In this document: positions 1 to 64,000 of the stretch, piece after piece
Layout: the number at the start of each line of letters is the position of its first letter
Position numbering within the stretch: position 1 is the stretch's first letter
Assembly: GCF_019145355.1 (NCBI RefSeq)
Contig: NZ_JAHSTY010000001.1
Coordinates: 3,286,001-3,350,000, forward strand
Source of the DNA: Pseudomonas azadiae
GTDB lineage: Bacteria > Pseudomonadota > Gammaproteobacteria > Pseudomonadales > Pseudomonadaceae
Reading direction: 5' to 3'
Length of the DNA stretch: 64,000 nucleotides
Program-made: the position numbers and the translations under genes
Notes under the pieces: model-generated
Seen by the model: the letters and a program-made list of their open reading frames with translations, nothing else
Databases searched by the model: none
What the model was told of the DNA's origin: nothing

Positions 1-777
1 GTCCGCCAGTACCCGCAGCAGGCGGGTCTGGGTATCGGCCGGCATGTCGCCGATTTCATCGAGGAACAGCGTGCCGCCGTCGGCCTGTTCAAAGCGCCCG
101 CGACGCAGGTTGGCCGCGCCGGTGAACGCGCCTTTCTCATGGCCGAACAGCTCTGACTCCATCAGGTCCTTGGGGATAGCCGCCATGTTCAGCGCAATGA
201 ACGGCGAAGCAGCCCGCGGGCTGTGACGGTGCAGCGCGTGAGCGACCAGTTCTTTACCCGTGCCTGACTCGCCGTTGATCAGCACCGTGATGTTGGAATG
301 GCTCAAACGCCCGATGGCGCGAAACACTTCCTGCATCGCCGGCGCTTCGCCAATGATTTCCGGGGTGCGGGTCAGGGCGGGCGGGGCTTGCTGGTTCTGC
401 TGTTCCTGGGCGTGCTGGTTGGCGCGCTTGACCAGCGCCACCGCTTCGTCCACGTCGAACGGCTTGGGCAGGTATTCAAACGCGCCGCCCTGATAGGACG
501 CCACGGCGCTGTCCAGGTCCGAATGCGCGGTCATGATGATCACCGGCAGGCGCGGATGCTGCTCGCGAATCCGCGCCAAAAGGTCCAGGCCGCTTGCGCC
601 GGGCATGCGGATGTCGGAGATGATCACGTCGGGCTGCTGGCGCGCCAGGCGGCTCATCACGCCGTCGGCGCTGTCGAAGCTCTGGGTGATCATGCCTTCC
701 TGTTGCAAGGCTTTCTCCAGGACCCAGCGGATAGAACGGTCGTCGTCAACGATCCAGACAGTTTCACTACGGCTCAT
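1..777 (-). CDS. ntrC: Nitrogen regulation response regulator NtrC (3' end outside window)
   Basis: Sigma-54-dependent activator of nitrogen-assimilation genes, phosphorylated by NtrB. The 259 residues present cover the receiver domain, with phospho-acceptor Asp about residue 55 in the context IISDIRMPG. They also cover the start of the AAA+ domain, with Walker A GESGTGKE near residue 165, the sigma-54-contacting GAFTGA loop, and Walker B LFLDEIGD. The rest of the AAA+ domain and the C-terminal helix-turn-helix lie beyond the window start. Its ATG overlaps the ntrB stop codon (ATGA), so the two are translationally coupled. Identity is close to certain from the motifs and the ntrB neighbour. 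Confidence 0.97.
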
Positions 778-1859
778 GTCGAGGGGGCTCCTTGTTCCAA
801 TGGCAGGAAGATCGAGAACGTGGTGTGGCCGGGATGGCTCTCACATTCGATCAGGCCCTGATGCTGGCTGATGATGTTCTGGGTAATGGCCAGGCCCAGC
901 CCGGTACCATCCGGGCGGCCGCTGACCATGGGAAAGAAAATGGTTTCCTGCAGTTCAGCGGGAATGCCGGGGCCGTTGTCGATGATCTCGACCTTAGTCA
1001 CCAGGCGATGGCGCACATGGCCGATGGTGAACTGGCGCAGGGCGCGGGTGCGCAGGCTGATGCGGCCCAGGCGCAACTCGTTCTGGCTGCTGATGGCCTG
1101 CATGGCGTTGCGCACGATATTGAGCACCGCCTGGATCATCTGCTCGCGGTCGATCAACACGTCGGGAATGCTTGGGTCGTAATCGCGCACCAGGGTGATG
1201 CAGCCCTGGCTTTCAGCCTCGACCAGTTGGCAGACGCGCTCCAGCACTTCGTGCACGTTGGTCATCGCCAGGGACGGCAGCTTGTTGGAACCGAGCATGC
1301 GGTCCACCAGGTTACGCAGGCGGTCGGCCTCTTCGATGATGACGTTGGTGTAGTCCTTGAGGTGCTCTTCCGGCAGCTCGCGGGCCAGCAGTTGCGCCGC
1401 GCCACGAATACCGCCCAGCGGGTTCTTGATCTCATGGGCCAGGCCGCGCACCAGCATCTTGCTGGTTTCCTGCTTGGACAGCTGCGCCTCTTCCTTGGTG
1501 ATGCGCAGCAGGCGGTCGCGGGGGTGGACTTCGAGCAGCAGCAGGGTCGCGCCGTTGCTCAGGATCGGGGTCACGGCGTAGTCGACCGTCAGCGTCTGGC
1601 CGGTGAGGGCGGTGAGCATCGCTTCGCGCTTGGTGAACGGATGGGCCTGCTCCACGGCCTGGCGCAAGGAACTCAAGGCCTCGGCCGACTCGGTGAACAA
1701 TTCGCTGATGAACTGCCCATGGCTGCGCTGGCCGCTGATGGCCAGGAGCATCTCCGCCGCCGGGTTCATGTACTCAAGACGCAGGTCGTCGTTGAGCAGG
1801 ATGGTCGCGGTGGTCAGGTTGTCGAGTAACAAACGGTGCAGTGCATCGCTGATGGTCAT
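774..1859 (-). CDS. ntrB: Nitrogen regulation sensor histidine kinase NtrB
   Basis: Cytoplasmic sensor kinase/phosphatase that controls NtrC according to nitrogen status through PII. The protein is 361 residues: a PAS domain at about 1-115, a dimerisation/phosphoacceptor segment with LAHEIKNPLGG (His about 142), and a catalytic domain with DNGPGIP and GTGLGLAIT. No membrane segments are seen. The frame is open much further upstream, but the ATG at 1859 starts the conserved PAS region, follows an AGAGG ribosome site, and leaves the upstream part free for promoter elements. It overlaps ntrC by 4 bases. Confidence 0.96.
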   Translation of the reverse strand: MTISDALHRLLLDNLTTATILLNDDLRLEYMNPAAEMLLAISGQRSHGQFISELFTESAEALSSLRQAVEQAHPFTKREAMLTALTGQTLTVDYAVTPILSNGATLLLLEVHPRDRLLRITKEEAQLSKQETSKMLVRGLAHEIKNPLGGIRGAAQLLARELPEEHLKDYTNVIIEEADRLRNLVDRMLGSNKLPSLAMTNVHEVLERVCQLVEAESQGCITLVRDYDPSIPDVLIDREQMIQAVLNIVRNAMQAISSQNELRLGRISLRTRALRQFTIGHVRHRLVTKVEIIDNGPGIPAELQETIFFPMVSGRPDGTGLGLAITQNIISQHQGLIECESHPGHTTFSIFLPLEQGAPST

Positions 1860-1915
1860 CAGGACCTCTTTTGGAGCAAGGCGCGGGCTTGAGGCACACG
1901 CTGATACAAGGAAAA

Positions 1916-1931
1916 TGCAAAAACCAAACCA
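1916..1931 (-). promoter_or_regulatory. Candidate sigma-54 (-24/-12) promoter of ntrBC
   Basis: On the minus strand the sequence reads TGGTTTGGTTTTTGCA. It has GG and GC at exactly the -24/-12 spacing and the TTGCA of the sigma-54 consensus, although the CAC of the -24 element is not conserved. It lies about 57 bases upstream of the ntrB start. Two NtrC-like boxes lie about 100-150 bases further upstream, as expected for enhancers. Seen by eye; function is inferred. Confidence 0.5.
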
Positions 1932-2017
1932 AGGCTCCGAAAAGAAGCGCAAAGGCGCTGAAATAGGGGTTTTAAGCGCGAAACTGTGGCGTTCTGCCAG
2001 CCTTGGCGGGAAGTTTC

Positions 2018-2032
2018 GAACCAAAATGGTGT
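2018..2032. promoter_or_regulatory. Weak NtrC-like box upstream of ntrB
   Basis: GAACC-N5-GGTGT has the spacing and half the bases of the NtrC consensus GCACY-N5-RGTGC. Its centre is 42 bases from the stronger box at 2060-2074, about four helical turns, so both would be on the same DNA face. Confidence 0.4.
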
Positions 2033-2059
2033 GAGTCGGTGGGAAGGGTGCAGGCTTGC

Positions 2060-2074
2060 GCACCAATATAGTGC
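2060..2074. promoter_or_regulatory. Strong NtrC-like box upstream of ntrB
   Basis: GCACCAATATAGTGC is a full match to GCACY-N5-RGTGC on either strand, and closely resembles the known enterobacterial glnA NtrC sites. It lies about 200 bases upstream of ntrB, consistent with autoregulation of ntrBC by phosphorylated NtrC. Confidence 0.65.
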
Positions 2075-2137
2075 TTTTTTGTGGGAGGCGTTCAGGAAGC
2101 AAGAATTGCATTGAATCGCCAGGAAGGTTGCGGTCAG

Positions 2138-2209
2138 TGTGGGAGCTGGCTTGCCTGCGATAGCGGCGGCACATTCAAAGCCGCTATCGCAGGCAAGCCA
2201 GCTCCCACA
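2138..2209. repeat. Paired REP element (REPIN-like), family 1
   Basis: An almost perfect inverted pair begins TGTGGGAGCTGGCTTGCC and ends with its complement GGCAAGCCAGCTCCCACA, around a short loop. It lies between the ntrB leader and the chorismate mutase gene. The same arms recur many times in this window. Confidence 0.92.
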
Positions 2210-2231
2210 GTGTTTGATCGGGTTTGCAGAT

Positions 2232-2768
2232 TTAGCCTTTGAAGATGCACAGCTCGGCCGTGGCGCGGATCATCGCCAACTGCCGTAGCGGGTCATTGAG
2301 TGGTTCATGCACCGCTTCGGCCAGCCACTGGGGACACTGCGGGTCGGTACGCTGCGGGGTGAAGTCCGCCAGTTGCTGCAGCAGCCTTTTTTGCAGTTGG
2401 TCCAGTTGCGGACGAATCTGCTTCACCAGGTCCGGCCGTGGATCGTCCGGCGCCTTGCCCTGGAACTGCCAGTCGGATAGATGGGTGTACTGCACCAGTT
2501 TGTTCGCTTCGATCTGCGCCGAGAAAAACTGCTCGGCGGCGGCGGGGTCCAGTTTGTAGCTCGGTGCCTGGGCAACGACACTGGCGATCACCTCCTGCTC
2601 GCGCTTCTTGTCCTCTACGGGCTTGTGGCTGTCCCATTTGCTCAGGGCAACTTGGTCGGCGATCTCCAGGCGCTCGGCGATGCTGTTGAGCAGAGGCTCA
2701 AGGGTGGGCGGCGCAGCGCTCGCACTGGCGCTGCAAAATAACAAGGCGAACACAAGTCGATGTTTCAA
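2232..2768 (-). CDS. Periplasmic chorismate mutase (AroQ gamma class)
   Basis: Predicted to convert chorismate to prephenate in the periplasm. The 178-residue protein has a cleavable signal peptide (basic KHR, hydrophobic LVFALLFC, then SASA-A). The all-helical fold shows the family pattern LLNSIAERLEIADQVALSKW, then IxD-like KPVEDKKREQEVI, then QIEANKLVQYTHLSDWQ. I chose a TTG start at 2768, seven bases after AGGAG. The longer ATG-started frame would begin inside the neighbouring REP repeat and would bury the signal peptide. Two Cys near the C-terminus (PQC, ELC) could form a disulphide. Exported chorismate mutases have no settled role; in Pseudomonas they are proposed to feed a periplasmic aromatic route. 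Confidence 0.82.
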   Translation of the reverse strand: MKHRLVFALLFCSASASAAPPTLEPLLNSIAERLEIADQVALSKWDSHKPVEDKKREQEVIASVVAQAPSYKLDPAAAEQFFSAQIEANKLVQYTHLSDWQFQGKAPDDPRPDLVKQIRPQLDQLQKRLLQQLADFTPQRTDPQCPQWLAEAVHEPLNDPLRQLAMIRATAELCIFKG

Positions 2769-2779
2769 AGCGGATCTCC

Positions 2780-2866
2780 TGTGGGAGCTGGCTTGCCTGC
2801 GATGCGGGCAACTCGGTACATCAGGTATACCCAGCTGATGCCATCGCAGGCAAGCCAGCTCCCACA
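2780..2866. repeat. Paired REP element (REPIN-like), family 1
   Basis: Inverted REP pair with TGTGGGAGCTGGCTTGCC arms separated by a 30-odd base loop that contains a second short inverted repeat. It abuts the ribosome site of the chorismate mutase gene. Confidence 0.92.
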
Positions 2867-2913
2867 TTTTTGATTGGGTTTGCAGATTGGGCAGTGTGTC
2901 AGTCAGAGGCTAC

Positions 2914-3195
2914 CTTAACTTGCGCGCCTGCCTACAGGTGCGCCAGAATCCGCCGGCTTGTACGGCTGGCTTGTCGTCTCTAAGGTTGCTCGGTCGCTGC
3001 TCATCAGCGATCAGGTTTAGTAGCCTGAGGATCAAGTTAAGCGCGTACCGCGCCGCTTTTTATGGCGGCTGTGTGCAGGGCATCTTCGGGTGCGCCGGTT
3101 TTTGCTTAACTTCCCCGGTCTACTAACCTGCGCACAGCTGCCACCCAATCGTTTAGTAGCGAGTCGATGGCGGCCTCATTCGAGGAAGTTAAGAC
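2914..3195 (+). other. Candidate structured RNA leader of the DUF6124 gene
   Basis: There is no gene in this 280-base stretch but dense secondary structure. CTTAACTT occurs at 2914-2921 and 3105-3112. Its complement AAGTTAAG occurs at 3034-3041 and 3186-3193. The last pairing extends to ten bases (3105-3114 with 3184-3193) and covers the GGA of the Shine-Dalgarno. Hairpins are seen at 2922-2943 (9-bp stem with one G-U, CCTA loop), 2994-3010 (6-bp stem), 3011-3028 (loop TTTAGTAG) and 3080-3093 (C-UUCG-G tetraloop). TTTAGTAG recurs at 3152-3159, and its near complement CTACTAA is at 3120-3126. Strand follows the downstream gene. Function unknown. Confidence 0.55.
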
Positions 3196-3432
3196 ATGTT
3201 CAAACCAACCCCAAATCCACCCCCCTCCATCTTCACCATCGCCGCCGATATCGATGACGAAGCGCTGATGATCAACAGTTTCGAAACCTTCTCCTCGGTC
3301 AGCACCTTGTTGCTGGACCTGTCCGAGGACCTGGACGGCAAGCACCGCGATGTCGCGCTGGCCATTCACCAACTGAGCGCCTTGGGCACGCAGATGGTCA
3401 GCCGTATGCTCGACCGCCAAGCGGCCATCTGA
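3196..3432 (+). CDS. DUF6124 family small protein
   Basis: A 78-residue acidic cytoplasmic protein with no signal peptide or membrane segment: a proline-rich N-terminus (about residues 4-11), then two predicted helices (about 20-47 and 49-75). It resembles the small Pseudomonas-specific family DUF6124 (formerly grouped with DUF3077), usually present in several copies per genome. No function is known. The ATG at 3196 follows GAGGAAG with suitable spacing. That ribosome site lies inside one arm of the inverted repeats described upstream, so translation may be structure-controlled. It shares a bidirectional terminator with convergent glnA. Confidence 0.75.
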   Translation: MFKPTPNPPPSIFTIAADIDDEALMINSFETFSSVSTLLLDLSEDLDGKHRDVALAIHQLSALGTQMVSRMLDRQAAI

Positions 3433-3445
3433 CAATCCGCAGGCA

Positions 3446-3475
3446 AAAAAAGACCTCCCGAAGGAGGTCTTTTTG
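3446..3475. terminator. Bidirectional rho-independent terminator
   Basis: Perfect stem AGACCTCC/GGAGGTCT with a CGAA loop, flanked by an A run on one side and a T run on the other. It serves the DUF6124 gene on the plus strand and glnA on the minus strand. Confidence 0.93.
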
Positions 3476-3505
3476 CATCACGCCACGTTAAGCAGCGCTA
3501 CCGGA

Positions 3506-4912
3506 TCAGCAGCTGTAGTACAGCTCGTATTCCAGTGGGTGTACGAAGGTGCGAACCTTGATTTCTTCTGCGCTCTTGAGCTCGATGTAAGCGTCGATGA
3601 AGTCGTCGCTGAACACGCCGCCTTTGGTCAGGAACGCACGGCCCTTGTCCAGCTCTTCCAGGGCTTCTTTCAGGCTGCCGCACACTTGTGGGATCTCTTT
3701 GGCCTCTTCAGGCGGCAGGTCGTACAAGTTTTTGTCGGCGGCGTCGCCAGGGTGGATCTTGTTCTGGATACCGTCCAGGCCAGCCATGACCAGGGCCGCG
3801 AAGGCCAGGTACGGGTTGGCAGCCGGGTCCGGGAAGCGCGCTTCGATACGGCGCGCGCGCGGGCTGGACACGTAAGGAATACGGATCGAGGCGGAACGGT
3901 TGCGTGCCGAGTAGGCCAGCATTACCGGCGCTTCGAAACCCGGGACCAGACGCTTGTAGGAGTTGGTCGACGGGTTGGTGAAGCCGTTCAGGGCCTTACC
4001 GTGCTTGATGATGCCGCCGATGAAGTACAGGGCGGTGTCGGACAGGCCGGCATAACCTTCGCCAGCGAAGGTGTTCTTGCCTTCTTTGGCGATGGACAGG
4101 TGAACGTGCATCCCCGAACCGTTATCGCCGTACAAAGGCTTAGGCATGAAGGTCGCGGTACGGCCGTAGGCAACGGCAGTGTTGTGTACGCAGTACTTCA
4201 GGGTCTGGACTTCGTCAGCCTTGGCGACCAGGGTGTTGAACTTCACACCGATTTCGTTCTGGCCGGCAGTCGCCACTTCGTGGTGATGCACTTCGATGAC
4301 CAGGCCCATGTCTTCCATGGCGTTGCACATGGAGGTACGGATTTCGTGGTCGTGGTCGAATGGCGGAACCGGGAAGTAGCCGCCCTTGATGCCTGGACGG
4401 TGGCCATGGTTGCCGCCTTCCACGTCCTGGTCGGACATCCACGAACCTTGTTCAGAGTAGATCTTGAACATGGAGCCGGAGATATCGGACTTGAATTTCA
4501 CTTGGTCGAAGATGAAGAACTCAGGCTCAGGGCCTACGAATACGGTGTCGCCGATACCGGTCGACTTCAGGTATTCCTCGGCACGCTTGGCGATCGCACG
4601 TGGGTCGCGGTCGTAGCCTTGCATGGTCGACGGTTCGATAACGTCGCAGACCAGGATCAGGGTCGGCTCTTCGGTGAACGGGTCCAGCACGGCAGTGCTG
4701 TCGTCCGGCATCAGGATCATGTCGGAAGCTTCGATGCCTTTCCAGCCGGCAATGGAGGAACCGTCGAACATTTTGCCTTCTTCGAAGAACGCATCATCCA
4801 GCGCATCGCGAGCCGGCATGGTCACGTGGTGCTGAGTGCCTTTGGTGTCCGTGAAGCGCAGATCAATCCATTTGACGTCATGATCTTTGATGAGTTGAAC
4901 CGACTTCGACAT
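3506..4912 (-). CDS. glnA: Glutamine synthetase type I
   Basis: Condenses ammonium and glutamate to glutamine with ATP; cytoplasmic dodecamer and entry point of nitrogen assimilation. It has 468 residues, the normal length. Family signatures are present: FDGSSIAGW near residue 50, metal-binding [17 protein letters not shown], and [10 protein letters not shown]. The C-terminal NLYDLPPEE carries the tyrosine (about residue 398) that is adenylylated by GlnE in GSI-beta enzymes. Start ATG at 4912 follows a GGAGGA ribosome site. A sigma-54 promoter and an NtrC box upstream indicate NtrC control. In this species ntrBC is separated from glnA by other genes. Confidence 0.99.
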
Positions 4913-5013
4913 AGTGTCCTCCGGGTGGCTTCGGGCTGGGTAGTGGAGTTAGCCCTTAGAATGTGGGTGATGCCGGCGCGGATAGTCCGCCATGGCAACC
5001 TGCCTCACAAGAG

Positions 5014-5029
5014 AGCAAATTGCATGCCA
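5014..5029 (-). promoter_or_regulatory. Sigma-54 promoter of glnA
   Basis: The minus strand reads TGGCATGCAATTTGCT, matching TGGCAC-N5-TTGCW at all but one position. It is about 100 bases upstream of the glnA ATG. The match and the gene make this a confident assignment. Confidence 0.82.
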
Positions 5030-5132
5030 GTGCGCCAACATGGGTTTTGTGCTCCAAAAGCGACCCTATAAAGGTGCATTGCGACAAAAGCCAAAAAATA
5101 GCGCACCGCAATGTGGCGAGGTTACCTGCAAA

Positions 5133-5151
5133 TGCACTGCTTTAGTGCGCA
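5133..5151. promoter_or_regulatory. NtrC-type enhancer box for glnA
   Basis: TGCACTGCTTTAGTGCGCA contains a full GCACY-N5-RGTGC match at 5134-5148, about 110-130 bases upstream of the sigma-54 promoter. A weaker possible half-match (GCACC-N5-GTGGC) lies at 5103-5117. The rest of the 333-base glnA-thiI gap holds the thiI promoter; I see no gene in it. Confidence 0.68.
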
Positions 5152-5174
5152 GCAACTGCTATGCATATTAACTG

Positions 5175-5203
5175 GTTAAACCTTGAGCGATTTCCGCTAT
5201 AAT
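5175..5203 (+). promoter_or_regulatory. Candidate sigma-70 promoter of thiI
   Basis: A consensus TATAAT lies at 5198-5203. About 16-17 bases upstream is a poor -35 (GTTAAA region). It precedes the thiI ATG by about 43 bases. Confidence 0.5.
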
Positions 5204-5245
5204 CCGCGCCCCCCTTTTTCGGCAGGTCCGGCACGCGCTGTTTCC

Positions 5246-6700
5246 ATGAAATTAATCGTTAAAGTCTTCCCCGAAATCACCATCAAGAGCCGACCGGTAC
5301 GGATGCGTTTCATCCGTCAGTTGGCCAAGAACATCCGTGCCGTGCTCCGCGATCTGGACCCGGCTGTGGTGGTGAATGGCGTGTGGGACAACCTCGAGCT
5401 GGAAACCCGCCTGACCGACGCCAAAGCCTTGAAGGACATGACCGAGCGCCTGAGCTGCATGCCGGGCATCGCGCATTTCCTGCAGGTGGACGAGTACGCG
5501 CTGGGCGACTTCGACGACATCACCGAAAAATGCAAATTGCACTTCGGCGACAGCCTGGAAGGCAAGATTTTTTCGGTGCGCTGCAAGCGCGCCGGCAAGC
5601 ACCCGTTCAGCTCCATGGATGTGGAGAAATACGTTGGCAGCAAGCTGCGTCGCGAGTGCGGCGCCGCCGGAATTTCCTTGAAAGCACCGCAAATTGAAGT
5701 GCGCATGGAAATTCGCGACCAACGGTTGTTTGTGATCCACAGCCAGCACAACAGCATCGGCGGCTACCCGCTGGGCGCCTTGGAACAGACGCTGGTCTTG
5801 ATGTCCGGCGGTTTCGATTCCACGGTCGCGGCCTACCAGATCATGCGGCGCGGCCTGATGAGCCACTTCTGCTTCTTTAACCTGGGCGGGCGTGCACACG
5901 AATTGGGCGTGATGGAAGTAGCGCACTTTATCTGGAAGAAGTACGGCAGCTCCCAACGCGTGCTATTTGTAAGCGTACCGTTCGAAGAAGTGCTGGGCGA
6001 AATTCTCGGCAAAGTCGATAACAGTCATATGGGCGTGGTATTGAAGCGTATGATGTTGCGCGCCGCTTCCCGGATCGCCGACCAACTGCAGATCGACGCG
6101 CTGGTGACCGGTGAAGCGATCTCCCAGGTGTCCAGCCAGACGCTGCCGAACCTGTCGCTGATCGATTGCGTGACCGAGAAGCTGGTGCTGCGCCCGCTTA
6201 TCGCCAGCCACAAGCAGGACATCATCGACCTGGCAGAAGAAATCGGCACCGCCGACTTTGCCAAGCATATGCCTGAGTACTGCGGGGTCATCTCGGTGAA
6301 CCCCAAGACCCACGCCAAGCGCAACCGCGTGGAGTATGAAGAACAACAGTTTGACATGGCGATTCTGGAGCGTGCGCTCGAGAACGCCAAGCTGGTCCCG
6401 ATCGATCGTGTCATCGACGAGCTGGGCCAGGATGTACAGATCGAAGAAGTCAGCGAAGCCCTGGCCGGCCAGATCATCATCGACATCCGCCACCCGGATG
6501 CCGCTGAAGATGAGCCGCTGGCAATTCCTGGCATCGACGTACAAACGCTGCCGTTCTATGCATTGAACGCGCGTTTCAAGGAACTGGATGACAGCCGTCA
6601 GTACCTGCTGTATTGCGACAAAGGCGTGATGAGTCGCCTGCATGCCCACCATTTGCTCAGTGAGGGGCATGCCAATGTGCGCGTTTATCGACCGAGCTAA
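5246..6700 (+). CDS. thiI: tRNA 4-thiouridine synthase / thiamine biosynthesis sulfurtransferase ThiI
   Basis: Transfers sulfur to uridine-8 of tRNA and, in enteric bacteria, to ThiS for thiazole synthesis. The 484 residues comprise an N-terminal ferredoxin-like and THUMP region (about 1-165), a PP-loop ATP-pyrophosphatase domain with SGGFDST near residue 190, and a C-terminal rhodanese domain with the active cysteine in YCDKGVMSR (about 456). The rhodanese domain makes this the long, self-sufficient form. I chose ATG 5246 ([15 protein letters not shown], the family start); the longer frame to 5183 would overlap the -10 element. Transcribed divergently from glnA. Confidence 0.97.
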
Positions 6701-6839
6701 GAGCCCGGGGCTGTTTGCCTGTGGCCTGCGTCACCGGCCCCCCGACTCTGCCGTCAAGCTGTAACGGCAAGGCCTGACTCTACTGTTAATCGCTGCCACG
6801 ACCTGTCAGCACACCGAATCCTCTGATCGAGATACACAA

Positions 6840-8660
6840 GTGATCGAAAATCTACGTAACATCGCCATCATTGCTCACGTTGACCATGGTAAAACCACCC
6901 TGGTAGACAAACTCCTGCGTCAATCCGGCACCCTGGAGCGCAACGAGCTCAACGACGAGCGCGTGATGGACTCCAACGACCAGGAAAAAGAGCGCGGTAT
7001 TACCATCCTGGCAAAAAACACCGCTATCAACTGGAACGGCTACCACATCAACATCGTGGATACCCCGGGCCACGCCGACTTCGGCGGCGAAGTAGAACGC
7101 GTGATGTCGATGGTTGACTCCGTTCTGCTGCTGGTTGACGCTCAAGACGGCCCTATGCCGCAAACCCGTTTCGTGACCAAGAAGGCTTTCGAAGCCGGCC
7201 TGCGTCCGATCGTGTGCATCAACAAGGTTGACCGTCCAGGCGCGCGTCCGGACTGGGTTCTGGACCAGATCTTCGACCTGTTCGACAACCTCGGTGCCAC
7301 TGAAGAGCAGCTCGATTTCCAAGTGATCTACGCCTCGGCCCTGAACGGCATTGCCGGTCTGGAACACACCGCCATGGCCGAAGACATGACCCCGCTGTAC
7401 CAGGCGATCGTTGACCACGTTCCACCTCCGAAGGTTGACCGTGAAGGCCCGTTCCAGATGCAAATCTCGGCACTGGACTACAACAGCTTCCTGGGTGTTA
7501 TCGGCGTTGGCCGTATCGCTCGCGGCAGCGTCAAGCCGAACACCCCGGTTGTCGCTATCGGCGCCGACGGCAAGAAGCGTAACGGTCGTATCCTGAAGCT
7601 GATGGGTCACCACGGTCTGCACCGTATCGACGTTGAAGAAGCTTTCGCCGGCGACATCGTGTGCGTGAGCGGTATGGACTCGCTGTTCATCTCCGACACC
7701 CTGTGCCAGCCGGACACCGTCGAGGCGATGAAGCCTCTGACCGTCGACGAGCCAACCGTTTCCATGACCTTCCAGGTAAACGACTCGCCTTTCTGCGGTA
7801 AAGAAGGCAAGTTCGTGACCTCCCGTAACATCAAGGAGCGTCTGGACAAAGAGCTGCTGTACAACGTTGCCCTGCGCGTTGAAGAAGGCGACTCGGCCGA
7901 CAAGTTCAAGGTCTCCGGCCGTGGTGAGCTGCACCTCTCGGTACTGATCGAAACCATGCGTCGCGAAGGCTTCGAAATGGGCGTTGGTCGTCCGGAAGTG
8001 ATCATCCGTCAGGTTGACGGCGTGAAGCAGGAACCGTTTGAAGACGTGACCATCGACACCCCGGAAGAATCGCAGGGCAAGGTCATGGAAGAGATGGGCC
8101 TGCGTCGCGGCGACCTGACCAACATGGTGCCGGATGGCAAAGGCCGTGTACGTCTGGAATACAACATCCCTGCTCGTGGTCTGATCGGTTTCCGTAACCA
8201 GTTCCTGACCCTGACCAACGGTGCTGGCATCCTGACCTCGATCTTTGATCGCTACGACACCATGAAGTCCGGCGACATGTCCGGCCGTCAGAACGGTGTT
8301 CTGGTCTCGGTTGAAACCGGCAAGGCACTGACCTACTCCCTGGAAACCCTCCAGGCGCGTGGCAAGCTGTTCGTTGAGCACGGTCAAGAGATCTACAACG
8401 GTCAGATCGTTGGCTTGAACAGCCGTGACAACGACATGGGCGTCAACCCAACCAAAGGCAAGAAGCTCGACAACATGCGTGCTTCGGGCAAAGACGAAAC
8501 CATCGCTCTGGTTCCACCGGTGAAGTTCACCCTGGAACAGGCCCTGGAATTCATCCAGGACGATGAATTGTGCGAAGTGACGCCGAAGTCCATTCGTCTG
8601 CGTAAAAAGATTCTTGACGAAGGCGAGCGTACCCGCGCTGCCAAGAAAGCCAAGAACTGA
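6840..8660 (+). CDS. typA: Ribosome-associated translational GTPase TypA/BipA
   Basis: Elongation-factor-like GTPase that binds the 70S ribosome and supports growth under stress and cold. The 606 residues carry the GTPase domain with G1 AHVDHGKTT (about 11-19), the G2 region RGITI, G3 DTPGHADF and G4 NKVD. These are followed by the beta-barrel, EF-G-like and C-terminal BipA domains. It begins with GTG at 6840. The 139-base gap to thiI holds no gene. Codon choice looks strongly biased toward highly expressed-gene codons, unlike most neighbours. A strong terminator follows. Confidence 0.98.
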
Positions 8661-8680
8661 GTTAACTCAGGCTGAATGAA

Positions 8681-8717
8681 AAACGCCCCCGGTCGAAAGG
8701 CCGGGGGCGTTTTTTTA
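8681..8717 (+). terminator. Rho-independent terminator after typA
   Basis: GC-rich stem ACGCCCCCGG/CCGGGGGCGT with a short loop and a run of seven T. Confidence 0.95.
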
Positions 8718-8748
8718 TGCCTGCAGTTTGTGTGCAGAGCGGGCTCTT

Positions 8749-8880
8749 GTAGTGAGCGGGCTTGTCCCGCGCTGGGTGGCGAAGCCGCCCCAACCCAGGC
8801 ACAGAGTTTCTCCAGTTAAAACGAGGTATCAGATTTTGGGGCGGCTTCGCCACCCAGCGCGGGGCAAGCCCGCTCACTAC
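8749..8880. repeat. Paired REP element, family 2
   Basis: Long inverted pair with outer ends GTAGTGAGCGGGCTTG and CAAGCCCGCTCACTAC and inner arms containing GGGTGGCGAAGCCGCCCC, around a loop of about 50 bases. The arms are about 40 bases, longer than in family 1. Two more copies lie at 46333 and 52245. Confidence 0.92.
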
Positions 8881-8886
8881 AGGGGA

Positions 8887-9321
8887 TCAGAACTTATCGA
8901 GCGTCTTGAACTTAGTCTCGCGCACCACTTCCTTGGGCTTATACGCACAGTACCCCGGGCGCGGCCCGATTTTTGGGTGATTGCGGCACGTATCCGGGCG
9001 CTTGTCGTAAATGGTGCAGAAGCGCGTCTTGCGATCCAGGTACAAGCAATCGTTGTTGCTCATGCGCTGCAGGGTAAAAATTTCGGACTTGGAATTGAAG
9101 CGCTCGACGATGCCTTCCTTCTGCAAGCGCTTGGCGATGTTTTTCGGCGGGTCGCCGCGCTCGAACTCGTCGACGATGCCAATGCGGATCAGGTCCTTGA
9201 TCTTCACTTCGACCGGCAGCGTGCAGCAGCTGGACACGCAGCCGCCGCACATGTGGGCGGAATATTTCTGCCAGGTCTCGAGACGGTCGAGTTCCGCGGC
9301 GGCGATCAATTGAGGCTTCAT
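8887..9321 (-). CDS. YkgJ family cysteine-cluster protein
   Basis: A 144-residue cytoplasmic protein of the YkgJ/UPF0153 family, predicted to bind zinc or an iron-sulfur cluster through conserved cysteines. The cysteines are MCGGCVSSCC (about residues 24-33), NNDCLYLD, RFCTIYDKRPDTCRNHP and GYCAYKP. The function is unknown. It is transcribed away from glgP, and nothing in the neighbourhood fixes a role. Confidence 0.85.
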   Translation of the reverse strand: MKPQLIAAAELDRLETWQKYSAHMCGGCVSSCCTLPVEVKIKDLIRIGIVDEFERGDPPKNIAKRLQKEGIVERFNSKSEIFTLQRMSNNDCLYLDRKTRFCTIYDKRPDTCRNHPKIGPRPGYCAYKPKEVVRETKFKTLDKF

Positions 9322-9405
9322 CAGGGTTCCAAAAAGGTGGGGCTGTATCCGGGCGCGCGATCATACCGGGATTGGTGATTTTTTGAACAATATTTTCAAG
9401 ATTTT

Positions 9406-9421
9406 ATCTTCGGCCGAAGAT
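9406..9421. other. Perfect 16-base palindrome in the ykgJ-type gene/glgP divergent gap
   Basis: ATCTTCGGCCGAAGAT is perfectly self-complementary. It sits about 130 bases upstream of glgP and 85 bases upstream of the divergent gene, in locally AT-rich DNA. It could be an operator or a hairpin; no known regulator site is recognised. Confidence 0.4.
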
Positions 9422-9551
9422 CGGGCACGACCCCTGCATCTAATCCTTTCAACAGTGAATGAGTTAAAAAACTGACGAACCAGCGCCTACGCCGTGTGTC
9501 AGAGCGTCTAGGCTCTAGCAACTCCTTCTATCTCGCCCGAGGTCGCACTTG

Positions 9552-12002
9552 ATGTCTCAGGAACCACTTGCACGAGAAGCAGAGGTAGCCGCGTTCCGCG
9601 ATGCCGTCTTGACCAAACTCACCTATGCGGTGGGCAAGGACCCGGATCACGCCTTCGACCACGACTGGTTTGAAGCCATTGCCCTGGCCGCCCGCGACCA
9701 GATGGTCGACCACTGGATGGACCACACGCGGCGCATTTACCGCAAAGGCCAGAAACGGGTTTATTACCTTTCCCTGGAATTCCTCATTGGCCGCTTGCTC
9801 TATGACAGCCTGAGCAATCTCGGCGTGCTCGAGATCGCGCGCGACGCGTTGTCCGAGCTGGGTGTGGACCTTGAGCGCATCCGCCTGCTGGAGCCCGATG
9901 CGGCACTTGGCAACGGTGGCCTGGGCCGCCTGGCGGCATGCTTTATGGAAAGCATGTCGACACTGGGCATTGCCGGTCACGGCTACGGCATTCGGTATGA
10001 GCACGGCTTGTTCCGCCAGGCGATTGTCGATGGCTGGCAACAGGAGCAGACCGAACGCTGGCTGGATTTCGGCAACCCGTGGGAGTTCGAGCGGGCCGAA
10101 GTGATTTACCCGATCGGCTTTGGCGGCAGCGTCGAAACCCTGCCGGACGCTTCCGGCAAGCTGATCCAGGTGTGGACGCCCAGCGAAACGGTACGTGCCG
10201 TCGCTTACGACACCCCGGTGGTCGGCTGGCGTGGCGCCAGCGTCAATACCTTGCGCCTGTGGCGCGCACGGGCGGTCGAAGACCTGCACCTGGAACGCTT
10301 CAACGCCGGTGATCACCTGGGCGCCGTCGCCGAAGTGGCGCGCGCCGAGAGCATCTCGCGCGTGCTGTACCCGGCTGATAGCACGGAAGCGGGGCAGGAA
10401 CTGCGCCTGCGCCAGGAATACTTCTTCGTCGCGGCCTCCCTGCAAGACCTGCTGCGCCGCCACAAGAACATGCACGGCTCGGTGCTGAGCCTGGGCGAAC
10501 ACGCGGCGATCCAGCTCAACGACACCCACCCGTCCATCGCGGTGGCCGAGCTGATGCGTCAATTGGTTGACCTGCACGACATTCCATGGGAAGCCGCCTG
10601 GGACGTCACCGTCGAAACGCTTTCCTACACCAACCACACCCTGTTGCCCGAAGCCCTGGAAACCTGGCCGGTCGGGCTGATGGAGCGCATGCTGCCGCGC
10701 CACATGCAGATCATTTACCTGATCAACGCCCAGCACATCGACTCGCTGCGCGCCAAGGGCGTGCACGATTTCGACGTACTGCGCGCGGTATCGCTGATCG
10801 AAGAAGACAATGGCCGTCGCGTGCGCATGGGCAACCTGGCGTTCCTCGGTTCCCACAGCGTCAACGGCGTGTCCGGCCTGCACACCCAGCTGATGCGCAG
10901 CACGGTGTTCTCCGAACTGCACAAGCTGTACCCGGAGCGCATCAACAACAAAACCAACGGCATCACCTTCCGCCGCTGGTTGTATCAGGCTAACCCCAAA
11001 CTCACGTCGATGCTGGTGGAGGCTTTGGGCCCGGACATTCTCGACACCATGGAAACCCGCCTGGGCGAGCTGGAAACCTTTGCCGAGAAGCAGACGTTCC
11101 GCAAAGCTTTCGCCGATCAACGCCTGCACAGCAAGCGCGCGCTGGCCGAGATCATCCACGAGCGCCTGGGCATTTCGGTGAACCCGGCGGCGATGTTCGA
11201 CGTACAGGTCAAGCGGATCCACGAATACAAGCGCCAGTTGCTCAACCTGCTGCACACCGTGGCGCTGTACCAGGCGATCCGTGCCGAGCCTGAGGTCGAC
11301 TGGGTGCCGCGCGTGAAGATCTTCGCCGGCAAGGCGGCGGCGAGTTATCACCAGGCCAAGCTGATCATCAAGTTGACCAACGATATCGCGCGCACCGTCA
11401 ACAACGACCCGACCGTGCGCGGCTTGCTCAAGGTGGTGTTCCTGCCCAACTACAACGTCAGCCTGGCGGAAAGCATCATTCCGGCGGCGGACTTGTCGGA
11501 GCAGATCTCCACCGCCGGCTTTGAAGCGTCGGGCACCAGCAACATGAAATTCGGCCTCAACGGCGCGCTGACCATCGGTACCATGGACGGCGCCAACGTG
11601 GAAATGCACGAGCGTGTCGGCGCCGAGCACATGTTTATCTTCGGCCTCAGCGCGCAGCAGGTGGAGGCGCGCAAACACGCCGGCGAGTTCAGTGCCGGGC
11701 CGGATATCGCGGCGTCGCATCGCCTCAACGATGTGCTGCAAGCGATCCGTGGCGGGGTGTTCTCGCCGGATGATCCGGGTCGCTATGTGGGGCTGATCGA
11801 CGGGCTGATCGACTACGACCGGTTCCTGGTGTGTGCCGACTTCGATTCGTACTGGGACGCCCAGGCCAAGGTCGAAGCGCATTGGCATGACTCCAAGGCC
11901 TGGTGGCGCTCGGCGGTGCTGAATACGGCGCGGATGGGCTGGTTCAGTTCGGACCGGACGATTCGCGAATACGCTACCGAGATCTGGAAAGCCCTCGACT
12001 AA
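9552..12002 (+). CDS. glgP: Glycogen/starch/alpha-glucan phosphorylase
   Basis: Releases glucose-1-phosphate from alpha-1,4-glucans using phosphate and pyridoxal phosphate. The 816 residues match the usual family length. Visible signatures include the N-terminal YYLSLEFLIGR, LGNGGLGRLAACF, NKTNGITFRRWL, the VQVKRIHEYKRQ stretch and the PLP-binding EASGTSNMKFGLNGA, with its lysine near residue 660. I prefer the ATG at 9552 over the TTG just before it. It stands alone here rather than in a glg cluster, with a REP pair downstream. Confidence 0.96.
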   Translation: MSQEPLAREAEVAAFRDAVLTKLTYAVGKDPDHAFDHDWFEAIALAARDQMVDHWMDHTRRIYRKGQKRVYYLSLEFLIGRLLYDSLSNLGVLEIARDALSELGVDLERIRLLEPDAALGNGGLGRLAACFMESMSTLGIAGHGYGIRYEHGLFRQAIVDGWQQEQTERWLDFGNPWEFERAEVIYPIGFGGSVETLPDASGKLIQVWTPSETVRAVAYDTPVVGWRGASVNTLRLWRARAVEDLHLERFNAGDHLGAVAEVARAESISRVLYPADSTEAGQELRLRQEYFFVAASLQDLLRRHKNMHGSVLSLGEHAAIQLNDTHPSIAVAELMRQLVDLHDIPWEAAWDVTVETLSYTNHTLLPEALETWPVGLMERMLPRHMQIIYLINAQHIDSLRAKGVHDFDVLRAVSLIEEDNGRRVRMGNLAFLGSHSVNGVSGLHTQLMRSTVFSELHKLYPERINNKTNGITFRRWLYQANPKLTSMLVEALGPDILDTMETRLGELETFAEKQTFRKAFADQRLHSKRALAEIIHERLGISVNPAAMFDVQVKRIHEYKRQLLNLLHTVALYQAIRAEPEVDWVPRVKIFAGKAAASYHQAKLIIKLTNDIARTVNNDPTVRGLLKVVFLPNYNVSLAESIIPAADLSEQISTAGFEASGTSNMKFGLNGALTIGTMDGANVEMHERVGAEHMFIFGLSAQQVEARKHAGEFSAGPDIAASHRLNDVLQAIRGGVFSPDDPGRYVGLIDGLIDYDRFLVCADFDSYWDAQAKVEAHWHDSKAWWRSAVLNTARMGWFSSDRTIREYATEIWKALD

Positions 12003-12019
12003 AACACTGCAATACCCCC

Positions 12020-12109
12020 TGTGGGAGCGGGCTTGCTCGCGAATACGGTATGTCAGTTAACAAATATGTCGACTGGCACACCGCATTCGCGGGCAAGCCC
12101 GCTCCCACA
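12020..12109. repeat. Paired REP element (REPIN-like), family 1, GGGAGCGGG variant
   Basis: Inverted arms begin TGTGGGAGCGGGCTTGCTCG and close with CGGGCAAGCCCGCTCCCACA. The arm variant has GCGGGC in place of GCTGGC; the same variant is seen at 36037 and 63638. Confidence 0.92.
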
Positions 12110-12174
12110 TTAGTTGCGCGTCGATATACTAGGCCCCGGTTTGCCCGCCTCGGGCTGCTCAGGGAATATCGACC

Positions 12175-15100
12175 ATGCAATGGATTTTCATGCTGCTGGG
12201 CCTGGTGCTCGGCTGGACGCTCGACGAGTCGTTCAGCGATGCGGGTATCGGTGCGCTGTTGGGGCTCGGCATCGGCCAGGCAATCCGCCTGGCCAAGCTG
12301 TCGGCCCAGGCGGATCAGCAGGCGGTTGCGTTGGAAACCACCCAGAAGGCCCTGATCGCGCTGGGCGAGCGTCTGCGACAACTGGAGGTGCCCGCGCCGT
12401 CGAGCAACGTCATTGTCGAAGCACCCATCCCTGAACGTACCCCTGAACCCGCACCTGTCGCTGAGGCGCCCGACCTTGTCTGGGAGCTGCCCGCCGCATT
12501 GGCGCCTGTCGCGATGGTCGCCGAACCGAGCCAGCCGTTACCGGACGACGTCTGGACACCTGCTCCAACTCCCCACCCGCCGCAAGAACCTGCCATCCCG
12601 CGCGGTCCCAACCTGATTGAACGTGCCATCAGCGGCGCGCGCAGTTGGCTGTTCGGCGGCAACACGGTGCTGCGTGTCGGCGTGGTGCTGTTGTTCCTTG
12701 GCCTGGCCTTCCTGCTGCGCTACGCCACCGAAGGCATGGTGGTGCCGATCGAGGTGCGTTACGCCGGCGTAGCCGCAGCCGCCCTCGCCCTGCTGGGCCT
12801 GGGCTGGTGGTTGCGGCTGCGCAATAGCAACTACGGTTTGATGCTGCAAGGCACCGGCATTGCGGTGTTGTACCTGACGGTATTCGCCGCGATGCGCTTG
12901 CATCCGCTGATCGACCCGAGTGCGGCCCTGGGCCTGCTGGTGGCGGTCACCGTGTTTTCGGCGATCCTGGCGATTACCCAGGACGCGCTGGGGTTGGCTT
13001 GCGCAGCGGCGCTGGGCGGTTTTGCCGCGCCGATTCTGACGTCCACCGGCGCCGGCAACCATGTGGCGCTGTTCAGTTATTTCGCCCTGCTCAATACCGG
13101 CATCCTCGCCATCGCCTGGTTCAAGGCCTGGCGATTGCTCAACCTGATCGGTTTTGTCGGCACTTTCGGCATCGGCTTCGCCTGGGGCATGCGCTCCTAC
13201 GCGCCGGAACTGCTGTGGAGCACCGAGCCATTCCTGATCCTGTTCTTCCTGATGTACCTGGCGATCGGCCTGTTGTTCGCCCGGCGCAAATTGCTGGAGA
13301 TGGGCGACGCCCCCGAGGGGCGCGATGCGTTGCTGCGCTGGTCGGCGGCCAAAGGCGATTACGTCGACGGCAGTATGCTGTTCGGCCCGCCGCTGGTGGG
13401 CTTCGGCTTGCAGTTCGCATTAGTGCAGCACCTGGAGTTCGCCGCCGCGTTCAGTGCGTTGGGCCTGGGCATTATCTACATGGGCCTGGCGCGGTTGCTC
13501 AGTGGCGGGCGTGCCTTGCTGCTGGCCGAGACCTGCCTGGCCCTGGGCGTGATCTTTGCCAGCCTGGCGATTCCCCTGGGCCTCGATGCGCGCTGGACCG
13601 CGGCGGCGTGGGCGGTGGAAGGCGCCGGGATTTTCTGGCTGGGCCTGCGTCAACAGCGGCCACTGGCGCGGGCCTTCGGCGTGTTGCTGCAAGTGGGCTC
13701 GGCGCTGGCGTTTCTCAGCGAGCTGCGCCTCGGCGAGCACACTTTGCTCGATGGAGCGCCATTGGGTGCGCTGATGCTGGGCGCGGCGTTGCTGTTCAGC
13801 TTTGATCAGTTGCGCAAGGCGTCCCCTGAACAGGCGACGGCGTCGGAGCGCAAAGGCCTGCCGGTATTGGCGAGCCTTGGCCTGAGCTTTTTGTACCTGC
13901 TTGCCCCCATGCTGCTCGATACCCAGGGCACGGCGGTCAGTTGGGCGCTCGCGGGCCTGGCGACGCTGTTCGTCGGCCTGCGCATTGGTTCGCGTACCTT
14001 CCTGTTCACGGCGTTTGGTGTGCAGTTGCTGGGCGGTGCGTTGTTCCTGCTGCGCCTGCAGGGCGGCGACGGGACGGCCGTGTTCAATGCAGGCTGGAGT
14101 GGCTTGCTCACGGCCTCGCTGATCGGCCTGGCCTTGATCGGCGGCATGCTGATGGCGGCGCGCGACGACCAGGTGCGCGGCGATGTGCGCCTGTTGCGCG
14201 GCTTGTCGGTGGTGCTGCTCGCGGGCCTCGTCCTGATCAATCTCGCTGTGCTGTTCGTGCTGCCATGGCAAAGCGCCAGCGGTGTGTGGGCGGCCAGCGG
14301 TTTGTTGATCATCTGGCTCAGCCTTTATCTGCAACAGCGCGTCAGCTTTGTGTTCGGCTTGCTGCTGCAACTGATCGGCGGCGGTTCATTCCTGCTGGCG
14401 ATGCCGGAGTTGCTCGGGCCGTTGACCGGCGAAGGCTTGCGCCCGTTGGCCCACAGTGGTTTCTGGACGCCGATGGTGCTGGGCCTGGCCGCATTGATCG
14501 GTGCCTGGCGCTTGCAGCGTGAACCCCAGGTGCCCGTGTTTGCCGTGTTGAAGCTGCAACGCCTGTCCGACCTGCTGCTGGTGTGGGGCGCGGCCTGGTG
14601 GACGATGGCGCTGGCCGGCGAAGTGCTGCGTTTCGTTCCCGGCGAACTGCACGGCGCCTTCCTGCTCGGCATCGCGGCCGCCAGCGTGGCGGTCTGGACA
14701 CTGTTGGCGGCACGACTGCGCTGGGTATCGCTGGGCATGCTCTGCACCTTGCTGATGCCAGCGGCGGGCTTGGTGCTGCTGGTCTCGGCGCACACCTATT
14801 ATCACCCGGCGGCGCACTACGGCTGGCTGGCGTGGCCAGCCGTGTTCGTGGTGCATTTTGTCTCGCTGCGGCGCTTGGCAATGGTGGTGCCGGGCAGGGC
14901 GCTGGGCATCGCCCATGTGCTGGGCTGCTGGATATTGATCGGCCTGCTGGCGCTGGAATTGCGCTACGGGCTGCTGCGTTTCTCGGCCGAATACAACGCC
15001 TGGCGCTGGTTGGGCTGGGCAATCCTGCCAAGTCTCTACCTGGTACTGGCCGCCGCGCCGCGCCACTGGCCGTGGCCGGTGTCGGCGTATCCGCGCGAAT

Positions 15101-15702
15101 ATCGCGTGCTCGCGGCACTGCCATTGGCCGTGCTGATGCTCGGTTGGTTCTGGGCGGCGAACAGCTTCAGCGATGGCACGGCCGACCCGTTGCCCTATGT
15201 GCCATTGCTTAATCCACTGGACCTGGGCCTGTTGTTCGCGTTGCTTGGGGTGTACGTGTGGTCGCGCAGCGTGGCGCCGCAACGCGGGCCACGGGCCGAG
15301 TTGCTTGCCCAAGGCGTGGCGGGGCTTTCACTGTTTGCGTTCTTCACCGCGCTGGTGATGCGCACCGCGCACCATTGGGGCGGCGTGCCGTTTGAGCTGG
15401 ACGCGTTGCTCGAATCGATGCTGGTGCAAGCCGGCCTGTCGATCATATGGACCTTGATTGCCTTGGGCCTGATGATCGGCGGCCACCTGCGCCATCGTCG
15501 CGAGGTGTGGTTGATCGGCGCGGCGCTGATTGCGGTGGTGGTGGCCAAGTTGTTCTTTGTCGAACTGAGCAATCGTGGCGGCCTGGCGCGGATCGTGTCG
15601 TTTATTGGCGTCGGCGGCTTGTTGCTGGTGGTGGGCTATTTCGCGCCGCTGCCGCCCAAGCGTGCCGAACCTGTGCTGGAAACTGAAGGAGCAGCCTCTT
15701 GA
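12175..15702 (+). CDS. DUF2339 domain polytopic membrane protein
   Basis: A 1,175-residue inner-membrane protein. An N-terminal segment (MQWIFMLLGLVLGWTL), a short coiled-coil-like stretch (about 40-70) and a proline-rich linker (about 80-145) precede a very long region of closely spaced hydrophobic helices, more than twenty-five by eye, running to about 1,165. It matches the DUF2339 family of predicted membrane proteins, whose function is unknown. It overlaps the next gene by 4 bases and forms a two-gene operon with the DUF3999 gene, an arrangement conserved in Pseudomonas. Possibly cell-envelope or polysaccharide related; that is a guess. Confidence 0.85.
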   Translation: MQWIFMLLGLVLGWTLDESFSDAGIGALLGLGIGQAIRLAKLSAQADQQAVALETTQKALIALGERLRQLEVPAPSSNVIVEAPIPERTPEPAPVAEAPDLVWELPAALAPVAMVAEPSQPLPDDVWTPAPTPHPPQEPAIPRGPNLIERAISGARSWLFGGNTVLRVGVVLLFLGLAFLLRYATEGMVVPIEVRYAGVAAAALALLGLGWWLRLRNSNYGLMLQGTGIAVLYLTVFAAMRLHPLIDPSAALGLLVAVTVFSAILAITQDALGLACAAALGGFAAPILTSTGAGNHVALFSYFALLNTGILAIAWFKAWRLLNLIGFVGTFGIGFAWGMRSYAPELLWSTEPFLILFFLMYLAIGLLFARRKLLEMGDAPEGRDALLRWSAAKGDYVDGSMLFGPPLVGFGLQFALVQHLEFAAAFSALGLGIIYMGLARLLSGGRALLLAETCLALGVIFASLAIPLGLDARWTAAAWAVEGAGIFWLGLRQQRPLARAFGVLLQVGSALAFLSELRLGEHTLLDGAPLGALMLGAALLFSFDQLRKASPEQATASERKGLPVLASLGLSFLYLLAPMLLDTQGTAVSWALAGLATLFVGLRIGSRTFLFTAFGVQLLGGALFLLRLQGGDGTAVFNAGWSGLLTASLIGLALIGGMLMAARDDQVRGDVRLLRGLSVVLLAGLVLINLAVLFVLPWQSASGVWAASGLLIIWLSLYLQQRVSFVFGLLLQLIGGGSFLLAMPELLGPLTGEGLRPLAHSGFWTPMVLGLAALIGAWRLQREPQVPVFAVLKLQRLSDLLLVWGAAWWTMALAGEVLRFVPGELHGAFLLGIAAASVAVWTLLAARLRWVSLGMLCTLLMPAAGLVLLVSAHTYYHPAAHYGWLAWPAVFVVHFVSLRRLAMVVPGRALGIAHVLGCWILIGLLALELRYGLLRFSAEYNAWRWLGWAILPSLYLVLAAAPRHWPWPVSAYPREYRVLAALPLAVLMLGWFWAANSFSDGTADPLPYVPLLNPLDLGLLFALLGVYVWSRSVAPQRGPRAELLAQGVAGLSLFAFFTALVMRTAHHWGGVPFELDALLESMLVQAGLSIIWTLIALGLMIGGHLRHRREVWLIGAALIAVVVAKLFFVELSNRGGLARIVSFIGVGGLLLVVGYFAPLPPKRAEPVLETEGAAS

Positions 15703-17054
15703 TCGGTAAGTTGAGTGTGGCCGTGTTGGGCCTGTGTGCGGCGTGGTCGGCGTGGGCCCAGGAAGGCCCGGCGGATTTCGCCAGCCAGGTGCCACTGAGC
15801 ATCAGCGGCAACGGCCCGTGGTATCGCCTGGAATTGCCGTTGGACGTGCAACTGAATGCGCGTCAGGCCGACTTGAGCGATGTGCGTGTCTTCAACGCTG
15901 CCGGGGAACCCCAGGCGTATGCGCTGTCGCGCCAGTCGTCGCAGCGCACCGAAAGCCGCAACGTCACCGACGTGAAGTGGTTCCCGCTGTACGCCGCCGA
16001 CACCCGGCAAGCTTTGCCCGGCGTGGTGATGAAAACCACCCGCGAAGGCACCCTAGTGGAAATCAAGCCGGGCACGGCCGCGAAGGCCGGCACACAGGTC
16101 CTGCGCGGCTGGGTGCTGGACGCCAGCGCGATCAAGGCGCCGTTGCAGCAATTGAGTCTGGACTGGAGCCGCGAGCGAGATGGCTTCCAGCGCTTCAGTA
16201 TCGAAGCCAGCGACGACTTGCAGCACTGGCAATCCTGGGGCGATGGGCAAGTGGCGCGCTTGTCGTTTGCCGACGAGCGGGTTGAGCAGCATGACGTGAA
16301 CCTGCCTGGGCAATCGGCGCGTTACCTGCGCCTCGTCTGGCAAGGCCAGGCGGCGCCGCTGCTGACTTCGGCCAAGCTGGTGAGCGCCACCAGCAGCAGC
16401 CTGCCGATGCCGTTGGTGTGGTCGCAACCCTTGGCGGGCACTCGGCTCAAGGCCGGGGAATACAGTTGGCAGTTGCCCACGGGGCTGAGTATCGAGCGGC
16501 TGCGCATCGAGTTGAACCAGCCCAACACCTTGGCGCCCGTGACGTTGGCAGGGCGCCGGGACAGCAAGCAGGCGTGGCAGCCCTTGAGCAATGGGTTGCT
16601 GTATCGCCTGACCCAGGATGGCCGGGACGTGGTGCAGGATGAATTGCAGCTGCCGGGCCAGACGGTCAGCGAACTCAAGTTGGCAGTGGATGAGCGCGGC
16701 GGTGGCCTGGGCGTTGACGCGCCGGCGTTGCGTTTTGCGGTACGCGCCACGCAGTTGGTGTTCCTGGCCCGGGGTGAACCGCCGTTTACGCTGGCGCTGG
16801 GTAATGCGTCGGCCAAGGCGGCGAACCTTGCGCTTTCGACTCTGATCCCGGACTACAGCACCGAACGCCTCACGACACTGGGGCAGGCCAGGATAGCCGG
16901 CGAAGTCGCGGTGACGGCGCCTGCGGTATCAATCGCCGCCGATGCCGGGACGAACTGGAAAAAACTCGGCCTCTGGGCCGTGTTATTGCTGGGCGTGGCC
17001 GCGCTGGGCGCGATGGCCTACAGTCTGCTGCGCAAGCCGCCGGCGGCAGGTTGA
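15699..17054 (+). CDS. DUF3999 family exported protein
   Basis: A 451-residue protein with a signal peptide (LSVAVLGLCAAWSAWAQ, cleavage about residue 21), a large beta-rich periplasmic region with jelly-roll-like stretches such as RFSIEASDDLQHWQSW, and a single C-terminal membrane helix (LWAVLLLGVAALGAMAYSLL, about 423-443) followed by RKP. It is therefore anchored in the inner membrane and faces the periplasm. The TTG start at 15699 follows AAGGAG and overlaps the stop of the DUF2339 gene, so coupling is likely. The fixed pairing suggests a complex; its role is unknown. Confidence 0.82.
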   Translation: MIGKLSVAVLGLCAAWSAWAQEGPADFASQVPLSISGNGPWYRLELPLDVQLNARQADLSDVRVFNAAGEPQAYALSRQSSQRTESRNVTDVKWFPLYAADTRQALPGVVMKTTREGTLVEIKPGTAAKAGTQVLRGWVLDASAIKAPLQQLSLDWSRERDGFQRFSIEASDDLQHWQSWGDGQVARLSFADERVEQHDVNLPGQSARYLRLVWQGQAAPLLTSAKLVSATSSSLPMPLVWSQPLAGTRLKAGEYSWQLPTGLSIERLRIELNQPNTLAPVTLAGRRDSKQAWQPLSNGLLYRLTQDGRDVVQDELQLPGQTVSELKLAVDERGGGLGVDAPALRFAVRATQLVFLARGEPPFTLALGNASAKAANLALSTLIPDYSTERLTTLGQARIAGEVAVTAPAVSIAADAGTNWKKLGLWAVLLLGVAALGAMAYSLLRKPPAAG

Positions 17055-17163
17055 ATAAAGTCCATGAACTCTATTGGGTTTAAATCCTCTGATAGGAGGA
17101 AATACGCCCAGACTCGCGCTAAACTGCGCGGGTTTTCACGCCCCCCATTGTCCGGAGCCTTAC

Positions 17164-18174
17164 ATGTCCCGCGTTACCTTGAGTCGCTATTTGATCGAGC
17201 AGACCCGCAGCAACAACACGCCTGCCGATCTGCGCTTCCTTATCGAAGTGGTGGCGCGTGCCTGTAAGGAAATCAGCCACGCCGTGTCCAAAGGCGCACT
17301 GGGTGGTGTCCTGGGCAGCATGGGCACCGAAAACGTGCAGGGCGAAGTGCAGAAGAAGCTCGACGTGATCTCCAACGAGATCCTGCTCGAAGCCAACGAA
17401 TGGGGCGGTCACCTGGCCGGCATGGCGTCCGAAGAAATGGACAATGCCTACCAGATCCCGGGCAAATACCCCAAAGGCGCATACCTGCTGGTATTTGACC
17501 CGCTGGACGGTTCGTCCAACATCGACATCAACGCCCCGGTCGGCACCATCTTCTCGGTACTGCGTTGCCCCAACGAATACTTGAGCCAGAACGAAGCCCT
17601 CAACGAAAAGGCCTTTTTGCAGCCAGGCACCGAGCAGGTCGCTGCCGGCTACGCGATCTACGGCCCGCAGACCATGCTGGTGCTGACCCTGGGCGACGGC
17701 GTCAAGGGCTTCACCCTGGACCGTGAAATGGGCAGCTTCGTGTTGACCCACGAAGACATCACCATTCCTGCGTCCACCCAGGAATTCGCGATCAACATGT
17801 CCAACCAGCGCCACTGGGAAGAACCCGTCACCCGCTACGTGGGCGAGTTGATGGCCGGCGAAGAAGGCCCGTTGAAGAAAAACTTCAACATGCGCTGGGT
17901 CGCCGCGATGGTGGCCGACGTGCACCGCATCCTGACCCGTGGTGGCTTGTTCATGTACCCACGCGACAGCCGCGAGCCCTCCAAGCCGGGCAAGCTGCGC
18001 CTGATGTACGAAGCCAACCCGATGTCCTTCCTGGTTGAGCAAGCGGGTGGCGCGTCCACCGATGGCCACCAGCGTATCCTCGACATTCAGCCTGAAGGCC
18101 TGCACCAGCGTGTGGCGGTGTTCCTGGGTTCCAAGGAAGAAGTTGAGCGTGTGACGGGTTACCACAAGGCGTAA
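17164..18174 (+). CDS. fbp: Fructose-1,6-bisphosphatase class I
   Basis: Hydrolyses fructose-1,6-bisphosphate to fructose-6-phosphate in gluconeogenesis; cytoplasmic and metal-dependent. It has 336 residues. Family hallmarks are the metal-binding [12 protein letters not shown] (about 115-126), [14 protein letters not shown], the substrate-binding [20 protein letters not shown], and a C-terminal [13 protein letters not shown] chose ATG 17164 after CCGGAG; the frame extends upstream but that part is not conserved. Pseudomonas lacks phosphofructokinase, so Fbp has a one-way biosynthetic role. A terminator follows. Confidence 0.98.
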
Positions 18175-18192
18175 ATCCTGCGGTAACAAAAT

Positions 18193-18228
18193 AGCCCCGA
18201 AATGCTCTATGCGTTTCGGGGCTTTTTA
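18193..18228 (+). terminator. Rho-independent terminator after fbp
   Basis: Perfect ten-base stem AGCCCCGAAA/TTTCGGGGCT with a T run, ending next to the stop codon of the convergent toxin gene. Confidence 0.92.
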
Positions 18229-18549
18229 TTGGACGAGATTCCTTAGCAGCAGCGCCTGCAGGTTTTTTCGAGTGTCGGCGATGATGTGAACGTAAATGAT
18301 CTGGTCTCGGATTTCGTAGATGATCCGATTCATCCCACTAATAACCTGTCGGTATTGACTGAGATTCAGCTTCTCGATTTCTTCCGGTATCGAACCTGCA
18401 TAGGGTTGGGTTTCGAGACGGCGTATTGTTTGTTTCAATGCGTCATAGGACTGCTGCCAAGCCGATGCCGAGAACTGTCGGGTCAGGTACGACCTGATAT
18501 CTTTAAGGCCGTTTTTTGCCGATTGGAGAATCACAACCTTGAACGTCAT
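18226..18549 (-). CDS. RelE/ParE family toxin
   Basis: A 107-residue basic protein with the RelE/ParE fold pattern: N-terminal strand VVILQSAKNGLKDIRSYL, central LSQYRQVISGMNRIIYEIRDQIIYVHIIADTRKN. It would act as an mRNA interferase or gyrase poison; the family cannot be split by eye. Its ATG overlaps the stop of the antitoxin gene by 4 bases, typical of an antitoxin-first module. Base composition looks more AT-rich than fbp and the hut genes, suggesting later acquisition. Confidence 0.86.
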   Translation of the reverse strand: MTFKVVILQSAKNGLKDIRSYLTRQFSASAWQQSYDALKQTIRRLETQPYAGSIPEEIEKLNLSQYRQVISGMNRIIYEIRDQIIYVHIIADTRKNLQALLLRNLVQ

Positions 18550-18818
18550 TGGGCGTCGTCCTTGTCCAATTCGGCGAACACGTCCTCCATATCCTCAAAC
18601 TGTCCCAATTCGATTTGCCTGTTGCCCAAGGCCAATAGCTTTAACAAGGCCATGGTTTCTGCCTGTTCTTCAAAACTCTTCACGTCCATCACCACCAGCT
18701 TCGCTTCGCCATTTTGGGTTATAACCAGTGGCTCGCGGCTTTCAGTGAGCGTTTTAACGATCTCGGCGGTATGACTTTTCAGGTAGCTGATCGGTTTTAT
18801 CTGGGATGAGAATTTCAT
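18546..18818 (-). CDS. Phd/YefM family antitoxin
   Basis: A 90-residue protein. The N-terminal Phd/YefM DNA-binding domain has the typical ISYLKSHTAEIVKTLTESREPLVITQNGEAKLVVMD pattern (about 10-47). The acidic C-terminus (FEDMEDVFAELDKDD) is the likely toxin-binding tail. Its start follows GAGGACA with good spacing. It should neutralise the adjacent RelE/ParE toxin and repress its own operon. The pair sits alone between fbp and the lipoprotein gene. Confidence 0.87.
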   Translation of the reverse strand: MKFSSQIKPISYLKSHTAEIVKTLTESREPLVITQNGEAKLVVMDVKSFEEQAETMALLKLLALGNRQIELGQFEDMEDVFAELDKDDAQ

Positions 18819-19040
18819 GCGATTGTCCTCGTTCGACGATGGGTCTGATTTTAGTCCTAATTCAGTCTCGTGTAGAACGTGTCTGATGAAAGGCTGATAT
18901 TTTTTCGTTCAAAAACTCAGCTTAAAGGGCCCGTTCACGGAAAAAATAAATACCACCCCTCGTCGGGAACCAGACACCTCTTTTCCCTTCTAAGCTTCTG
19001 GCAGATACCCATGCTGCTTCGTCCCTCCAGGAGTTTTTCC

Positions 19041-19295
19041 ATGTCGTTACGCCGTCTTGCCCTGCTGACTTTCTGCGTGCTGTTGGCCGCCTGCAGCAAG
19101 GTCAATCAAGAGAATTACGCAAAGCTGTCGGCCGGGATGCCCAAGGCCGAGGTGGAGTCGCTGCTGGGCCAGCCGACCGATTGTTCCGGCGCACTGGGCA
19201 TGTCCAGCTGCACCTGGGGCGATAAAAACAGCTTTATCAGCGTTCAATATGCCGGTGACAAGGTTCTGATGTTTTCCGGGCAAGGCCTGAAGTAA
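19041..19295 (+). CDS. Small lipoprotein with a BamE/DUF3862-like domain
   Basis: An 84-residue lipoprotein: signal peptide ending LLAAC with the lipidated Cys about residue 18, then a compact domain with NYAKLSAGMPKAEVESLLGQPT, the helix-turn pattern shared by SmpA/BamE-like and DUF3862 proteins, and SSCTWGD. I chose ATG 19041 after CAGGAG; the longer frame has no signal-like start. The residue after Cys is Ser, compatible with sorting to the outer membrane. The next gene also encodes a lipoprotein, 30 bases downstream, so they may be co-transcribed. Exact role unknown. Confidence 0.78.
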   Translation: MSLRRLALLTFCVLLAACSKVNQENYAKLSAGMPKAEVESLLGQPTDCSGALGMSSCTWGDKNSFISVQYAGDKVLMFSGQGLK

Positions 19296-19325
19296 ACCGG
19301 GGCGAGAGCCTGCGGGAGAAGAAGA

Positions 19326-19895
19326 ATGATGCGTTTTGTTTTGTTCCTTTGCGCCAGCCTGTTTTTGGCGGGCTGCGCCAGCCATTCTGGCGATGATCTG
19401 CAACCCAAGACCGCGAACAACGTCAACCTCAAGCGTTACCAGGGCACCTGGTATGAGTTGGCACGATTGCCGATGTACTTTCAGCGCAACTGCGCGCAGT
19501 CCGAAGCCCGCTACACCCTGTTGCCCGATGGCGATATGTCGGTGTTCAACCGTTGCCTGACGACTGAGTGGCAGTGGGAAGAAGCCAAGGGCACCGCCAC
19601 GCCGCAAGTGCCGGGCAAGACCGACAAGCTCTGGGTGGAATTCAACAACTGGTTTACCGCGTTGCTGCCGGGCGTCGCCAAGGGCGATTATTGGGTGCTG
19701 TATGTCAGCGATGACTACAAGACCGCGATTGTCGGCAGCCCGAGCCGACGCTACATGTGGATCTTGTCACGCACGCCGACGGTGAGCGCCGACACCCGCG
19801 AAGACCTGCTGAGCAGGGCGCGGCAGCAGGGCTATGACACCACACGATTGATCTGGCGTACGTCGGACAAACAGATGGCGAAGACTTCGCAATAG
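19326..19895 (+). CDS. blc: Outer-membrane lipoprotein lipocalin (Blc family)
   Basis: A bacterial lipocalin that binds lipids at the outer membrane. The 189 residues have a lipoprotein signal with lipobox LAGC (Cys about 17), the lipocalin signature YQGTWYELARLP (about 40-50), the internal YTLLPDGDMSVFNRC, and the later YWVLYVSDDYKTAIVGSPSRRYMWILSR. Two ATG codons in tandem (19326 and 19329) follow GGGAGAA; the first is used here. Probably in one unit with the upstream small lipoprotein. Confidence 0.92.
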   Translation: MMRFVLFLCASLFLAGCASHSGDDLQPKTANNVNLKRYQGTWYELARLPMYFQRNCAQSEARYTLLPDGDMSVFNRCLTTEWQWEEAKGTATPQVPGKTDKLWVEFNNWFTALLPGVAKGDYWVLYVSDDYKTAIVGSPSRRYMWILSRTPTVSADTREDLLSRARQQGYDTTRLIWRTSDKQMAKTSQ

Positions 19896-19917
19896 TCCAG
19901 GAACGCCCCCGATCCAA

Positions 19918-20006
19918 TGTGGGAGCTGGCTTGCCTGCGATTGCGGTGTGTCAATCAGTACATGTGTTACTGATACACCGCTATCGCAGGCAAGCCAGCT
20001 CCCACA
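19918..20006. repeat. Paired REP element (REPIN-like), family 1
   Basis: TGTGGGAGCTGGCTTGCC arms in inverted orientation. The loop also carries an imperfect inverted repeat (GTGTCA-AT-CAGT with ACTGATACAC). It lies between the convergent blc and hutF genes. Confidence 0.92.
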
Positions 20007-20025
20007 GTTGTTATGTGTTGTCTGT

Positions 20026-21390
20026 TTAACCCAATAAATCCTTCAACACCTGCGTAAACGCCCGGCTGCTTTCCTCCTCGCCGGCATGCCGCCCATCCCG
20101 CACCACCCACTTGCCGTTTACCAGCACATCACGTACTTGCCGATCACCGCCGGCAAACAGCCAACGGTTGAGAATCCCGTCTTCCGTTGCCGTCGCCAGG
20201 TACGGATCGTTGCCGTCCAGCACAATCCAATCTGCACGTTTACCCACTTCCAATCGACCCACCGGCTGCCCTAACGCCTGGGCTCCGCCCTCCAGCGCCG
20301 CATCAAACAGCGTACGGCCAATCATCGGCTGATCATTGCGATACAGACGATTGCGCCGTTGATCGCGCAGGCGCTGGCCATATTCGAGCCAGCGCAATTC
20401 TTCCACCACACTCAATGACACATGGCTGTCGGACCCGATGCCCATGCGTCCGCCCTGTGCGAGAAAATCCACCGCCGGGAAAATCCCGTCACCCAAATTG
20501 GCCTCGGTGGTCAGGCACAAGCCGGCAATCGCACGGCTCCTGGCCATACGCGTGACTTCGTCCGCATCGGCGTGAGTGGCATGCACCAGGCACCAGCGTT
20601 CATCCACGTCGACATTGTCATAGAGCCATTGCAGCGGGCGCTTGCCGCTCCAGGCCAGGCAGTCGTCGACTTCTTTCTGCTGCTCGGCAATGTGGATATG
20701 CACCGGGCAGGCTTTATCGCTGGCGGCCAGCACATGATTGATCTGCTCGGGCGTGACCGCGCGCAACGAGTGGAAGCACAGACCCAACTGTTGAGCCGGC
20801 TGTGCAGCGAGGATCGGCTTCAGCTGCGCTTGCAGGTCCAGGTAATGCTCAGTGCTGTTGATGAACCGCCGCTGGCCTTCATTCGGCGCCTGGCCACCAA
20901 ACCCCGAGTGGGTATAGAGCACCGGCAGCAATGTCAGACCGATGCCGCTGCTGGCCGCCGCCTGGCTGATTTGCCGCGACAGCTCGGTGCGATCGGCATA
21001 CGCCTGGCCGCTGACATCGTGATGAACGTAGTGGAACTCGGCCACCGAGGTGTAGCCGGCCTTGAGCATCTCGATGTACAGCTGACGCGCGATGACCTGC
21101 AGCTGCTCGGGGCTGATCTGGCCGACCATGCGGTACATCAAGTCGCGCCATGTCCAGAAGCTGTCATTGGGGTTGCCGGCCACTTCGGCCAATCCCGCCA
21201 TGGCGCGCTGGAATGCATGGGAATGCAGGTTCGGCATGCCCGCCAGCACCGGGCCTCTCAGCCGTTCGGCGGCATCAGAGCTGGCGTTGGCCTCGACCTT
21301 TGTCAGCACGCCTTCGGCACTGACCTCAAGGCGTACATCATTGGCCCATCCACTAGGCAGCAGTGCGCGTTCGGCGAAAAAAGCGGACAT
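20026..21390 (-). CDS. hutF: Formimidoylglutamate deiminase
   Basis: Hydrolyses N-formimidoyl-L-glutamate to N-formyl-L-glutamate and ammonia, fourth step of the five-step histidine pathway. The 454-residue amidohydrolase-superfamily protein shows the metal ligands in GMPNLHSHAFQRAM (about 50-63), HIHIAEQQKEVDDC, LVHATHADADEV and GIGSDSHVS. It is transcribed divergently from hutC across a gap of about 107 bases that holds a HutC-like operator, so repression by HutC with urocanate as inducer is likely. Its product is the substrate of HutG, encoded at the far end of the cluster. Confidence 0.96.
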   Translation of the reverse strand: MSAFFAERALLPSGWANDVRLEVSAEGVLTKVEANASSDAAERLRGPVLAGMPNLHSHAFQRAMAGLAEVAGNPNDSFWTWRDLMYRMVGQISPEQLQVIARQLYIEMLKAGYTSVAEFHYVHHDVSGQAYADRTELSRQISQAAASSGIGLTLLPVLYTHSGFGGQAPNEGQRRFINSTEHYLDLQAQLKPILAAQPAQQLGLCFHSLRAVTPEQINHVLAASDKACPVHIHIAEQQKEVDDCLAWSGKRPLQWLYDNVDVDERWCLVHATHADADEVTRMARSRAIAGLCLTTEANLGDGIFPAVDFLAQGGRMGIGSDSHVSLSVVEELRWLEYGQRLRDQRRNRLYRNDQPMIGRTLFDAALEGGAQALGQPVGRLEVGKRADWIVLDGNDPYLATATEDGILNRWLFAGGDRQVRDVLVNGKWVVRDGRHAGEEESSRAFTQVLKDLLG

Positions 21391-21419
21391 GATCAGAACA
21401 CTCCGGTCGTGTGTTTATT

Positions 21420-21435
21420 TGTATATACATATACA
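21420..21435. promoter_or_regulatory. Candidate HutC operator between hutF and hutC
   Basis: TGTATATACATATACA is a near-palindrome with the core GTATATAC, midway in the divergent hutF-hutC gap. It resembles the TGTATGTACA core found at the hutU promoter and the short palindromes bound by GntR/HutC-family repressors. Confidence 0.6.
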
Positions 21436-21497
21436 GACGTTTGCCTGCTCGGTAAACTCCGGCAATCTATGCATCTTTTCTCCTGCAAGGATTCCCT

Positions 21498-22247
21498 GTG
21501 CCGACTCCGCCCGCCAAGTCTCCACTGGCTGCCCACATGGACGAAAGTCCGGCGCCCTTGTATGCCCGCGTCAAACAGATGATCAGCCAGCAGATCCTGA
21601 GCGGCAACTGGCCGCCCCATTACCGCGTCCCGTCGGAGAGCGAACTGGTCAGCCAGCTCGGTTTCAGCCGCATGACCATCAACCGTGCCCTGCGCGAGCT
21701 CACTGCCGAAGGTTTGCTGGTGCGCATGCAGGGCGTCGGTACTTTTGTCGCCGAGCCCAAGAGCCAGTCGGCGTTGTTCGAAGTGCATAACATTGCCGAT
21801 GAGATCGCCTCGCGCGGCCATCGCCACACCTGCCAGGTCATCCACCTGTGCGAGGAGGCTGCCGGCTCCGAGCGCGCCGTCGCCCTGGAAATGCGCGAAG
21901 GCGGGCGCGTGTTTCATTCGTTGATCGTGCACTTCGAAAACGATATCCCCGTACAAATCGAAGACCGTTTCGTCAACGCCCTGGTCGCCCCGGAATACCT
22001 GCAACAGGATTTCACCCAGCAAACGCCTTACGCCTATTTGAACCAGGTTGCACCGCTGACCGAAGGCGAGCACGTGGTCGAAGCCATTCTTGCCGATGCG
22101 GCGGAGTGCAAGCTGCTGCAGATCGAACCCAGCGAGCCGTGCCTGTTGATCCGCCGCCGCACCTGGTCGGGCCGCCAGCCGGTGACCGCCGCGCGTTTGA
22201 TCCACCCCGGTTCCCGTCACAGCCTGGAAGGACGGTTCAGTAAATGA
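21498..22247 (+). CDS. hutC: Histidine utilisation repressor HutC (GntR family)
   Basis: Urocanate-responsive transcriptional repressor of the hut genes. The 249 residues have an N-terminal winged helix (about 20-85) with PSESELVSQLGFSRMTINRALRELTAEGLLVRMQGVGTFV and a C-terminal UTRA effector domain (about 95-240), including NDIPVQIEDRFVN and CLLIRRRTWSGRQPVT. I chose the GTG at 21498 after GCAAGGA; an internal ATG at 21537 is an alternative. It overlaps hutD by 4 bases. It likely autoregulates through the palindrome upstream. Confidence 0.95.
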   Translation: MPTPPAKSPLAAHMDESPAPLYARVKQMISQQILSGNWPPHYRVPSESELVSQLGFSRMTINRALRELTAEGLLVRMQGVGTFVAEPKSQSALFEVHNIADEIASRGHRHTCQVIHLCEEAAGSERAVALEMREGGRVFHSLIVHFENDIPVQIEDRFVNALVAPEYLQQDFTQQTPYAYLNQVAPLTEGEHVVEAILADAAECKLLQIEPSEPCLLIRRRTWSGRQPVTAARLIHPGSRHSLEGRFSK

Positions 22248-22804
22248 GCACGGTAAACATCCGGCGCGCCACCGACTACGTGCGCATGCCGTGGAAAAAC
22301 GGCGGCGGCAGTACCGAAGAAATCGCTCGGGATGCCGGCGAGGGCCTTGAGGGCTTTGGCTGGCGTCTGTCGATCGCCGACATCGCCGAGTCGGGCGGTT
22401 TCTCCACCTTCGCCGGTTACCAGCGCGTCATCACCGTGATCAAGGGCGCGGGCATGGTCCTGACCGTGGATGGCGAAGAGCAGCGCGGCTTGTTACCGCT
22501 GCAGCCCTTTGCGTTCAAGGGTGACAGCCAAGTGTCCTGCCGCCTGATCACCGGGCCGATCCGCGACTTCAACCTGATCTATTCGCCACAGCGATACCAC
22601 GCGCGCTTGCAGTGGGTGGATGGTGTACAGCGTTTTTTCAGCACGGCGCAGACGGTGCTGGTGTTCAGTGTGGCGGATGAGGTGACGGTGTTGGACCAGA
22701 CGTTGGGGCATCATGATTGCCTGCAAATTGACGATAACACCGGCTTGCTCGATATCTCCGTCAGCGGCCGCTGCTGCATCATCGAACTGACCGCACGCGG
22801 TTAA
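22244..22804 (+). CDS. hutD: HutD family protein
   Basis: A 186-residue cupin-fold protein found in hut loci. The N-terminal YVRMPWKNGGGSTEEI (about 12-27) and the central ADIAESGGFSTFAGYQRVITVI are the family marks. In P. fluorescens HutD has been proposed to bind urocanate or formylated intermediates and to limit hut expression. It is not an enzyme of the pathway as far as known. Its ATG overlaps the hutC stop. A REP pair and the hutU promoter follow. Confidence 0.93.
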   Translation: MSTVNIRRATDYVRMPWKNGGGSTEEIARDAGEGLEGFGWRLSIADIAESGGFSTFAGYQRVITVIKGAGMVLTVDGEEQRGLLPLQPFAFKGDSQVSCRLITGPIRDFNLIYSPQRYHARLQWVDGVQRFFSTAQTVLVFSVADEVTVLDQTLGHHDCLQIDDNTGLLDISVSGRCCIIELTARG

Positions 22805-22808
22805 AACC

Positions 22809-22912
22809 TGTGGGAGCTGGCTTGTCGAATCGTCGCACCGCTGCGATAGCGATGTGTCAGTCAGCTCATCTGGTACTGACACACCGCCATCGCAGGCAAG
22901 CCAGCTCCCACA
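22809..22912. repeat. Paired REP element, family 1, with an interrupted first arm
   Basis: The second arm is intact (CGCAGGCAAGCCAGCTCCCACA). The first arm is broken after TGTGGGAGCTGGCTTG by about 14-16 extra bases before it resumes. The loop holds a perfect nine-base inverted repeat, TGTGTCAGT/ACTGACACA. The rest of the 413-base hutD-hutU gap holds the hutU promoter and operator; no other gene is seen. Confidence 0.85.
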
Positions 22913-23118
22913 TTGGTTTGTAGTGTTTGTAAGGTCTGTTTCCAGGCGGCGCACCACTTTGTTACCGAACGCCCCAGCGTGGCGCAAAACCGCGCTGATG
23001 TGACAAGCCTCCCCTCCAGCGAAACTCCTCCACAAGAAATTTCATCAAGCCTCAAAGCCCTGACTTTCAAGGCCCCCACGCATTTTCCAAAAAAATCCCA
23101 CTCGCGCACGCAGAAAGT

Positions 23119-23134
23119 TGGCCGCTTGATTGCA
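23119..23134 (+). promoter_or_regulatory. Sigma-54 promoter of the hutU operon
   Basis: TGGCCGCTTGATTGCA fits TGGCAC-N5-TTGCA at the GG and GC positions with exact spacing. It lies about 85 bases upstream of the hutU start. hutU of P. fluorescens is known to be sigma-54 dependent and activated by CbrB or NtrC. A possible activator site, GTTACCGAAC at 22961-22970, is about 160 bases upstream. Confidence 0.72.
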
Positions 23135-23138
23135 TATG

Positions 23139-23152
23139 CTTGTATGTACAAG
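23139..23152. promoter_or_regulatory. HutC operator at hutU
   Basis: CTTGTATGTACAAG, an inverted repeat with perfect CTTGTA/TACAAG arms, begins five bases after the -12 element. It would therefore cover the transcription start, the expected place for a repressor site. Confidence 0.72.
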
Positions 23153-23217
23153 TAAAGGTGTGTGCGTAAGAGTCGTCTTCGCACCCAAGCATGCGCATTG
23201 ATCGAGGAGTTTTTGTT

Positions 23218-24888
23218 GTGACCAAGCCTACTAAATACCGTGATGTCGAAATCCGCGCGGCCCACGGTAACAAGCTCACCGCCAAAAGCTGGCTGACCGA
23301 AGCGCCGCTGCGCATGCTGATGAACAACCTCGACCCGCAAGTGGCCGAGAACCCCAAAGAACTGGTGGTTTACGGCGGTATCGGCCGGGCCGCGCGCAAC
23401 TGGGAGTGCTACGACCAGATCGTCGAGAGCCTAACCAACCTGAACGAGGACGAAACCCTGCTGGTGCAATCCGGCAAACCGGTCGGCGTGTTCAAGACCC
23501 ACAGCAACGCCCCGCGTGTGCTGATCGCCAACTCCAACCTGGTACCGCACTGGGCCAGTTGGGAACACTTCAACGAACTGGATGCCAAGGGCCTGGCCAT
23601 GTACGGCCAGATGACCGCCGGCAGCTGGATCTACATCGGCAGCCAGGGCATCGTCCAAGGCACCTATGAAACCTTCGTCGAGGCCGGCCGCCAACATTAC
23701 GACAGCAACCTCACAGGCCGCTGGGTGTTGACCGCCGGCTTGGGCGGCATGGGCGGCGCACAGCCATTGGCCGCGACCCTGGCCGGCGCATGCTCGCTGA
23801 ACATCGAATGCCAGCAGGTCAGCATCGATTTCCGTTTGAACAGCCGCTATGTCGACGAGCAAGCCACCGACCTCGACGACGCCCTGGCGCGCATCGCCAA
23901 GTACACCCAGGAAGGCAAGGCCATCTCCATCGCCCTATTGGGTAACGCGGCTGAAATCCTGCCGGAACTGGTCAAGCGCGGCGTGCGCCCGGACATGGTC
24001 ACCGACCAGACCAGCGCCCACGACCCCCTCAACGGCTACCTGCCGGCCGGCTGGACCTGGGACGAGTACCGCGCCCGCGCCAAGACTGAACCGGCGGCCG
24101 TGATCAAGGCCGCCAAGCAATCGATGGCGGTGCACGTCCAAGCCATGCTGGACTTCCAGAAGCAAGGCATCCCGACCTTCGACTACGGCAACAACATCCG
24201 CCAGATGGCCCAGGAAGAAGGCGTGCAGAACGCCTTCGACTTCCCGGGCTTCGTACCGGCCTACATCCGCCCCTTGTTCTGCCGTGGCATCGGCCCGTTC
24301 CGTTGGGCGGCGCTGTCCGGCGACCCGCAAGACATCTACAAGACCGACGCCAAAGTCAAAGAGCTGATCCCGGACGACGCCCACCTGCACAATTGGTTGG
24401 ACATGGCCCGCGAGCGCATCAGCTTCCAGGGCCTGCCGGCGCGGATCTGCTGGGTTGGCCTGGGCCAGCGCGCCAAGCTGGGCCTGGCGTTCAACGAAAT
24501 GGTGCGCAACGGCGAATTGTCGGCACCGGTGGTCATCGGCCGCGACCACCTCGACTCCGGCTCGGTCGCCAGCCCCAACCGCGAAACCGAAGCCATGCAG
24601 GACGGCTCCGACGCCGTGTCCGACTGGCCGCTGCTCAACGCCTTGCTCAACACCGCCAGCGGCGCGACCTGGGTTTCGCTGCACCACGGCGGCGGCGTGG
24701 GCATGGGCTTCTCGCAGCACTCGGGCATGGTGATTGTCTGCGACGGTACGGACGAGGCGGCCGAGCGGATTGCCCGTGTGCTGCACAACGATCCGGCCAC
24801 CGGCGTGATGCGTCATGCGGATGCTGGTTACCAGATCGCGATCGATTGCGCCAAGGAGCAGGGCCTCAATCTCCCGATGATCAAATAA
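23218..24888 (+). CDS. hutU: Urocanate hydratase
   Basis: Converts urocanate to imidazolonepropionate using tightly bound NAD+ as electrophile; second step of histidine breakdown. The 556 residues carry the NAD-binding [18 protein letters not shown] (about 177-194), the active-site stretch with Cys in [13 protein letters not shown] (about 410) and [22 protein letters not shown] chose GTG at 23218, after GAGGAG with an eight-base gap, because [13 protein letters not shown] aligns with known HutU N-termini; an upstream ATG at 23191 would have no ribosome site. Confidence 0.97.
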
Positions 24889-24942
24889 CCCACATTTGAT
24901 CTGCTGTGAACCAGAAAACAATCCACCAGAGGTTGAACACAC

Positions 24943-26388
24943 ATGGCTGCAAACGACACCACCCCGTTGATCGAAAGGCGTTCGATCGACTACATCCCGG
25001 AAGCGGAAAGACACGGTCGTCTCTTGAGCCAGTTCACCCTATGGATGGGGGCCAACCTGCAGATCACCGCGATTGTCACCGGGGCCCTGGCCGTGGTGCT
25101 GGGCGGTGATGTGTTCTGGTCGTTGATCGGTCTGTTGATCGGCCAACTGATCGGCGGCGGGGTCATGGCGTTGCATGCGGCGCAAGGGCCCAAGCTTGGC
25201 CTGCCGCAGATGATCTCCAGCCGCGTACAGTTTGGTGTGTATGGCGCGGCCATCCCGATCGTGCTGGTGTGCTTGATGTATCTCGGTTTCACCGCCACCG
25301 GCACGGTGCTGTCCGGCCAGGCGCTGGGCCAGCTGTTCGGGGTCAGCGACAGCGTCGGTATCCTGATTTTCGCCAGCGTCATTGTGCTGGTCACGGTGCT
25401 CGGTTACCGGGTGATCCATTTCATTGGTCGTGTCGCCAGCATCATTGGCGTGATTGCCTTTGTTTATCTGTTCAGCCGTCTGATCAGCCAGACCGACGTT
25501 GGCGCACTTCTGCAAATCCGCCACTTCAGTTGGAGCAGCTTTCTGCTGGCGGTATCGCTCGCGGCCTCCTGGCAAATCGCCTTCGGCCCTTACGTGGCGG
25601 ACTATTCACGCTACTTGCCGAGCGCTACGTCTTCGGTGAAAACCTTCCTGGCCGCGGGGGCAGGTTCGGTCATTGGCGCGCAGGTGGCGATGGTGCTCGG
25701 CGTGTTTGCCGCGGCCATGTCCAACGGCCAATTCGCCGGTCATGAAGTGGCTTACATCGTTGGCTTGAGTGGCACGGGGGCAACCGCTGCGCTGCTGTAT
25801 TTCAGCATTGCGTTCGGCAAGGTCACCATCTCGACGCTGAACTCCTACGGCAGCTTCATGTGCATCGCGACCATCATCAGCGGCTTTCGCGGACGGTTGG
25901 AGGTCACACGGTTGCAGCGCCTGGTGTTCGTGCTGGCCATCGTCGGTACGGCGACCCTGATCGCGTTGCTCGGCCAGCACTCGTTCCTCGGTGCGTTCAA
26001 GTCGTTCATCCTGTTCCTGCTGGCGTTCTTCACGCCCTGGAGCGCGATCAACCTGGTGGACTACTACTGCATTACCCGTGAACGCTATGACGTGCCGGCG
26101 CTGGCCGACCCGAACGGTCGCTATGGCCGCTGGAACCTGCTGGGTATCGGCGTGTACGTCTTCGGTGTGCTGGTGCAGTTGCCGTTCATCTCCACCAAGT
26201 TCTACACAGGCCCCCTGGTGGCCGCGCTGGGTGACGTGGATATCTCTTGGATCATCGGCCTGGTGCTTCCCGCCGCCGTGTATTACCTGTGCGCGAAAAA
26301 ATGGCACAGCGCGGTACCCGATCACCTGATCCTGCCGCCAGAGCAGGGCGCTACACCCACTAAGTCCGGGCTGTTTGCACAAGCCTGA
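24943..26388 (+). CDS. NCS1 family permease, probable urocanate transporter
   Basis: A 481-residue inner-membrane transporter with about twelve hydrophobic helices, in the NCS1 (cytosine/purine/allantoin) family. Visible features include the amphipathic N-terminus RRSIDYIPEAERHG, then LSQFTLWMGANLQITAIVTGAL, and GPYVADYSRYLP in the middle. It lies directly after hutU and before hutXWV. At this place in P. fluorescens a CodB-like protein named HutTu mediates urocanate uptake, which fits here. Substrate assignment rests on position, since the family signature alone would suggest cytosine. Confidence 0.8.
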   Translation: MAANDTTPLIERRSIDYIPEAERHGRLLSQFTLWMGANLQITAIVTGALAVVLGGDVFWSLIGLLIGQLIGGGVMALHAAQGPKLGLPQMISSRVQFGVYGAAIPIVLVCLMYLGFTATGTVLSGQALGQLFGVSDSVGILIFASVIVLVTVLGYRVIHFIGRVASIIGVIAFVYLFSRLISQTDVGALLQIRHFSWSSFLLAVSLAASWQIAFGPYVADYSRYLPSATSSVKTFLAAGAGSVIGAQVAMVLGVFAAAMSNGQFAGHEVAYIVGLSGTGATAALLYFSIAFGKVTISTLNSYGSFMCIATIISGFRGRLEVTRLQRLVFVLAIVGTATLIALLGQHSFLGAFKSFILFLLAFFTPWSAINLVDYYCITRERYDVPALADPNGRYGRWNLLGIGVYVFGVLVQLPFISTKFYTGPLVAALGDVDISWIIGLVLPAAVYYLCAKKWHSAVPDHLILPPEQGATPTKSGLFAQA

Positions 26389-26457
26389 TGGGACGTGGAC
26401 AGGGCAGGATGCCTACTGACTGCCGTAATCCATTTCAAGATTGGGAGCGTCACAACA

Positions 26458-27423
26458 ATGAAAATGACTAAGACCCTGATGGCCACACTGTTCGCCACAG
26501 GCTTGCTGGCCTCTGCGGGCGCCCAGGCGGCCGGTTGGTGCGAATCCGGCAAGCCGGTGAAGTTCGCCGGGCTGAACTGGGAAAGCGGCATGTTGCTCAC
26601 CGACATCCTGCAGACCGTGCTGGAAAAAGGCTACGACTGCAAAACCGACAGCCTGCCAGGCAATTCCATCACCATGGAAAACGCCCTGAGCAGTAACGAC
26701 ATCCAAGTGTTTGCCGAAGAATGGGTCGGTCGCAGTGAAGTCTGGAACAAGGCCGAGAAGGCCGGCAAGGTCGTCGGCGTCGGCGCCCCGGTCGTCGGTG
26801 CTATCGAGGGCTGGTACGTACCGCGCTATGTGATCGAAGGCGACGCCAAGCGCAAGTTGGAAGCCAAGGCCCCAGGCCTGAAAAATATCGCCGACCTGGC
26901 CAAGTACGCTTCGGTGTTCAAGGACCAGGAGGAGCCGTCCAAGGGCCGCTTCTATAACTGCCCGGCCGGCTGGACCTGCGAGCTGGATAACAGCGAAATG
27001 CTCAAAAGCTACGGTCTGGAAAGCACTTACACCAATTTCCGCCCAGGCACCGGCCCGGCGCTGGATGCGGCGGTGCTGTCGAGCTACAAGCGCGGCGAGC
27101 CGATCCTGTTCTACTACTGGTCGCCCACGCCGCTGATGGGCCAGGTCGACCTGGTCAAGCTGGAAGAAAAACCCGGCGTGGATAAAACCGTGAGCATCAA
27201 GGTCGGCCTGTCCAAGACCTTCCACGAGCAGGCCCCGGAACTGGTGGCCGTGCTGGAAAAGGTCAACCTGCCGATTGACCTGCTCAACCAGAACCTGGGG
27301 CGCATGGCCAAGGAGCGCATCGAATCGCCGAAACTGGCGAAGATCTTCCTCAAGGAACATCCTGAAGTCTGGCACGCCTGGGTCAGTGAAGACGCCGCCA
27401 GGAAAATCGACGCGGCCTTGTAG
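26458..27423 (+). CDS. hutX: Histidine ABC transporter periplasmic binding protein HutX
   Basis: A 321-residue binding protein of the OpuAC/ProX type: signal peptide TKTLMATLFATGLLASAGAQAA, then GWCESGKPVKFAGLNWESGMLLTDIL, QVFAEEWVGRSEVW and PILFYYWSPTPLMG, where aromatic residues line the ligand site. It supplies HutW and HutV. I chose ATG 26458 after a GGGAG site; the longer frame lacks signal character. Position between hutU and hutH identifies it as the histidine system rather than a betaine importer. Confidence 0.9.
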   Translation: MKMTKTLMATLFATGLLASAGAQAAGWCESGKPVKFAGLNWESGMLLTDILQTVLEKGYDCKTDSLPGNSITMENALSSNDIQVFAEEWVGRSEVWNKAEKAGKVVGVGAPVVGAIEGWYVPRYVIEGDAKRKLEAKAPGLKNIADLAKYASVFKDQEEPSKGRFYNCPAGWTCELDNSEMLKSYGLESTYTNFRPGTGPALDAAVLSSYKRGEPILFYYWSPTPLMGQVDLVKLEEKPGVDKTVSIKVGLSKTFHEQAPELVAVLEKVNLPIDLLNQNLGRMAKERIESPKLAKIFLKEHPEVWHAWVSEDAARKIDAAL

Positions 27424-27494
27424 GTCGAGTGCGCCCGGCTACCCTCAGGGGTGGCCGTGCGACTGGCCGCACCCCACTGGATCGAGAGCACGCT

Positions 27495-28342
27495 ATGTTT
27501 CCTGAGAGTTTTACGTTTTCCATCGCCGACTGGGTCAACGGTTGGGTGGACTCGCTGGTCACCAATTACGGCGATGTGTTCCGGCACATCTCCGACACCC
27601 TGCTATGGGCCATCGTCAACCTGGAGGGCCTGCTGCGCGCAGCGCCCTGGTGGCTGATGCTGGCCATCGTCGGCGCCGTCGCCTGGCACGCCACGCGCAA
27701 GGTGGTGACCACGGCGGTGATCGTCGGTCTGCTGTTCCTGGTCGGCGCGGTCGGCCTGTGGGACAAACTGATGCAAACCCTGGCCTTGATGCTGGTGGCC
27801 ACGGTGATCTCGGTGTTGATCGGCATTCCGCTGGGCATCCTGTCGGCACGCAGCAACCGCCTGCGTTCGGTGCTGATGCCGCTGCTCGACATCATGCAAA
27901 CCATGCCCAGTTTCGTGTACCTGATCCCGGTGCTGATGCTGTTCGGCCTGGGCAAGGTCCCGGCGATCTTCGCCACGGTGATCTACGCCGCGCCGCCGCT
28001 GATCCGCCTCACCGACCTGGGGATTCGCCAGGTCGACGGCGAAGTCATGGAAGCCATCAACGCCTTTGGTGCCAACCGCTGGCAACAACTGTTCGGCGTG
28101 CAACTGCCGCTGGCGCTGCCAAGCATCATGGCCGGCATCAACCAGACCACCATGATGGCGCTGTCGATGGTGGTGATCGCCTCGATGATCGGCGCGCGTG
28201 GCCTGGGCGAAGATGTACTCGTCGGCATCCAGACCCTCAACGTCGGCCGCGGCCTCGAAGCCGGGCTGGCGATCGTGATTCTCGCCGTGGTCATCGACCG
28301 CATTACCCAGGCCTATGGTCGTCCACGGCATGAGGCGAACAA

Positions 28343-28346
<4 letters not shown>
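27495..28346 (+). CDS. hutW: Histidine ABC transporter permease HutW
   Basis: A 283-residue ProW-type inner-membrane permease. About six hydrophobic helices are visible, for example [31 protein letters not shown] and [21 protein letters not shown]. The binding-protein-dependent permease motif [24 protein letters not shown] (about 190-213) contacts the ATPase. The ATG at 27495 begins [13 protein letters not shown]. It overlaps hutV by 4 bases. Confidence 0.93.
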
Positions 28347-29167
<821 letters not shown>

Positions 29168-29196
29168 CCCGGTTTTCGTGGTGAACCGGCTGGCGC

Positions 29197-29269
29197 CATC
29201 GCGGGCAAGCCGGCTCCCACATTTGAGCTGTGTGAACCCGATCAAATGTGGGAGCTGGCTTGCCTGCGA
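29197..29269. repeat. REP pair, family 1, arms in opposite (tail-to-tail) order
   Basis: Here the order is reversed: CGGGCAAGCCGGCTCCCACA first and TGTGGGAGCTGGCTTGCC second, with TTTGA/TCAAA extending the symmetry inward around a 15-base centre. It lies in the 138-base gap between hutV and hutH1. Confidence 0.88.
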
Positions 29270-29305
29270 AGAGGCCGGCAAAGCTGCAAGAAAATTGAAG
29301 AAGGT

Positions 29306-30820
29306 ATGAAGATGCCCCAGGCACCAACAATCATCATCGCCGACACCCCGCTACGCTGGCAGGATGTGGTCGCCGTCGCCCGCCACGGTGCATTGCTCGA
29401 GCTCTCGGGCCAGGCCTGGGCGCGCATCGACAATGCCCAGGCCATCGTGCAACGCATCGTCACCAGCGGCGAGCGCGCCTATGGCGTGAACACCGGCCTG
29501 GGCGCGCTGTGCGACGTGTCGCTCGAAGGCGAGCAACTCAGCCAACTGTCGCGCAATACCCTGCTCAGCCATGCCTGCGGTGTCGGGCCGCTGCTCACTG
29601 ACGAGCAGACCCGCGCAATCATCTGCGCCGCCATCATCAACTACAGCCACGGCAAGTCCGGCCTGCATCCGCAGGTGGTGCACGCGCTGCTGGCGCTGCT
29701 CAATCACGGCATCACGCCGCACGTGCCGTCCCAGGGGTCGGTGGGTTACCTGACCCATATGGCCCATGTCGGCGTGGCGCTGCTTGGCGTCGGCGACGTC
29801 AGCTATCGCGGCCAGGTGGTGACAGCGCAAGAAGCATTGGCAGCTGAAGGTTTGCAGCCGGTGATCCTGGCCGCCAAGGACGGCCTGTGCCTGGTCAACG
29901 GCACGCCGTGCATGACCGGCCTGAGCTGCCTGGCCCTGGCTGACGCGCATCACCTGCTGCAATGGGCTGACGTGATCGGCGCCATGAGTTTCGAAGCCCT
30001 GCGCGGTCAGATCGATGCCTTCGATGCAGAGATCATCGCGCTCAAGCCGCACCCGGGCATGCAACAAGTGGGTGTCAATCTGCGCGCCTTGCTCGATGGC
30101 AGCGAAGTGATCGCCAGCAGCAAAGGCATCCGCACCCAGGACGCCCTGAGCCTGCGCTCGATCCCGCAGATTCACGGCGCGGCCCGCGATCAGGTTGAAC
30201 ACGCGACCCGCCAGATCGAGACCGAACTCAACAGTGCCACCGACAACCCGTTGCTGCTCGGCACGCCGGAGCATTACCGCGTCGTGTCCCAGGCCAACCC
30301 CCACGGGCAGTCCGTGGCGCTGGCGGCGGATATGCTGGCGATTGCCATGGCCGAAATCGGCTCGGTGGCCGAACGTCGCCTCGACCGTTTGATCAACCCG
30401 CACGTCAGCGGTTTGCCGGCGTTCCTGGTCAGCAACCCTGGGGTCAACTCCGGGATGATGATCTTGCAGTACGTCGCCGCGTCCCTGTGCGCGCAGAACC
30501 GCCAGTTGGCGCAACCGGCGGTGCTCGACAACTTCGTCACCTCGGGCCTGCAGGAAGACCACCTGAGCATGGGCACCAATGCCGCGCTCAAGCTGCACCA
30601 ACTGCTGGCCAACGTGACGCAGATCCTCGCCATCGAGTACTTGCTGGCGGCCCAGGCGTTCGAGTTCCTCAAGGGCCAGCGCTTCGGCGCCGGCACCGAT
30701 CGCGCCTGGCGCTTGCTACGTGAAGTGGTCCCTGCTTACGAACAGGACCGCTGGCTGGCGCCGGATATTGCCAGCGCCGCCGGCGTGATCAACAACACCG
30801 CATTGCCGACTGTGCACTGA
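29306..30820 (+). CDS. hutH1: Aromatic amino acid lyase paralogue HutH1 lacking the MIO triad
   Basis: A 504-residue member of the histidine/phenylalanine ammonia-lyase family. Conserved parts include RAYGVNTGLGAL, LSHACGVG, LVNGTPCMTG and the C-terminal LQEDHLSMG. Where family enzymes have [14 protein letters not shown] this protein reads GSVG-YLTHMAH, so Ala-Ser-Gly, which cyclises into the MIO cofactor, is missing in frame. The tyrosine after QD in the R-binding segment is leucine (QDALSLRS against QDPYSLRC in HutH2). Ordinary lyase chemistry is therefore doubtful. The reading frame is intact and full length, so this is not a decayed gene. Role unknown; regulatory, binding or another chemistry are possible. 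Confidence 0.85.
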   Translation: MKMPQAPTIIIADTPLRWQDVVAVARHGALLELSGQAWARIDNAQAIVQRIVTSGERAYGVNTGLGALCDVSLEGEQLSQLSRNTLLSHACGVGPLLTDEQTRAIICAAIINYSHGKSGLHPQVVHALLALLNHGITPHVPSQGSVGYLTHMAHVGVALLGVGDVSYRGQVVTAQEALAAEGLQPVILAAKDGLCLVNGTPCMTGLSCLALADAHHLLQWADVIGAMSFEALRGQIDAFDAEIIALKPHPGMQQVGVNLRALLDGSEVIASSKGIRTQDALSLRSIPQIHGAARDQVEHATRQIETELNSATDNPLLLGTPEHYRVVSQANPHGQSVALAADMLAIAMAEIGSVAERRLDRLINPHVSGLPAFLVSNPGVNSGMMILQYVAASLCAQNRQLAQPAVLDNFVTSGLQEDHLSMGTNAALKLHQLLANVTQILAIEYLLAAQAFEFLKGQRFGAGTDRAWRLLREVVPAYEQDRWLAPDIASAAGVINNTALPTVH

Positions 30821-30875
30821 GCACTGATTTACTCAAAAGAAGTATTCACAAGAACAATTCACAAGGAGAACGAAT

Positions 30876-32408
30876 GTGACTGCGCTAAACCTGATTCCAG
30901 GCCAACTGAGCCTTGCCCAACTGCGAGCCATCTACCAGCAGCCGGTAACCCTCAGCCTGGATGACAGCGCCACGGCGCAGATCGACGCCAGTGTTGCCTG
31001 CGTGGAACAGATTCTCGCCGAGAACCGCACCGCCTACGGCATCAACACCGGGTTCGGCCTGCTGGCCTCGACCCGCATCGCCAGCGAAGACCTGGAAAAC
31101 CTGCAGCGTTCGCTGGTGCTGTCCCATGCCGCCGGCGTCGGTGAGCCGATCAGCGACGCGCTGGTGCGCCTGGTCATGGTGCTCAAGGTCAACAGCCTGA
31201 GCCGTGGTTTCTCCGGGATCCGCCGCCAGGTGATCGACGCGCTGATCGCGCTGATCAACGCCGAGGTGTACCCGCACATTCCGTTGAAGGGATCAGTCGG
31301 TGCCTCCGGCGACCTGGCGCCGTTGGCGCACATGTCCCTGGTGCTGCTGGGCGAAGGCAAGGCGCGCTACAAAGGCGAGTGGCTGGAGGCGACCGCAGCG
31401 CTGAAAGTCGCCGGCCTCACGCCGCTGACCCTCGCCGCCAAGGAAGGCCTGGCGCTGCTCAACGGCACCCAGGTGTCCACGGCCTATGCCTTGCGTGGCC
31501 TGTTTGAAGGCGAAGATTTGTTCGCGGGCGCCCTGGTCTGCGGCGGCCTCACCGTCGAAGCCGTGCTGGGTTCGCGCTCGCCGTTCGATGCGCGTATCCA
31601 TGCCGCTCGCGGCCAGCGCGGGCAGATCGATTCTGCAGCGGCCTATCGCGAGCTGCTGGGCGAAAGCAGCCAGGTCTCCCAGTCGCACCAGAACTGCGAC
31701 AAGGTGCAGGACCCTTACTCCTTGCGCTGCCAGCCCCAAGTCATGGGCGCCTGCCTGACCCAGTTCCGCCAGGCCGCCGAGGTGCTGGTGGTGGAAGCCA
31801 ACGCCGTGTCGGACAACCCACTGGTATTCGCGGCCGAAGGTGATGTGATCTCCGGCGGCAACTTCCACGCCGAACCGGTGGCCATGGCCGCCGATAACAT
31901 GGCGCTGGCGATCGCTGAGATCGGTTCGCTGAGCGAGCGGCGTATCTCGCTGATGATGGACAAGCACATGTCGCAGCTGCCGCCGTTCCTGGTCGGCAAT
32001 GGCGGGGTCAACTCCGGTTTCATGATTGCCCAGGTGACCGCCGCCGCATTGGCCAGCGAGAACAAGGCGTTGGCCCATCCCCATAGCGTGGATAGCCTGC
32101 CGACGTCGGCCAACCAGGAAGACCATGTGTCCATGGCCCCGGCGGCCGGCAAGCGCTTGTGGGAAATGGCCGAGAACACCCGTGGCGTTCTGGCGGTTGA
32201 ATGGCTGTCGGCCTGCCAGGGCCTGGACCTGCGCGACGGCCTGAAAACCTCGCCCACCCTTGAAAAGGCACGCGGCATCCTGCGCGGCAAAGTGGCGTTC
32301 TACGACAAGGACCGCTTCTTCGCCCCGGACATCATCGCCGCCAGCGAACTGCTCGCCAGCCGCTGCCTGAATGAACTGGTGCCGGCCAAGTTGTTGCCAA
32401 GCCTGTAA
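30876..32408 (+). CDS. hutH2: Histidine ammonia-lyase
   Basis: Deaminates L-histidine to urocanate, the first step of the pathway. The 510 residues have every catalytic element: [10 protein letters not shown] (Tyr about 53), LSHAAGVG (His about 83), [16 protein letters not shown] with the Ala-Ser-Gly that forms the MIO group (about 143-145), [21 protein letters not shown], and NQEDHVSM. It starts with GTG at 30876 after AAGGAG. It is 55 bases downstream of the divergent paralogue hutH1 and is the likely functional lyase of the locus. Confidence 0.97.
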
Positions 32409-32412
32409 CCCC

Positions 32413-32501
32413 TGTGGGAGCTGGCTTGCCTGCGATAGCTATCTGTCAGTTGAAACATGTGTGACTGATACACCGCCATCGCAGGCAAGCCAGTTCCCAC
32501 A
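32413..32501. repeat. Paired REP element (REPIN-like), family 1
   Basis: Inverted arms TGTGGGAGCTGGCTTGCC and GGCAAGCCAGTTCCCACA (one mismatch) around a loop containing TGTCAGT/TGACTGATACA-type sequences. It begins four bases after the hutH2 stop. Confidence 0.9.
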
Positions 32502-32556
32502 TTTGATCTTCTGCAGATTCAGATTTTCTCGGGATAAAAATAACTAGGGAAGAGAA

Positions 32557-33966
32557 ATGCACCAGCAAGAAAAGGGTTTGAAACGCGGCCTGAGCGCCCG
32601 ACATATTCGCTTCATGGCCCTCGGTTCCGCGATCGGTACCGGGCTGTTCTACGGCTCCGCCTCCGCCATCCAGATGGCCGGCCCCGCCGTGCTGCTGGCC
32701 TACCTGATCGGCGGCGCGGCGGTGTTCATGGTCATGCGCGCCCTCGGCGAGATGGCCGTGCACAACCCGGTGGCCGGCTCCTTTGGCCAGTACGCCAGTA
32801 CTTACTTGGGGCCCATGGCGGGGTTTATCCTCGGCTGGACCTACGCCTTTGAAATGATCATCGTCTGCCTGGCGGACGTCACCGCCTTCGGCATCTACAT
32901 GGGCTTCTGGTTCCCCGAGGTCGCGCGCTGGGTCTGGGTGCTCGGCATCGTGTTTCTGATCGGCGGCCTGAACCTGTGCAACGTCAAAGTGTTCGGCGAA
33001 ATGGAGTTCTGGCTGTCGCTGCTCAAGGTCGGCGCGATTGTGGCGATGATCCTCGGTGGCTTCGGCATCATGCTGTTCGGCATTCATTCGGCGGGTGACA
33101 CCCAAGCCAGTGGCCTGAGCAACCTGTGGGCCCACGGCGGCTTCATGCCCAACGGCATCGGCGGCCTGATCGCCTCGTTTGCGGTGGTGATGTTCGCATT
33201 TGGCGGTATCGAGATCATCGGCATCACCGCCGGTGAAGCCAAGGACCCGCAACGCGTGATCCCCAAGGCGATCAACGCGGTGCCGCTGCGCATCCTGTTG
33301 TTCTATGTGCTGACCCTGTTTGTGCTGATGGCTATCTACCCGTGGCCGCAGATCGGCAGCCAGGGCAGCCCGTTCGTACAGATCTTCAGCAACCTGGGCA
33401 TCGGTTCGGCGGCGACCATTCTCAATATCGTGGTGATCTCGGCGGCGGTCTCGGCCATCAACAGCGACATCTTCGGCGCCGGCCGCATGATGTACGGCCT
33501 GGCCCAGCAGGGGCAGGCGCCCAAGGGCTTTGCGCAGCTGTCCAAGCATGGCGTGCCGTGGATGACCGTGCTGGTGATGGGCGCGGCGTTGCTGGGCGGC
33601 GTGGTGCTCAACTACCTGATCCCGGAAAACGTATTCCTGCTGATCGCCTCGATTGCCACCTTCGCCACGGTGTGGGTGTGGCTGATGATCCTGTTTACCC
33701 AGGTTGCCATGCGCCGCTCCATGACCAGGGAGCAGGTGGCCGAGCTGAAATTCCCGGTGCCGTTCTGGCCCTATGCGCCTGCCGCCGCCATTGTATTCAT
33801 GCTGTTCGTGTTTGGCGTGCTGGGTTATTTCCCGGATACCCAGGCCGCGTTGATGGTCGGTGCCGTGTGGATCGTGCTGCTGGTCGTCGCCTATCTGCTG
33901 TGGGTCAAACCCGCTGCCGGGCAAGGGGCCAAGGTCCATTACGACTCGGCTTTGTCTCATCGATAA
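32557..33966 (+). CDS. hutT: Histidine permease of the amino acid/polyamine/organocation family
   Basis: A 469-residue inner-membrane transporter with about twelve helices. The AAT-subfamily opening [38 protein letters not shown] (about 6-43) is clear. So is [39 protein letters not shown] in the middle. Its place between hutH2 and hutI, and the family of ProY/HutT/LysP proteins, point to histidine uptake (HutTh in P. fluorescens). Confidence 0.9.
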
Positions 33967-33981
33967 TTTTGGGAGGCGTTG

Positions 33982-35187
33982 ATGAAAACCCTTTGGCAAC
34001 ACTGCCACGTCGCAACCATGGCCCAGGGCAACTACTCGATCATCGAGGATGCCGCTATGGTGACTGCCGGTTCGCTCATTGAGTGGATCGGCCCCCGCAG
34101 CCAGGCACCCGCGGCGGATTACGCCCAAGTGCATGACTTGCAAGGCGCGTGGGTCACGCCCGGGCTGATCGACTGCCACACGCACACGGTGTTTGGCGGT
34201 AATCGCAGCGGCGAATTCGAGCAGCGTCTCCAAGGCGTGAGCTATGCCGAGATCGCGGCCAAGGGCGGCGGTATCGCCAGCACCGTGCGTGCAACCCGAG
34301 CCGCGACTGAAGATGAGCTGTTCGTCAGTGCTGAAAAACGCTTGCGCAGCCTGTTGCGCGACGGTGTTACTACCGTGGAGATCAAGTCCGGCTACGGCCT
34401 GGACCTGGTCAATGAGCGCAAGATGCTGCGGGTGGCGCGGCGTCTGGGCGAAGCGCTGCCGGTCAGCGTGCGCGCCACGTGCCTGGCGGCCCACGCGTTG
34501 CCGCCGGAGTACAAGGACCGCGCCGACGACTACATCGACCACATTTGCGCCGAGATGCTACCCGCACTTGCGGCGGAAGGCCTGGTGGATGCGGTGGATG
34601 CGTTCTGCGAATACCTGGCGTTTTCCACCGAGCAGGTGGAGCGCGTGTTCAACGTGGCCCGGCAACTGGGCCTGCCGGTGAAGCTGCACGCCGAGCAACT
34701 TTCGTCGCTGCACGGCTCCAGCCTGGCCGCGCGCTACCACGCGTTGTCGGCGGATCACCTGGAATTCATGACCGAAGAAGACGCCATCGCCATGGCAGCC
34801 GCCGGCACCGTCGCGGTATTGCTGCCGGGCGCGTTCTACTTCCTGCGCGAAACCCAGTTGCCGCCGATGGATGCCTTGCGCAAGCACGGGGTGAAGATTG
34901 CCATCGCCAGCGACCTCAACCCTGGCACCTCGCCGGCCCTGTCGGTGCGCCTGATGCTCAACATGGCCTGCACCCTGTTCCGTATGACCCCGGAAGAGGC
35001 CCTGGCCGGCGCCACGCAACATGCGGCCACCGCGCTGGGCATGGGCGATACCCATGGTTCGCTGGAGGTAGGCAAGGTCGCCGATTTTGTCGCCTGGCAG
35101 ATTGATCGTCCCGCCGACCTGGCCTACTGGCTGGGTGGCGAGCTGGATAAACGCGTCGTGCGTCATGGCGTCGACGTCACTGTTTAA
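33982..35187 (+). CDS. hutI: Imidazolonepropionase
   Basis: Hydrolyses 4-imidazolone-5-propionate to N-formimidoyl-L-glutamate, third step of histidine breakdown. The 401-residue amidohydrolase has metal ligands in [16 protein letters not shown] (His about 70 and 72), [27 protein letters not shown] and [12 protein letters not shown] chose ATG 33982 after GGGAGG; a TTG directly before it is in frame. It ends 25 bases before hutG, so the two are probably co-transcribed. Confidence 0.96.
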
Positions 35188-35212
35188 ACTGCCTGTGAAC
35201 AAGGAGACCGTT

Positions 35213-36013
35213 GTGGATAAGGTTCTGAACTTCAAACAAGGCCGTGTGCCGCTGCTGATCAGCATGCCCCACGCCGGCCTGCGCCTCACGCCTGCGGTCG
35301 AGGCCGGGTTGATCGCCGAGGCGCAAAGCCTGCCGGACACCGACTGGCACATCCCCACGTTGTATGAATTTGCCGAAGGGCTGGGCGCCAGCACCCTGGC
35401 GGCGGAGTACTCGCGGTTCGTCATCGACCTGAACCGGCCGTCCGATAACAAGCCGCTCTACGCGGGGGCCACCACCGGCCTGTACCCGCAGACGCTGTTC
35501 GACGGCGTGCCGTTGTTCCGTGAGGGGCAGACCCCGAGCGAGACCGAGCGCGCCAGTTACCTGCAAAAGATCTGGGGCCCGTATCACCGCACGCTGCAGG
35601 ACGAGCTCGCTCGCCTCAAGGCCGAGTTCGGCTATGCGTTGCTGTTCGATGCGCACTCGATCCGCTCGGTAATCCCGCACCTGTTCGACGGCAAGCTGCC
35701 GGACTTCAACCTCGGTACCTTTGATGGTGCGGCGTGTGATCCTGAACTGGCCAGCCAGTTGGAATTCATCTGCGCCGCGCATCCGCAGTACACCCATGTG
35801 CTGAACGGGCGCTTCAAGGGCGGCCACATCACCCGGCACTATGGTGATCCAGCGCAGGATATCCACGCGGTGCAGCTGGAGTTGTGCCAGAGCACATACA
35901 TGGAAGAGGTTGAGCCATTTCGCTATCGCCCGGATCTGGCCGAGCCGACGCGGGTGGTGTTGAAGCAACTGCTGGAGGGGTTGTTAGCCTGGGGCCGGAA
36001 GCACTACCGGTAG
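35213..36013 (+). CDS. hutG: N-formylglutamate deformylase
   Basis: Hydrolyses N-formyl-L-glutamate to formate and glutamate, last step of the five-step pathway; works with HutF. The 266 residues contain PLLISMPHAGLRL, RFVIDLNRPSDNKPLYAGATTGLYPQTLF, LLFDAHSIRS and FKGGHITRHYG, the metal and substrate motifs of the N-formylglutamate amidohydrolase family. GTG at 35213, after AAGGAG, gives the known N-terminus; the frame upstream overlaps hutI. Confidence 0.96.
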   Translation: MDKVLNFKQGRVPLLISMPHAGLRLTPAVEAGLIAEAQSLPDTDWHIPTLYEFAEGLGASTLAAEYSRFVIDLNRPSDNKPLYAGATTGLYPQTLFDGVPLFREGQTPSETERASYLQKIWGPYHRTLQDELARLKAEFGYALLFDAHSIRSVIPHLFDGKLPDFNLGTFDGAACDPELASQLEFICAAHPQYTHVLNGRFKGGHITRHYGDPAQDIHAVQLELCQSTYMEEVEPFRYRPDLAEPTRVVLKQLLEGLLAWGRKHYR

Positions 36014-36036
36014 TCTTTGGTGCTGCTGCAAGAGCT

Positions 36037-36117
36037 TTCGCGAGCAAGCCCGCTCCCACATTGACCGCGTTCAACCATGAGAATGCGGTCAAATGTGGGA
36101 GCGGGCTTGCTCGCGAA
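36037..36117. repeat. REP pair, family 1, tail-to-tail order
   Basis: TTCGCGAGCAAGCCCGCTCC first and GGAGCGGGCTTGCTCGCGAA second, a perfect long inverted repeat whose inner part adds TTGACCGC/GCGGTCAA. The arms are in the opposite order to most copies here. Confidence 0.9.
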
Positions 36118-36224
36118 GACGGCCTCACTGTCGCCGCAGTGCAACTGCCGGTCGCCACAGGTCGTGTTGCCCAAGGCCTCACTGGGTAAGGTTGTGAACT
36201 AAAAACAGCCGAGTGAGCCCGCCC

Positions 36225-37160
36225 ATGAAAAAACTGTTGTTGACCCTCACCGGCGCCGCACTGCTCAGTGCGCATGCCATGGCCGCCGAGCCGGCTTCCT
36301 GCAAGAACATCCGCATGGGTGTGGTCAGCTGGACTGACGTAGTCGCCACGTCCGGCATGGCCGACGTGCTGCTCAATGGCCTGGGCTACAACAGCAAACA
36401 GACCAGCGCCGTGCAGCAAATCATCTTTGCCGGCATCCGCGACAAGCGCCTGGATATCTTCCTCGGCTACTGGAAACCGGCGATGGACAACAACATCGCG
36501 CCATTCCTGGCCGCCAGGCAGGTCAAGGTGCTCGACACCCCCAGCCTCGCCGACGCCCAGGCCACCCTGGCCGTTCCGCAGTACGTGGCCGATGCGGGCC
36601 TGAAGACCTTCGCCGACATTGCCCGCTTCAAGGACAAATTGGGCGGCAAGCTCTATGGCATCGAGCCTGGCAGCGGCGCCAACACCGATATCCAGAACAT
36701 GATCGACACCAACCGCTTCGGCCTTGGCGGCTTCAAGTTGGTTGCCTCGGGTGAAGCGGGGATGCTGGCCGCCGTGCAGCGGGCGGTGAACCGCAAGGCG
36801 TTCGTGGTGTTCGTTGGCTGGACCCCGCACCCGATGAACATCAATATGAAAATGGCCTACCTTACCGGCAGTGAAGGCGTGTTCGGCCCCGACGAAGGCC
36901 GGGCCACCGTGTCCACCGTCACGGCGCCGGACTTTGCGCAGCGCTGCCCCAATGCCAACCGCTTGCTTGAAAACCTCACCTTCACCGCCGCCCAGGAAAG
37001 CCAGTTGATGGTACCGATCATGGAGCGTGAATCGCCCCAGGATGTGGCCAGGCAATGGCTGCGCGATCATCCGGAGGATTTGCAGCGTTGGCTCAAAGGC
37101 GTAACGGCGTTCAACGGCGAGGATGGCTTGGCGGCCGTACTGGCCAGCCTCGAACTCTGA
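36225..37160 (+). CDS. Choline/carnitine/betaine-type ABC transporter substrate-binding protein
   Basis: A 311-residue periplasmic protein of the OpuAC family. It has a signal peptide (MKKLLLTLTGAALLSAHAMAA, cleavage about 22), then CKNIRMGVVSWTDVVATSGMADVLLNGLGY, IFLGYWKPAMDNNI, IEPGSGANTDIQNMID and VFVGWTPHPMN. These aromatic positions form the cation box of choline and carnitine binders (CbcX, CaiX, BetX in P. aeruginosa). I chose ATG 36225; a GTG at 36213 is in frame. There is no permease or ATPase beside it, so it probably feeds the shared core transporter CbcWV encoded elsewhere. Exact ligand is not decidable here. Confidence 0.82.
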   Translation: MKKLLLTLTGAALLSAHAMAAEPASCKNIRMGVVSWTDVVATSGMADVLLNGLGYNSKQTSAVQQIIFAGIRDKRLDIFLGYWKPAMDNNIAPFLAARQVKVLDTPSLADAQATLAVPQYVADAGLKTFADIARFKDKLGGKLYGIEPGSGANTDIQNMIDTNRFGLGGFKLVASGEAGMLAAVQRAVNRKAFVVFVGWTPHPMNINMKMAYLTGSEGVFGPDEGRATVSTVTAPDFAQRCPNANRLLENLTFTAAQESQLMVPIMERESPQDVARQWLRDHPEDLQRWLKGVTAFNGEDGLAAVLASLEL

Positions 37161-37194
37161 GTCGAACACTCCAGTCAGAACAACACCGGACACC

Positions 37195-37284
37195 TGTGGG
37201 AACCGGGCTTGCCCGCGATGGCGGTGGGCCAGTCACCGGACATTTGGCTGAAAGGCCGCTATCGCAGGCAAGCCAGCTCCCACA
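37195..37284. repeat. Paired REP element, family 1, degenerate first arm
   Basis: The first arm reads TGTGGGAACCGGGCTTGCCC (changed from the usual GAGCTGGC). The second arm is the usual GGCAAGCCAGCTCCCACA. Confidence 0.85.
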
Positions 37285-37313
37285 TTGAATCCCAGCGCTC
37301 AGGAGATTCGTGC

Positions 37314-38243
37314 ATGTACCCGATTTCTGCGCAACTTGCCGCCTTCGTCGCCCAAACCGAGTCCTTCACCAGCGATGACGCCTCGCCGGCCGGCCTGCGC
37401 CAGAACTACAACCGCATGTGCCAGGCGTTCACCCCGCCCGTGCCTGGGGACGTGCGCGTGTCGGACTTTTCAGTTGCCGGCGTGGATGTGCGTAGTTATC
37501 TCCCCGACGGCCCCGCCCCGACGGAGGGCTGGCCATGCCTCCTCTATATACACGGCGGTGGCTGGGTTGTTGGCGGCCTGGACTCCCACGACTTCATCTG
37601 TTTCGAGCTGGCCAGTGCCTTGCAGGTGCTGGTCATCGCCATCGATTACCGGCTGGCGCCCGAGCACCGGTTCCCGGCCGCCTATCAGGATTGTCGCGTC
37701 GTTTGGCAGGCCATCCAGGCCGGGCATGGGCTGCATGCCATCGACTTGCAGCGCCTGGTGGTGGCGGGCGACAGCGCGGGCGGCAATCTGGCGGCGGCGT
37801 TGTGCCTGGGCTTGCGGGACGACGGGCAACCGCTGCCTCGGGCCCAGGTCTTGATTTATCCCGCGTTGGGCGGCCCCTGCGACTTGCCGTCGCGGCGCGA
37901 CTGCAGGGACGCGCCGTTGCTCAGCAGCGCCGACGCCGATGCTTACCTGGCGCTGTACCTGGCGGATAGCGGCAAGCGGTCGCCTTACGCCATGCCATTG
38001 CTGGCCGAAGATTTCGGCGGCTTGCCCAAGGCCTTCATCGCCGTGGCCCAGTTCGACCCGCTGCGCGACGAAGGCATGCGCTACGCCGAACAGCTGCAAG
38101 CAGCCGGCGTGGCCACCGTGCTGCATCCCGGCAAGGGCCTGGTCCACGGCTGCCTGCGGGCTCGGCGCCAGGTGCCCGAGGTGGATCGGCTCTACGATGA
38201 CCTGTTGGCGTACCTGATGAGCGAAGCGCTGACACAGGTCTAA
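37314..38243 (+). CDS. Alpha/beta hydrolase (hormone-sensitive-lipase-like esterase)
   Basis: A 309-residue cytoplasmic esterase of family IV. It shows the oxyanion-hole motif YIHGGGWVVGG (about 82-92), the nucleophile elbow VVAGDSAGGNLAAAL (Ser about 152), the acid in VAQFDPLRDEG and a histidine in VHGCLR. ATG 37314 follows AGGAG. The upstream neighbour is a carnitine/choline-type binding protein, so hydrolysis of short acyl esters of such compounds is conceivable but unproven. A REP pair lies between the two, so co-transcription is uncertain. Confidence 0.85.
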   Translation: MYPISAQLAAFVAQTESFTSDDASPAGLRQNYNRMCQAFTPPVPGDVRVSDFSVAGVDVRSYLPDGPAPTEGWPCLLYIHGGGWVVGGLDSHDFICFELASALQVLVIAIDYRLAPEHRFPAAYQDCRVVWQAIQAGHGLHAIDLQRLVVAGDSAGGNLAAALCLGLRDDGQPLPRAQVLIYPALGGPCDLPSRRDCRDAPLLSSADADAYLALYLADSGKRSPYAMPLLAEDFGGLPKAFIAVAQFDPLRDEGMRYAEQLQAAGVATVLHPGKGLVHGCLRARRQVPEVDRLYDDLLAYLMSEALTQV

Positions 38244-38346
38244 GCGTTCAAGAACATGCTCATTGCACAATTCGGGTTTATAGTGCCAAACGGCAGAATA
38301 AAAGACGTCCCCCCAGGGATGAACCCGACCCCCTACGGAGCGCGCA

Positions 38347-39318
38347 ATGCAGACTTGGTACCCGCAGATCAAACCCTACGCCCGGCATGATCTGGCAGTC
38401 GATGACACCCACACGCTGTACGTCGATGAAAGTGGCTCCCCCGAAGGCTTGCCCGTCGTATTCATCCATGGTGGTCCTGGCTCCGGTTGTGATGCCCAGA
38501 GCCGCTGCTATTTCGACCCCAACCTGTACCGTATCGTCACGTTCGACCAGCGTGGCTGCGGGCGCTCCACTCCGCGCGCCAGCCTGGAAAACAACACGAC
38601 CTGGGACCTGGTCGCCGACCTTGAGCGCATCCGCGAGCAGCTGGGCATCGAAAAATGGGTGCTGTTCGGCGGCTCCTGGGGCTCGACCCTGGCCCTGGCC
38701 TACGCGCAAACCCATCCGGAGCGTGTGCACGGCCTGATCGTGCGCGGCATTTTCCTGGCACGCCCGCAGGATATCGAATGGTTCTACCAGTCCGGCGCGA
38801 GCCGCCTGTTCCCGGATTACTGGCAGGACTACATCGCGCCGATCCCTGTCGAGGAGCGCCACGACATGATCGCGGCCTACCACAAGCGCCTCACCGGCAA
38901 CGACCAGATCGCCCAGATGCACGCGGCCAAGGCCTGGTCGGGCTGGGAAGGGCGCATGCTCGGCCTGTGCCCGAGCCCGCAGCACGTGGAGCGGTTTTCC
39001 GAGCCGCAACGTGCCCTGTCCATCGCGCGGATCGAGTGCCACTACTTCACCAACAACTCTTTCCTGGAGCCCAACCAGCTGATTCGCGACATGCACAAGA
39101 TCGCCCATCTGCCTGGCGTCATCATTCATGGGCGCTACGACATGATCTGCCCGCTGGACAACGCCTGGGAATTGCACCAGGCCTGGCCCAACAGCGAGCT
39201 GCAGGTGATTCGCGAAGCCGGCCATGCCGCGTCCGAACCCGGCATCACCGATGCCCTGGTGCGTGCGACTAGCCAGATGGCGCGGCGCTTGCTCGACCTG
39301 CCGCCAGAAGAAGCATGA
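38347..39318 (+). CDS. pip: Proline iminopeptidase
   Basis: Cleaves N-terminal proline from peptides; cytoplasmic alpha/beta hydrolase. The 323 residues carry the oxyanion sequence HGGPGSGCD (about 40-48), [10 protein letters not shown], nucleophile [10 protein letters not shown] (Ser about 110), the acid in HGRYDMICP and the catalytic His in [10 protein letters not shown]. It overlaps dtd by 4 bases, the same arrangement I recall in P. aeruginosa. Confidence 0.96.
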
Positions 39319-39752
39319 AGGGCCTGCTGCAACGGGTGCGAGGCGCCCGTGTCGAGGTGGCGGGCGAAATCGTCGGGGCGGTCGACCAGGGATTGCTGGT
39401 GCTGGTGGCCGTCGAACCTTCAGATACGCCCGAGAGCGCCGATAAACTGTTGCACAAGCTGTTGAACTACAGGGTGTTCAGCGACGGCGAAGGCAAGATG
39501 AACCTGTCATTAAAGGACGTTGACGGCGGTTTGTTGCTGGTATCGCAGTTCACCCTGGCGGCAGACACCAGGAGCGGGCTGCGGCCGAGCTTCTCCACGG
39601 CGGCTCCGCCGGCCTTGGGAGCGGCGCTTTTTGATCACTTGCTGTTACAAGCGCAACAATTGCATGGGAAGGTGGCGTCGGGGCGTTTTGGCGCCGACAT
39701 GCAGGTGCATTTGGTCAATGACGGGCCTGTCACCTTCCTCCTACAGACGTGA
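39315..39752 (+). CDS. dtd: D-aminoacyl-tRNA deacylase
   Basis: Removes D-amino acids and glycine mischarged on tRNA. The 145 residues have the N-terminal [17 protein letters not shown], the active-site [23 protein letters not shown] (about 78-100) and the Gly-cisPro motif near the end in [11 protein letters not shown]. Translationally coupled to pip. Terminal gene of the unit; a hairpin-rich 267-base gap follows. Confidence 0.97.
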
Positions 39753-39782
39753 ATGTATTGAAAACGACTTTAAATGCCTAAA

Positions 39783-39951
39783 AACGCAGGGTTTCGCTAC
39801 AAATACTTCGTTAACCCTGATGCGTTGTTTCGCGGGCTACTAGATAATCGCGCGCTACGGTGATCAGCGTTGTTTGGTCCTTTTTTGACTTAGGTAGAGA
39901 CTTGTCCGACGACCGATGGGGAATCATTTTGCCCCACAAGAGTCGGAACAA
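39783..39951 (+). other. Two large stem-loops between dtd and opgG
   Basis: Stem-loop one is 39783-39826: AACGC/GCGTT and AGGGTT/AACCCT with a three-base bulge. Stem-loop two is 39902-39951: TTGTCCGAC pairs with GTCGG-A-ACAA, and an inner TGGGG/CCCCA stem lies within. There is no open frame with a ribosome site. With the terminator-like hairpin that follows, this could be an attenuator leader of opgG or a small RNA. No clear promoter was found. Confidence 0.42.
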
Positions 39952-39957
39952 TGCTCG

Positions 39958-39994
39958 CCAACCTGGCATATAGATAGCTGGCCGTTGGTTTTTT
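39958..39994 (+). terminator. Terminator-like hairpin just upstream of opgG
   Basis: CCAAC/GTTGG and GGC/GCC pair around an AT-rich loop and are followed directly by six T, only 25 bases before the opgG start codon. It could end the pip-dtd unit or attenuate opgGH. Confidence 0.5.
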
Positions 39995-40019
39995 GATCTG
40001 TTTTCGGCGAGGGTTGCTC

Positions 40020-41756
40020 GTGATTGTTAGTCCCTGTAATGCACCAAAATTGTCTGCCAAACGGTTACGAAACGCACTGGTGACGGGCTCTGCCCTGTTT
40101 TGCCTGTTCGGCGCGGGTCAACTGTGGGCATTCAGTCTGGATGATGTGTCGGCCAAGGCAAAAGAGCTGGCCGGGCAGAAATACGAAGCTCCGCGCAGCA
40201 ATCTGCCGAACGAATTCCGCGAAATGAAGTTCGCGGACTACCAGAAGATTCGTTTCCGCAACGAAAAAGCCGAGTGGGCCGATCAGAACACGCCGTTCAA
40301 GCTGTCCTTCTATCACCAGGGTATGCATTTCGATACGCCGGTGAAAATCAACGAAGTGACCGCCGACAGCGTCCAGGAAATCAAATACGACCCGTCGCGT
40401 TTCGATTTTGGCGACGTGAAGTTTGATCCCAAAGCCACCGAACAGCTGGGTTATGCCGGTTTCCGTGTGCTGTTCCCGATCAACAAGGGCGACAAGCAAG
40501 ACGAAATCATGACCATGCTCGGCGCCAGCTATTTCCGCGTCGTGGGCAAAGACCAGGTCTATGGCCTGTCCGCCCGTGGCATGGCGATCGATACCGCGCT
40601 GCCGTCCGGCGAAGAATTCCCGCGGTTCACCGAGTTCTGGATCGAACGTCCAAAGCCGGGTGACAAGCACCTGGTGATCTTTGCCCTGTTGGATTCGCCG
40701 CGCGCTACCGGTGCGTATCGCCTGATCCTGCGTCCGGGCACCGACACGGTCGTCGATGTGAAATCCCAGATGTTCCTGCGCGACAAGGTCAGCAAGCTGG
40801 GCGTTGCCCCGCTGACCAGCATGTTCCTGTTCGGCGCCAACCAGCCGTCCAAGGTCCTCAACTACCGTCGCGAACTGCACGACTCCAGTGGCTTGTCGAT
40901 CCATGCCGGCAACGGCGAGTGGATCTGGCGCCCACTGAACAATCCTAAACACCTGTCGGTCAGCAACTTCACCGTCGAGAACCCGCGTGGTTTCGGCCTG
41001 CTGCAACGTGGCCGCAACTTCAGCCACTACGAAGACCTGGACGACAACTACGACAAACGCCCAAGCGCCTGGATCGAGCCTGAAGGCGATTGGGGCAAGG
41101 GTTCCGTCGACCTCGTCGAAATCCCGACCGCCGATGAAACCAACGACAACATCGTTGCCTTCTGGAGCCCGGAAAAACTGCCGGAAGTCGGCCAGCCACT
41201 GGACGTAGCCTATCGCCTGCACTGGACCCTGGATGACGCAGCGTTCCATTCGCCGGACAGTGCCTGGGTCAAACAGACCCTGCGCTCCACGGGTGACGTC
41301 AAGCAGTCCAACCTGATCCGTCAGCCGGATGGCAGCGTTGCGTACCTGGTGGACTTCGAAGGCCCTTCCCTGAAAAAACTGCTGCCGGACGCCCCGGTGC
41401 GCAGCCAGGTGAGTGTCGGTGACAATGCTGAACTCGTTGAAAACAGCGTGCGTTACAACGAACACACCAAAGGCTGGCGCCTGACCCTGCGCATGAAAAT
41501 CAAGGACGCAGGCAAGCCGACCGAGATGCGTGCGGCGCTGGTGCAGGATATTCCGCAGCCTGAGCCTGAAGCTGTCTCGACCCATGTGCTCAAGGCCGAC
41601 AAAGTCCTGGCCAAGCAGCACGAGAAACAGGTCAAGAAAGACGCCAAGGACAAGGAAGCCAAGCAGCCAGAAGCTGTCCCAGCCACGCCGGAGCCGATCA
41701 AGACCGAACAAGTCCTGACCGAGACCTGGAGCTATCAGTTGCCTGCCGATGAGTAA
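40020..41756 (+). CDS. opgG: Glucan biosynthesis periplasmic protein OpgG
   Basis: Periplasmic protein needed to build osmoregulated periplasmic glucans with OpgH. The 578 residues include a long signal sequence ([23 protein letters not shown], cleavage near residue 37), then the beta-sandwich region [19 protein letters not shown], the [37 protein letters not shown] core and a charged Lys-rich tail (about 520-560). I chose the GTG at 40020, giving [19 protein letters not shown], over an ATG nine codons upstream that lies in the terminator-like hairpin region. It overlaps opgH by 8 bases. Confidence 0.96.
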
Positions 41757-44319
41757 CTCTCAAGTAACGCCCGAGACTCTGTCCGAGTATCTGGCGCATC
41801 TTCCGATGACCGCTAAGCAGCGCGCCGAACTGGCGGGCTGCTCATCCTTCAGCGAATTGCACGAGCGCTTGTCGTCGAAGGCATTCGACGCACCTGCCGA
41901 TGCTGCCCAGGCCTCGGTGGGCCGCCGCTTGACCCTCAACACCGCCGAAGAACTGCAAGACGCCGAAATGCTGGCGCTCGACGCCAGTGGCCGTGTGTGC
42001 CTCAAGGCCACGCCGCCGATTCGGCGTACCCGCGTGGTACCGGAGCCGTGGCGCACCAATATCCTGGTGCGCGGCTGGCGCCGTCTTACCGGGCGCAGCA
42101 ACCCGCCGAAACCGCCGAAGGATGAACGGGTGTTGCCGGCTGCGCGCTGGCGCACCGTCGGTTCGATCCGCCGCTACATTCTGCTGGTGCTGATGCTGGG
42201 CCAGACCATCGTGGCCGGCTGGTACATGAAAGGCATCATGCCGTACCAGGGCTGGTCGCTGGTCGACTTCGACGAGATCCGTAACCAGACGCTGCTGCAA
42301 ACCGCGACCCAGGTACTGCCCTACGCCCTGCAAACCAGCATCCTGATCATGTTCGGGATCCTGTTCTGCTGGGTGTCGGCGGGTTTCTGGACCGCGTTGA
42401 TGGGCTTTCTGGAGTTGCTCACCGGTCACGATAAATACCGGATTTCCGGTAAAAGTGCCGGCGACGAGCCGATTCCGAAAGACGCCCGCACCGCGCTGGT
42501 GATGCCGATCTGTAACGAAGACGTGCCTCGGGTATTCGCCGGTCTGCGCGCCACGTTCGAGTCGGTGGCCGCGACCGGTGACCTGGATCGCTTCGACTTC
42601 TTCGTGCTCAGCGACAGTAATGACGCCGACATCTGCATCGCCGAACAGCAAGCCTGGCTCGACGTGTGCCGTGAAGCCGGTGGTTTCGGCAAGATCTTTT
42701 ATCGCCGTCGCCGCCGTCGCGTAAAGCGCAAGAGCGGCAACCTCGACGACTTCTGCCGTCGTTGGGGCGGTGATTATAAATACATGGTCGTGCTCGACGC
42801 CGATAGCGTCATGAGCGGCGAGTGCCTGACCAGCCTGGTGCGCCTGATGGAAGCCACGCCGGACGCCGGGATTATCCAGACCGCGCCACGTGCGTCGGGC
42901 ATGGACACCCTGTATGCGCGCATGCAGCAGTTCGCCACGCGCGTATACGGCCCGCTGTTCACCGCCGGCCTGCACTTCTGGCAGTTGGGTGAATCCCACT
43001 ACTGGGGTCACAACGCGATCATCCGCATGAAGCCGTTTATCGAGCACTGCGCCCTGGCGCCATTGCCGGGTAAGGGCGCGTTCGCCGGCTCCATCCTGTC
43101 CCACGACTTCGTTGAAGCCGCGCTGATGCGCCGCGCCGGCTGGGGCGTGTGGATTGCCTACGACCTGCCGGGCAGCTACGAAGAACTGCCGCCGAACCTG
43201 CTGGACGAACTCAAGCGTGACCGTCGCTGGTGCCACGGCAACCTGATGAACTTCCGCCTGTTCCTGGTCAAGGGCATGCACCCGGTGCACCGCGCGGTGT
43301 TCCTGACCGGCGTGATGTCTTACCTGTCGGCACCCTTGTGGTTCCTGTTCCTGGTGCTGTCCACGGCCTTGCTGGCGGTGAACACGCTGATGGAGCCGCA
43401 GTACTTCATGGCCCCGCGCCAGTTGTACCCGCTGTGGCCGCAATGGCATCCGGACAAGGCGGTGGCGCTGTTCTCCACCACCATCGTGTTGCTGTTCTTG
43501 CCGAAGCTGTTGAGCATCATCCTGATCTGGGCCAAGGGCGCGAAAGAGTTCGGCGGCAAGTTCAAGGTGACGATGTCGATGCTGCTAGAGATGCTGTTCT
43601 CCATGCTGCTGGCGCCGGTGCGGATGATTTTCCACACCCGCTTCGTGCTCGCTGCGTTTCTTGGCTGGGCCGCTACCTGGAACTCGCCCAAGCGTGACGA
43701 CGACTCGACAACCTGGGGCGAAGCCTTCAAGCGTCACGGCACCCAGACTCTGCTTGGCTTCCTGTGGGCGCTGCTGGTGGTGTGGTTGAACCCGAGCTTC
43801 CTGTGGTGGCTGGTGCCGATCGTCGGCTCGCTGATGCTGTCGATCCCGGTGTCGGTGATTTCCAGCCGCGTGAACCTGGGCCTGAAGTCCCGTGACGAGA
43901 GCCTGTTCCTCATCCCTGAGGAATACAATCCGCCGCAGGCGTTGCTGTCCACCGACAAGTACACCCACGAAAACCGCTGGCACGCGCTGCATGACGGCTT
44001 TGTGCGTGCGGTGGTCGACCCGCAGCAGAACGCCCTGGCCTGTGCCCTGGCAACCTCGCGTCACGGCAAAGCCGAGCCGATCGAGTACCTGCGTGCCGAG
44101 CGCGTGCGCCATGCGTTGAAAGTCGGCCCTGCCGGCCTCAACAATGCAGAGCGCGTGGCCTTGCTCAGCGATCCGGTCGCCCTGGCCCGCCTGCACGAGC
44201 AGGTCTGGAGCGAAGGTCACCCCGAGTGGCTTGCCGCCTGGCGCGACTCGATCAAGGCTGACCCGCACGCGCCGTTGCTGCCACTGCAGCCGCAATTGGC
44301 CCTGGCCCAACCGGCCTGA
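41749..44319 (+). CDS. opgH: Glucans biosynthesis glucosyltransferase OpgH
   Basis: Inner-membrane family 2 glycosyltransferase that polymerises UDP-glucose into the beta-1,2 backbone of periplasmic glucans. The 856 residues have two hydrophobic helices before a large cytoplasmic catalytic domain. That domain holds the D,D,D,QxxRW-type motifs: [33 protein letters not shown] and [10 protein letters not shown]. Several further helices follow (about 515-730). It works with OpgG, whose gene overlaps upstream. Glucans aid osmoadaptation and, in many species, plant or host interaction. Confidence 0.97.
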
Positions 44320-44324
44320 TTCAG

Positions 44325-44353
44325 ACACCCCCGAGGGCTCACCTCGGGGGTGT
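44325..44353 (+). terminator. Hairpin after opgH, likely terminator
   Basis: Perfect twelve-base stem ACACCCCCGAGG/CCTCGGGGGTGT with a five-base loop, five bases after the opgH stop. There is only a short T stretch, so termination may be partial. Confidence 0.6.
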
Positions 44354-44504
44354 TCGAAGCGGCAGTCCTACAGCGTCTCCCGCGCTTTCCGCGCCGCGCT
44401 AACCTCTTGTTATTTCGATACAAAAGACCCTTGCCCGAGGTGTATTGCTGTGCCTGCGGCTGAGTTAGCATCGCCCCGAATTTGACTTGGCCACGGGGAT
44501 ATTC

Positions 44505-45305
44505 ATGAGCAAGGGCTTTTGTTCGGCGCTGTTGATAAGCGCTGTCGCGTTGATTCACTTGGGCCTCGCGCAGGCGGGCGCGATTGACGACGCCGTTCGG
44601 CGTGGCGTGCTCAAAGTCGGTACCACGCCCACCTACGTGCCTTTCGAGATGACGGATAAACAGGGGCATATCATCGGCTTCGAAATCGACCTGCTCAAGG
44701 TCATGAGCCAAGCGCTGGGGGTGGAGCTGGAGCTGGTCGCGGTGCCTTACCCCGAATTGGTGGCGGGGTTGCTGGCGAAAAATTTCGACCTGATCGGCAG
44801 CGGCATGACCGTCACCCAAGAGCGCAACCTCAAGCTGAACTTCAGCGATTCGTTCATCGTGGTCGGCCAGTCGGTGTTGCTGCACCCGCGCCTGGCGGGC
44901 AAGGTCTCCAGTGTCGAAGACCTGGACGACGCCAGCTACCGGATCGCTACCACCGAAGGCACCACCGGTGAGTCAGCGGCGCGACGGTTTCTGGGGGCGG
45001 CCCGGCTCAGCACGTTTGCGACGCCGGAGGAGGGCGTGCGCCAAGTGGTGCTGGGCCAGGCCGATGCCTTTATTCATGACGCGCCCTATAACCTGATTGC
45101 CTTGAGTCGCCCGGAAAACAGCGCGCTGCTGGCGCTTGAGCAACCCTTCACCTTTGAGCCGCTGGCCTTCGGCGTGAAGAAAGGTGATTTCGACAGCCTC
45201 AACTGGATCAACCATTTCCTCAACCAGGTTGCCCAGGACGGAACCTACGATCACCTGCACGACAAGTGGTTCAAGGACACTGCCTGGATGACGGAAATCG
45301 ATTGA
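44505..45305 (+). CDS. Amino-acid-type ABC transporter substrate-binding protein, copy 1
   Basis: A 266-residue periplasmic binding protein of family 3. Signal peptide FCSALLISAVALIHLGLAQA, then GAIDDAVRRGVLKVGTTPTYVPFEMTD, IGFEIDLLKVM, FDLIGSGMTVTQERNLKLNFSDSFIVVGQ and GTTGESAARRFLG. It shows strong collinear similarity to the next gene at the same length, so the two are tandem paralogues. ATG 44505 is preferred; an upstream ATG at 44487 would spoil the signal peptide. Ligand not certain; polar amino acids are likely from the family. Confidence 0.86.
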   Translation: MSKGFCSALLISAVALIHLGLAQAGAIDDAVRRGVLKVGTTPTYVPFEMTDKQGHIIGFEIDLLKVMSQALGVELELVAVPYPELVAGLLAKNFDLIGSGMTVTQERNLKLNFSDSFIVVGQSVLLHPRLAGKVSSVEDLDDASYRIATTEGTTGESAARRFLGAARLSTFATPEEGVRQVVLGQADAFIHDAPYNLIALSRPENSALLALEQPFTFEPLAFGVKKGDFDSLNWINHFLNQVAQDGTYDHLHDKWFKDTAWMTEID

Positions 45306-45430
45306 GAGTCATAACTGCTTACACATCAAACCGTTGCCGCCGTTTTTGGCGCACCTGTCTACGCCTGCACTCTGGCGCACCGTCGTGGGGCTTTTCCGAC
45401 ATACACTGATAACAAATAGCCGTGAAACCT

Positions 45431-45458
45431 TTGTGGCGAGAGGCGAGTGGGTTAGGAT
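45431..45458 (+). promoter_or_regulatory. Candidate sigma-70 promoter of the second binding-protein gene
   Basis: TTGTGG, a 16-base spacer and TAGGAT, about 60 bases upstream of the start. Seen by eye only. Confidence 0.35.
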
Positions 45459-45521
45459 CCCACCCCGAAATGGTGCAGCCCTTTTGCGCGCCGACCTTAC
45501 AAGAATCGTTCAGGGGACTTG

Positions 45522-46322
45522 ATGATGAAAAAGTATCTTTCGATGCTGCTGCTTGGCGTCACCGCGCTGGTCGCAGCCAACGCGGCCCAGGCCGGTGCGA
45601 TCGATGATGCGGTCAAGCGCGGCACGCTCAAGGTCGGCATGGACCCGACCTACATGCCGTTCGAAATGACCGACAAGCGCGGTGAAATCATCGGCTTTGA
45701 AGTCGACATCCTCAAGGCCATGGCCAAGTCCATGGGCGTCAAGCTGGAGCTGGTGTCCACCGGCTACGACGGCATCATCCCGGCCTTCCTGACGGGCAAG
45801 TTCGACATGATCGGCAGCGGCATGACCCTGACCCAGGAGCGCAACCTGCGCCTGAACTTCAGCGAACCCTTCATCGTGGTCGGCCAGACCCTGCTGATTC
45901 GCAAGGAACTGGAAGGCACCATCAAGTCCTACAAAGACCTGAACGACGAGAAATACCGCCTCACCTCCAAGCTTGGCACCACCGGTGAGATGGTCGCCAA
46001 GAAGCTGATCTCCAAAGCCAAGTACCACGGCTACGACAACGAACAGGAAGGCGTGCTGGACGTGGTCAACGGCAAGGCCGATGCCTTTGTGTACGACGCG
46101 CCGTACAACGTGGTGGCCGAGAAGAAAGTCGGCAACGGCAAGCTGGTGTTCCTGGAAGAGCCCTTCACCTTCGAGCCATTGGCGTTCGGCCTGAAGAAAG
46201 GCGACTACGACAGCATCAACTTCATCAACAACTTCCTGCACCAGATCAAGAACGACGGCACCTACGATCGTATCCATGACAAGTGGTTCAAGAGCTCCGA
46301 GTGGCTCAAGGATATGGAATAA
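45522..46322 (+). CDS. Amino-acid-type ABC transporter substrate-binding protein, copy 2
   Basis: A 266-residue family 3 binding protein. Signal peptide MMKKYLSMLLLGVTALVAANAAQA, then GAIDDAVKRGTLKVGMDPTYMPFEMTDKRGEIIGFEVDILKAMAKSMG, DMIGSGMTLTQERNLRLNFSEPF and GTTGEMVAKKL. It lies upstream of the permease and ATPase genes, so it is probably the main binding protein of that transporter. A REP pair of family 2 lies between it and the permease gene. Start ATG 45522 follows AGGGGA. Confidence 0.9.
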   Translation: MMKKYLSMLLLGVTALVAANAAQAGAIDDAVKRGTLKVGMDPTYMPFEMTDKRGEIIGFEVDILKAMAKSMGVKLELVSTGYDGIIPAFLTGKFDMIGSGMTLTQERNLRLNFSEPFIVVGQTLLIRKELEGTIKSYKDLNDEKYRLTSKLGTTGEMVAKKLISKAKYHGYDNEQEGVLDVVNGKADAFVYDAPYNVVAEKKVGNGKLVFLEEPFTFEPLAFGLKKGDYDSINFINNFLHQIKNDGTYDRIHDKWFKSSEWLKDME

Positions 46323-46332
46323 AGGCTGGCTT

Positions 46333-46466
46333 GTAGTGAGCGGGCTTGCCCCGCGCTGGGTGGCGAAGCCGCCCCAAAACCTTACGCCTCGGTCTCTCTG
46401 AAGCACTGCGGGGCCGGGATTTAGGGGCGGCTTCGCCACCCAGCGCGGGGCAAGCCCGCTCACTAC
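46333..46466. repeat. Paired REP element, family 2
   Basis: Arms GTAGTGAGCGGGCTTGCCCC and GGGGCAAGCCCGCTCACTAC, with inner GGGTGGCGAAGCCGCCCC, closely matching the copies at 8749 and 52245. It is inserted between the binding-protein and permease genes of one transporter. Confidence 0.92.
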
Positions 46467-46504
46467 ACGGAGGCGCGCGCCCGACTCTTTTGGATACTGA
46501 GTAA

Positions 46505-47464
46505 ATGAAACAGAAAAAAGCCCAATGGCCCTGGCACCTGCTGACCGTGGTCGTGCTGGTCGGCCTGGCGGGCGCCTTGTATTACGCCACGTCGTTGATG
46601 TCCTATGAGTGGCGCTGGAACCGCGTCCCGCAATATTTCGCCTATCAGGCTGAAGAGGCCCAGCGGGCGGCGGATATCTCTACCGTGATTGAGCTGGTGC
46701 GCAAAGGCGATAGCGCCGAAGTCACCCTGCGCAACGACGCGGGCGCCGAGCAAACGGTGACGGTCGCCGACAACAGCCTGCAAGTGGCACGCGGCGATGA
46801 CGTGGCCGAGGGCGATGTGATCGGCGTCAACCGCCATTGGGCGCTGGGCCCACTGATGTGGGGCTTGTGGACCACGCTGTGGCTGTCGGTAGTGTCTGGC
46901 ATCCTTGGCCTGGCGATCGGCTTGGCGACCGGCCTGTGCCGGTTGTCCAGCAACCCGACCCTGCGCGACCTGTCGACCATCTACGTCGAACTGGTGCGCG
47001 GCACGCCGCTGTTGGTGCAGATATTCATTTTCTATTTCTTCATCGGCACGGTACTCAACCTGTCCCGGGAGTTCGCCGGGATCGCCGCGCTGTCGCTGTT
47101 CACCGGCGCGTATGTGGCGGAAATCGTGCGCGCCGGCGTGCAGTCCATCACCCGTGGCCAGAACGAAGCCGCTCGGTCCCTGGGCCTGAGCGCCAGCCAG
47201 TCGATGCGCCATGTGGTATTGCCGCAGGCGTTCAAGCGCGTGCTGCCGCCGCTGGCCGGGCAATTCATCAGCCTGGTGAAAGACACCTCGCTGGTTTCGG
47301 TGATTGCGATCACCGAACTGCTCAAAAGCGGCCGCGAAGTGATCACCACCTCCTTTTCGCCGTTTGAGATCCTGTTCTGTGTGGCAGGCCTGTACCTGCT
47401 GATCAACCTGCCGCTGTCGAAAATGGCCAGCCGGCTTGAGCGGAGGCTCGCGCAAAGTGATTGA
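46505..47464 (+). CDS. Amino acid ABC transporter permease with N-terminal periplasmic insertion
   Basis: A 319-residue inner-membrane permease of the HisMQ type. A first helix ([18 protein letters not shown], about 11-28) is followed by about 85 mostly soluble residues with [25 protein letters not shown]. The usual core starts at [27 protein letters not shown]. The core has [17 protein letters not shown] and the ATPase-contact motif [22 protein letters not shown]. No second permease gene is adjacent, so it probably works as a homodimer. It overlaps the ATPase gene. Confidence 0.9.
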
Positions 47465-48191
47465 AGTCCGCGATCTGGTAAAAGTCTTCGATACCCGTGG
47501 CCATGTGGTCCGCGCGGTCGACCACGTCACCACCCAGGTGGCCAAGGGTGAGGTACTGGTAGTGATCGGCCCTTCCGGCTCCGGCAAGTCCACGTTCCTG
47601 CGCTGCCTCAATGGCCTGGAGGAATTCGACTCAGGCTCGGTGAGCATCGACGGCCTGCAACTGGCTGACCCGAAAACCGACGTCAACGCTTATCGCCGTG
47701 AAGTCGGCATGGTGTTCCAGCATTTCAACCTGTTCCCCCACATGACCGTGCTGGAAAACCTGTGCCTGGCGCAAAAGGTCGTCCGCAAGCGCGGCAAGCA
47801 GGAGCGCGAAGCCAAGGCCCTGGCGCTGCTGGAGAAGGTCGGCATTGCGCAGAAGGCCAACGAATTTCCATCACGCCTGTCCGGCGGCCAGCAGCAGCGT
47901 GTCGCGATTGCCCGTGCCTTGGCGATGGAGCCCAAGGTGATGCTGTTTGACGAGCCCACCTCGGCGCTGGACCCGGAAATGGTCGGCGAGGTGCTGGACG
48001 TGATGAAGACCCTGGCCCTGGAAGGCATGACCATGGTCTGCGTCACCCACGAAATGGGCTTTGCCCGTGAAGTGGCCGACCGCGTGCTGTTCTTCGACCA
48101 TGGCAAATTGCTTGAGGATGCGGCGCCGGCCGCGTTCTTCGAGGCGCCGAAAGACCCGCGGGCCCAGGCCTTTCTGCGTCAGGTCCTATAA
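47457..48191 (+). CDS. Amino acid ABC transporter ATP-binding protein
   Basis: A 244-residue ATPase of the GlnQ/HisP class. Walker [10 protein letters not shown] (about 36-44), Q-loop [14 protein letters not shown], signature [17 protein letters not shown], Walker [14 protein letters not shown], and [17 protein letters not shown] chose the GTG at 47457 ([14 protein letters not shown]) after GGAGG, overlapping the permease stop by 8 bases; an ATG at 47436 would overlap more. Its 3' end overlaps that of the convergent chemoreceptor gene by 6 bases. Confidence 0.93.
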
Positions 48192-50093
48192 GCGGAACTT
48201 GCCGACCAAGGTCTGCAGGTCCAGGCTCAACTTCGTCAACTGAACGCTGGCGGCCGCGGTTTCCTCACTGGCGGTCGCGGTCATTTGCGACACATCCCGC
48301 ACCTTCATGACGCTGCGATTGATTTCCTCGGCCACGGCACATTGTTGCTCGGCGGCCGCGGCGATCTGCGGGTTCATTTCCTGGATGACCGAGACCCTGA
48401 GAATAATCGCTGCCAATGCATCGCCCACATCGCGGCTCAGGTCGACGCTGTAGTCGGTCAATGCGCGGCTGCCGTCCATGATATCCGCCACCTGCTGGGT
48501 GCCGGTGTGGAGCCCGCTGATCAGTCCCTCGATTTCTTCCGCCGATTCCTGGGTGCGCCGGGCGAGACTGCGCACTTCATCGGCGACCACGGCAAACCCT
48601 TCGCCTGCGGGCCCTGCACGGGCGGCTTCAATGGCGGCATTAAGGGCCAGCAGGTTGGTCTGTTGCGACACCGATTTGATTACGTCCAGCACGCCGCCGA
48701 TCTTCTGGCTCTCGCGCTGCAAGGCAATCATGGCCTGGCTGGCGCGCGCCATTTCGTGGGCCAGATGACCTATCTGCTCCACGGCTTGCCCGACGACCTT
48801 GTCGCCGGCGGTGGCTTGTTGGTCGGCCTCATCTGCCGCTTTTGAGGCTTCTTCTGCATGCCGCGCGACCTCCTGGGCGGTGGCGAGCATTTCGTTCATC
48901 GCGGTCGCGACCTGGTCGGTTTCATCCTTCTGGTTACTGATGCCCGCGCGAGTCTGCTCGGTCACGCTCGAGAGCTGTGTGGCGGCGCTGGCGATCTGCC
49001 GGGCGCTGTCACCGATGCCGCTGATCAGCCGGCGCAGGTTGCGGGTCATGTCGCCGATGGTTTGCTGCAGTTGGCCCAACTCATCGCCACGTTCCACCTG
49101 GATCTCGTGGCTCAGATCGCCCTGCGCGATGCGGTTGGCGGATGCCAGCACTTGGCGCAGCGGCACGGCGATCTGCCGGGCGATCCACCAGGCAGCCAGC
49201 GTGCCGAGTAACAGGGCTGCCAGCGTGACGCTGATCAGCAGCGTTCGAGTGTGGCTTGCTTGCTTGTCGCGTTTTAGGGTCTGGCTCTCGCTTACGGCTT
49301 CGTTGTGTTCGAGCAACTGATTGAGCTGCTGTTCAAACCGATTCTGTGCGGTTTCGGTGTTGAGTTGGGCTTGCTTGAGCGCGATCAGTTGCGTGCGATA
49401 GTTCGCCAGGTCGGTTTTGAGCAGGGTTGAGTCGGCGGGCAGGTTTGTCACGGCGGCCTGAGCGACGTCCAGTGCGTCGAGGGCATTGCCGACCGCTTCG
49501 GCATAGGCTTGCAACGACTCGGCACCCCAGGCGGGGCTTTGGGCCTTATCCTCGGCTTGCTCCATGGCTTGGCGCAGGCTTTCGATGGCGTCCAACGCCT
49601 GCTCGTCTTGCTGGTCAGGCAGTTCGCTGGCCAGTTGTGCGAGGCTGTCACTGGCCTGCAGCGCGCTTGCCTGGAGCGGGGGGCGAATGCTGTCACGCCG
49701 TTCGATCAATGGCGGCAACTCGACGAGCGCCGCTTTGAAATCCTCGACAAGCCGTTCTGCCGCTTGAATACGCTGCAGGTCGCCTGGGTCCTTGAGGTGG
49801 GTCGCCAGATAACCGAGATGCCGGCCGATGGTTTCGATCTGCCGGGTCATCTTGCCCAGGCTGGCGGTGTCCGTCAGGGTTCGGTACACGATGCGGTCGG
49901 CGCGCATGGCCTCTGCGACCGTCGCCAGTTGGCCGAGGACCGACAGGTTGCTTGAGCGGAAAAGCACCTCGCTCAGGGCCTGCCAGCCAGTCATGGCAAT
50001 GATGAGACTGAGGACCAGCACCTGGCCGAAGCCCAAGGCGAGTTTGATACGGACGCTGGCGTTGGCCAGCAAGCGGGTCAGCCGAGGAAACAT
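48186..50093 (-). CDS. Methyl-accepting chemotaxis protein, copy 1
   Basis: A 635-residue chemoreceptor. A first membrane helix (about 17-38) precedes a roughly 245-residue helical periplasmic domain, a size that suits the helical bimodular (HBM) class. A second helix ([22 protein letters not shown], about 282-303) leads into HAMP ([27 protein letters not shown]). The signalling hairpin follows with [45 protein letters not shown]. It ends LVGKFRL with no CheR-tethering pentapeptide. Its ATG follows TGGAGG. Ligand unknown. Paralogue of the next gene. Confidence 0.93.
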
Positions 50094-50222
50094 GGTGAAC
50101 CTCCAGATCTGAAAAAAGCGTGTCGACCAACGCTAAATCGATTCGGAGTGATGGCGGGCTGATAACTACGTAGGAAATTTCACAAGTTGCGGCGGCCTCG
50201 AGTGGCCGCCGCGTAGGAGCGG

Positions 50223-52139
50223 TCAGATACGGAAGCGCCCGACCAGGGTCTGCAGGTAGACGCCCAGGCGCGCCAGCTCGGCGCTGGAGGCGGCGGTTTC
50301 TTCACTGGCCGCCGAGGTTTGCTCCGACACATCGCGCACGTTCAGCACGCTGCGGTTGATCTCTTCGGCCACCGCGCTTTGCTGCTCGGCGGCGGTGGCG
50401 ATCTGCGAGTTCATCGCCTGGATGGTCGAGACCGTACGGGTGATGTTCGCCAAGGCGCTGCCGGCACGGCGAGTCAGCTCGACGCTGCTGTCGGTCAGGC
50501 CGCGGCTGTTGTCCATGATGGTTGCGACCTGCTGGGTGCCGCTTTGCAGGCCGACGATCAGCTCTTCGATCTCTTCGGTGGACTTCTGCGTACGCTGGGC
50601 CAGGCTGCGCACTTCATCGGCCACTACCGCGAAACCACGCCCGGCTTCACCGGCACGCGCGGCTTCGATGGCGGCGTTGAGGGCCAGCAGGTTGGTTTGC
50701 TGGGCCACGGACTTGATCACGTCGAGCACGCTGCCGATCTTGTCGCTTTCGCGCTTGAGGTCGCCCATGGCAACCGTGGAGTTGCCCACTTCGGTGGCCA
50801 GGCGCTCGATCTGGGCGATGGCTTCGCCGACCACCTTGTCGCCCTCGCGAGCCTGCTGGTCGGCAGCCACGGCGGCTTCGGAGGCTTCCTCGGCGTTGCG
50901 CGCCACTTCCTGCACGGTGGCGGCCATTTCGTTCATGGCGGTAGCGACTTGGTCAGTCTCGATCTTCTGGCTGTTGACCCCGGCGCTGGTCTGCTCAGTG
51001 ACGGCCGACAATTGCTCGGCGGCGCTGGCGATCTGAGTAACGCCTTCGCTGATACCGCCGATCAGCTCACGCAGGCCGACGGTCATGTTTTGCATGGCGC
51101 GTTGCAACTGGCCCAGTTCGTCCTGGCGCTCGGAGATCAGGTTGTGGCTCAGGTCACCCGAGGCAACTCGTTCGGCCACGTTGAGGGTCTGCGCCAGCGG
51201 GACGATGATCTGGCGAGTGATGATCCAGGCGGCAACCAGGCCGAAAATCAGCGCCAGTACGGTAGCCAGCAGCAACAGTTGCCTGGCGTTCGCAGCATCC
51301 GCATCACGCACCACGGTTTGCGAGAGGGTCAGCTGGTTACTGCGGTCCAGCAGTATGTCGCCTTGGGTGCCCATGATCTTCAGCGCTGCGGCGCTGGCCA
51401 CCTGAGAGTCGCGGTATTGGCTGACCGCCGCGCGATAGGCTTGCAGCGACACGCTGGCCTGTTGCAGGTTGGTCGAATACTGTTCAGGAAGTTGGCCGTT
51501 GAGGCCGGTGATTTTCTTAAGGGCGTTATCGATGGCATCCAACGCGGGCTGCTCGGCCTCGACCTTGCCGCTGTAGGTATAACCACGCACCTGGAACCGG
51601 GCTTGCTGGATCAGTTTGCTCAAATCGACAACGCTGTTGAATTGGCTGACGCTGTCGCCCTGCAGCAGGGACTTTTCGACTTCGCCCACTTTTTGCACCG
51701 CGTTGTCGGCGGTATCGCCCAACTTGCTACGGGCGTTTTCTCGGTTGGCCCCGGCCTGGACCATGGCGTCGAACGCGCGCTTGTACTGGTCGACCGCGGC
51801 CAGTTGATCGTCGACCAAGGCAATATCGGCGGGTTGCTCAATCAGCGTGCGGGCTGTCTTCAGGCCGCTGTCCAGCTTGCCGAGGTACTCATTGACCGCT
51901 GACGGACCCTGTTCGCCACGGCGCATTTCGAAATCCAGACGCGCGATGCTCAAGTCCTTGCTCAGGTCGTTGAGGCTGGCGATATACCCCAGCTTGTCCC
52001 CCCGACTGATCACGCCGGAGAGTCCGGTCCAGCCGGTGAAGGTGATCATCAGCGTGAGCAGCAACACCAGGCCAAAGCCCACGCCCAGCTTGGTTTTGAC
52101 GCTGACATTCCCCAGCTTTTCGGCTAACCAACGATACAT
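50223..52139 (-). CDS. Methyl-accepting chemotaxis protein, copy 2 (HBM type likely)
   Basis: A 638-residue chemoreceptor with helix one ([21 protein letters not shown], about 20-40), a periplasmic helical domain to about 280, helix two ([21 protein letters not shown]), HAMP and the signalling domain with [37 protein letters not shown] chose ATG 52139 ([19 protein letters not shown]) after GGGGAG. It lies next to rsmE, the position I recall for PA5072 (McpK, an HBM receptor for alpha-ketoglutarate) in P. aeruginosa, so a related ligand such as a TCA-cycle acid is possible. Confidence 0.93.
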
Positions 52140-52244
52140 GCTGCAAACTCCCCTGGAACAAGGCTTGGACTTATTCAAGGGTTATCGGCACGTGGCTGGC
52201 ATTCTGTAGCGACATGCTTGTCCTGCGAGAGTCTACACATCCCC

Positions 52245-52376
52245 GTAGTGAGCGGGCTTGCCCCGCGCTGGGTGGCGAAGCCGCCCCAAACCAGGCGACT
52301 TGGTTTCTCTGGCACTCGGCGGGGGTCTTTATGGGGGCGGCTTCGCCACCCAGCGCGGGACAAGCCCGCTCACTAC
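52245..52376. repeat. Paired REP element, family 2
   Basis: Same arms as the copies at 8749 and 46333 (outer GTAGTGAGCGGGCTTG/CAAGCCCGCTCACTAC), loop about 50 bases. It lies between the chemoreceptor start and the end of rsmE. Confidence 0.92.
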
Positions 52377-52400
52377 AAGATCGTCGTTTTTCAGATTGGG

Positions 52401-53108
52401 TTAGAAAAGGCGGGCGAGCAGGGCGGTGACGGCGGTTTCGACCCGCAGGATACGTGCGCCGAGTTGTACCGGTTGCAGGCCGGCCTTGGCCAACAGGTCC
52501 ACTTCGTAGGGAATCCAGCCGCCTTCCGGGCCGATCGCCAGGGTGACCGGCTCGTCCAACCCGCGCGGGCAGGCCGGGTAATCGCCGGGGTGGCCGATGA
52601 GCCCCAAGGTGCCTTCGGTCATCGCCGGCAGCCGGTCTTCGACGAACGGCTTGAAGCGTTTTTCGATGATGACCTCGGGCAGCACCGTATCCCGCGCCTG
52701 CTCCAGGCCCAGAATCAATTGCTCGCGAATCGCCGCCGGTTCCAGGAACGGCGTTTGCCAGAAGCTCTTTTCGACGCGGTAGCTGTTCACCAGCACCACC
52801 TTGGGCACGCCCATGGCGGCCACGGTCTGCAACACCCGGCGCAGCATTTTCGGGCGCGGCAGGGCCAGCAGCAGGGTCAGCGGCAGTTTGGCCGGCGGTG
52901 GCTGGTCGAAGTTGACTTGCAGCTCGGCTTCACCGGCCTCCAGGCGCAGCAGTTGGGCATTGCCCATCAGTCCGCCGATACGACCGACGCGCAGGCTGTC
53001 GCCTACGGCGGCGCGGTGTACTTCCTGCATATGCACCAGGCGCCGATCACGCAGCACTACGCGGTCGGCCGCGATGAAATCGGCCTCTTCAAGCAGCAGC
53101 AGGTTCAC
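52401..53108 (-). CDS. rsmE: 16S rRNA (uracil-1498-N3)-methyltransferase
   Basis: Methylates U1498 of 16S rRNA with S-adenosylmethionine. The 235 residues have an N-terminal PUA-like region (about 1-70) and a C-terminal SPOUT domain with the deep-knot sequences [35 protein letters not shown] and [16 protein letters not shown]. It overlaps tatC by 4 bases, which places it at the end of the tatABC-rsmE unit. Confidence 0.96.
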
Positions 53109-53896
53109 GGCTGTGTCGCTGGCGGCTGGTCGTCGTCGGCGGGTTGATCATCCGGGTGGTCGCCACGCTTGCTGATCAGGCCGCTGAACAGGATGCCGAT
53201 CTCGAACAGCATCCACATCGGCACGGCCAGCAGCGTCTGGGAGAAGATGTCCGGCGGCGTGAGGATCATGCCGACCACGAAGCAGCCGATGATCACGTAC
53301 GGGCGGATCTTCTTCAGGTATGCCACGTTGACCACGCCGATCCACACCAGCAGCACCACGGCCACCGGGATTTCGAAGGCCACGCCAAAGGCGAAGAACA
53401 GCGTCATCACGAAGTCGAGGTAGCTGGTGATGTCGGTCATCATTTCCACGCCGGCCGGGGTGGCGGCGGCGAAGAACTTGAAGATCAGCGGGAACACCAG
53501 GAAGTAGGCGAACGCCATGCCGGTATAGAACAGCAGGATGCTCGACACCAGCAGCGGCACCGCGATGCGCTTCTCGTGCTTGTACAGGCCCGGCGCGATA
53601 AAGCCCCAGATCTGGTGCAGGATCACCGGGATCGCCAGGAACAGCGAGACCATCATGGTCAGTTTCAACGGGGTGAGGAACGGCGACGACACATCGGTGG
53701 CGATCATCGTCGCACCCGCCGGCAGGTACTGGCGCAGCGGCGTCGAGACGAAGGTGTAGATCTGCTGGGTAAAGGCGAACAACCCGGCAAAGATGATGAA
53801 GATGGCCGCTACGCAACGCAGCAGGCGGGTACGCAACTCGGTGAGGTGCGAGACCAGCGGCATATGCTGGTCGTTTTCCGGTTTATCAGCGCTCAT
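53105..53896 (-). CDS. tatC: Twin-arginine translocase subunit TatC
   Basis: Receptor subunit of the Tat pathway that exports folded proteins; six membrane helices. The 263 residues begin with the TatC motif [17 protein letters not shown] (about 16-32). They include [15 protein letters not shown] with its conserved glutamate, and [20 protein letters not shown]. The tail is Asp/Pro-rich. It overlaps both tatB and rsmE by 4 bases. Confidence 0.98.
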
Positions 53897-54300
53897 GGGG
53901 CTCGCGGCGGCAATGTGGGGTCATGGGGCGCGGGCGACGCAACGGGCGTCGGCGCAGGCTCGGTGGGGGCGGGTGCGGCGGGCTTCGCGTCGGCGATGGG
54001 CGCAGGGGCGATACGTTGCTCGGCCACGGGCTCAACCGGTTTGGCAGGCTCCTGCACCGGTGAAAGAATCTTCCGCGTTTCCTGTTCCAACGACAAAATA
54101 TGCTCGTTGTGCAGCTGCCGGCGAATTTCGTCGGCGCCGATTTCCCGTTCAACTTCCTGTTTGATCGCATTGAAACTGCGTTTCAGGCGCCCGATCCACA
54201 GGCCGGCCGTGCGCGCGGCACCGGGCAGGCGTTCGGGCCCCAATACCAGCAGGGCCACGAGGCCGACGAGCAGCAGTTCAGAGAAGCTGATACCAAACAT
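53893..54300 (-). CDS. tatB: Sec-independent translocase subunit TatB
   Basis: A 135-residue membrane-anchored Tat component: [33 protein letters not shown] gives one N-terminal helix, the LGPE turn and an amphipathic helix typical of TatB. A charged helical stretch follows, then a Pro/Ala-rich C-terminus (about 85-135). Located between tatA (10 bases upstream) and tatC (4-base overlap). Confidence 0.97.
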
Positions 54301-54310
54301 TAGTCAGTGC

Positions 54311-54589
54311 TCACGAGTCTTTGCGGGTCGGCTCTTGGACTTTCTCAGCCTGCACGTCGAAGGTCCGACGCTCGGTGATCGGCTGGGCGGCCTGCGGGTG
54401 CACCGGCTGTGCGGGCGGCACTGGATTGGCGGCCGGGTCAGCCGGCTTTTCGTCGTCATTCATGGCTTTGCGAAAGCCCTTGATCGACTCGCCGACGTCA
54501 GTGCCCAGATTCTTGAGTTTCTTGGTGCCGAACACCAGTACGACCACTACCAGAATGACGATCCAGTGTTTCCAGTCAAAAATGCCCAT
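54311..54589 (-). CDS. tatA: Twin-arginine translocase subunit TatA
   Basis: A 92-residue pore-forming Tat component: [43 protein letters not shown] has the short membrane helix, FGTKKL hinge and amphipathic helix. The tail is Pro/Glu-rich. First gene of the tat unit proper, 26 bases after hisE. Confidence 0.97.
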
Positions 54590-54615
54590 GCTGCAAATCC
54601 TCGAGTCTTAGTTAT

Positions 54616-54948
54616 TCAAGCGGACGGGCGTGATGCCTTCTCGGCATGCCCGGACAAGCCGAAGCGACGGTCCAGTTCATCGAGCACGGCCTGCGGATGC
54701 TGCCCCAGCTGGGCGAGCATGACCAGGCTGTGGAACCACAGGTCGGCGGTTTCGTAGATTACATCGCTGCAGTCTCCGCTGATTTGCGCGTCCTTGGCGG
54801 CGATGATGGTCTCGACGGATTCTTCGCCGAGTTTTTCCAGGATCTTGTTCAAACCCTTGTGGTACAGGCTGGCGACGTAGGAGCTGTCGGCGTCCGCGCC
54901 TTTGCGGTCTTCCAGCACCTGGGCCACGCGGTTCAGGGTATCGCTCAT
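54616..54948 (-). CDS. hisE: Phosphoribosyl-ATP pyrophosphatase
   Basis: Second step of histidine synthesis: hydrolyses phosphoribosyl-ATP to phosphoribosyl-AMP. The 110-residue all-helical protein has the MazG-like metal motif [16 protein letters not shown] (about 39-54) and [19 protein letters not shown] chose ATG 54948 ([16 protein letters not shown]). It is one base downstream of the hisI stop, so the two separate enzymes, fused in enteric bacteria, are co-expressed. They lie apart from other his genes. Confidence 0.96.
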
Positions 54949-54949
54949 G

Positions 54950-55342
54950 TCAGTGTCCTGCCGAATAGATGGCGTGCGGGTCTTTGAGCACCGGCTCCAC
55001 AACCTTCCATTCGCCGTTCTCGAACACACGATAGAAGCAGCTGTGACGGCCGGTGTGGCAAGCGATACCGCCGATCTGTTCGACCATCAGGATCACCACG
55101 TCGGCGTCGCAGTCCAGGCGCATTTCGTGCAGGGTCTGCACATGCCCGGACTCTTCGCCCTTGCGCCACAGTTTGCCACGCGAACGTGACCAGTAAATGG
55201 CGCGCTGCTCAGTGGCGGTGAGGCTCAGGGCCTCGCGGTTCATCCAGGCCATCATCAGCACGCGCCCGGTCTTGTAGTCCTGGGCAATGGCCGGCACCAG
55301 GCCGTCACTGTCCCATTTGATCTCGTCCAGCCAGTCTTTCAT
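54950..55342 (-). CDS. hisI: Phosphoribosyl-AMP cyclohydrolase
   Basis: Third step of histidine synthesis: opens the adenine ring of phosphoribosyl-AMP. The 130 residues contain [60 protein letters not shown], with the zinc cysteines in LDCDAD and [11 protein letters not shown] chose ATG 55342 ([15 protein letters not shown]); the long upstream frame is not conserved. Confidence 0.96.
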
Positions 55343-55383
55343 GTTCGGCTCCGGCAATTTGCGACAGTGTATAACCGGATTGG

Positions 55384-56988
55384 CTATCGGCGCACGATCA
55401 GATAAACACCCACGGCAACCATGACGCCCGCCGGCCAGTGACCCAGTTGGTTCAGCGGGCCGCCGAGGGCCAGCATCACGCCGCCCACCAGGTGCGCGGC
55501 GCCCAGCAGGCGCAGGAACCAGTCGTCCTTGCGCTTGCGCCACGGTGGCTCGGGGTCCTTGGCGTGGGGCTGGGACATACGTTCCAGCAGGTCGCGGGTC
55601 ATGCTGGCCAAGTGCGGCAGTTGTTCCATCTGGCTGTGCAGGTTGCCCAGCATGGTTTTCGGGCTCATCCGTTCACGCATCCAACGTTCCAGGAACGGTT
55701 GGGCGGTGCTCCAGAGGTCGAGGTCCGGGTACAACTGGCGACCCAGGCCCTCGATGTTCAACAGGGTTTTTTGCAACAGCACCAACTGCGGCTGCACTTC
55801 CATGTTGAAGCGTCGTGCGGTCTGGAACAGGCGCATCAGCACCTGGCCGAAGGAAATATCCTTTAACGGTTTTTCAAAGATCGGCTCGCACACGGTGCGG
55901 ATCGCCGCTTCGAATTCGTTGAGCTTGGTTTCCGCCGGCACCCAGCCTGAATCGATGTGCAACTGCGCCACGCGGCGATAGTCTCGCTTGAAGAAGGCGA
56001 ACAGGTTGCGCGCCAAGTAGTCCTGGTCTTCCGGGGTCAGGCTGCCGACGATGCCGCAGTCGATCGCAATGTACTGCGGGCTCCACGGGTTGACGGTGCT
56101 GACGAAGATGTTGCCCGGGTGCATGTCGGCGTGGAAGAAGCTGTCACGGAACACCTGGGTGAAGAAGATCTCCACGCCACGCTCGGCGAGCATCTTCATG
56201 TCGGTGCGCTGGTCGGCGAGAGTCGCCAGGTCAGTGACCTGCACGCCGTAGATGCGCTCCATCACCAGCACTTTCGGACGGCACCAGTCCCAATAGACTT
56301 GCGGCACGTACAGCAGTTGCGAGCCTTCGAAGTTACGCTTGAGCTGGCTGGCGTTGGCGGCTTCGCGCAGCAGGTCGAGTTCGTCGTAGATGGTTTTTTC
56401 GTAGTCGGCGACCACGTCCACCGGGTGCAGCAGGCGCGCATCCGCCGAGAACCGCTCGGCGGCGCGGGCCAGGATGAACAGCCACGCCAGGTCCTGGCCG
56501 ATTATCGGTTTGAGGCCTGGGCGAATCACCTTCACCACCACTTCTTCGCCGGTCTTGAGCTGCGCCGCGTGCACCTGTGCGACCGAGGCCGAGGCCAGCG
56601 GTTCGACGTCGAAACGGCTGAACACTTCGCTGATCTTCTTGCCCAGCTGCGCTTCGATAAGTTTCATCGATTGCTGGGAATCGAACGGCGGCACGCGATC
56701 CTGCAGCAGCATCAGCTCGTCGGCGATGTCTTCGGGCAATAGATCGCGGCGGGTCGAGAGGATCTGCCCGAACTTGATGAAGATCGGCCCCAGATCCTGC
56801 AAGGCCAGGCGCAGGCGCGCGCCACGGCTCAGCTCGAGCTTTTTGCGCGGCAGCCAGCGCCACGGCAGCACATAGCGTACCGCCAGCAGGAACCACGGCA
56901 GGGGCAGGGCGAACAGCAAGTCATCGAGGCGGTAGCGGATTACGACGCGCTGGATACGAAACAAACGGCGGACGGCGAGCAGCTTCAT
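55384..56988 (-). CDS. ubiB: Ubiquinone biosynthesis protein kinase-like UbiB
   Basis: ADCK/UbiB-family ATPase required for ubiquinone synthesis, membrane-associated. The 534 residues have the KxGQ-type motif [16 protein letters not shown] (about 71-86), the Ala-rich loop ASASVAQVH replacing a kinase P-loop, [19 protein letters not shown] (catalytic loop) and [10 protein letters not shown] (metal-binding). Two C-terminal hydrophobic helices (about 497-532) anchor it. It overlaps ubiJ by 4 bases. Confidence 0.97.
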
Positions 56989-57608
56989 GCGTTATCGCTT
57001 GGATCAAGGGAACGGTTCAGGCGCTCGAAGCGGGCCTCAAGGCGTTCCAGGTCGATTTTGGCCTTGTCGAGTTCACGAAAGCGCGCTTGCGCTTCCCGCT
57101 CTCCGACCAGGGTGCGCGATTCTTCGCTCAGGTATTCGGCGAGGTTCTGGCTGAGGCTGGCGAACCCTTGCTGGTACCAGCGCGACCGACTGCGCAGGTG
57201 CCCGCTGAGCAGCTGGGTGGCCACCGGGCCGATCCAGCGCGACAGCTCGTACTCCCAATCCAGTTCCAGGTCTTGCAGCACCGCCGCCAGGTCCATCAGC
57301 ACCGCGCTGTCGCCCTCCAGCTCCACTTCGGCGCTGTGCAGGATCGCGGTTTTGTTGCGGCTCAAGGCCAGGTGCACCAGGCTCGAGGCCGGCGCACGCA
57401 GGGTGCAGTCGGCGTCGGCGGCCCATTGGGTCGCCAGCGTCAGGCCTTCATCGCTGGGCAGGATAAACAGCTGCAACGCGGGGCTGCGGCAGTCAACGGC
57501 AATGATTTTGCCGTTCAGATGCGCCAGCCGCGCCAGGGCGGTGCTGTCCAGGCGCAGCACACGGTTGAGGCCGTGTTCCGCGCTTGCCAGAAGCCCTTTG
57601 AGCAACAT
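56985..57608 (-). CDS. ubiJ: Ubiquinone biosynthesis accessory factor UbiJ
   Basis: A 207-residue SCP2-domain protein that forms, with UbiK, the lipid-binding scaffold of the Ubi complex. The N-terminal SCP2 fold (about 10-115) is followed by helices and a C-terminal coiled coil ([31 protein letters not shown]). It overlaps ubiE by one base (TGATG) and ubiB by four, so ubiEJB is a tightly coupled unit. Confidence 0.94.
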
Positions 57609-58378
57609 CAGGGCTTGATGCCGCGGTGCAGGGCGACGATACCCGAGGTCATGTTGTGGTAGGTCACACGGTCGAAACCGGCCTCTACCATCATCGACTT
57701 GAGGGTTTCCTGGTCGGGGTGCATGCGGATCGATTCGGCCAGGTAGCGATAGCTTTCGGCGTCATTGGTGATCAGCTTGCCCATCAACGGCATGAAGGCG
57801 AACGAGTAGGTGTCGTAGACCTTGGACATCAGCGCATTAGTGGGCTTTGAGAACTCCAGCACCAACAGGCGGCCGCCCGGTTTGAGCACGCGCAGCATCG
57901 AGCGGATCGCGTCTTCCTTGTGGGTCACGTTGCGCAGGCCGAAGGCGATGGTCACGCAGTCGAAATGGTTGTCGGGGAACGGCAGTTTTTCCGCGTCGGC
58001 CTGGACGAATTCGATATTGCCGGCCACGCCCTTATCCAGCAGGCGGTCGCGGCCAACCTTGAGCATCGAACCGTTGATGTCCGCCAATACCACCTGGCCG
58101 GTCGGGCCCACGAGCTTGGAGAACTTGGCCGCCAGGTCGCCCGTGCCGCCGGCGATGTCCAGCACGCGGTTACCGGTGCGCACGCCGGACAGCTCGATGG
58201 TGAAGCGCTTCCACAGGCGGTGCATGCCGCCCGACAGCACGTCGTTCATCAGGTCGTACTTGGCGGCTACGGAGTGGAACACCTCAGCGACTTTTTCCGC
58301 TTTTTGGCTTTCCGGTACGTTCTTGAAGCCGAAGTGAGTGGTGGGTTCGGCATCGCTGCCTTTGCGCTGATCAGTCAT
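57608..58378 (-). CDS. ubiE: Ubiquinone/menaquinone biosynthesis C-methyltransferase UbiE
   Basis: S-adenosylmethionine-dependent C-methylation step of ubiquinone synthesis. The 256 residues contain [17 protein letters not shown] (about 45-61), SAM-binding [12 protein letters not shown], the UbiE signature [34 protein letters not shown] and a C-terminal [15 protein letters not shown] chose ATG 58378 ([21 protein letters not shown]). Divergent from the pha-associated gene across about 140 bases. Confidence 0.97.
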
Positions 58379-58517
58379 ATCGCTGTCACCAAAAGAGAAT
58401 GCGGCACATGATAATCCCCAAGGCCTGCTTTGTCTTGGCAAGGCTGCAGGTAAGATAGGTCATCACAGAGACCTTTTGCCGCACGGAAGGTTTTACCACT
58501 GGCTATAAACAGGAGTC

Positions 58518-58799
58518 ATGGCAATGGCCCGTATTACCGTTGAGCGCACACATCACCTGGGTAAAGAAGCCGCACGGGCAAAGGCCGAACAGTTGGCAAG
58601 CAAACTTCAGGAACGCTATGGCCTGGAGTCGTCGTGGTCCGGTGATACCTTGAACCTGAAGCGTTCGGGGGTTAAGGGCACTGTGTTAGTCGCCGATGAT
58701 TCGTTGCGCATCGATGTGCAACTGGGCCTGTTGATGTCGGCCATGAGTGGCACCCTCAAATCCGAAATCGAGAAAGCCCTGGACAAGGCGCTGGCTTGA
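58518..58799 (+). CDS. Polyhydroxyalkanoic acid system family protein
   Basis: A 93-residue protein of the PHA_gran_rgn family: ITVERTHHLGKEAARAKAEQLASKLQERYGLESSWSGDTLNLKRSGVKGTVLVADDSLRIDVQLGLLMSAM. The helix-strand pattern suggests a small alpha/beta fold. Function is unknown, but the family is encoded next to polyhydroxyalkanoate genes and its members are named for granules. It lies about 106 bases upstream of phaI, so may have its own transcript. A TATAAA-like -10 lies about 15 bases upstream of the start. ATG 58524 is an alternative start. Confidence 0.8.
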   Translation: MAMARITVERTHHLGKEAARAKAEQLASKLQERYGLESSWSGDTLNLKRSGVKGTVLVADDSLRIDVQLGLLMSAMSGTLKSEIEKALDKALA

Positions 58800-58905
58800 T
58801 CAACCTGTTGTTAGGGTGCCGATTCTAATTATTCCTCCTACGTTGTGCCCAAGCCCTCAACTCCTGTGGGCCGTTCCTCCCCCCCTATTCTGTGTGAGGC
58901 GAACC

Positions 58906-59328
58906 ATGGCCAACGTTATTCTGAAGAAAAAAATCGACGCCCAGAGCGCTGCCCCAAGCGACGTTAAATCCTACGCCCGCAGGATCTGGCTGGCAGGACT
59001 TGGTGCCTACGCCAAGGTCGGAAGTGAGGGCGGCGAGTACTTCAAAGAGCGGGTTAAAGTCGGTCAACGTGTTGAAAGCAAAGGCAAAAAAGTTGCAGTT
59101 GAACAACTTGAGGCGGCCAACAGTCAGATGGACCAAGTAAAGAGTAATGTCTCAAGCCTCAAAGGTCTGGTAGAAGTTCAGCTGGATAAAGTTGAAAAAG
59201 CTTTTGATACTCGTGTTGCAAGTGCGTTGAATCGAATCGGCATTGCATCTAGACATGACGTTGAGACACTCTCTGCTAAGCTCGAAGAGCTGACGACATT
59301 GCTAGAACGTGTCGCGCGTAAACACTAA
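58906..59328 (+). CDS. phaI: Polyhydroxyalkanoate granule-associated phasin PhaI
   Basis: A 140-residue phasin that coats medium-chain polyhydroxyalkanoate granules. The helical domain includes SYARRIWLAGLGAYAKVGSEGGEYFKERVKVGQRVE (about 26-58) and a C-terminal leucine-zipper-like coiled coil (DVETLSAKLEELTTLLERV). It is homologous to the N-terminal half of the adjacent PhaF. I chose ATG 58906; the longer frame begins inside the previous gene. phaIF are normally repressed or modulated by PhaD. Confidence 0.95.
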   Translation: MANVILKKKIDAQSAAPSDVKSYARRIWLAGLGAYAKVGSEGGEYFKERVKVGQRVESKGKKVAVEQLEAANSQMDQVKSNVSSLKGLVEVQLDKVEKAFDTRVASALNRIGIASRHDVETLSAKLEELTTLLERVARKH

Positions 59329-59340
59329 GGAGACATCCGG

Positions 59341-60255
59341 ATGGCTGTTAAAAAGACTACTCAGAAAGAAGGCAGCTCGTGGGTCGGGGAAGTTGAAAAA
59401 TATTCCCGTAAGATCTGGCTTGCTGGTTTAGGCGTGTACTCGAAGGTTAGCAGTGACGGTGGCAAATACTTCGAGACGTTGGTCAAGGACGGCGAGAAGG
59501 CCGAGAAGTTGACCAAGACCACAGTGGGTAAAAAAGTTGAAGCGGCCAAGGTAACTGCCGGTTCCGCCAAGTCGAGCATTTCTGACACGTGGGGCAAGTT
59601 GGAAGAAACGTTCGACAAGCGTCTCAACAGTGCCATTTCGCGACTGGGCGTGCCTAGCAAGGCAGAACTGAAGACGTTGCACAGCAAGGTCGATACCCTG
59701 ACCAAGCAAATCGAAAAACTGACCGGCGCTAAAGTGGCTCCCGTTAAAGCGGTCGCTGCCAAACCTGCCGCCAAGCCAGTGGCTAAAACCGCAGCGGCCA
59801 AACCCGCGGCGAAAGCTGCAGCCAAGCCCCTGGTAAAAGCGGTCGCAAAACCTGCGGCCAAGGCTCCAGCCAAGGTGGCTGCAAAACCTGCCGCGAAGCC
59901 TGCGGCGAAAACCGCAGCCGCCAAGCCGGCTGCAAAACCAGTAGCCGCTAAAGCGGCTGCCAAGCCTGCCGCGAAACCTGCCGCCAAGGCCGCCGCTAAA
60001 CCAGCCGCTAAAACCGCAGCTGCAAAGCCCGCAGCCAAGCCGACCGCCGCGAAACCGGCTGCCAAGCCGGCTGCAGCCAAGCCAGCGGCAAAACCAGCCG
60101 CCGTGAAGAAGCCAGCGGTAGCGAAAAAATCGGCCGCCGCCAAGCCTGCTCCTGCTGCGTCTCCCGCCTCCACAGCCAACTCAGTGTCCGCACCGGCCCC
60201 CGCTGTGACCCCGACTGCAACGCCGGCAACCCCGACGCCATCCAGTCAGTCCTGA
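59341..60255 (+). CDS. phaF: Phasin PhaF with histone H1-like tail
   Basis: A 304-residue granule and nucleoid-associated phasin that helps distribute granules at cell division. Its N-terminal phasin domain (about 1-135) has EKYSRKIWLAGLGVYSKVSSDGGKYF and a leucine-zipper stretch ELKTLHSKVDTLTKQIEKLTG. The C-terminal part (about 136-275) is a long run of AAKPAAK-type repeats, resembling histone H1, that bind DNA. It ends in a Pro/Ala/Thr/Ser-rich segment. Twelve bases after phaI; a strong terminator follows. Confidence 0.97.
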   Translation: MAVKKTTQKEGSSWVGEVEKYSRKIWLAGLGVYSKVSSDGGKYFETLVKDGEKAEKLTKTTVGKKVEAAKVTAGSAKSSISDTWGKLEETFDKRLNSAISRLGVPSKAELKTLHSKVDTLTKQIEKLTGAKVAPVKAVAAKPAAKPVAKTAAAKPAAKAAAKPLVKAVAKPAAKAPAKVAAKPAAKPAAKTAAAKPAAKPVAAKAAAKPAAKPAAKAAAKPAAKTAAAKPAAKPTAAKPAAKPAAAKPAAKPAAVKKPAVAKKSAAAKPAPAASPASTANSVSAPAPAVTPTATPATPTPSSQS

Positions 60256-60270
60256 TTTCCCCCAGGACAC

Positions 60271-60307
60271 AAAAAATGCCCGGCCTGCAAAGGTCGGGCA
60301 TTTTTTT
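60271..60307. terminator. Bidirectional terminator between phaF and phaD
   Basis: TGCCCGGCCT/AGGTCGGGCA stem (one G-T pair) flanked by an A run and a T run; it serves phaIF and the convergent phaC1ZC2D unit. Confidence 0.93.
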
Positions 60308-60328
60308 GTGTGAGCGCGGGCTACATGT

Positions 60329-60949
60329 TCAGTCCGTGTCATCCAGGTATTTCAGGGCCAAGCGCTCGGTCGCCAATCTCGCTGGCGACAGGAGGTGCGG
60401 CGCGACCAGCATCATTACCTGATAGACCACCACTTGCACCTCGCCCTTGCGGTCGAGAATGCGCTGGTAGTCCAGGGAAAACAGCAGCGTCATGGTGATC
60501 TGTTCCACCAGTTGACCGAGCGCCTGTGTATCGCTGACCAACTGTTCCGTCGCCTTCATACGCGCCAGCAAAGCCGCCAGGGTGCGCTTGAGCGACGTGA
60601 GCAGGTTGCGAATGCCCTTGGCCAGCTTCGGCAGGCGCCCGGCGAGGTTCGACAGGTCCTGGAACAGGAAGCGGTAATGGGCCATACGCTCGACGATCAG
60701 GTGCAGGAACAGCCAGTAGTCCTCGGGCTTTAATTGCGCATCTGCCGGTGGGTCGAGCAGCGGTGCCAGTTCAGCTTGAAAGCGTTCGAACAGACCGAGT
60801 ACCAGCGGTTCCTTGCCATGAAAATGGTAGTAGAGGTTGCCGGGGCTGATCCCCATTTCATTGGCCACCTCCATGGTCGAGACATTGGGTTCGCCCTTCT
60901 GGTTGAACAATTGCAAGGCACATTCAAGGATACGGTCGCGGGTCTTCAT
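60329..60949 (-). CDS. phaD: TetR family transcriptional regulator PhaD
   Basis: Activator of the pha genes, responding to an intermediate of fatty-acid beta-oxidation in P. putida. The 206 residues have an N-terminal TetR helix-turn-helix (RILECALQLFNQKGEPNVSTMEVANEMGISPGNLYYHFHGKEPLVLGLFE, about 6-55) and a helical ligand domain. It is 28 bases downstream of phaC2 in the phaC1ZC2D order. Confidence 0.95.
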   Translation of the reverse strand: MKTRDRILECALQLFNQKGEPNVSTMEVANEMGISPGNLYYHFHGKEPLVLGLFERFQAELAPLLDPPADAQLKPEDYWLFLHLIVERMAHYRFLFQDLSNLAGRLPKLAKGIRNLLTSLKRTLAALLARMKATEQLVSDTQALGQLVEQITMTLLFSLDYQRILDRKGEVQVVVYQVMMLVAPHLLSPARLATERLALKYLDDTD

Positions 60950-60977
60950 CCAGCCTTCTTAACGGTGTCGGGTGAAC

Positions 60978-62660
60978 TCAACGCACGCGCACATAGGTGC
61001 CTGGCGCCGCTTCCATCGGTGGGTAGTTCTGGTTGCCCAGGGCGGTGAGGGTTTCTCGTTGTACGCCCGAGCGTTGCTGGATCCATGTCAGCCACTGCGG
61101 CCACCAGCTGCCTTCGACGTGGTTGGCGTCGTAGTACCAGGCCCGGGGGTCGCTGCTCAGCTTGGGGTTCTCGACGTAGTTGGCCTTGGGGTTGCCCGGC
61201 GGGTTGAGAATGCTCTGGATGTGCCCGCTGTTGGACAGCACGAAGCGTCGATCGCCGCCCAACAACTGGGTGGAGCGGTACACCGCGTCCCACGGGGTGA
61301 TGTGGTCGTTGATGCCGCCCACGCTGAAGCTGTCCACGGTGACCTTCCGCAGATCGATGGGGGTGCCGCACACTTGCAGTCCACCGGGGCGGCTGAGCGG
61401 GTTGTGCTTGAAGAAGTCCAGCAGGTCGCCGTGCAGCGCGGCGGGCAGGCGCGTGTTGTCGTTGTTCCAGTACAGGATGTCGAAGGCCGGCGGCTCCTTG
61501 CCCAGCAAGTAATTGTTGATCCAATAGTTCCAGATCAAATCATTGGGGCGCATCCAGGCAAACACCTTGGCCATGTCACGTCCGTCCAGCACGCCTTGCT
61601 GATAGGAACGGCGCTTGGCGGCTTCCAGGGTTTGCTCGTCGGCGAACAGCGTGGCGGGGCTGTCGATCTGGCTGTCCAGCAGGCTCACCAGGTAGCTCGC
61701 GCTGGAGACGCGGCGCAACTGGCGCTTGGCTTGCAGGTGGCCTTGCAGCGCGGCGATGGTCAGGCCACCGGCACAGGCGCCCATCAGGTTGACGTCGCGC
61801 GCCTTGGTAATCGCCCGGCACACGTTGAGCGCCTCTTCCAGCGCGGCAACGTAGGTGGATAGGCCCCATTCGCGATGGCGCACATCCGGGTTGCGCCAGC
61901 TGACCATGAACGTCTGCAGGCCGTTTTTCAACGCGTACTGCACAAAGCTGTTGGCCGGGCTCAGGTCGAAAATGTAGTACTTGTTGATTTGCGGCGGCAC
62001 GATCAGCAGCGGTTTGGCGTACTGTTTTTCACTCATGGGCTTGTACTGGATCAGCTCCAGCAGCTCATTGCGAAAGACCACCGAGCCGGACGTGGTGGCG
62101 ACCGTCTTGCCCACCTCGAACGCATGCTTGCTCACCTGGCGCGGCAGGCCATTGTTGTGCAGCACGTCTTCGAGCAGGTGGCTCGCGCCGCGCACCACGC
62201 TGTGCCCGCCGGAGTTGAGCAGCTCCTTGATGGCCAGTGGGTTGAGCAGGGTGTTGGAGGGCGAAACCGCATCATTGAGCAGCGAGAAAGCGAAGTGCGC
62301 ACGCGCTCGATCATCGGCGCTCAGGGTGCTGTCGTCGATCCAGTGGCGCGTCTGCTTCTGCCAGCTCAAGTACGCCTGCAGGCTGCGTCGGTACAGCGGG
62401 TTGAGGGCCCAGGTGGGGTCGGTGAAGCGGCTGTCATGGGGGTTGGGCTTGTGCACGGTTTCACCCAGCAGCACGCGGCCCAGTTGACCGCTCAGCGCCA
62501 AGGCATGACGAGCCGTATGCAGCGGGTTGCGCAAGCCATGGGCGGCTACGCTGCGCAGCGTCGACAGCAGGTCGCGACCGCGCAGCCCGGTGATCGCATT
62601 TTGCGCATTGATGAACGCAGCAGGGGTGGGTGCCGGGTCCGTCATGGGTCTTTCTCGCAT
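60978..62660 (-). CDS. phaC2: Class II poly(3-hydroxyalkanoate) synthase PhaC2
   Basis: Polymerises medium-chain 3-hydroxyacyl-CoA into polyester at the granule surface. The 560 residues have FTDPTWALNPLYRRSLQAYLSWQKQ, the lipase-like box NLMGACAGGLT with the nucleophile Cys (about 295), the catalytic Asp region near DSFSVGGINDHITPW and the His in NSGHIQSILNPPGNPKA. I chose ATG 62660 after AAGGAG (MRERPMTDPAP); ATG at 62645 is a fallback. Downstream of phaZ. Confidence 0.96.
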   Translation of the reverse strand: MRERPMTDPAPTPAAFINAQNAITGLRGRDLLSTLRSVAAHGLRNPLHTARHALALSGQLGRVLLGETVHKPNPHDSRFTDPTWALNPLYRRSLQAYLSWQKQTRHWIDDSTLSADDRARAHFAFSLLNDAVSPSNTLLNPLAIKELLNSGGHSVVRGASHLLEDVLHNNGLPRQVSKHAFEVGKTVATTSGSVVFRNELLELIQYKPMSEKQYAKPLLIVPPQINKYYIFDLSPANSFVQYALKNGLQTFMVSWRNPDVRHREWGLSTYVAALEEALNVCRAITKARDVNLMGACAGGLTIAALQGHLQAKRQLRRVSSASYLVSLLDSQIDSPATLFADEQTLEAAKRRSYQQGVLDGRDMAKVFAWMRPNDLIWNYWINNYLLGKEPPAFDILYWNNDNTRLPAALHGDLLDFFKHNPLSRPGGLQVCGTPIDLRKVTVDSFSVGGINDHITPWDAVYRSTQLLGGDRRFVLSNSGHIQSILNPPGNPKANYVENPKLSSDPRAWYYDANHVEGSWWPQWLTWIQQRSGVQRETLTALGNQNYPPMEAAPGTYVRVR

Positions 62661-62749
62661 GAGCCAACACTCCTTCGTCAAGCCATCAAACAGGCACGCC
62701 AATCCAGAACCATAGTCGGTTCCTGGCAAGTTGCGCGGTGGTGTGGTCC

Positions 62750-63595
62750 TTACACCGCCGGTCGCGGATGAATCACCGCGCGCATGCGTTCCTCTTCGAG
62801 GAATTTCATTATGATCGGCGCCACGGCTTCGGCTCGAGTGATCAGGAACAGGTGGCCGTCATCAATGATGTGCAGTTGCGCGTTGGGAATGCGCCAGGCG
62901 AGCATGCGCATGTTGATCAGCGGGATCAGCGGGTCGTCGTCGCCCGCCAGCACCAGGGTGGGTTGGCGGATCTTGTGCAGCCAGTGGATGCTGGTCCAGC
63001 CCAGCCCCGCGAACAGTTGCCAGTAATAGCCCAGCTTGCCGGCCGAGCGCACTTTGCTCGCATGCTCGGCGGCCAGTTTCGCATCGCGGCGGAACGAGCC
63101 GCCGTAAATCATCGGCGCGATGCGCACCACGTGGGACGGCTGGATGTAACGGCGTGGGCTGGCCATCAGCCATAACACCTTGGGTTTGCCCGGCACCATC
63201 ACCGCACCCGCCGCCGTGGCCGCCAGGATCAATTTTTTGCAACGCTCCGGGTAGTCGTAGGCAAATTGCTGCGCCAGCGCCCCGCCCCAGGACACGCCCA
63301 CCGCATTCACCTGGCCGTAGTCGAGGTAATCGAGCATGCGCGCGGTGAGCTTGGCCAAGCCGGGAAATCGGTACGGCCGATTGGGCGTCGACGAACCGCC
63401 CACGCCGGGCACATCGAAGGCGATCACTTCCAGGTCCGGGTCCAGCGCCTGGACGAACGGAAACACCAGCTCAAGGTTGGCGCCGATGCCGTTGAAGATC
63501 AGCAGCGGCGTCAAGTGTGGCTTGCCCGGGCGCACCGCCGTGCGGATGGCTTGGCCATCCAGGTCGATGGTTCGGAAGATGAACGGTTGCGGCAT
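62750..63595 (-). CDS. phaZ: Poly(3-hydroxyalkanoate) depolymerase PhaZ
   Basis: Intracellular depolymerase that mobilises the stored polyester. The 281-residue alpha/beta hydrolase begins MPQPFIFRTIDLDGQAIRTAVRPG like P. putida PhaZ, so I chose ATG 63595 over a TTG two codons upstream. Nucleophile GVSWGGALAQQFA (Ser about 102), AGDDDPLIPLINM with the acid residue, and IDDGHLFLIT with the catalytic His. Between phaC1 and phaC2, as in other pseudomonads. Confidence 0.97.
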   Translation of the reverse strand: MPQPFIFRTIDLDGQAIRTAVRPGKPHLTPLLIFNGIGANLELVFPFVQALDPDLEVIAFDVPGVGGSSTPNRPYRFPGLAKLTARMLDYLDYGQVNAVGVSWGGALAQQFAYDYPERCKKLILAATAAGAVMVPGKPKVLWLMASPRRYIQPSHVVRIAPMIYGGSFRRDAKLAAEHASKVRSAGKLGYYWQLFAGLGWTSIHWLHKIRQPTLVLAGDDDPLIPLINMRMLAWRIPNAQLHIIDDGHLFLITRAEAVAPIIMKFLEEERMRAVIHPRPAV

Positions 63596-63637
63596 GCTCA
63601 AGCCCTGTGAAGTGTTACAGCCGGAATGCGGTCTGAA

Positions 63638-63726
63638 TGTGGGAGCGGGCTTGCTCGCGAATGCGGTGTGTCAGTACCAGATGTGTTGCCTGACACACCG
63701 TATTCGCGAGCAAGCCCGCTCCCACA
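63638..63726. repeat. Paired REP element, family 1, GGGAGCGGG variant
   Basis: TGTGGGAGCGGGCTTGCTCG arm with a perfect inverted partner, loop carrying GTGTGTCAG/CTGACACAC. It lies between phaC1 and phaZ, within a unit usually co-transcribed. Confidence 0.92.
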
Positions 63727-63762
63727 TTTGGATCTCATTTCAATCACAAAAATGTGTGTGGG

Positions 63763-64000
63763 TTAGCGTTCGTGAACATAAGTACCCGGCGCGGCTTCGG
63801 CGGCGGCATAGGTTTTATTACCCAAACTCACCGGCGCCTTCTTCAATTTTCCCGCCCGCTCCGCCTGCCATACCTGCCAATGCAGCCACCACGAATCGGT
63901 GTGCTTGGTTGCATTCTCCTGCCACTCAAGGGGTTTGCCCGCCAGGCTGTCGCTGGTCTGATACCGCGCCTTGGGGTTGCCCGGCGGGTTGAGGATGCTC
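63763..64000 (-). CDS. phaC1: Class II poly(3-hydroxyalkanoate) synthase PhaC1 (C-terminal part only)
   Basis: The last 78 residues are visible on the minus strand: SILNPPGNPKARYQ, then a Trp-rich DSWWLHWQVWQAERAGKL and the end APGTYVHER followed by TAA at 63763. This is the C-terminus typical of class II synthases and parallels the end of PhaC2 in the same window. The remainder lies beyond the window. Confidence 0.95.
   Translation of the reverse strand, partial: SILNPPGNPKARYQTSDSLAGKPLEWQENATKHTDSWWLHWQVWQAERAGKLKKAPVSLGNKTYAAAEAAPGTYVHER

Follow-up and report, generated by a model that had tools for sequence, protein, structure and literature searches.

The question raised by this locus is what kind of RNA stands in front of a small DUF6124 gene of Pseudomonas azadiae, where complementary words alternate along the leader and one of them reaches the ribosome site. 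The gene lies in a stretch of 64,000 nt (NZ_JAHSTY010000001.1, positions 3,286,001-3,350,000 of the forward strand), referred to here as the window, which was followed up in silico. An earlier sequence-only reading had described interlocking inverted repeats that might act as a translational switch, and its words and complementary segments are all found where it placed them: CTTAACTT at 2914 and 3105, AAGTTAAG at 3034 and 3186, TTTAGTAG at 3016 and 3152, and CTACTAA at 3120, with 3104-3112 complementary to 3034-3042 and 3184-3193 complementary to 3105-3114. The segment at 3105 can pair upstream or downstream, each pairing excluding the other, and the downstream one covers the ribosome site of the DUF6124 gene, as that reading had it. 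By word count alone the pattern is weak evidence, as dinucleotide shuffling of the window yields, in 20 of 100 cases, an 8-mer and its reverse complement each present at least twice within 282 nt. The repeats are counted as real because the segments at 3034, 3105 and 3184 vary jointly among orthologues. A second, unrelated 8-mer case of this kind is present in the window (GCTGATCA at 49020).

Layout and fold of the leader

The sequence-only reading knew of no named RNA class with this arrangement. The Rfam search that it recommended names two: C4, matched over the full length of its model at 3058-3148, and c4-a1b1, matched at 2980-3031. Judged from sequence and predicted fold, the leader is a C4 antisense RNA of the phage P1 type. 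The interlocking repeats are read as the two antisense loops of C4 (named a and b after P1) and two sets of targets because the layout matches that of P1, whose annotated record runs a1, b1, C4, a2, b2, icd; the order in the window is a1'-b1'-C4-a2'-b2'-ORF. The a pairing consists of TTTAGTAG with CTACTAA, a second pairing that had been suggested before and that fits the P1 layout, and the b pairing consists of AAGTTAAG with CTTAACTT on the Shine-Dalgarno sequence. The features, all on the plus strand, are as follows.

2981-2986, plus strand: predicted -10 element TAAGGT, from gap-free alignment with the -10 element TATAGT of the P1 c4 promoter
near 2993, plus strand: expected transcription start, placed from the P1-aligned -10 element
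2980-3031, plus strand: c4-a1b1 upstream target element with two hairpins (Rfam RF03163, 48.8 bits, cut-off 46.7)
3016-3023, plus strand: putative a1' (TTTAGTAG), looped in a hairpin and complementary to the a segment (3120), as in the P1 layout
3034-3042, plus strand: putative b1' (AAGTTAAGC), complementary to b and switching in step with b and b2' among orthologues
3058-3148, plus strand: C4 antisense RNA (Rfam RF01695, 78.1 bits, cut-off 45)
about 3064-3145, plus strand: expected mature C4, with ends placed from P1
3105-3114, plus strand: looped b segment of C4 (CTTAACTTCC), able to pair with 3034-3042 or 3184-3193
3120-3126, plus strand: a segment of C4 (CTACTAA), able to pair with TTTAGTAG at 3016 or 3152
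3152-3159, plus strand: putative a2' (TTTAGTAG), complementary to a, as in the P1 layout
3184-3193, plus strand: putative b2' (GGAAGTTAAG), forming ten pairs with b and overlapping the Shine-Dalgarno sequence
3196-3432, plus strand: DUF6124 gene, 78 aa, a predicted helical hairpin (PF19619, 83.5 bits, cut-off 27)

A consensus scan of the window leader for a sigma-70 promoter found none. The promoter region of phage P1 aligns with the leader, and the segment holding the promoter and hairpin (2976-3010) is identical in four of five compared orthologues and agrees at 34 of 35 positions in the fifth. The promoter predicted from this alignment lies upstream of the element, and not downstream of 3105, the position by which the sequence-only reading expected transcription to have begun. 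That reading had also counted the repeat at 2914 as part of the element. This word remains CTTAACTT in four of six loci in which b has changed, is altered in three of six in which b is unchanged, and lies upstream of the predicted promoter, and therefore outside the element. Further upstream, a 39-nt inverted repeat (85% complementary, 2780-2866) adjoins the C4 unit and is of the kind called REP elements in Pseudomonas. A terminator-like hairpin with a T tail is present at 3041-3053, between a1b1 and C4. An IsrK-like terminator at this place was rejected as a general feature, being found in only 6 of 36 copies, the window's included.

The C4 domain consists of a long stem and a UUCG-type hairpin, which holds the C-UUCG-G tetraloop previously noted in the leader, with a and b placed in loops. 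Its stems comprise 25 consensus pairs, and in 12 of them the pair is kept with both sides altered among the 36 copies of the same genome, so that the stems covary, the absence of which would have counted against the sequence-only reading. A model built from these 36 copies matches P1 c4, which lay outside the training set, with 50.6 bits, and identical scoring, in windows set from the P1 annotation, recovered each of the four P1 pairings. Folded alone, the window C4 reaches -42.9 kcal/mol with both pairing segments looped. The predicted duplexes amount to -13.6 (b:b2'), -11.4 (b:b1'), -12.2 (a:a1') and -7.2 kcal/mol (a:a2'). Cofolding gives just the summed energies of the separate folds, without a preference for C4-target pairing; the model cannot represent loop contacts, and cofolding is therefore no argument for or against binding. 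The 5′ side of C4 carries GG in all 36 copies and the 3′ side CCACC in 35, and in P1 and P7 RNase P cleaves C4 at GGW, according to the available text of a study of Acinetobacter (PMC5320573). By analogy we infer that the window C4 would be excised by RNase P, in the C4 class to an RNA of about 77 nt, and would act in trans.

The same pairings would permit a switch acting in cis, in which the 3105 segment pairs upstream to leave the ribosome site open or downstream to close it, with no free RNA involved. Both pairings are present within one transcript and exclude each other, and pairing in cis would yield the same comparative data. Such a switch is nonetheless improbable: the segment is looped in a strongly paired, covarying and self-folding domain, the GG and CCACC ends match those of the excised P1 RNA, and C4 is a separate RNA both in P1, by annotation of the record, and in Acinetobacter, by read coverage in the text of PMC5320573 available. 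Of the translational switch proposed earlier the exclusive pairings stand, and action in cis is less likely than that of a processed RNA in trans because C4 folds alone with both segments looped.

The leader and its gene very probably form a C4 unit of the P1/P7 immI kind that has been domesticated on the chromosome. A transcript beginning near 2993 would carry a1'-b1', C4, a2'-b2' and the DUF6124 frame, and the C4 fold would be excised from it (by RNase P in P1), exposing a and b in loops. Free C4 would bind a2' and b2' of the DUF6124 mRNA in trans, b covering the Shine-Dalgarno sequence so that the gene is silent, and the upstream a1' and b1' would compete for the C4 loops as a decoy by which repression is tuned or relieved. 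DUF6124 expression would follow from a shortage of C4 relative to its target; possible triggers are the entry of a new unit into a cell that has no matching C4, a burst of transcription, or another RNA that supplies an a'/b' decoy.

Units and codes within one genome

The P. azadiae genome contains at least 36 C4 matches over the cut-off (among 150 of 1983 first-look candidates, which were scored). At E<=0.1 it also has 39 matches to a1b1 and 27 to DUF6124, of which 15 and 25, respectively, pass their cut-offs. Judged by position, a DUF6124 or DUF3077 match above the cut-off lies behind at least 27 of the 36 C4s, which bears out the earlier suggestion that the element is multicopy along with DUF6124 genes; three DUF6124 places of the genome are without C4. 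Each downstream frame was taken to start at the first ATG at a distance of 34-70 nt from the C4 match, except for the second ATG in copy #22, ATA in #3 and an in-frame ATG at +44 in #21, and the chosen starts fall 36-54 nt behind the match. In 34 of the 36 copies the best b duplex overlaps a Shine-Dalgarno-like tetramer or the start codon. The 35 downstream proteins (all except that of #3, where ATA occupies the start position and the frame is short) include 23 matching DUF6124, 10 DUF3077 and one Bro-N, double matches being possible; two members that were checked gave no Pfam match at E<=1. One member matches phage antirepressor families and is taken to be the Bro-N one, copy #19. In copies #1 (L013) and #25 (L037) the C4-targeted start opens a frame of 24 or 37 aa, the stop of which overlaps the DUF3077 or DUF6124 start by ATGA, and icd and ant1 of P1 overlap likewise.

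Whether each C4 fits its own gene was scored across the 36 loci. A first matrix of duplex energies over wide windows was set aside, with the own partner first in 6 of 36 cases for b~b1' and 21 of 36 for b~b2'; its b~b1' comparison failed because strong unrelated sites drowned the signal. The figures reported here come from a second, adjusted analysis with narrower windows and an ungapped score. For b~b1', b~b2', a~a1' and a~a2' alike, none of 10,000 permutations then reaches the mean own score, the a~a1' test being biased because a1' was located using the locus's own a. When a2' and b2' are scored jointly, 33 of the 36 C4s have their own target in first place and 30 of the 36 targets their own C4, and 14 out of 1260 foreign pairs score at or above the lower own-pair quartile; for 15 of the 36 C4s a foreign b1' outscores the own in at least one case. 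The window C4 scores 40 with its own target and 35.5 with the next best. By these scores most units match their own gene best. Copy #24 has a weak b2', copy #30 has one foreign target that is better, and copy #29 (L040, G000:C2:192376-192469) has lost its downstream targets, with no a2'/b2' match and upstream targets intact; with #29 and #24 the self-matching rule thus has exceptions. With the window unit as target, the C4 of copy #29 scores 39.5, which puts this pair in the top two of the foreign ones. Because the b code differs among copies, the units of one genome, dozens in number, would be largely insulated from each other.

Four c4-a1b1 leaders that have no C4 match directly precede DUF6124/DUF3077-like genes, with an ATG 27-64 nt behind the hairpin.

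L048:4001-4053, L049:4001-4053, L050:4001-4053 and L051:4001-4050: C4-less leaders

These leaders keep the a1' hairpin, and in three of the four the a' segment fits C4s elsewhere in the genome, to which the b' segment fits poorly. A purely self-contained unit does not account for them, and they are possibly targets in trans or decoys. Another C4-less DUF6124 gene lies near a match to the PrrF sRNA (160.9 bits, L053:3778-3927).

Code changes at fixed sites and spread of the units

C4 stands upstream in 78 of 80 fetched DUF6124 loci, all of them relatives of the window protein. The 78 fetched loci carry 36 distinct b sequences, which fit their own targets, and an a segment that is largely shared. 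Synteny groups were formed by comparison of flanks among these 78 and the 36 loci of the own genome. The largest group, of 26 loci, holds 13 distinct b sequences, which are variants of six classes (by the analyst's own rule). With one locus per b, none of 20,000 permutations is as good for b~b1' or for b~b2', and no foreign target outscores the own one in 9 of 13 (b1') and 11 of 13 (b2'); one locus of the group (L185) fits both b1' and b2' poorly. On a tree of flanking DNA, in which the L202 branch is very long, the six classes require at least 13 changes among 25 rows. In these sequence comparisons b1' and b2' follow b when the code changes, and a new code for a unit would require the joint change of b1', b and b2'.

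The site of the window unit, between glnA and a chorismate-mutase gene, is represented by 12 loci (the window and L125-L135; L127 shows the mutase gene without glnA, and L133 glnA alone). Two b types occur there, in six loci each. In the five orthologues that were compared, the promoter-hairpin segment, a1' and a2' each differ by at most one base, and the three among them that are of type II keep 6 of 16 positions in b1', 7 of 13 in the b loop and 11 of 17 in b2'. The permutation test at this site is not significant (about 4,950 of 20,000 as good) because only four distinct b sequences exist there, and it is inspection of the two alleles that points to a code switch. Types I and II require at least four changes on the tree (the L127 branch being very long) and occur in close relatives, L129 and L128, which are sisters with a support of 95. 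The mutase gene was found in 23 of 31 genomes searched; glnA was reached in 17 loci (16 genomes), among which only the window's own has a DUF6124 match at this place. One genome, G017, retains a piece of the unit's upstream leader at the glnA site; the unit therefore seems to have been lost there.

It may be argued that these units are phage remnants in decay and have no function, as the scar in G017, the ATA start and short frame of copy #3 and the lost downstream targets of copy #29 might suggest. This reading is barely credible beside the coupled changes of b, the covarying stems and a median dN/dS of 0.17 among 12 orthologues (65 usable of 66 pairs), by which the DUF6124 protein is under purifying selection.

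C4 precedes most of the DUF6124 genes examined in other genomes, as the sequence-only reading had expected. In three further genomes a same-strand C4 lies within 450 nt upstream in 26 of 30 (two weak matches omitted), 27 of 29 and 9 of 11 DUF6124 genes, and conversely DUF6124 stands behind 62 of 93 C4s, the remaining 31 being without it in a count that scored DUF6124 only. Across the genus, C4 was found in 92 of 99 genomes (the own included), 91 of them over the cut-off, with a median of 13 copies; the count covers 39 scored candidates per genome, a number that eight genomes reach. DUF6124 and DUF3077 were found in 78 and 76 of the 99. The number of C4s follows the summed number of DUF6124 and DUF3077 genes with a Spearman coefficient of 0.94 (99 genomes, uncorrected for kinship). 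The seven genomes without C4 have neither family, and the 20 genomes without DUF6124 and DUF3077 have 0-4 C4s. A sample of the order gave C4 in 11 of 76 genomes, with at most six copies outside the genus, and one of the class (22 candidates scored in each) in 7 of 185, with at most three outside the genus. The scale, with many C4 units per chromosome, is unusual.

The protein, phage contexts and known systems

An AlphaFold2 model of the DUF6124 protein is a helical hairpin (mean pLDDT 85), and a structure search with it returned no match at E<=0.001. No similarity to Icd of P1 was found, by which DUF6124 as an Icd homologue was ruled out. A literature search on DUF6124 by name found no paper, nor did one, outside which most subscription papers fell, on C4 before DUF6124/DUF3077, its targets or code switching.

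The class sample has C4 about 50 nt before a SymE-family frame (L066:1500-1800, PF08845, 48.8 bits) and before a Bro-N frame (L065), from which it follows that C4 may be a silencer that is portable among small genes. These contexts, with the Bro-N frame of copy #19, lend something to the idea that the units are selfish and toxin-antitoxin-like, DUF6124/DUF3077 being harmful or growth-modulating, C4 the antidote, and code changes escapes from cross-silencing. The first P1 target, icd, is annotated as an inhibitor of cell division, and the unit is absent from the glnA site in other genomes and apparently lost in one. Against this, DUF6124 shows no similarity to Icd and no fold match at E<=0.001, and purifying selection across several species fits a host function equally well. 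The idea, which concerns the role of the protein and is compatible with the C4 mechanism, is possible but doubtful.

A scan of viral contigs for the 3′ half of the Pseudomonas C4 gave 82 stretches, 80 of which yield 85 occurrences. Proteins matching the DUF6124/DUF3077 alignment follow 38 of the 85, another small frame family follows 27, and in 16 no frame of at least 45 aa is present in the span examined. The small family has about 52 aa (M.ALxPSKIRAxAHRRMAL..., in L213, L246, L258 and other viral-contig loci), and no PHROG match was found for the three members tried. The presence of Pseudomonas-type C4s in predicted viral contigs, 27 of 85 before this other family, and the near-identity of some phage b loops to chromosomal ones (own12, own19, own22) are what would be expected if the chromosomal C4s acted in trans mainly on C4-controlled phage genes, DUF6124 being secondary; a comparable idea has been put forward for Acinetobacter in the available text of PMC5320573. 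Such an immunity array is nevertheless quite improbable. With a and b scored jointly, a phage's own C4 beats the best of 114 chromosomal C4s in 22 of 26 phage units, ties in two and loses in two, so that cross-targeting of phages by chromosomal C4s was mostly rejected, with exceptions. The self-matching b2' and the purifying selection on the protein would also be needless, and a relative of the DUF6124 protein of copy #5 is found in only one of 50,697 phage records. That record (EU982300) is a P. fluorescens prophage region, with the DUF6124 relative at the record's edge behind a C4 (L069:2745-2831, 89.8 bits).

For the C4 units as preferred here, a further reading is that they are silent under their own code and that DUF6124/DUF3077 protein is switched on only when non-matching DNA enters, the whole forming a dispersed, multi-allelic self/non-self system. 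This is rather unlikely; if true, new codes would be favoured and b1', b and b2' swapped as a set at fixed sites, and the units would be a chromosomal counterpart to P1/P7 heteroimmunity.

The results offer candidate targets for chromosomal C4 RNAs, the role of which is left open in the available text of the Acinetobacter report (PMC5320573), and a regulatory context for two uncharacterised protein families, DUF6124 and DUF3077. Dozens of near-orthogonal antisense pairs per genome constitute a natural data set for antisense specificity, and alleles at the same site are ready-made swaps for testing it.

Among known systems, the IsrK locus of the Salmonella Gifsy-1 prophage has, in the available text of PMC4825925, a read-through mRNA that is silent and holds a small frame, a processed downstream RNA complementary to IsrK, and a short upstream RNA reported to activate the silent downstream message. 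The IsrK leader resembles c4-a1b1, and the Rfam matches of the two overlap on such leaders; copies #1 and #25, in which a short and the main frame overlap by ATGA, resemble that system as far as this text describes it. The window leader, in contrast, reaches only 25.9 bits for isrK (RF01394) against a cut-off of 50, and the terminator-like hairpin is confined to the few copies noted above.

The immI region of phages P1 and P7 (c4-icd-ant) shares the RNA fold, the order of elements and the position of b2' at the ribosome site. Unlike those of P1/P7, the Pseudomonas units are chromosomal, number dozens per genome with many b codes in one genome, and have as predicted target a DUF6124/DUF3077-type protein rather than icd/ant. 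The target in P1 is the icd-ant antirepressor operon, in place of which the unit has DUF6124, and since DUF6124 has no similarity to Icd the unit is of the C4 type without being an immI region. Acinetobacter baumannii likewise has many C4s per genome: the text available of PMC5320573 describes Group 1 C4-like sRNAs, with 21 C4 RNAs in one genome and processed-looking read coverage beginning at GG. It ascribes specificity to the a' loop, whereas in the DUF6124 units it is b that varies most, the a segment being widely shared. That text assigns no targets to the C4s, and the Pseudomonas units differ in that each C4 has a candidate target gene and codes switch at fixed sites. Measured against these sources as available, the C4 class and multicopy C4 in Acinetobacter were known, and none of them describes the Pseudomonas array, its candidate targets or the code switching.
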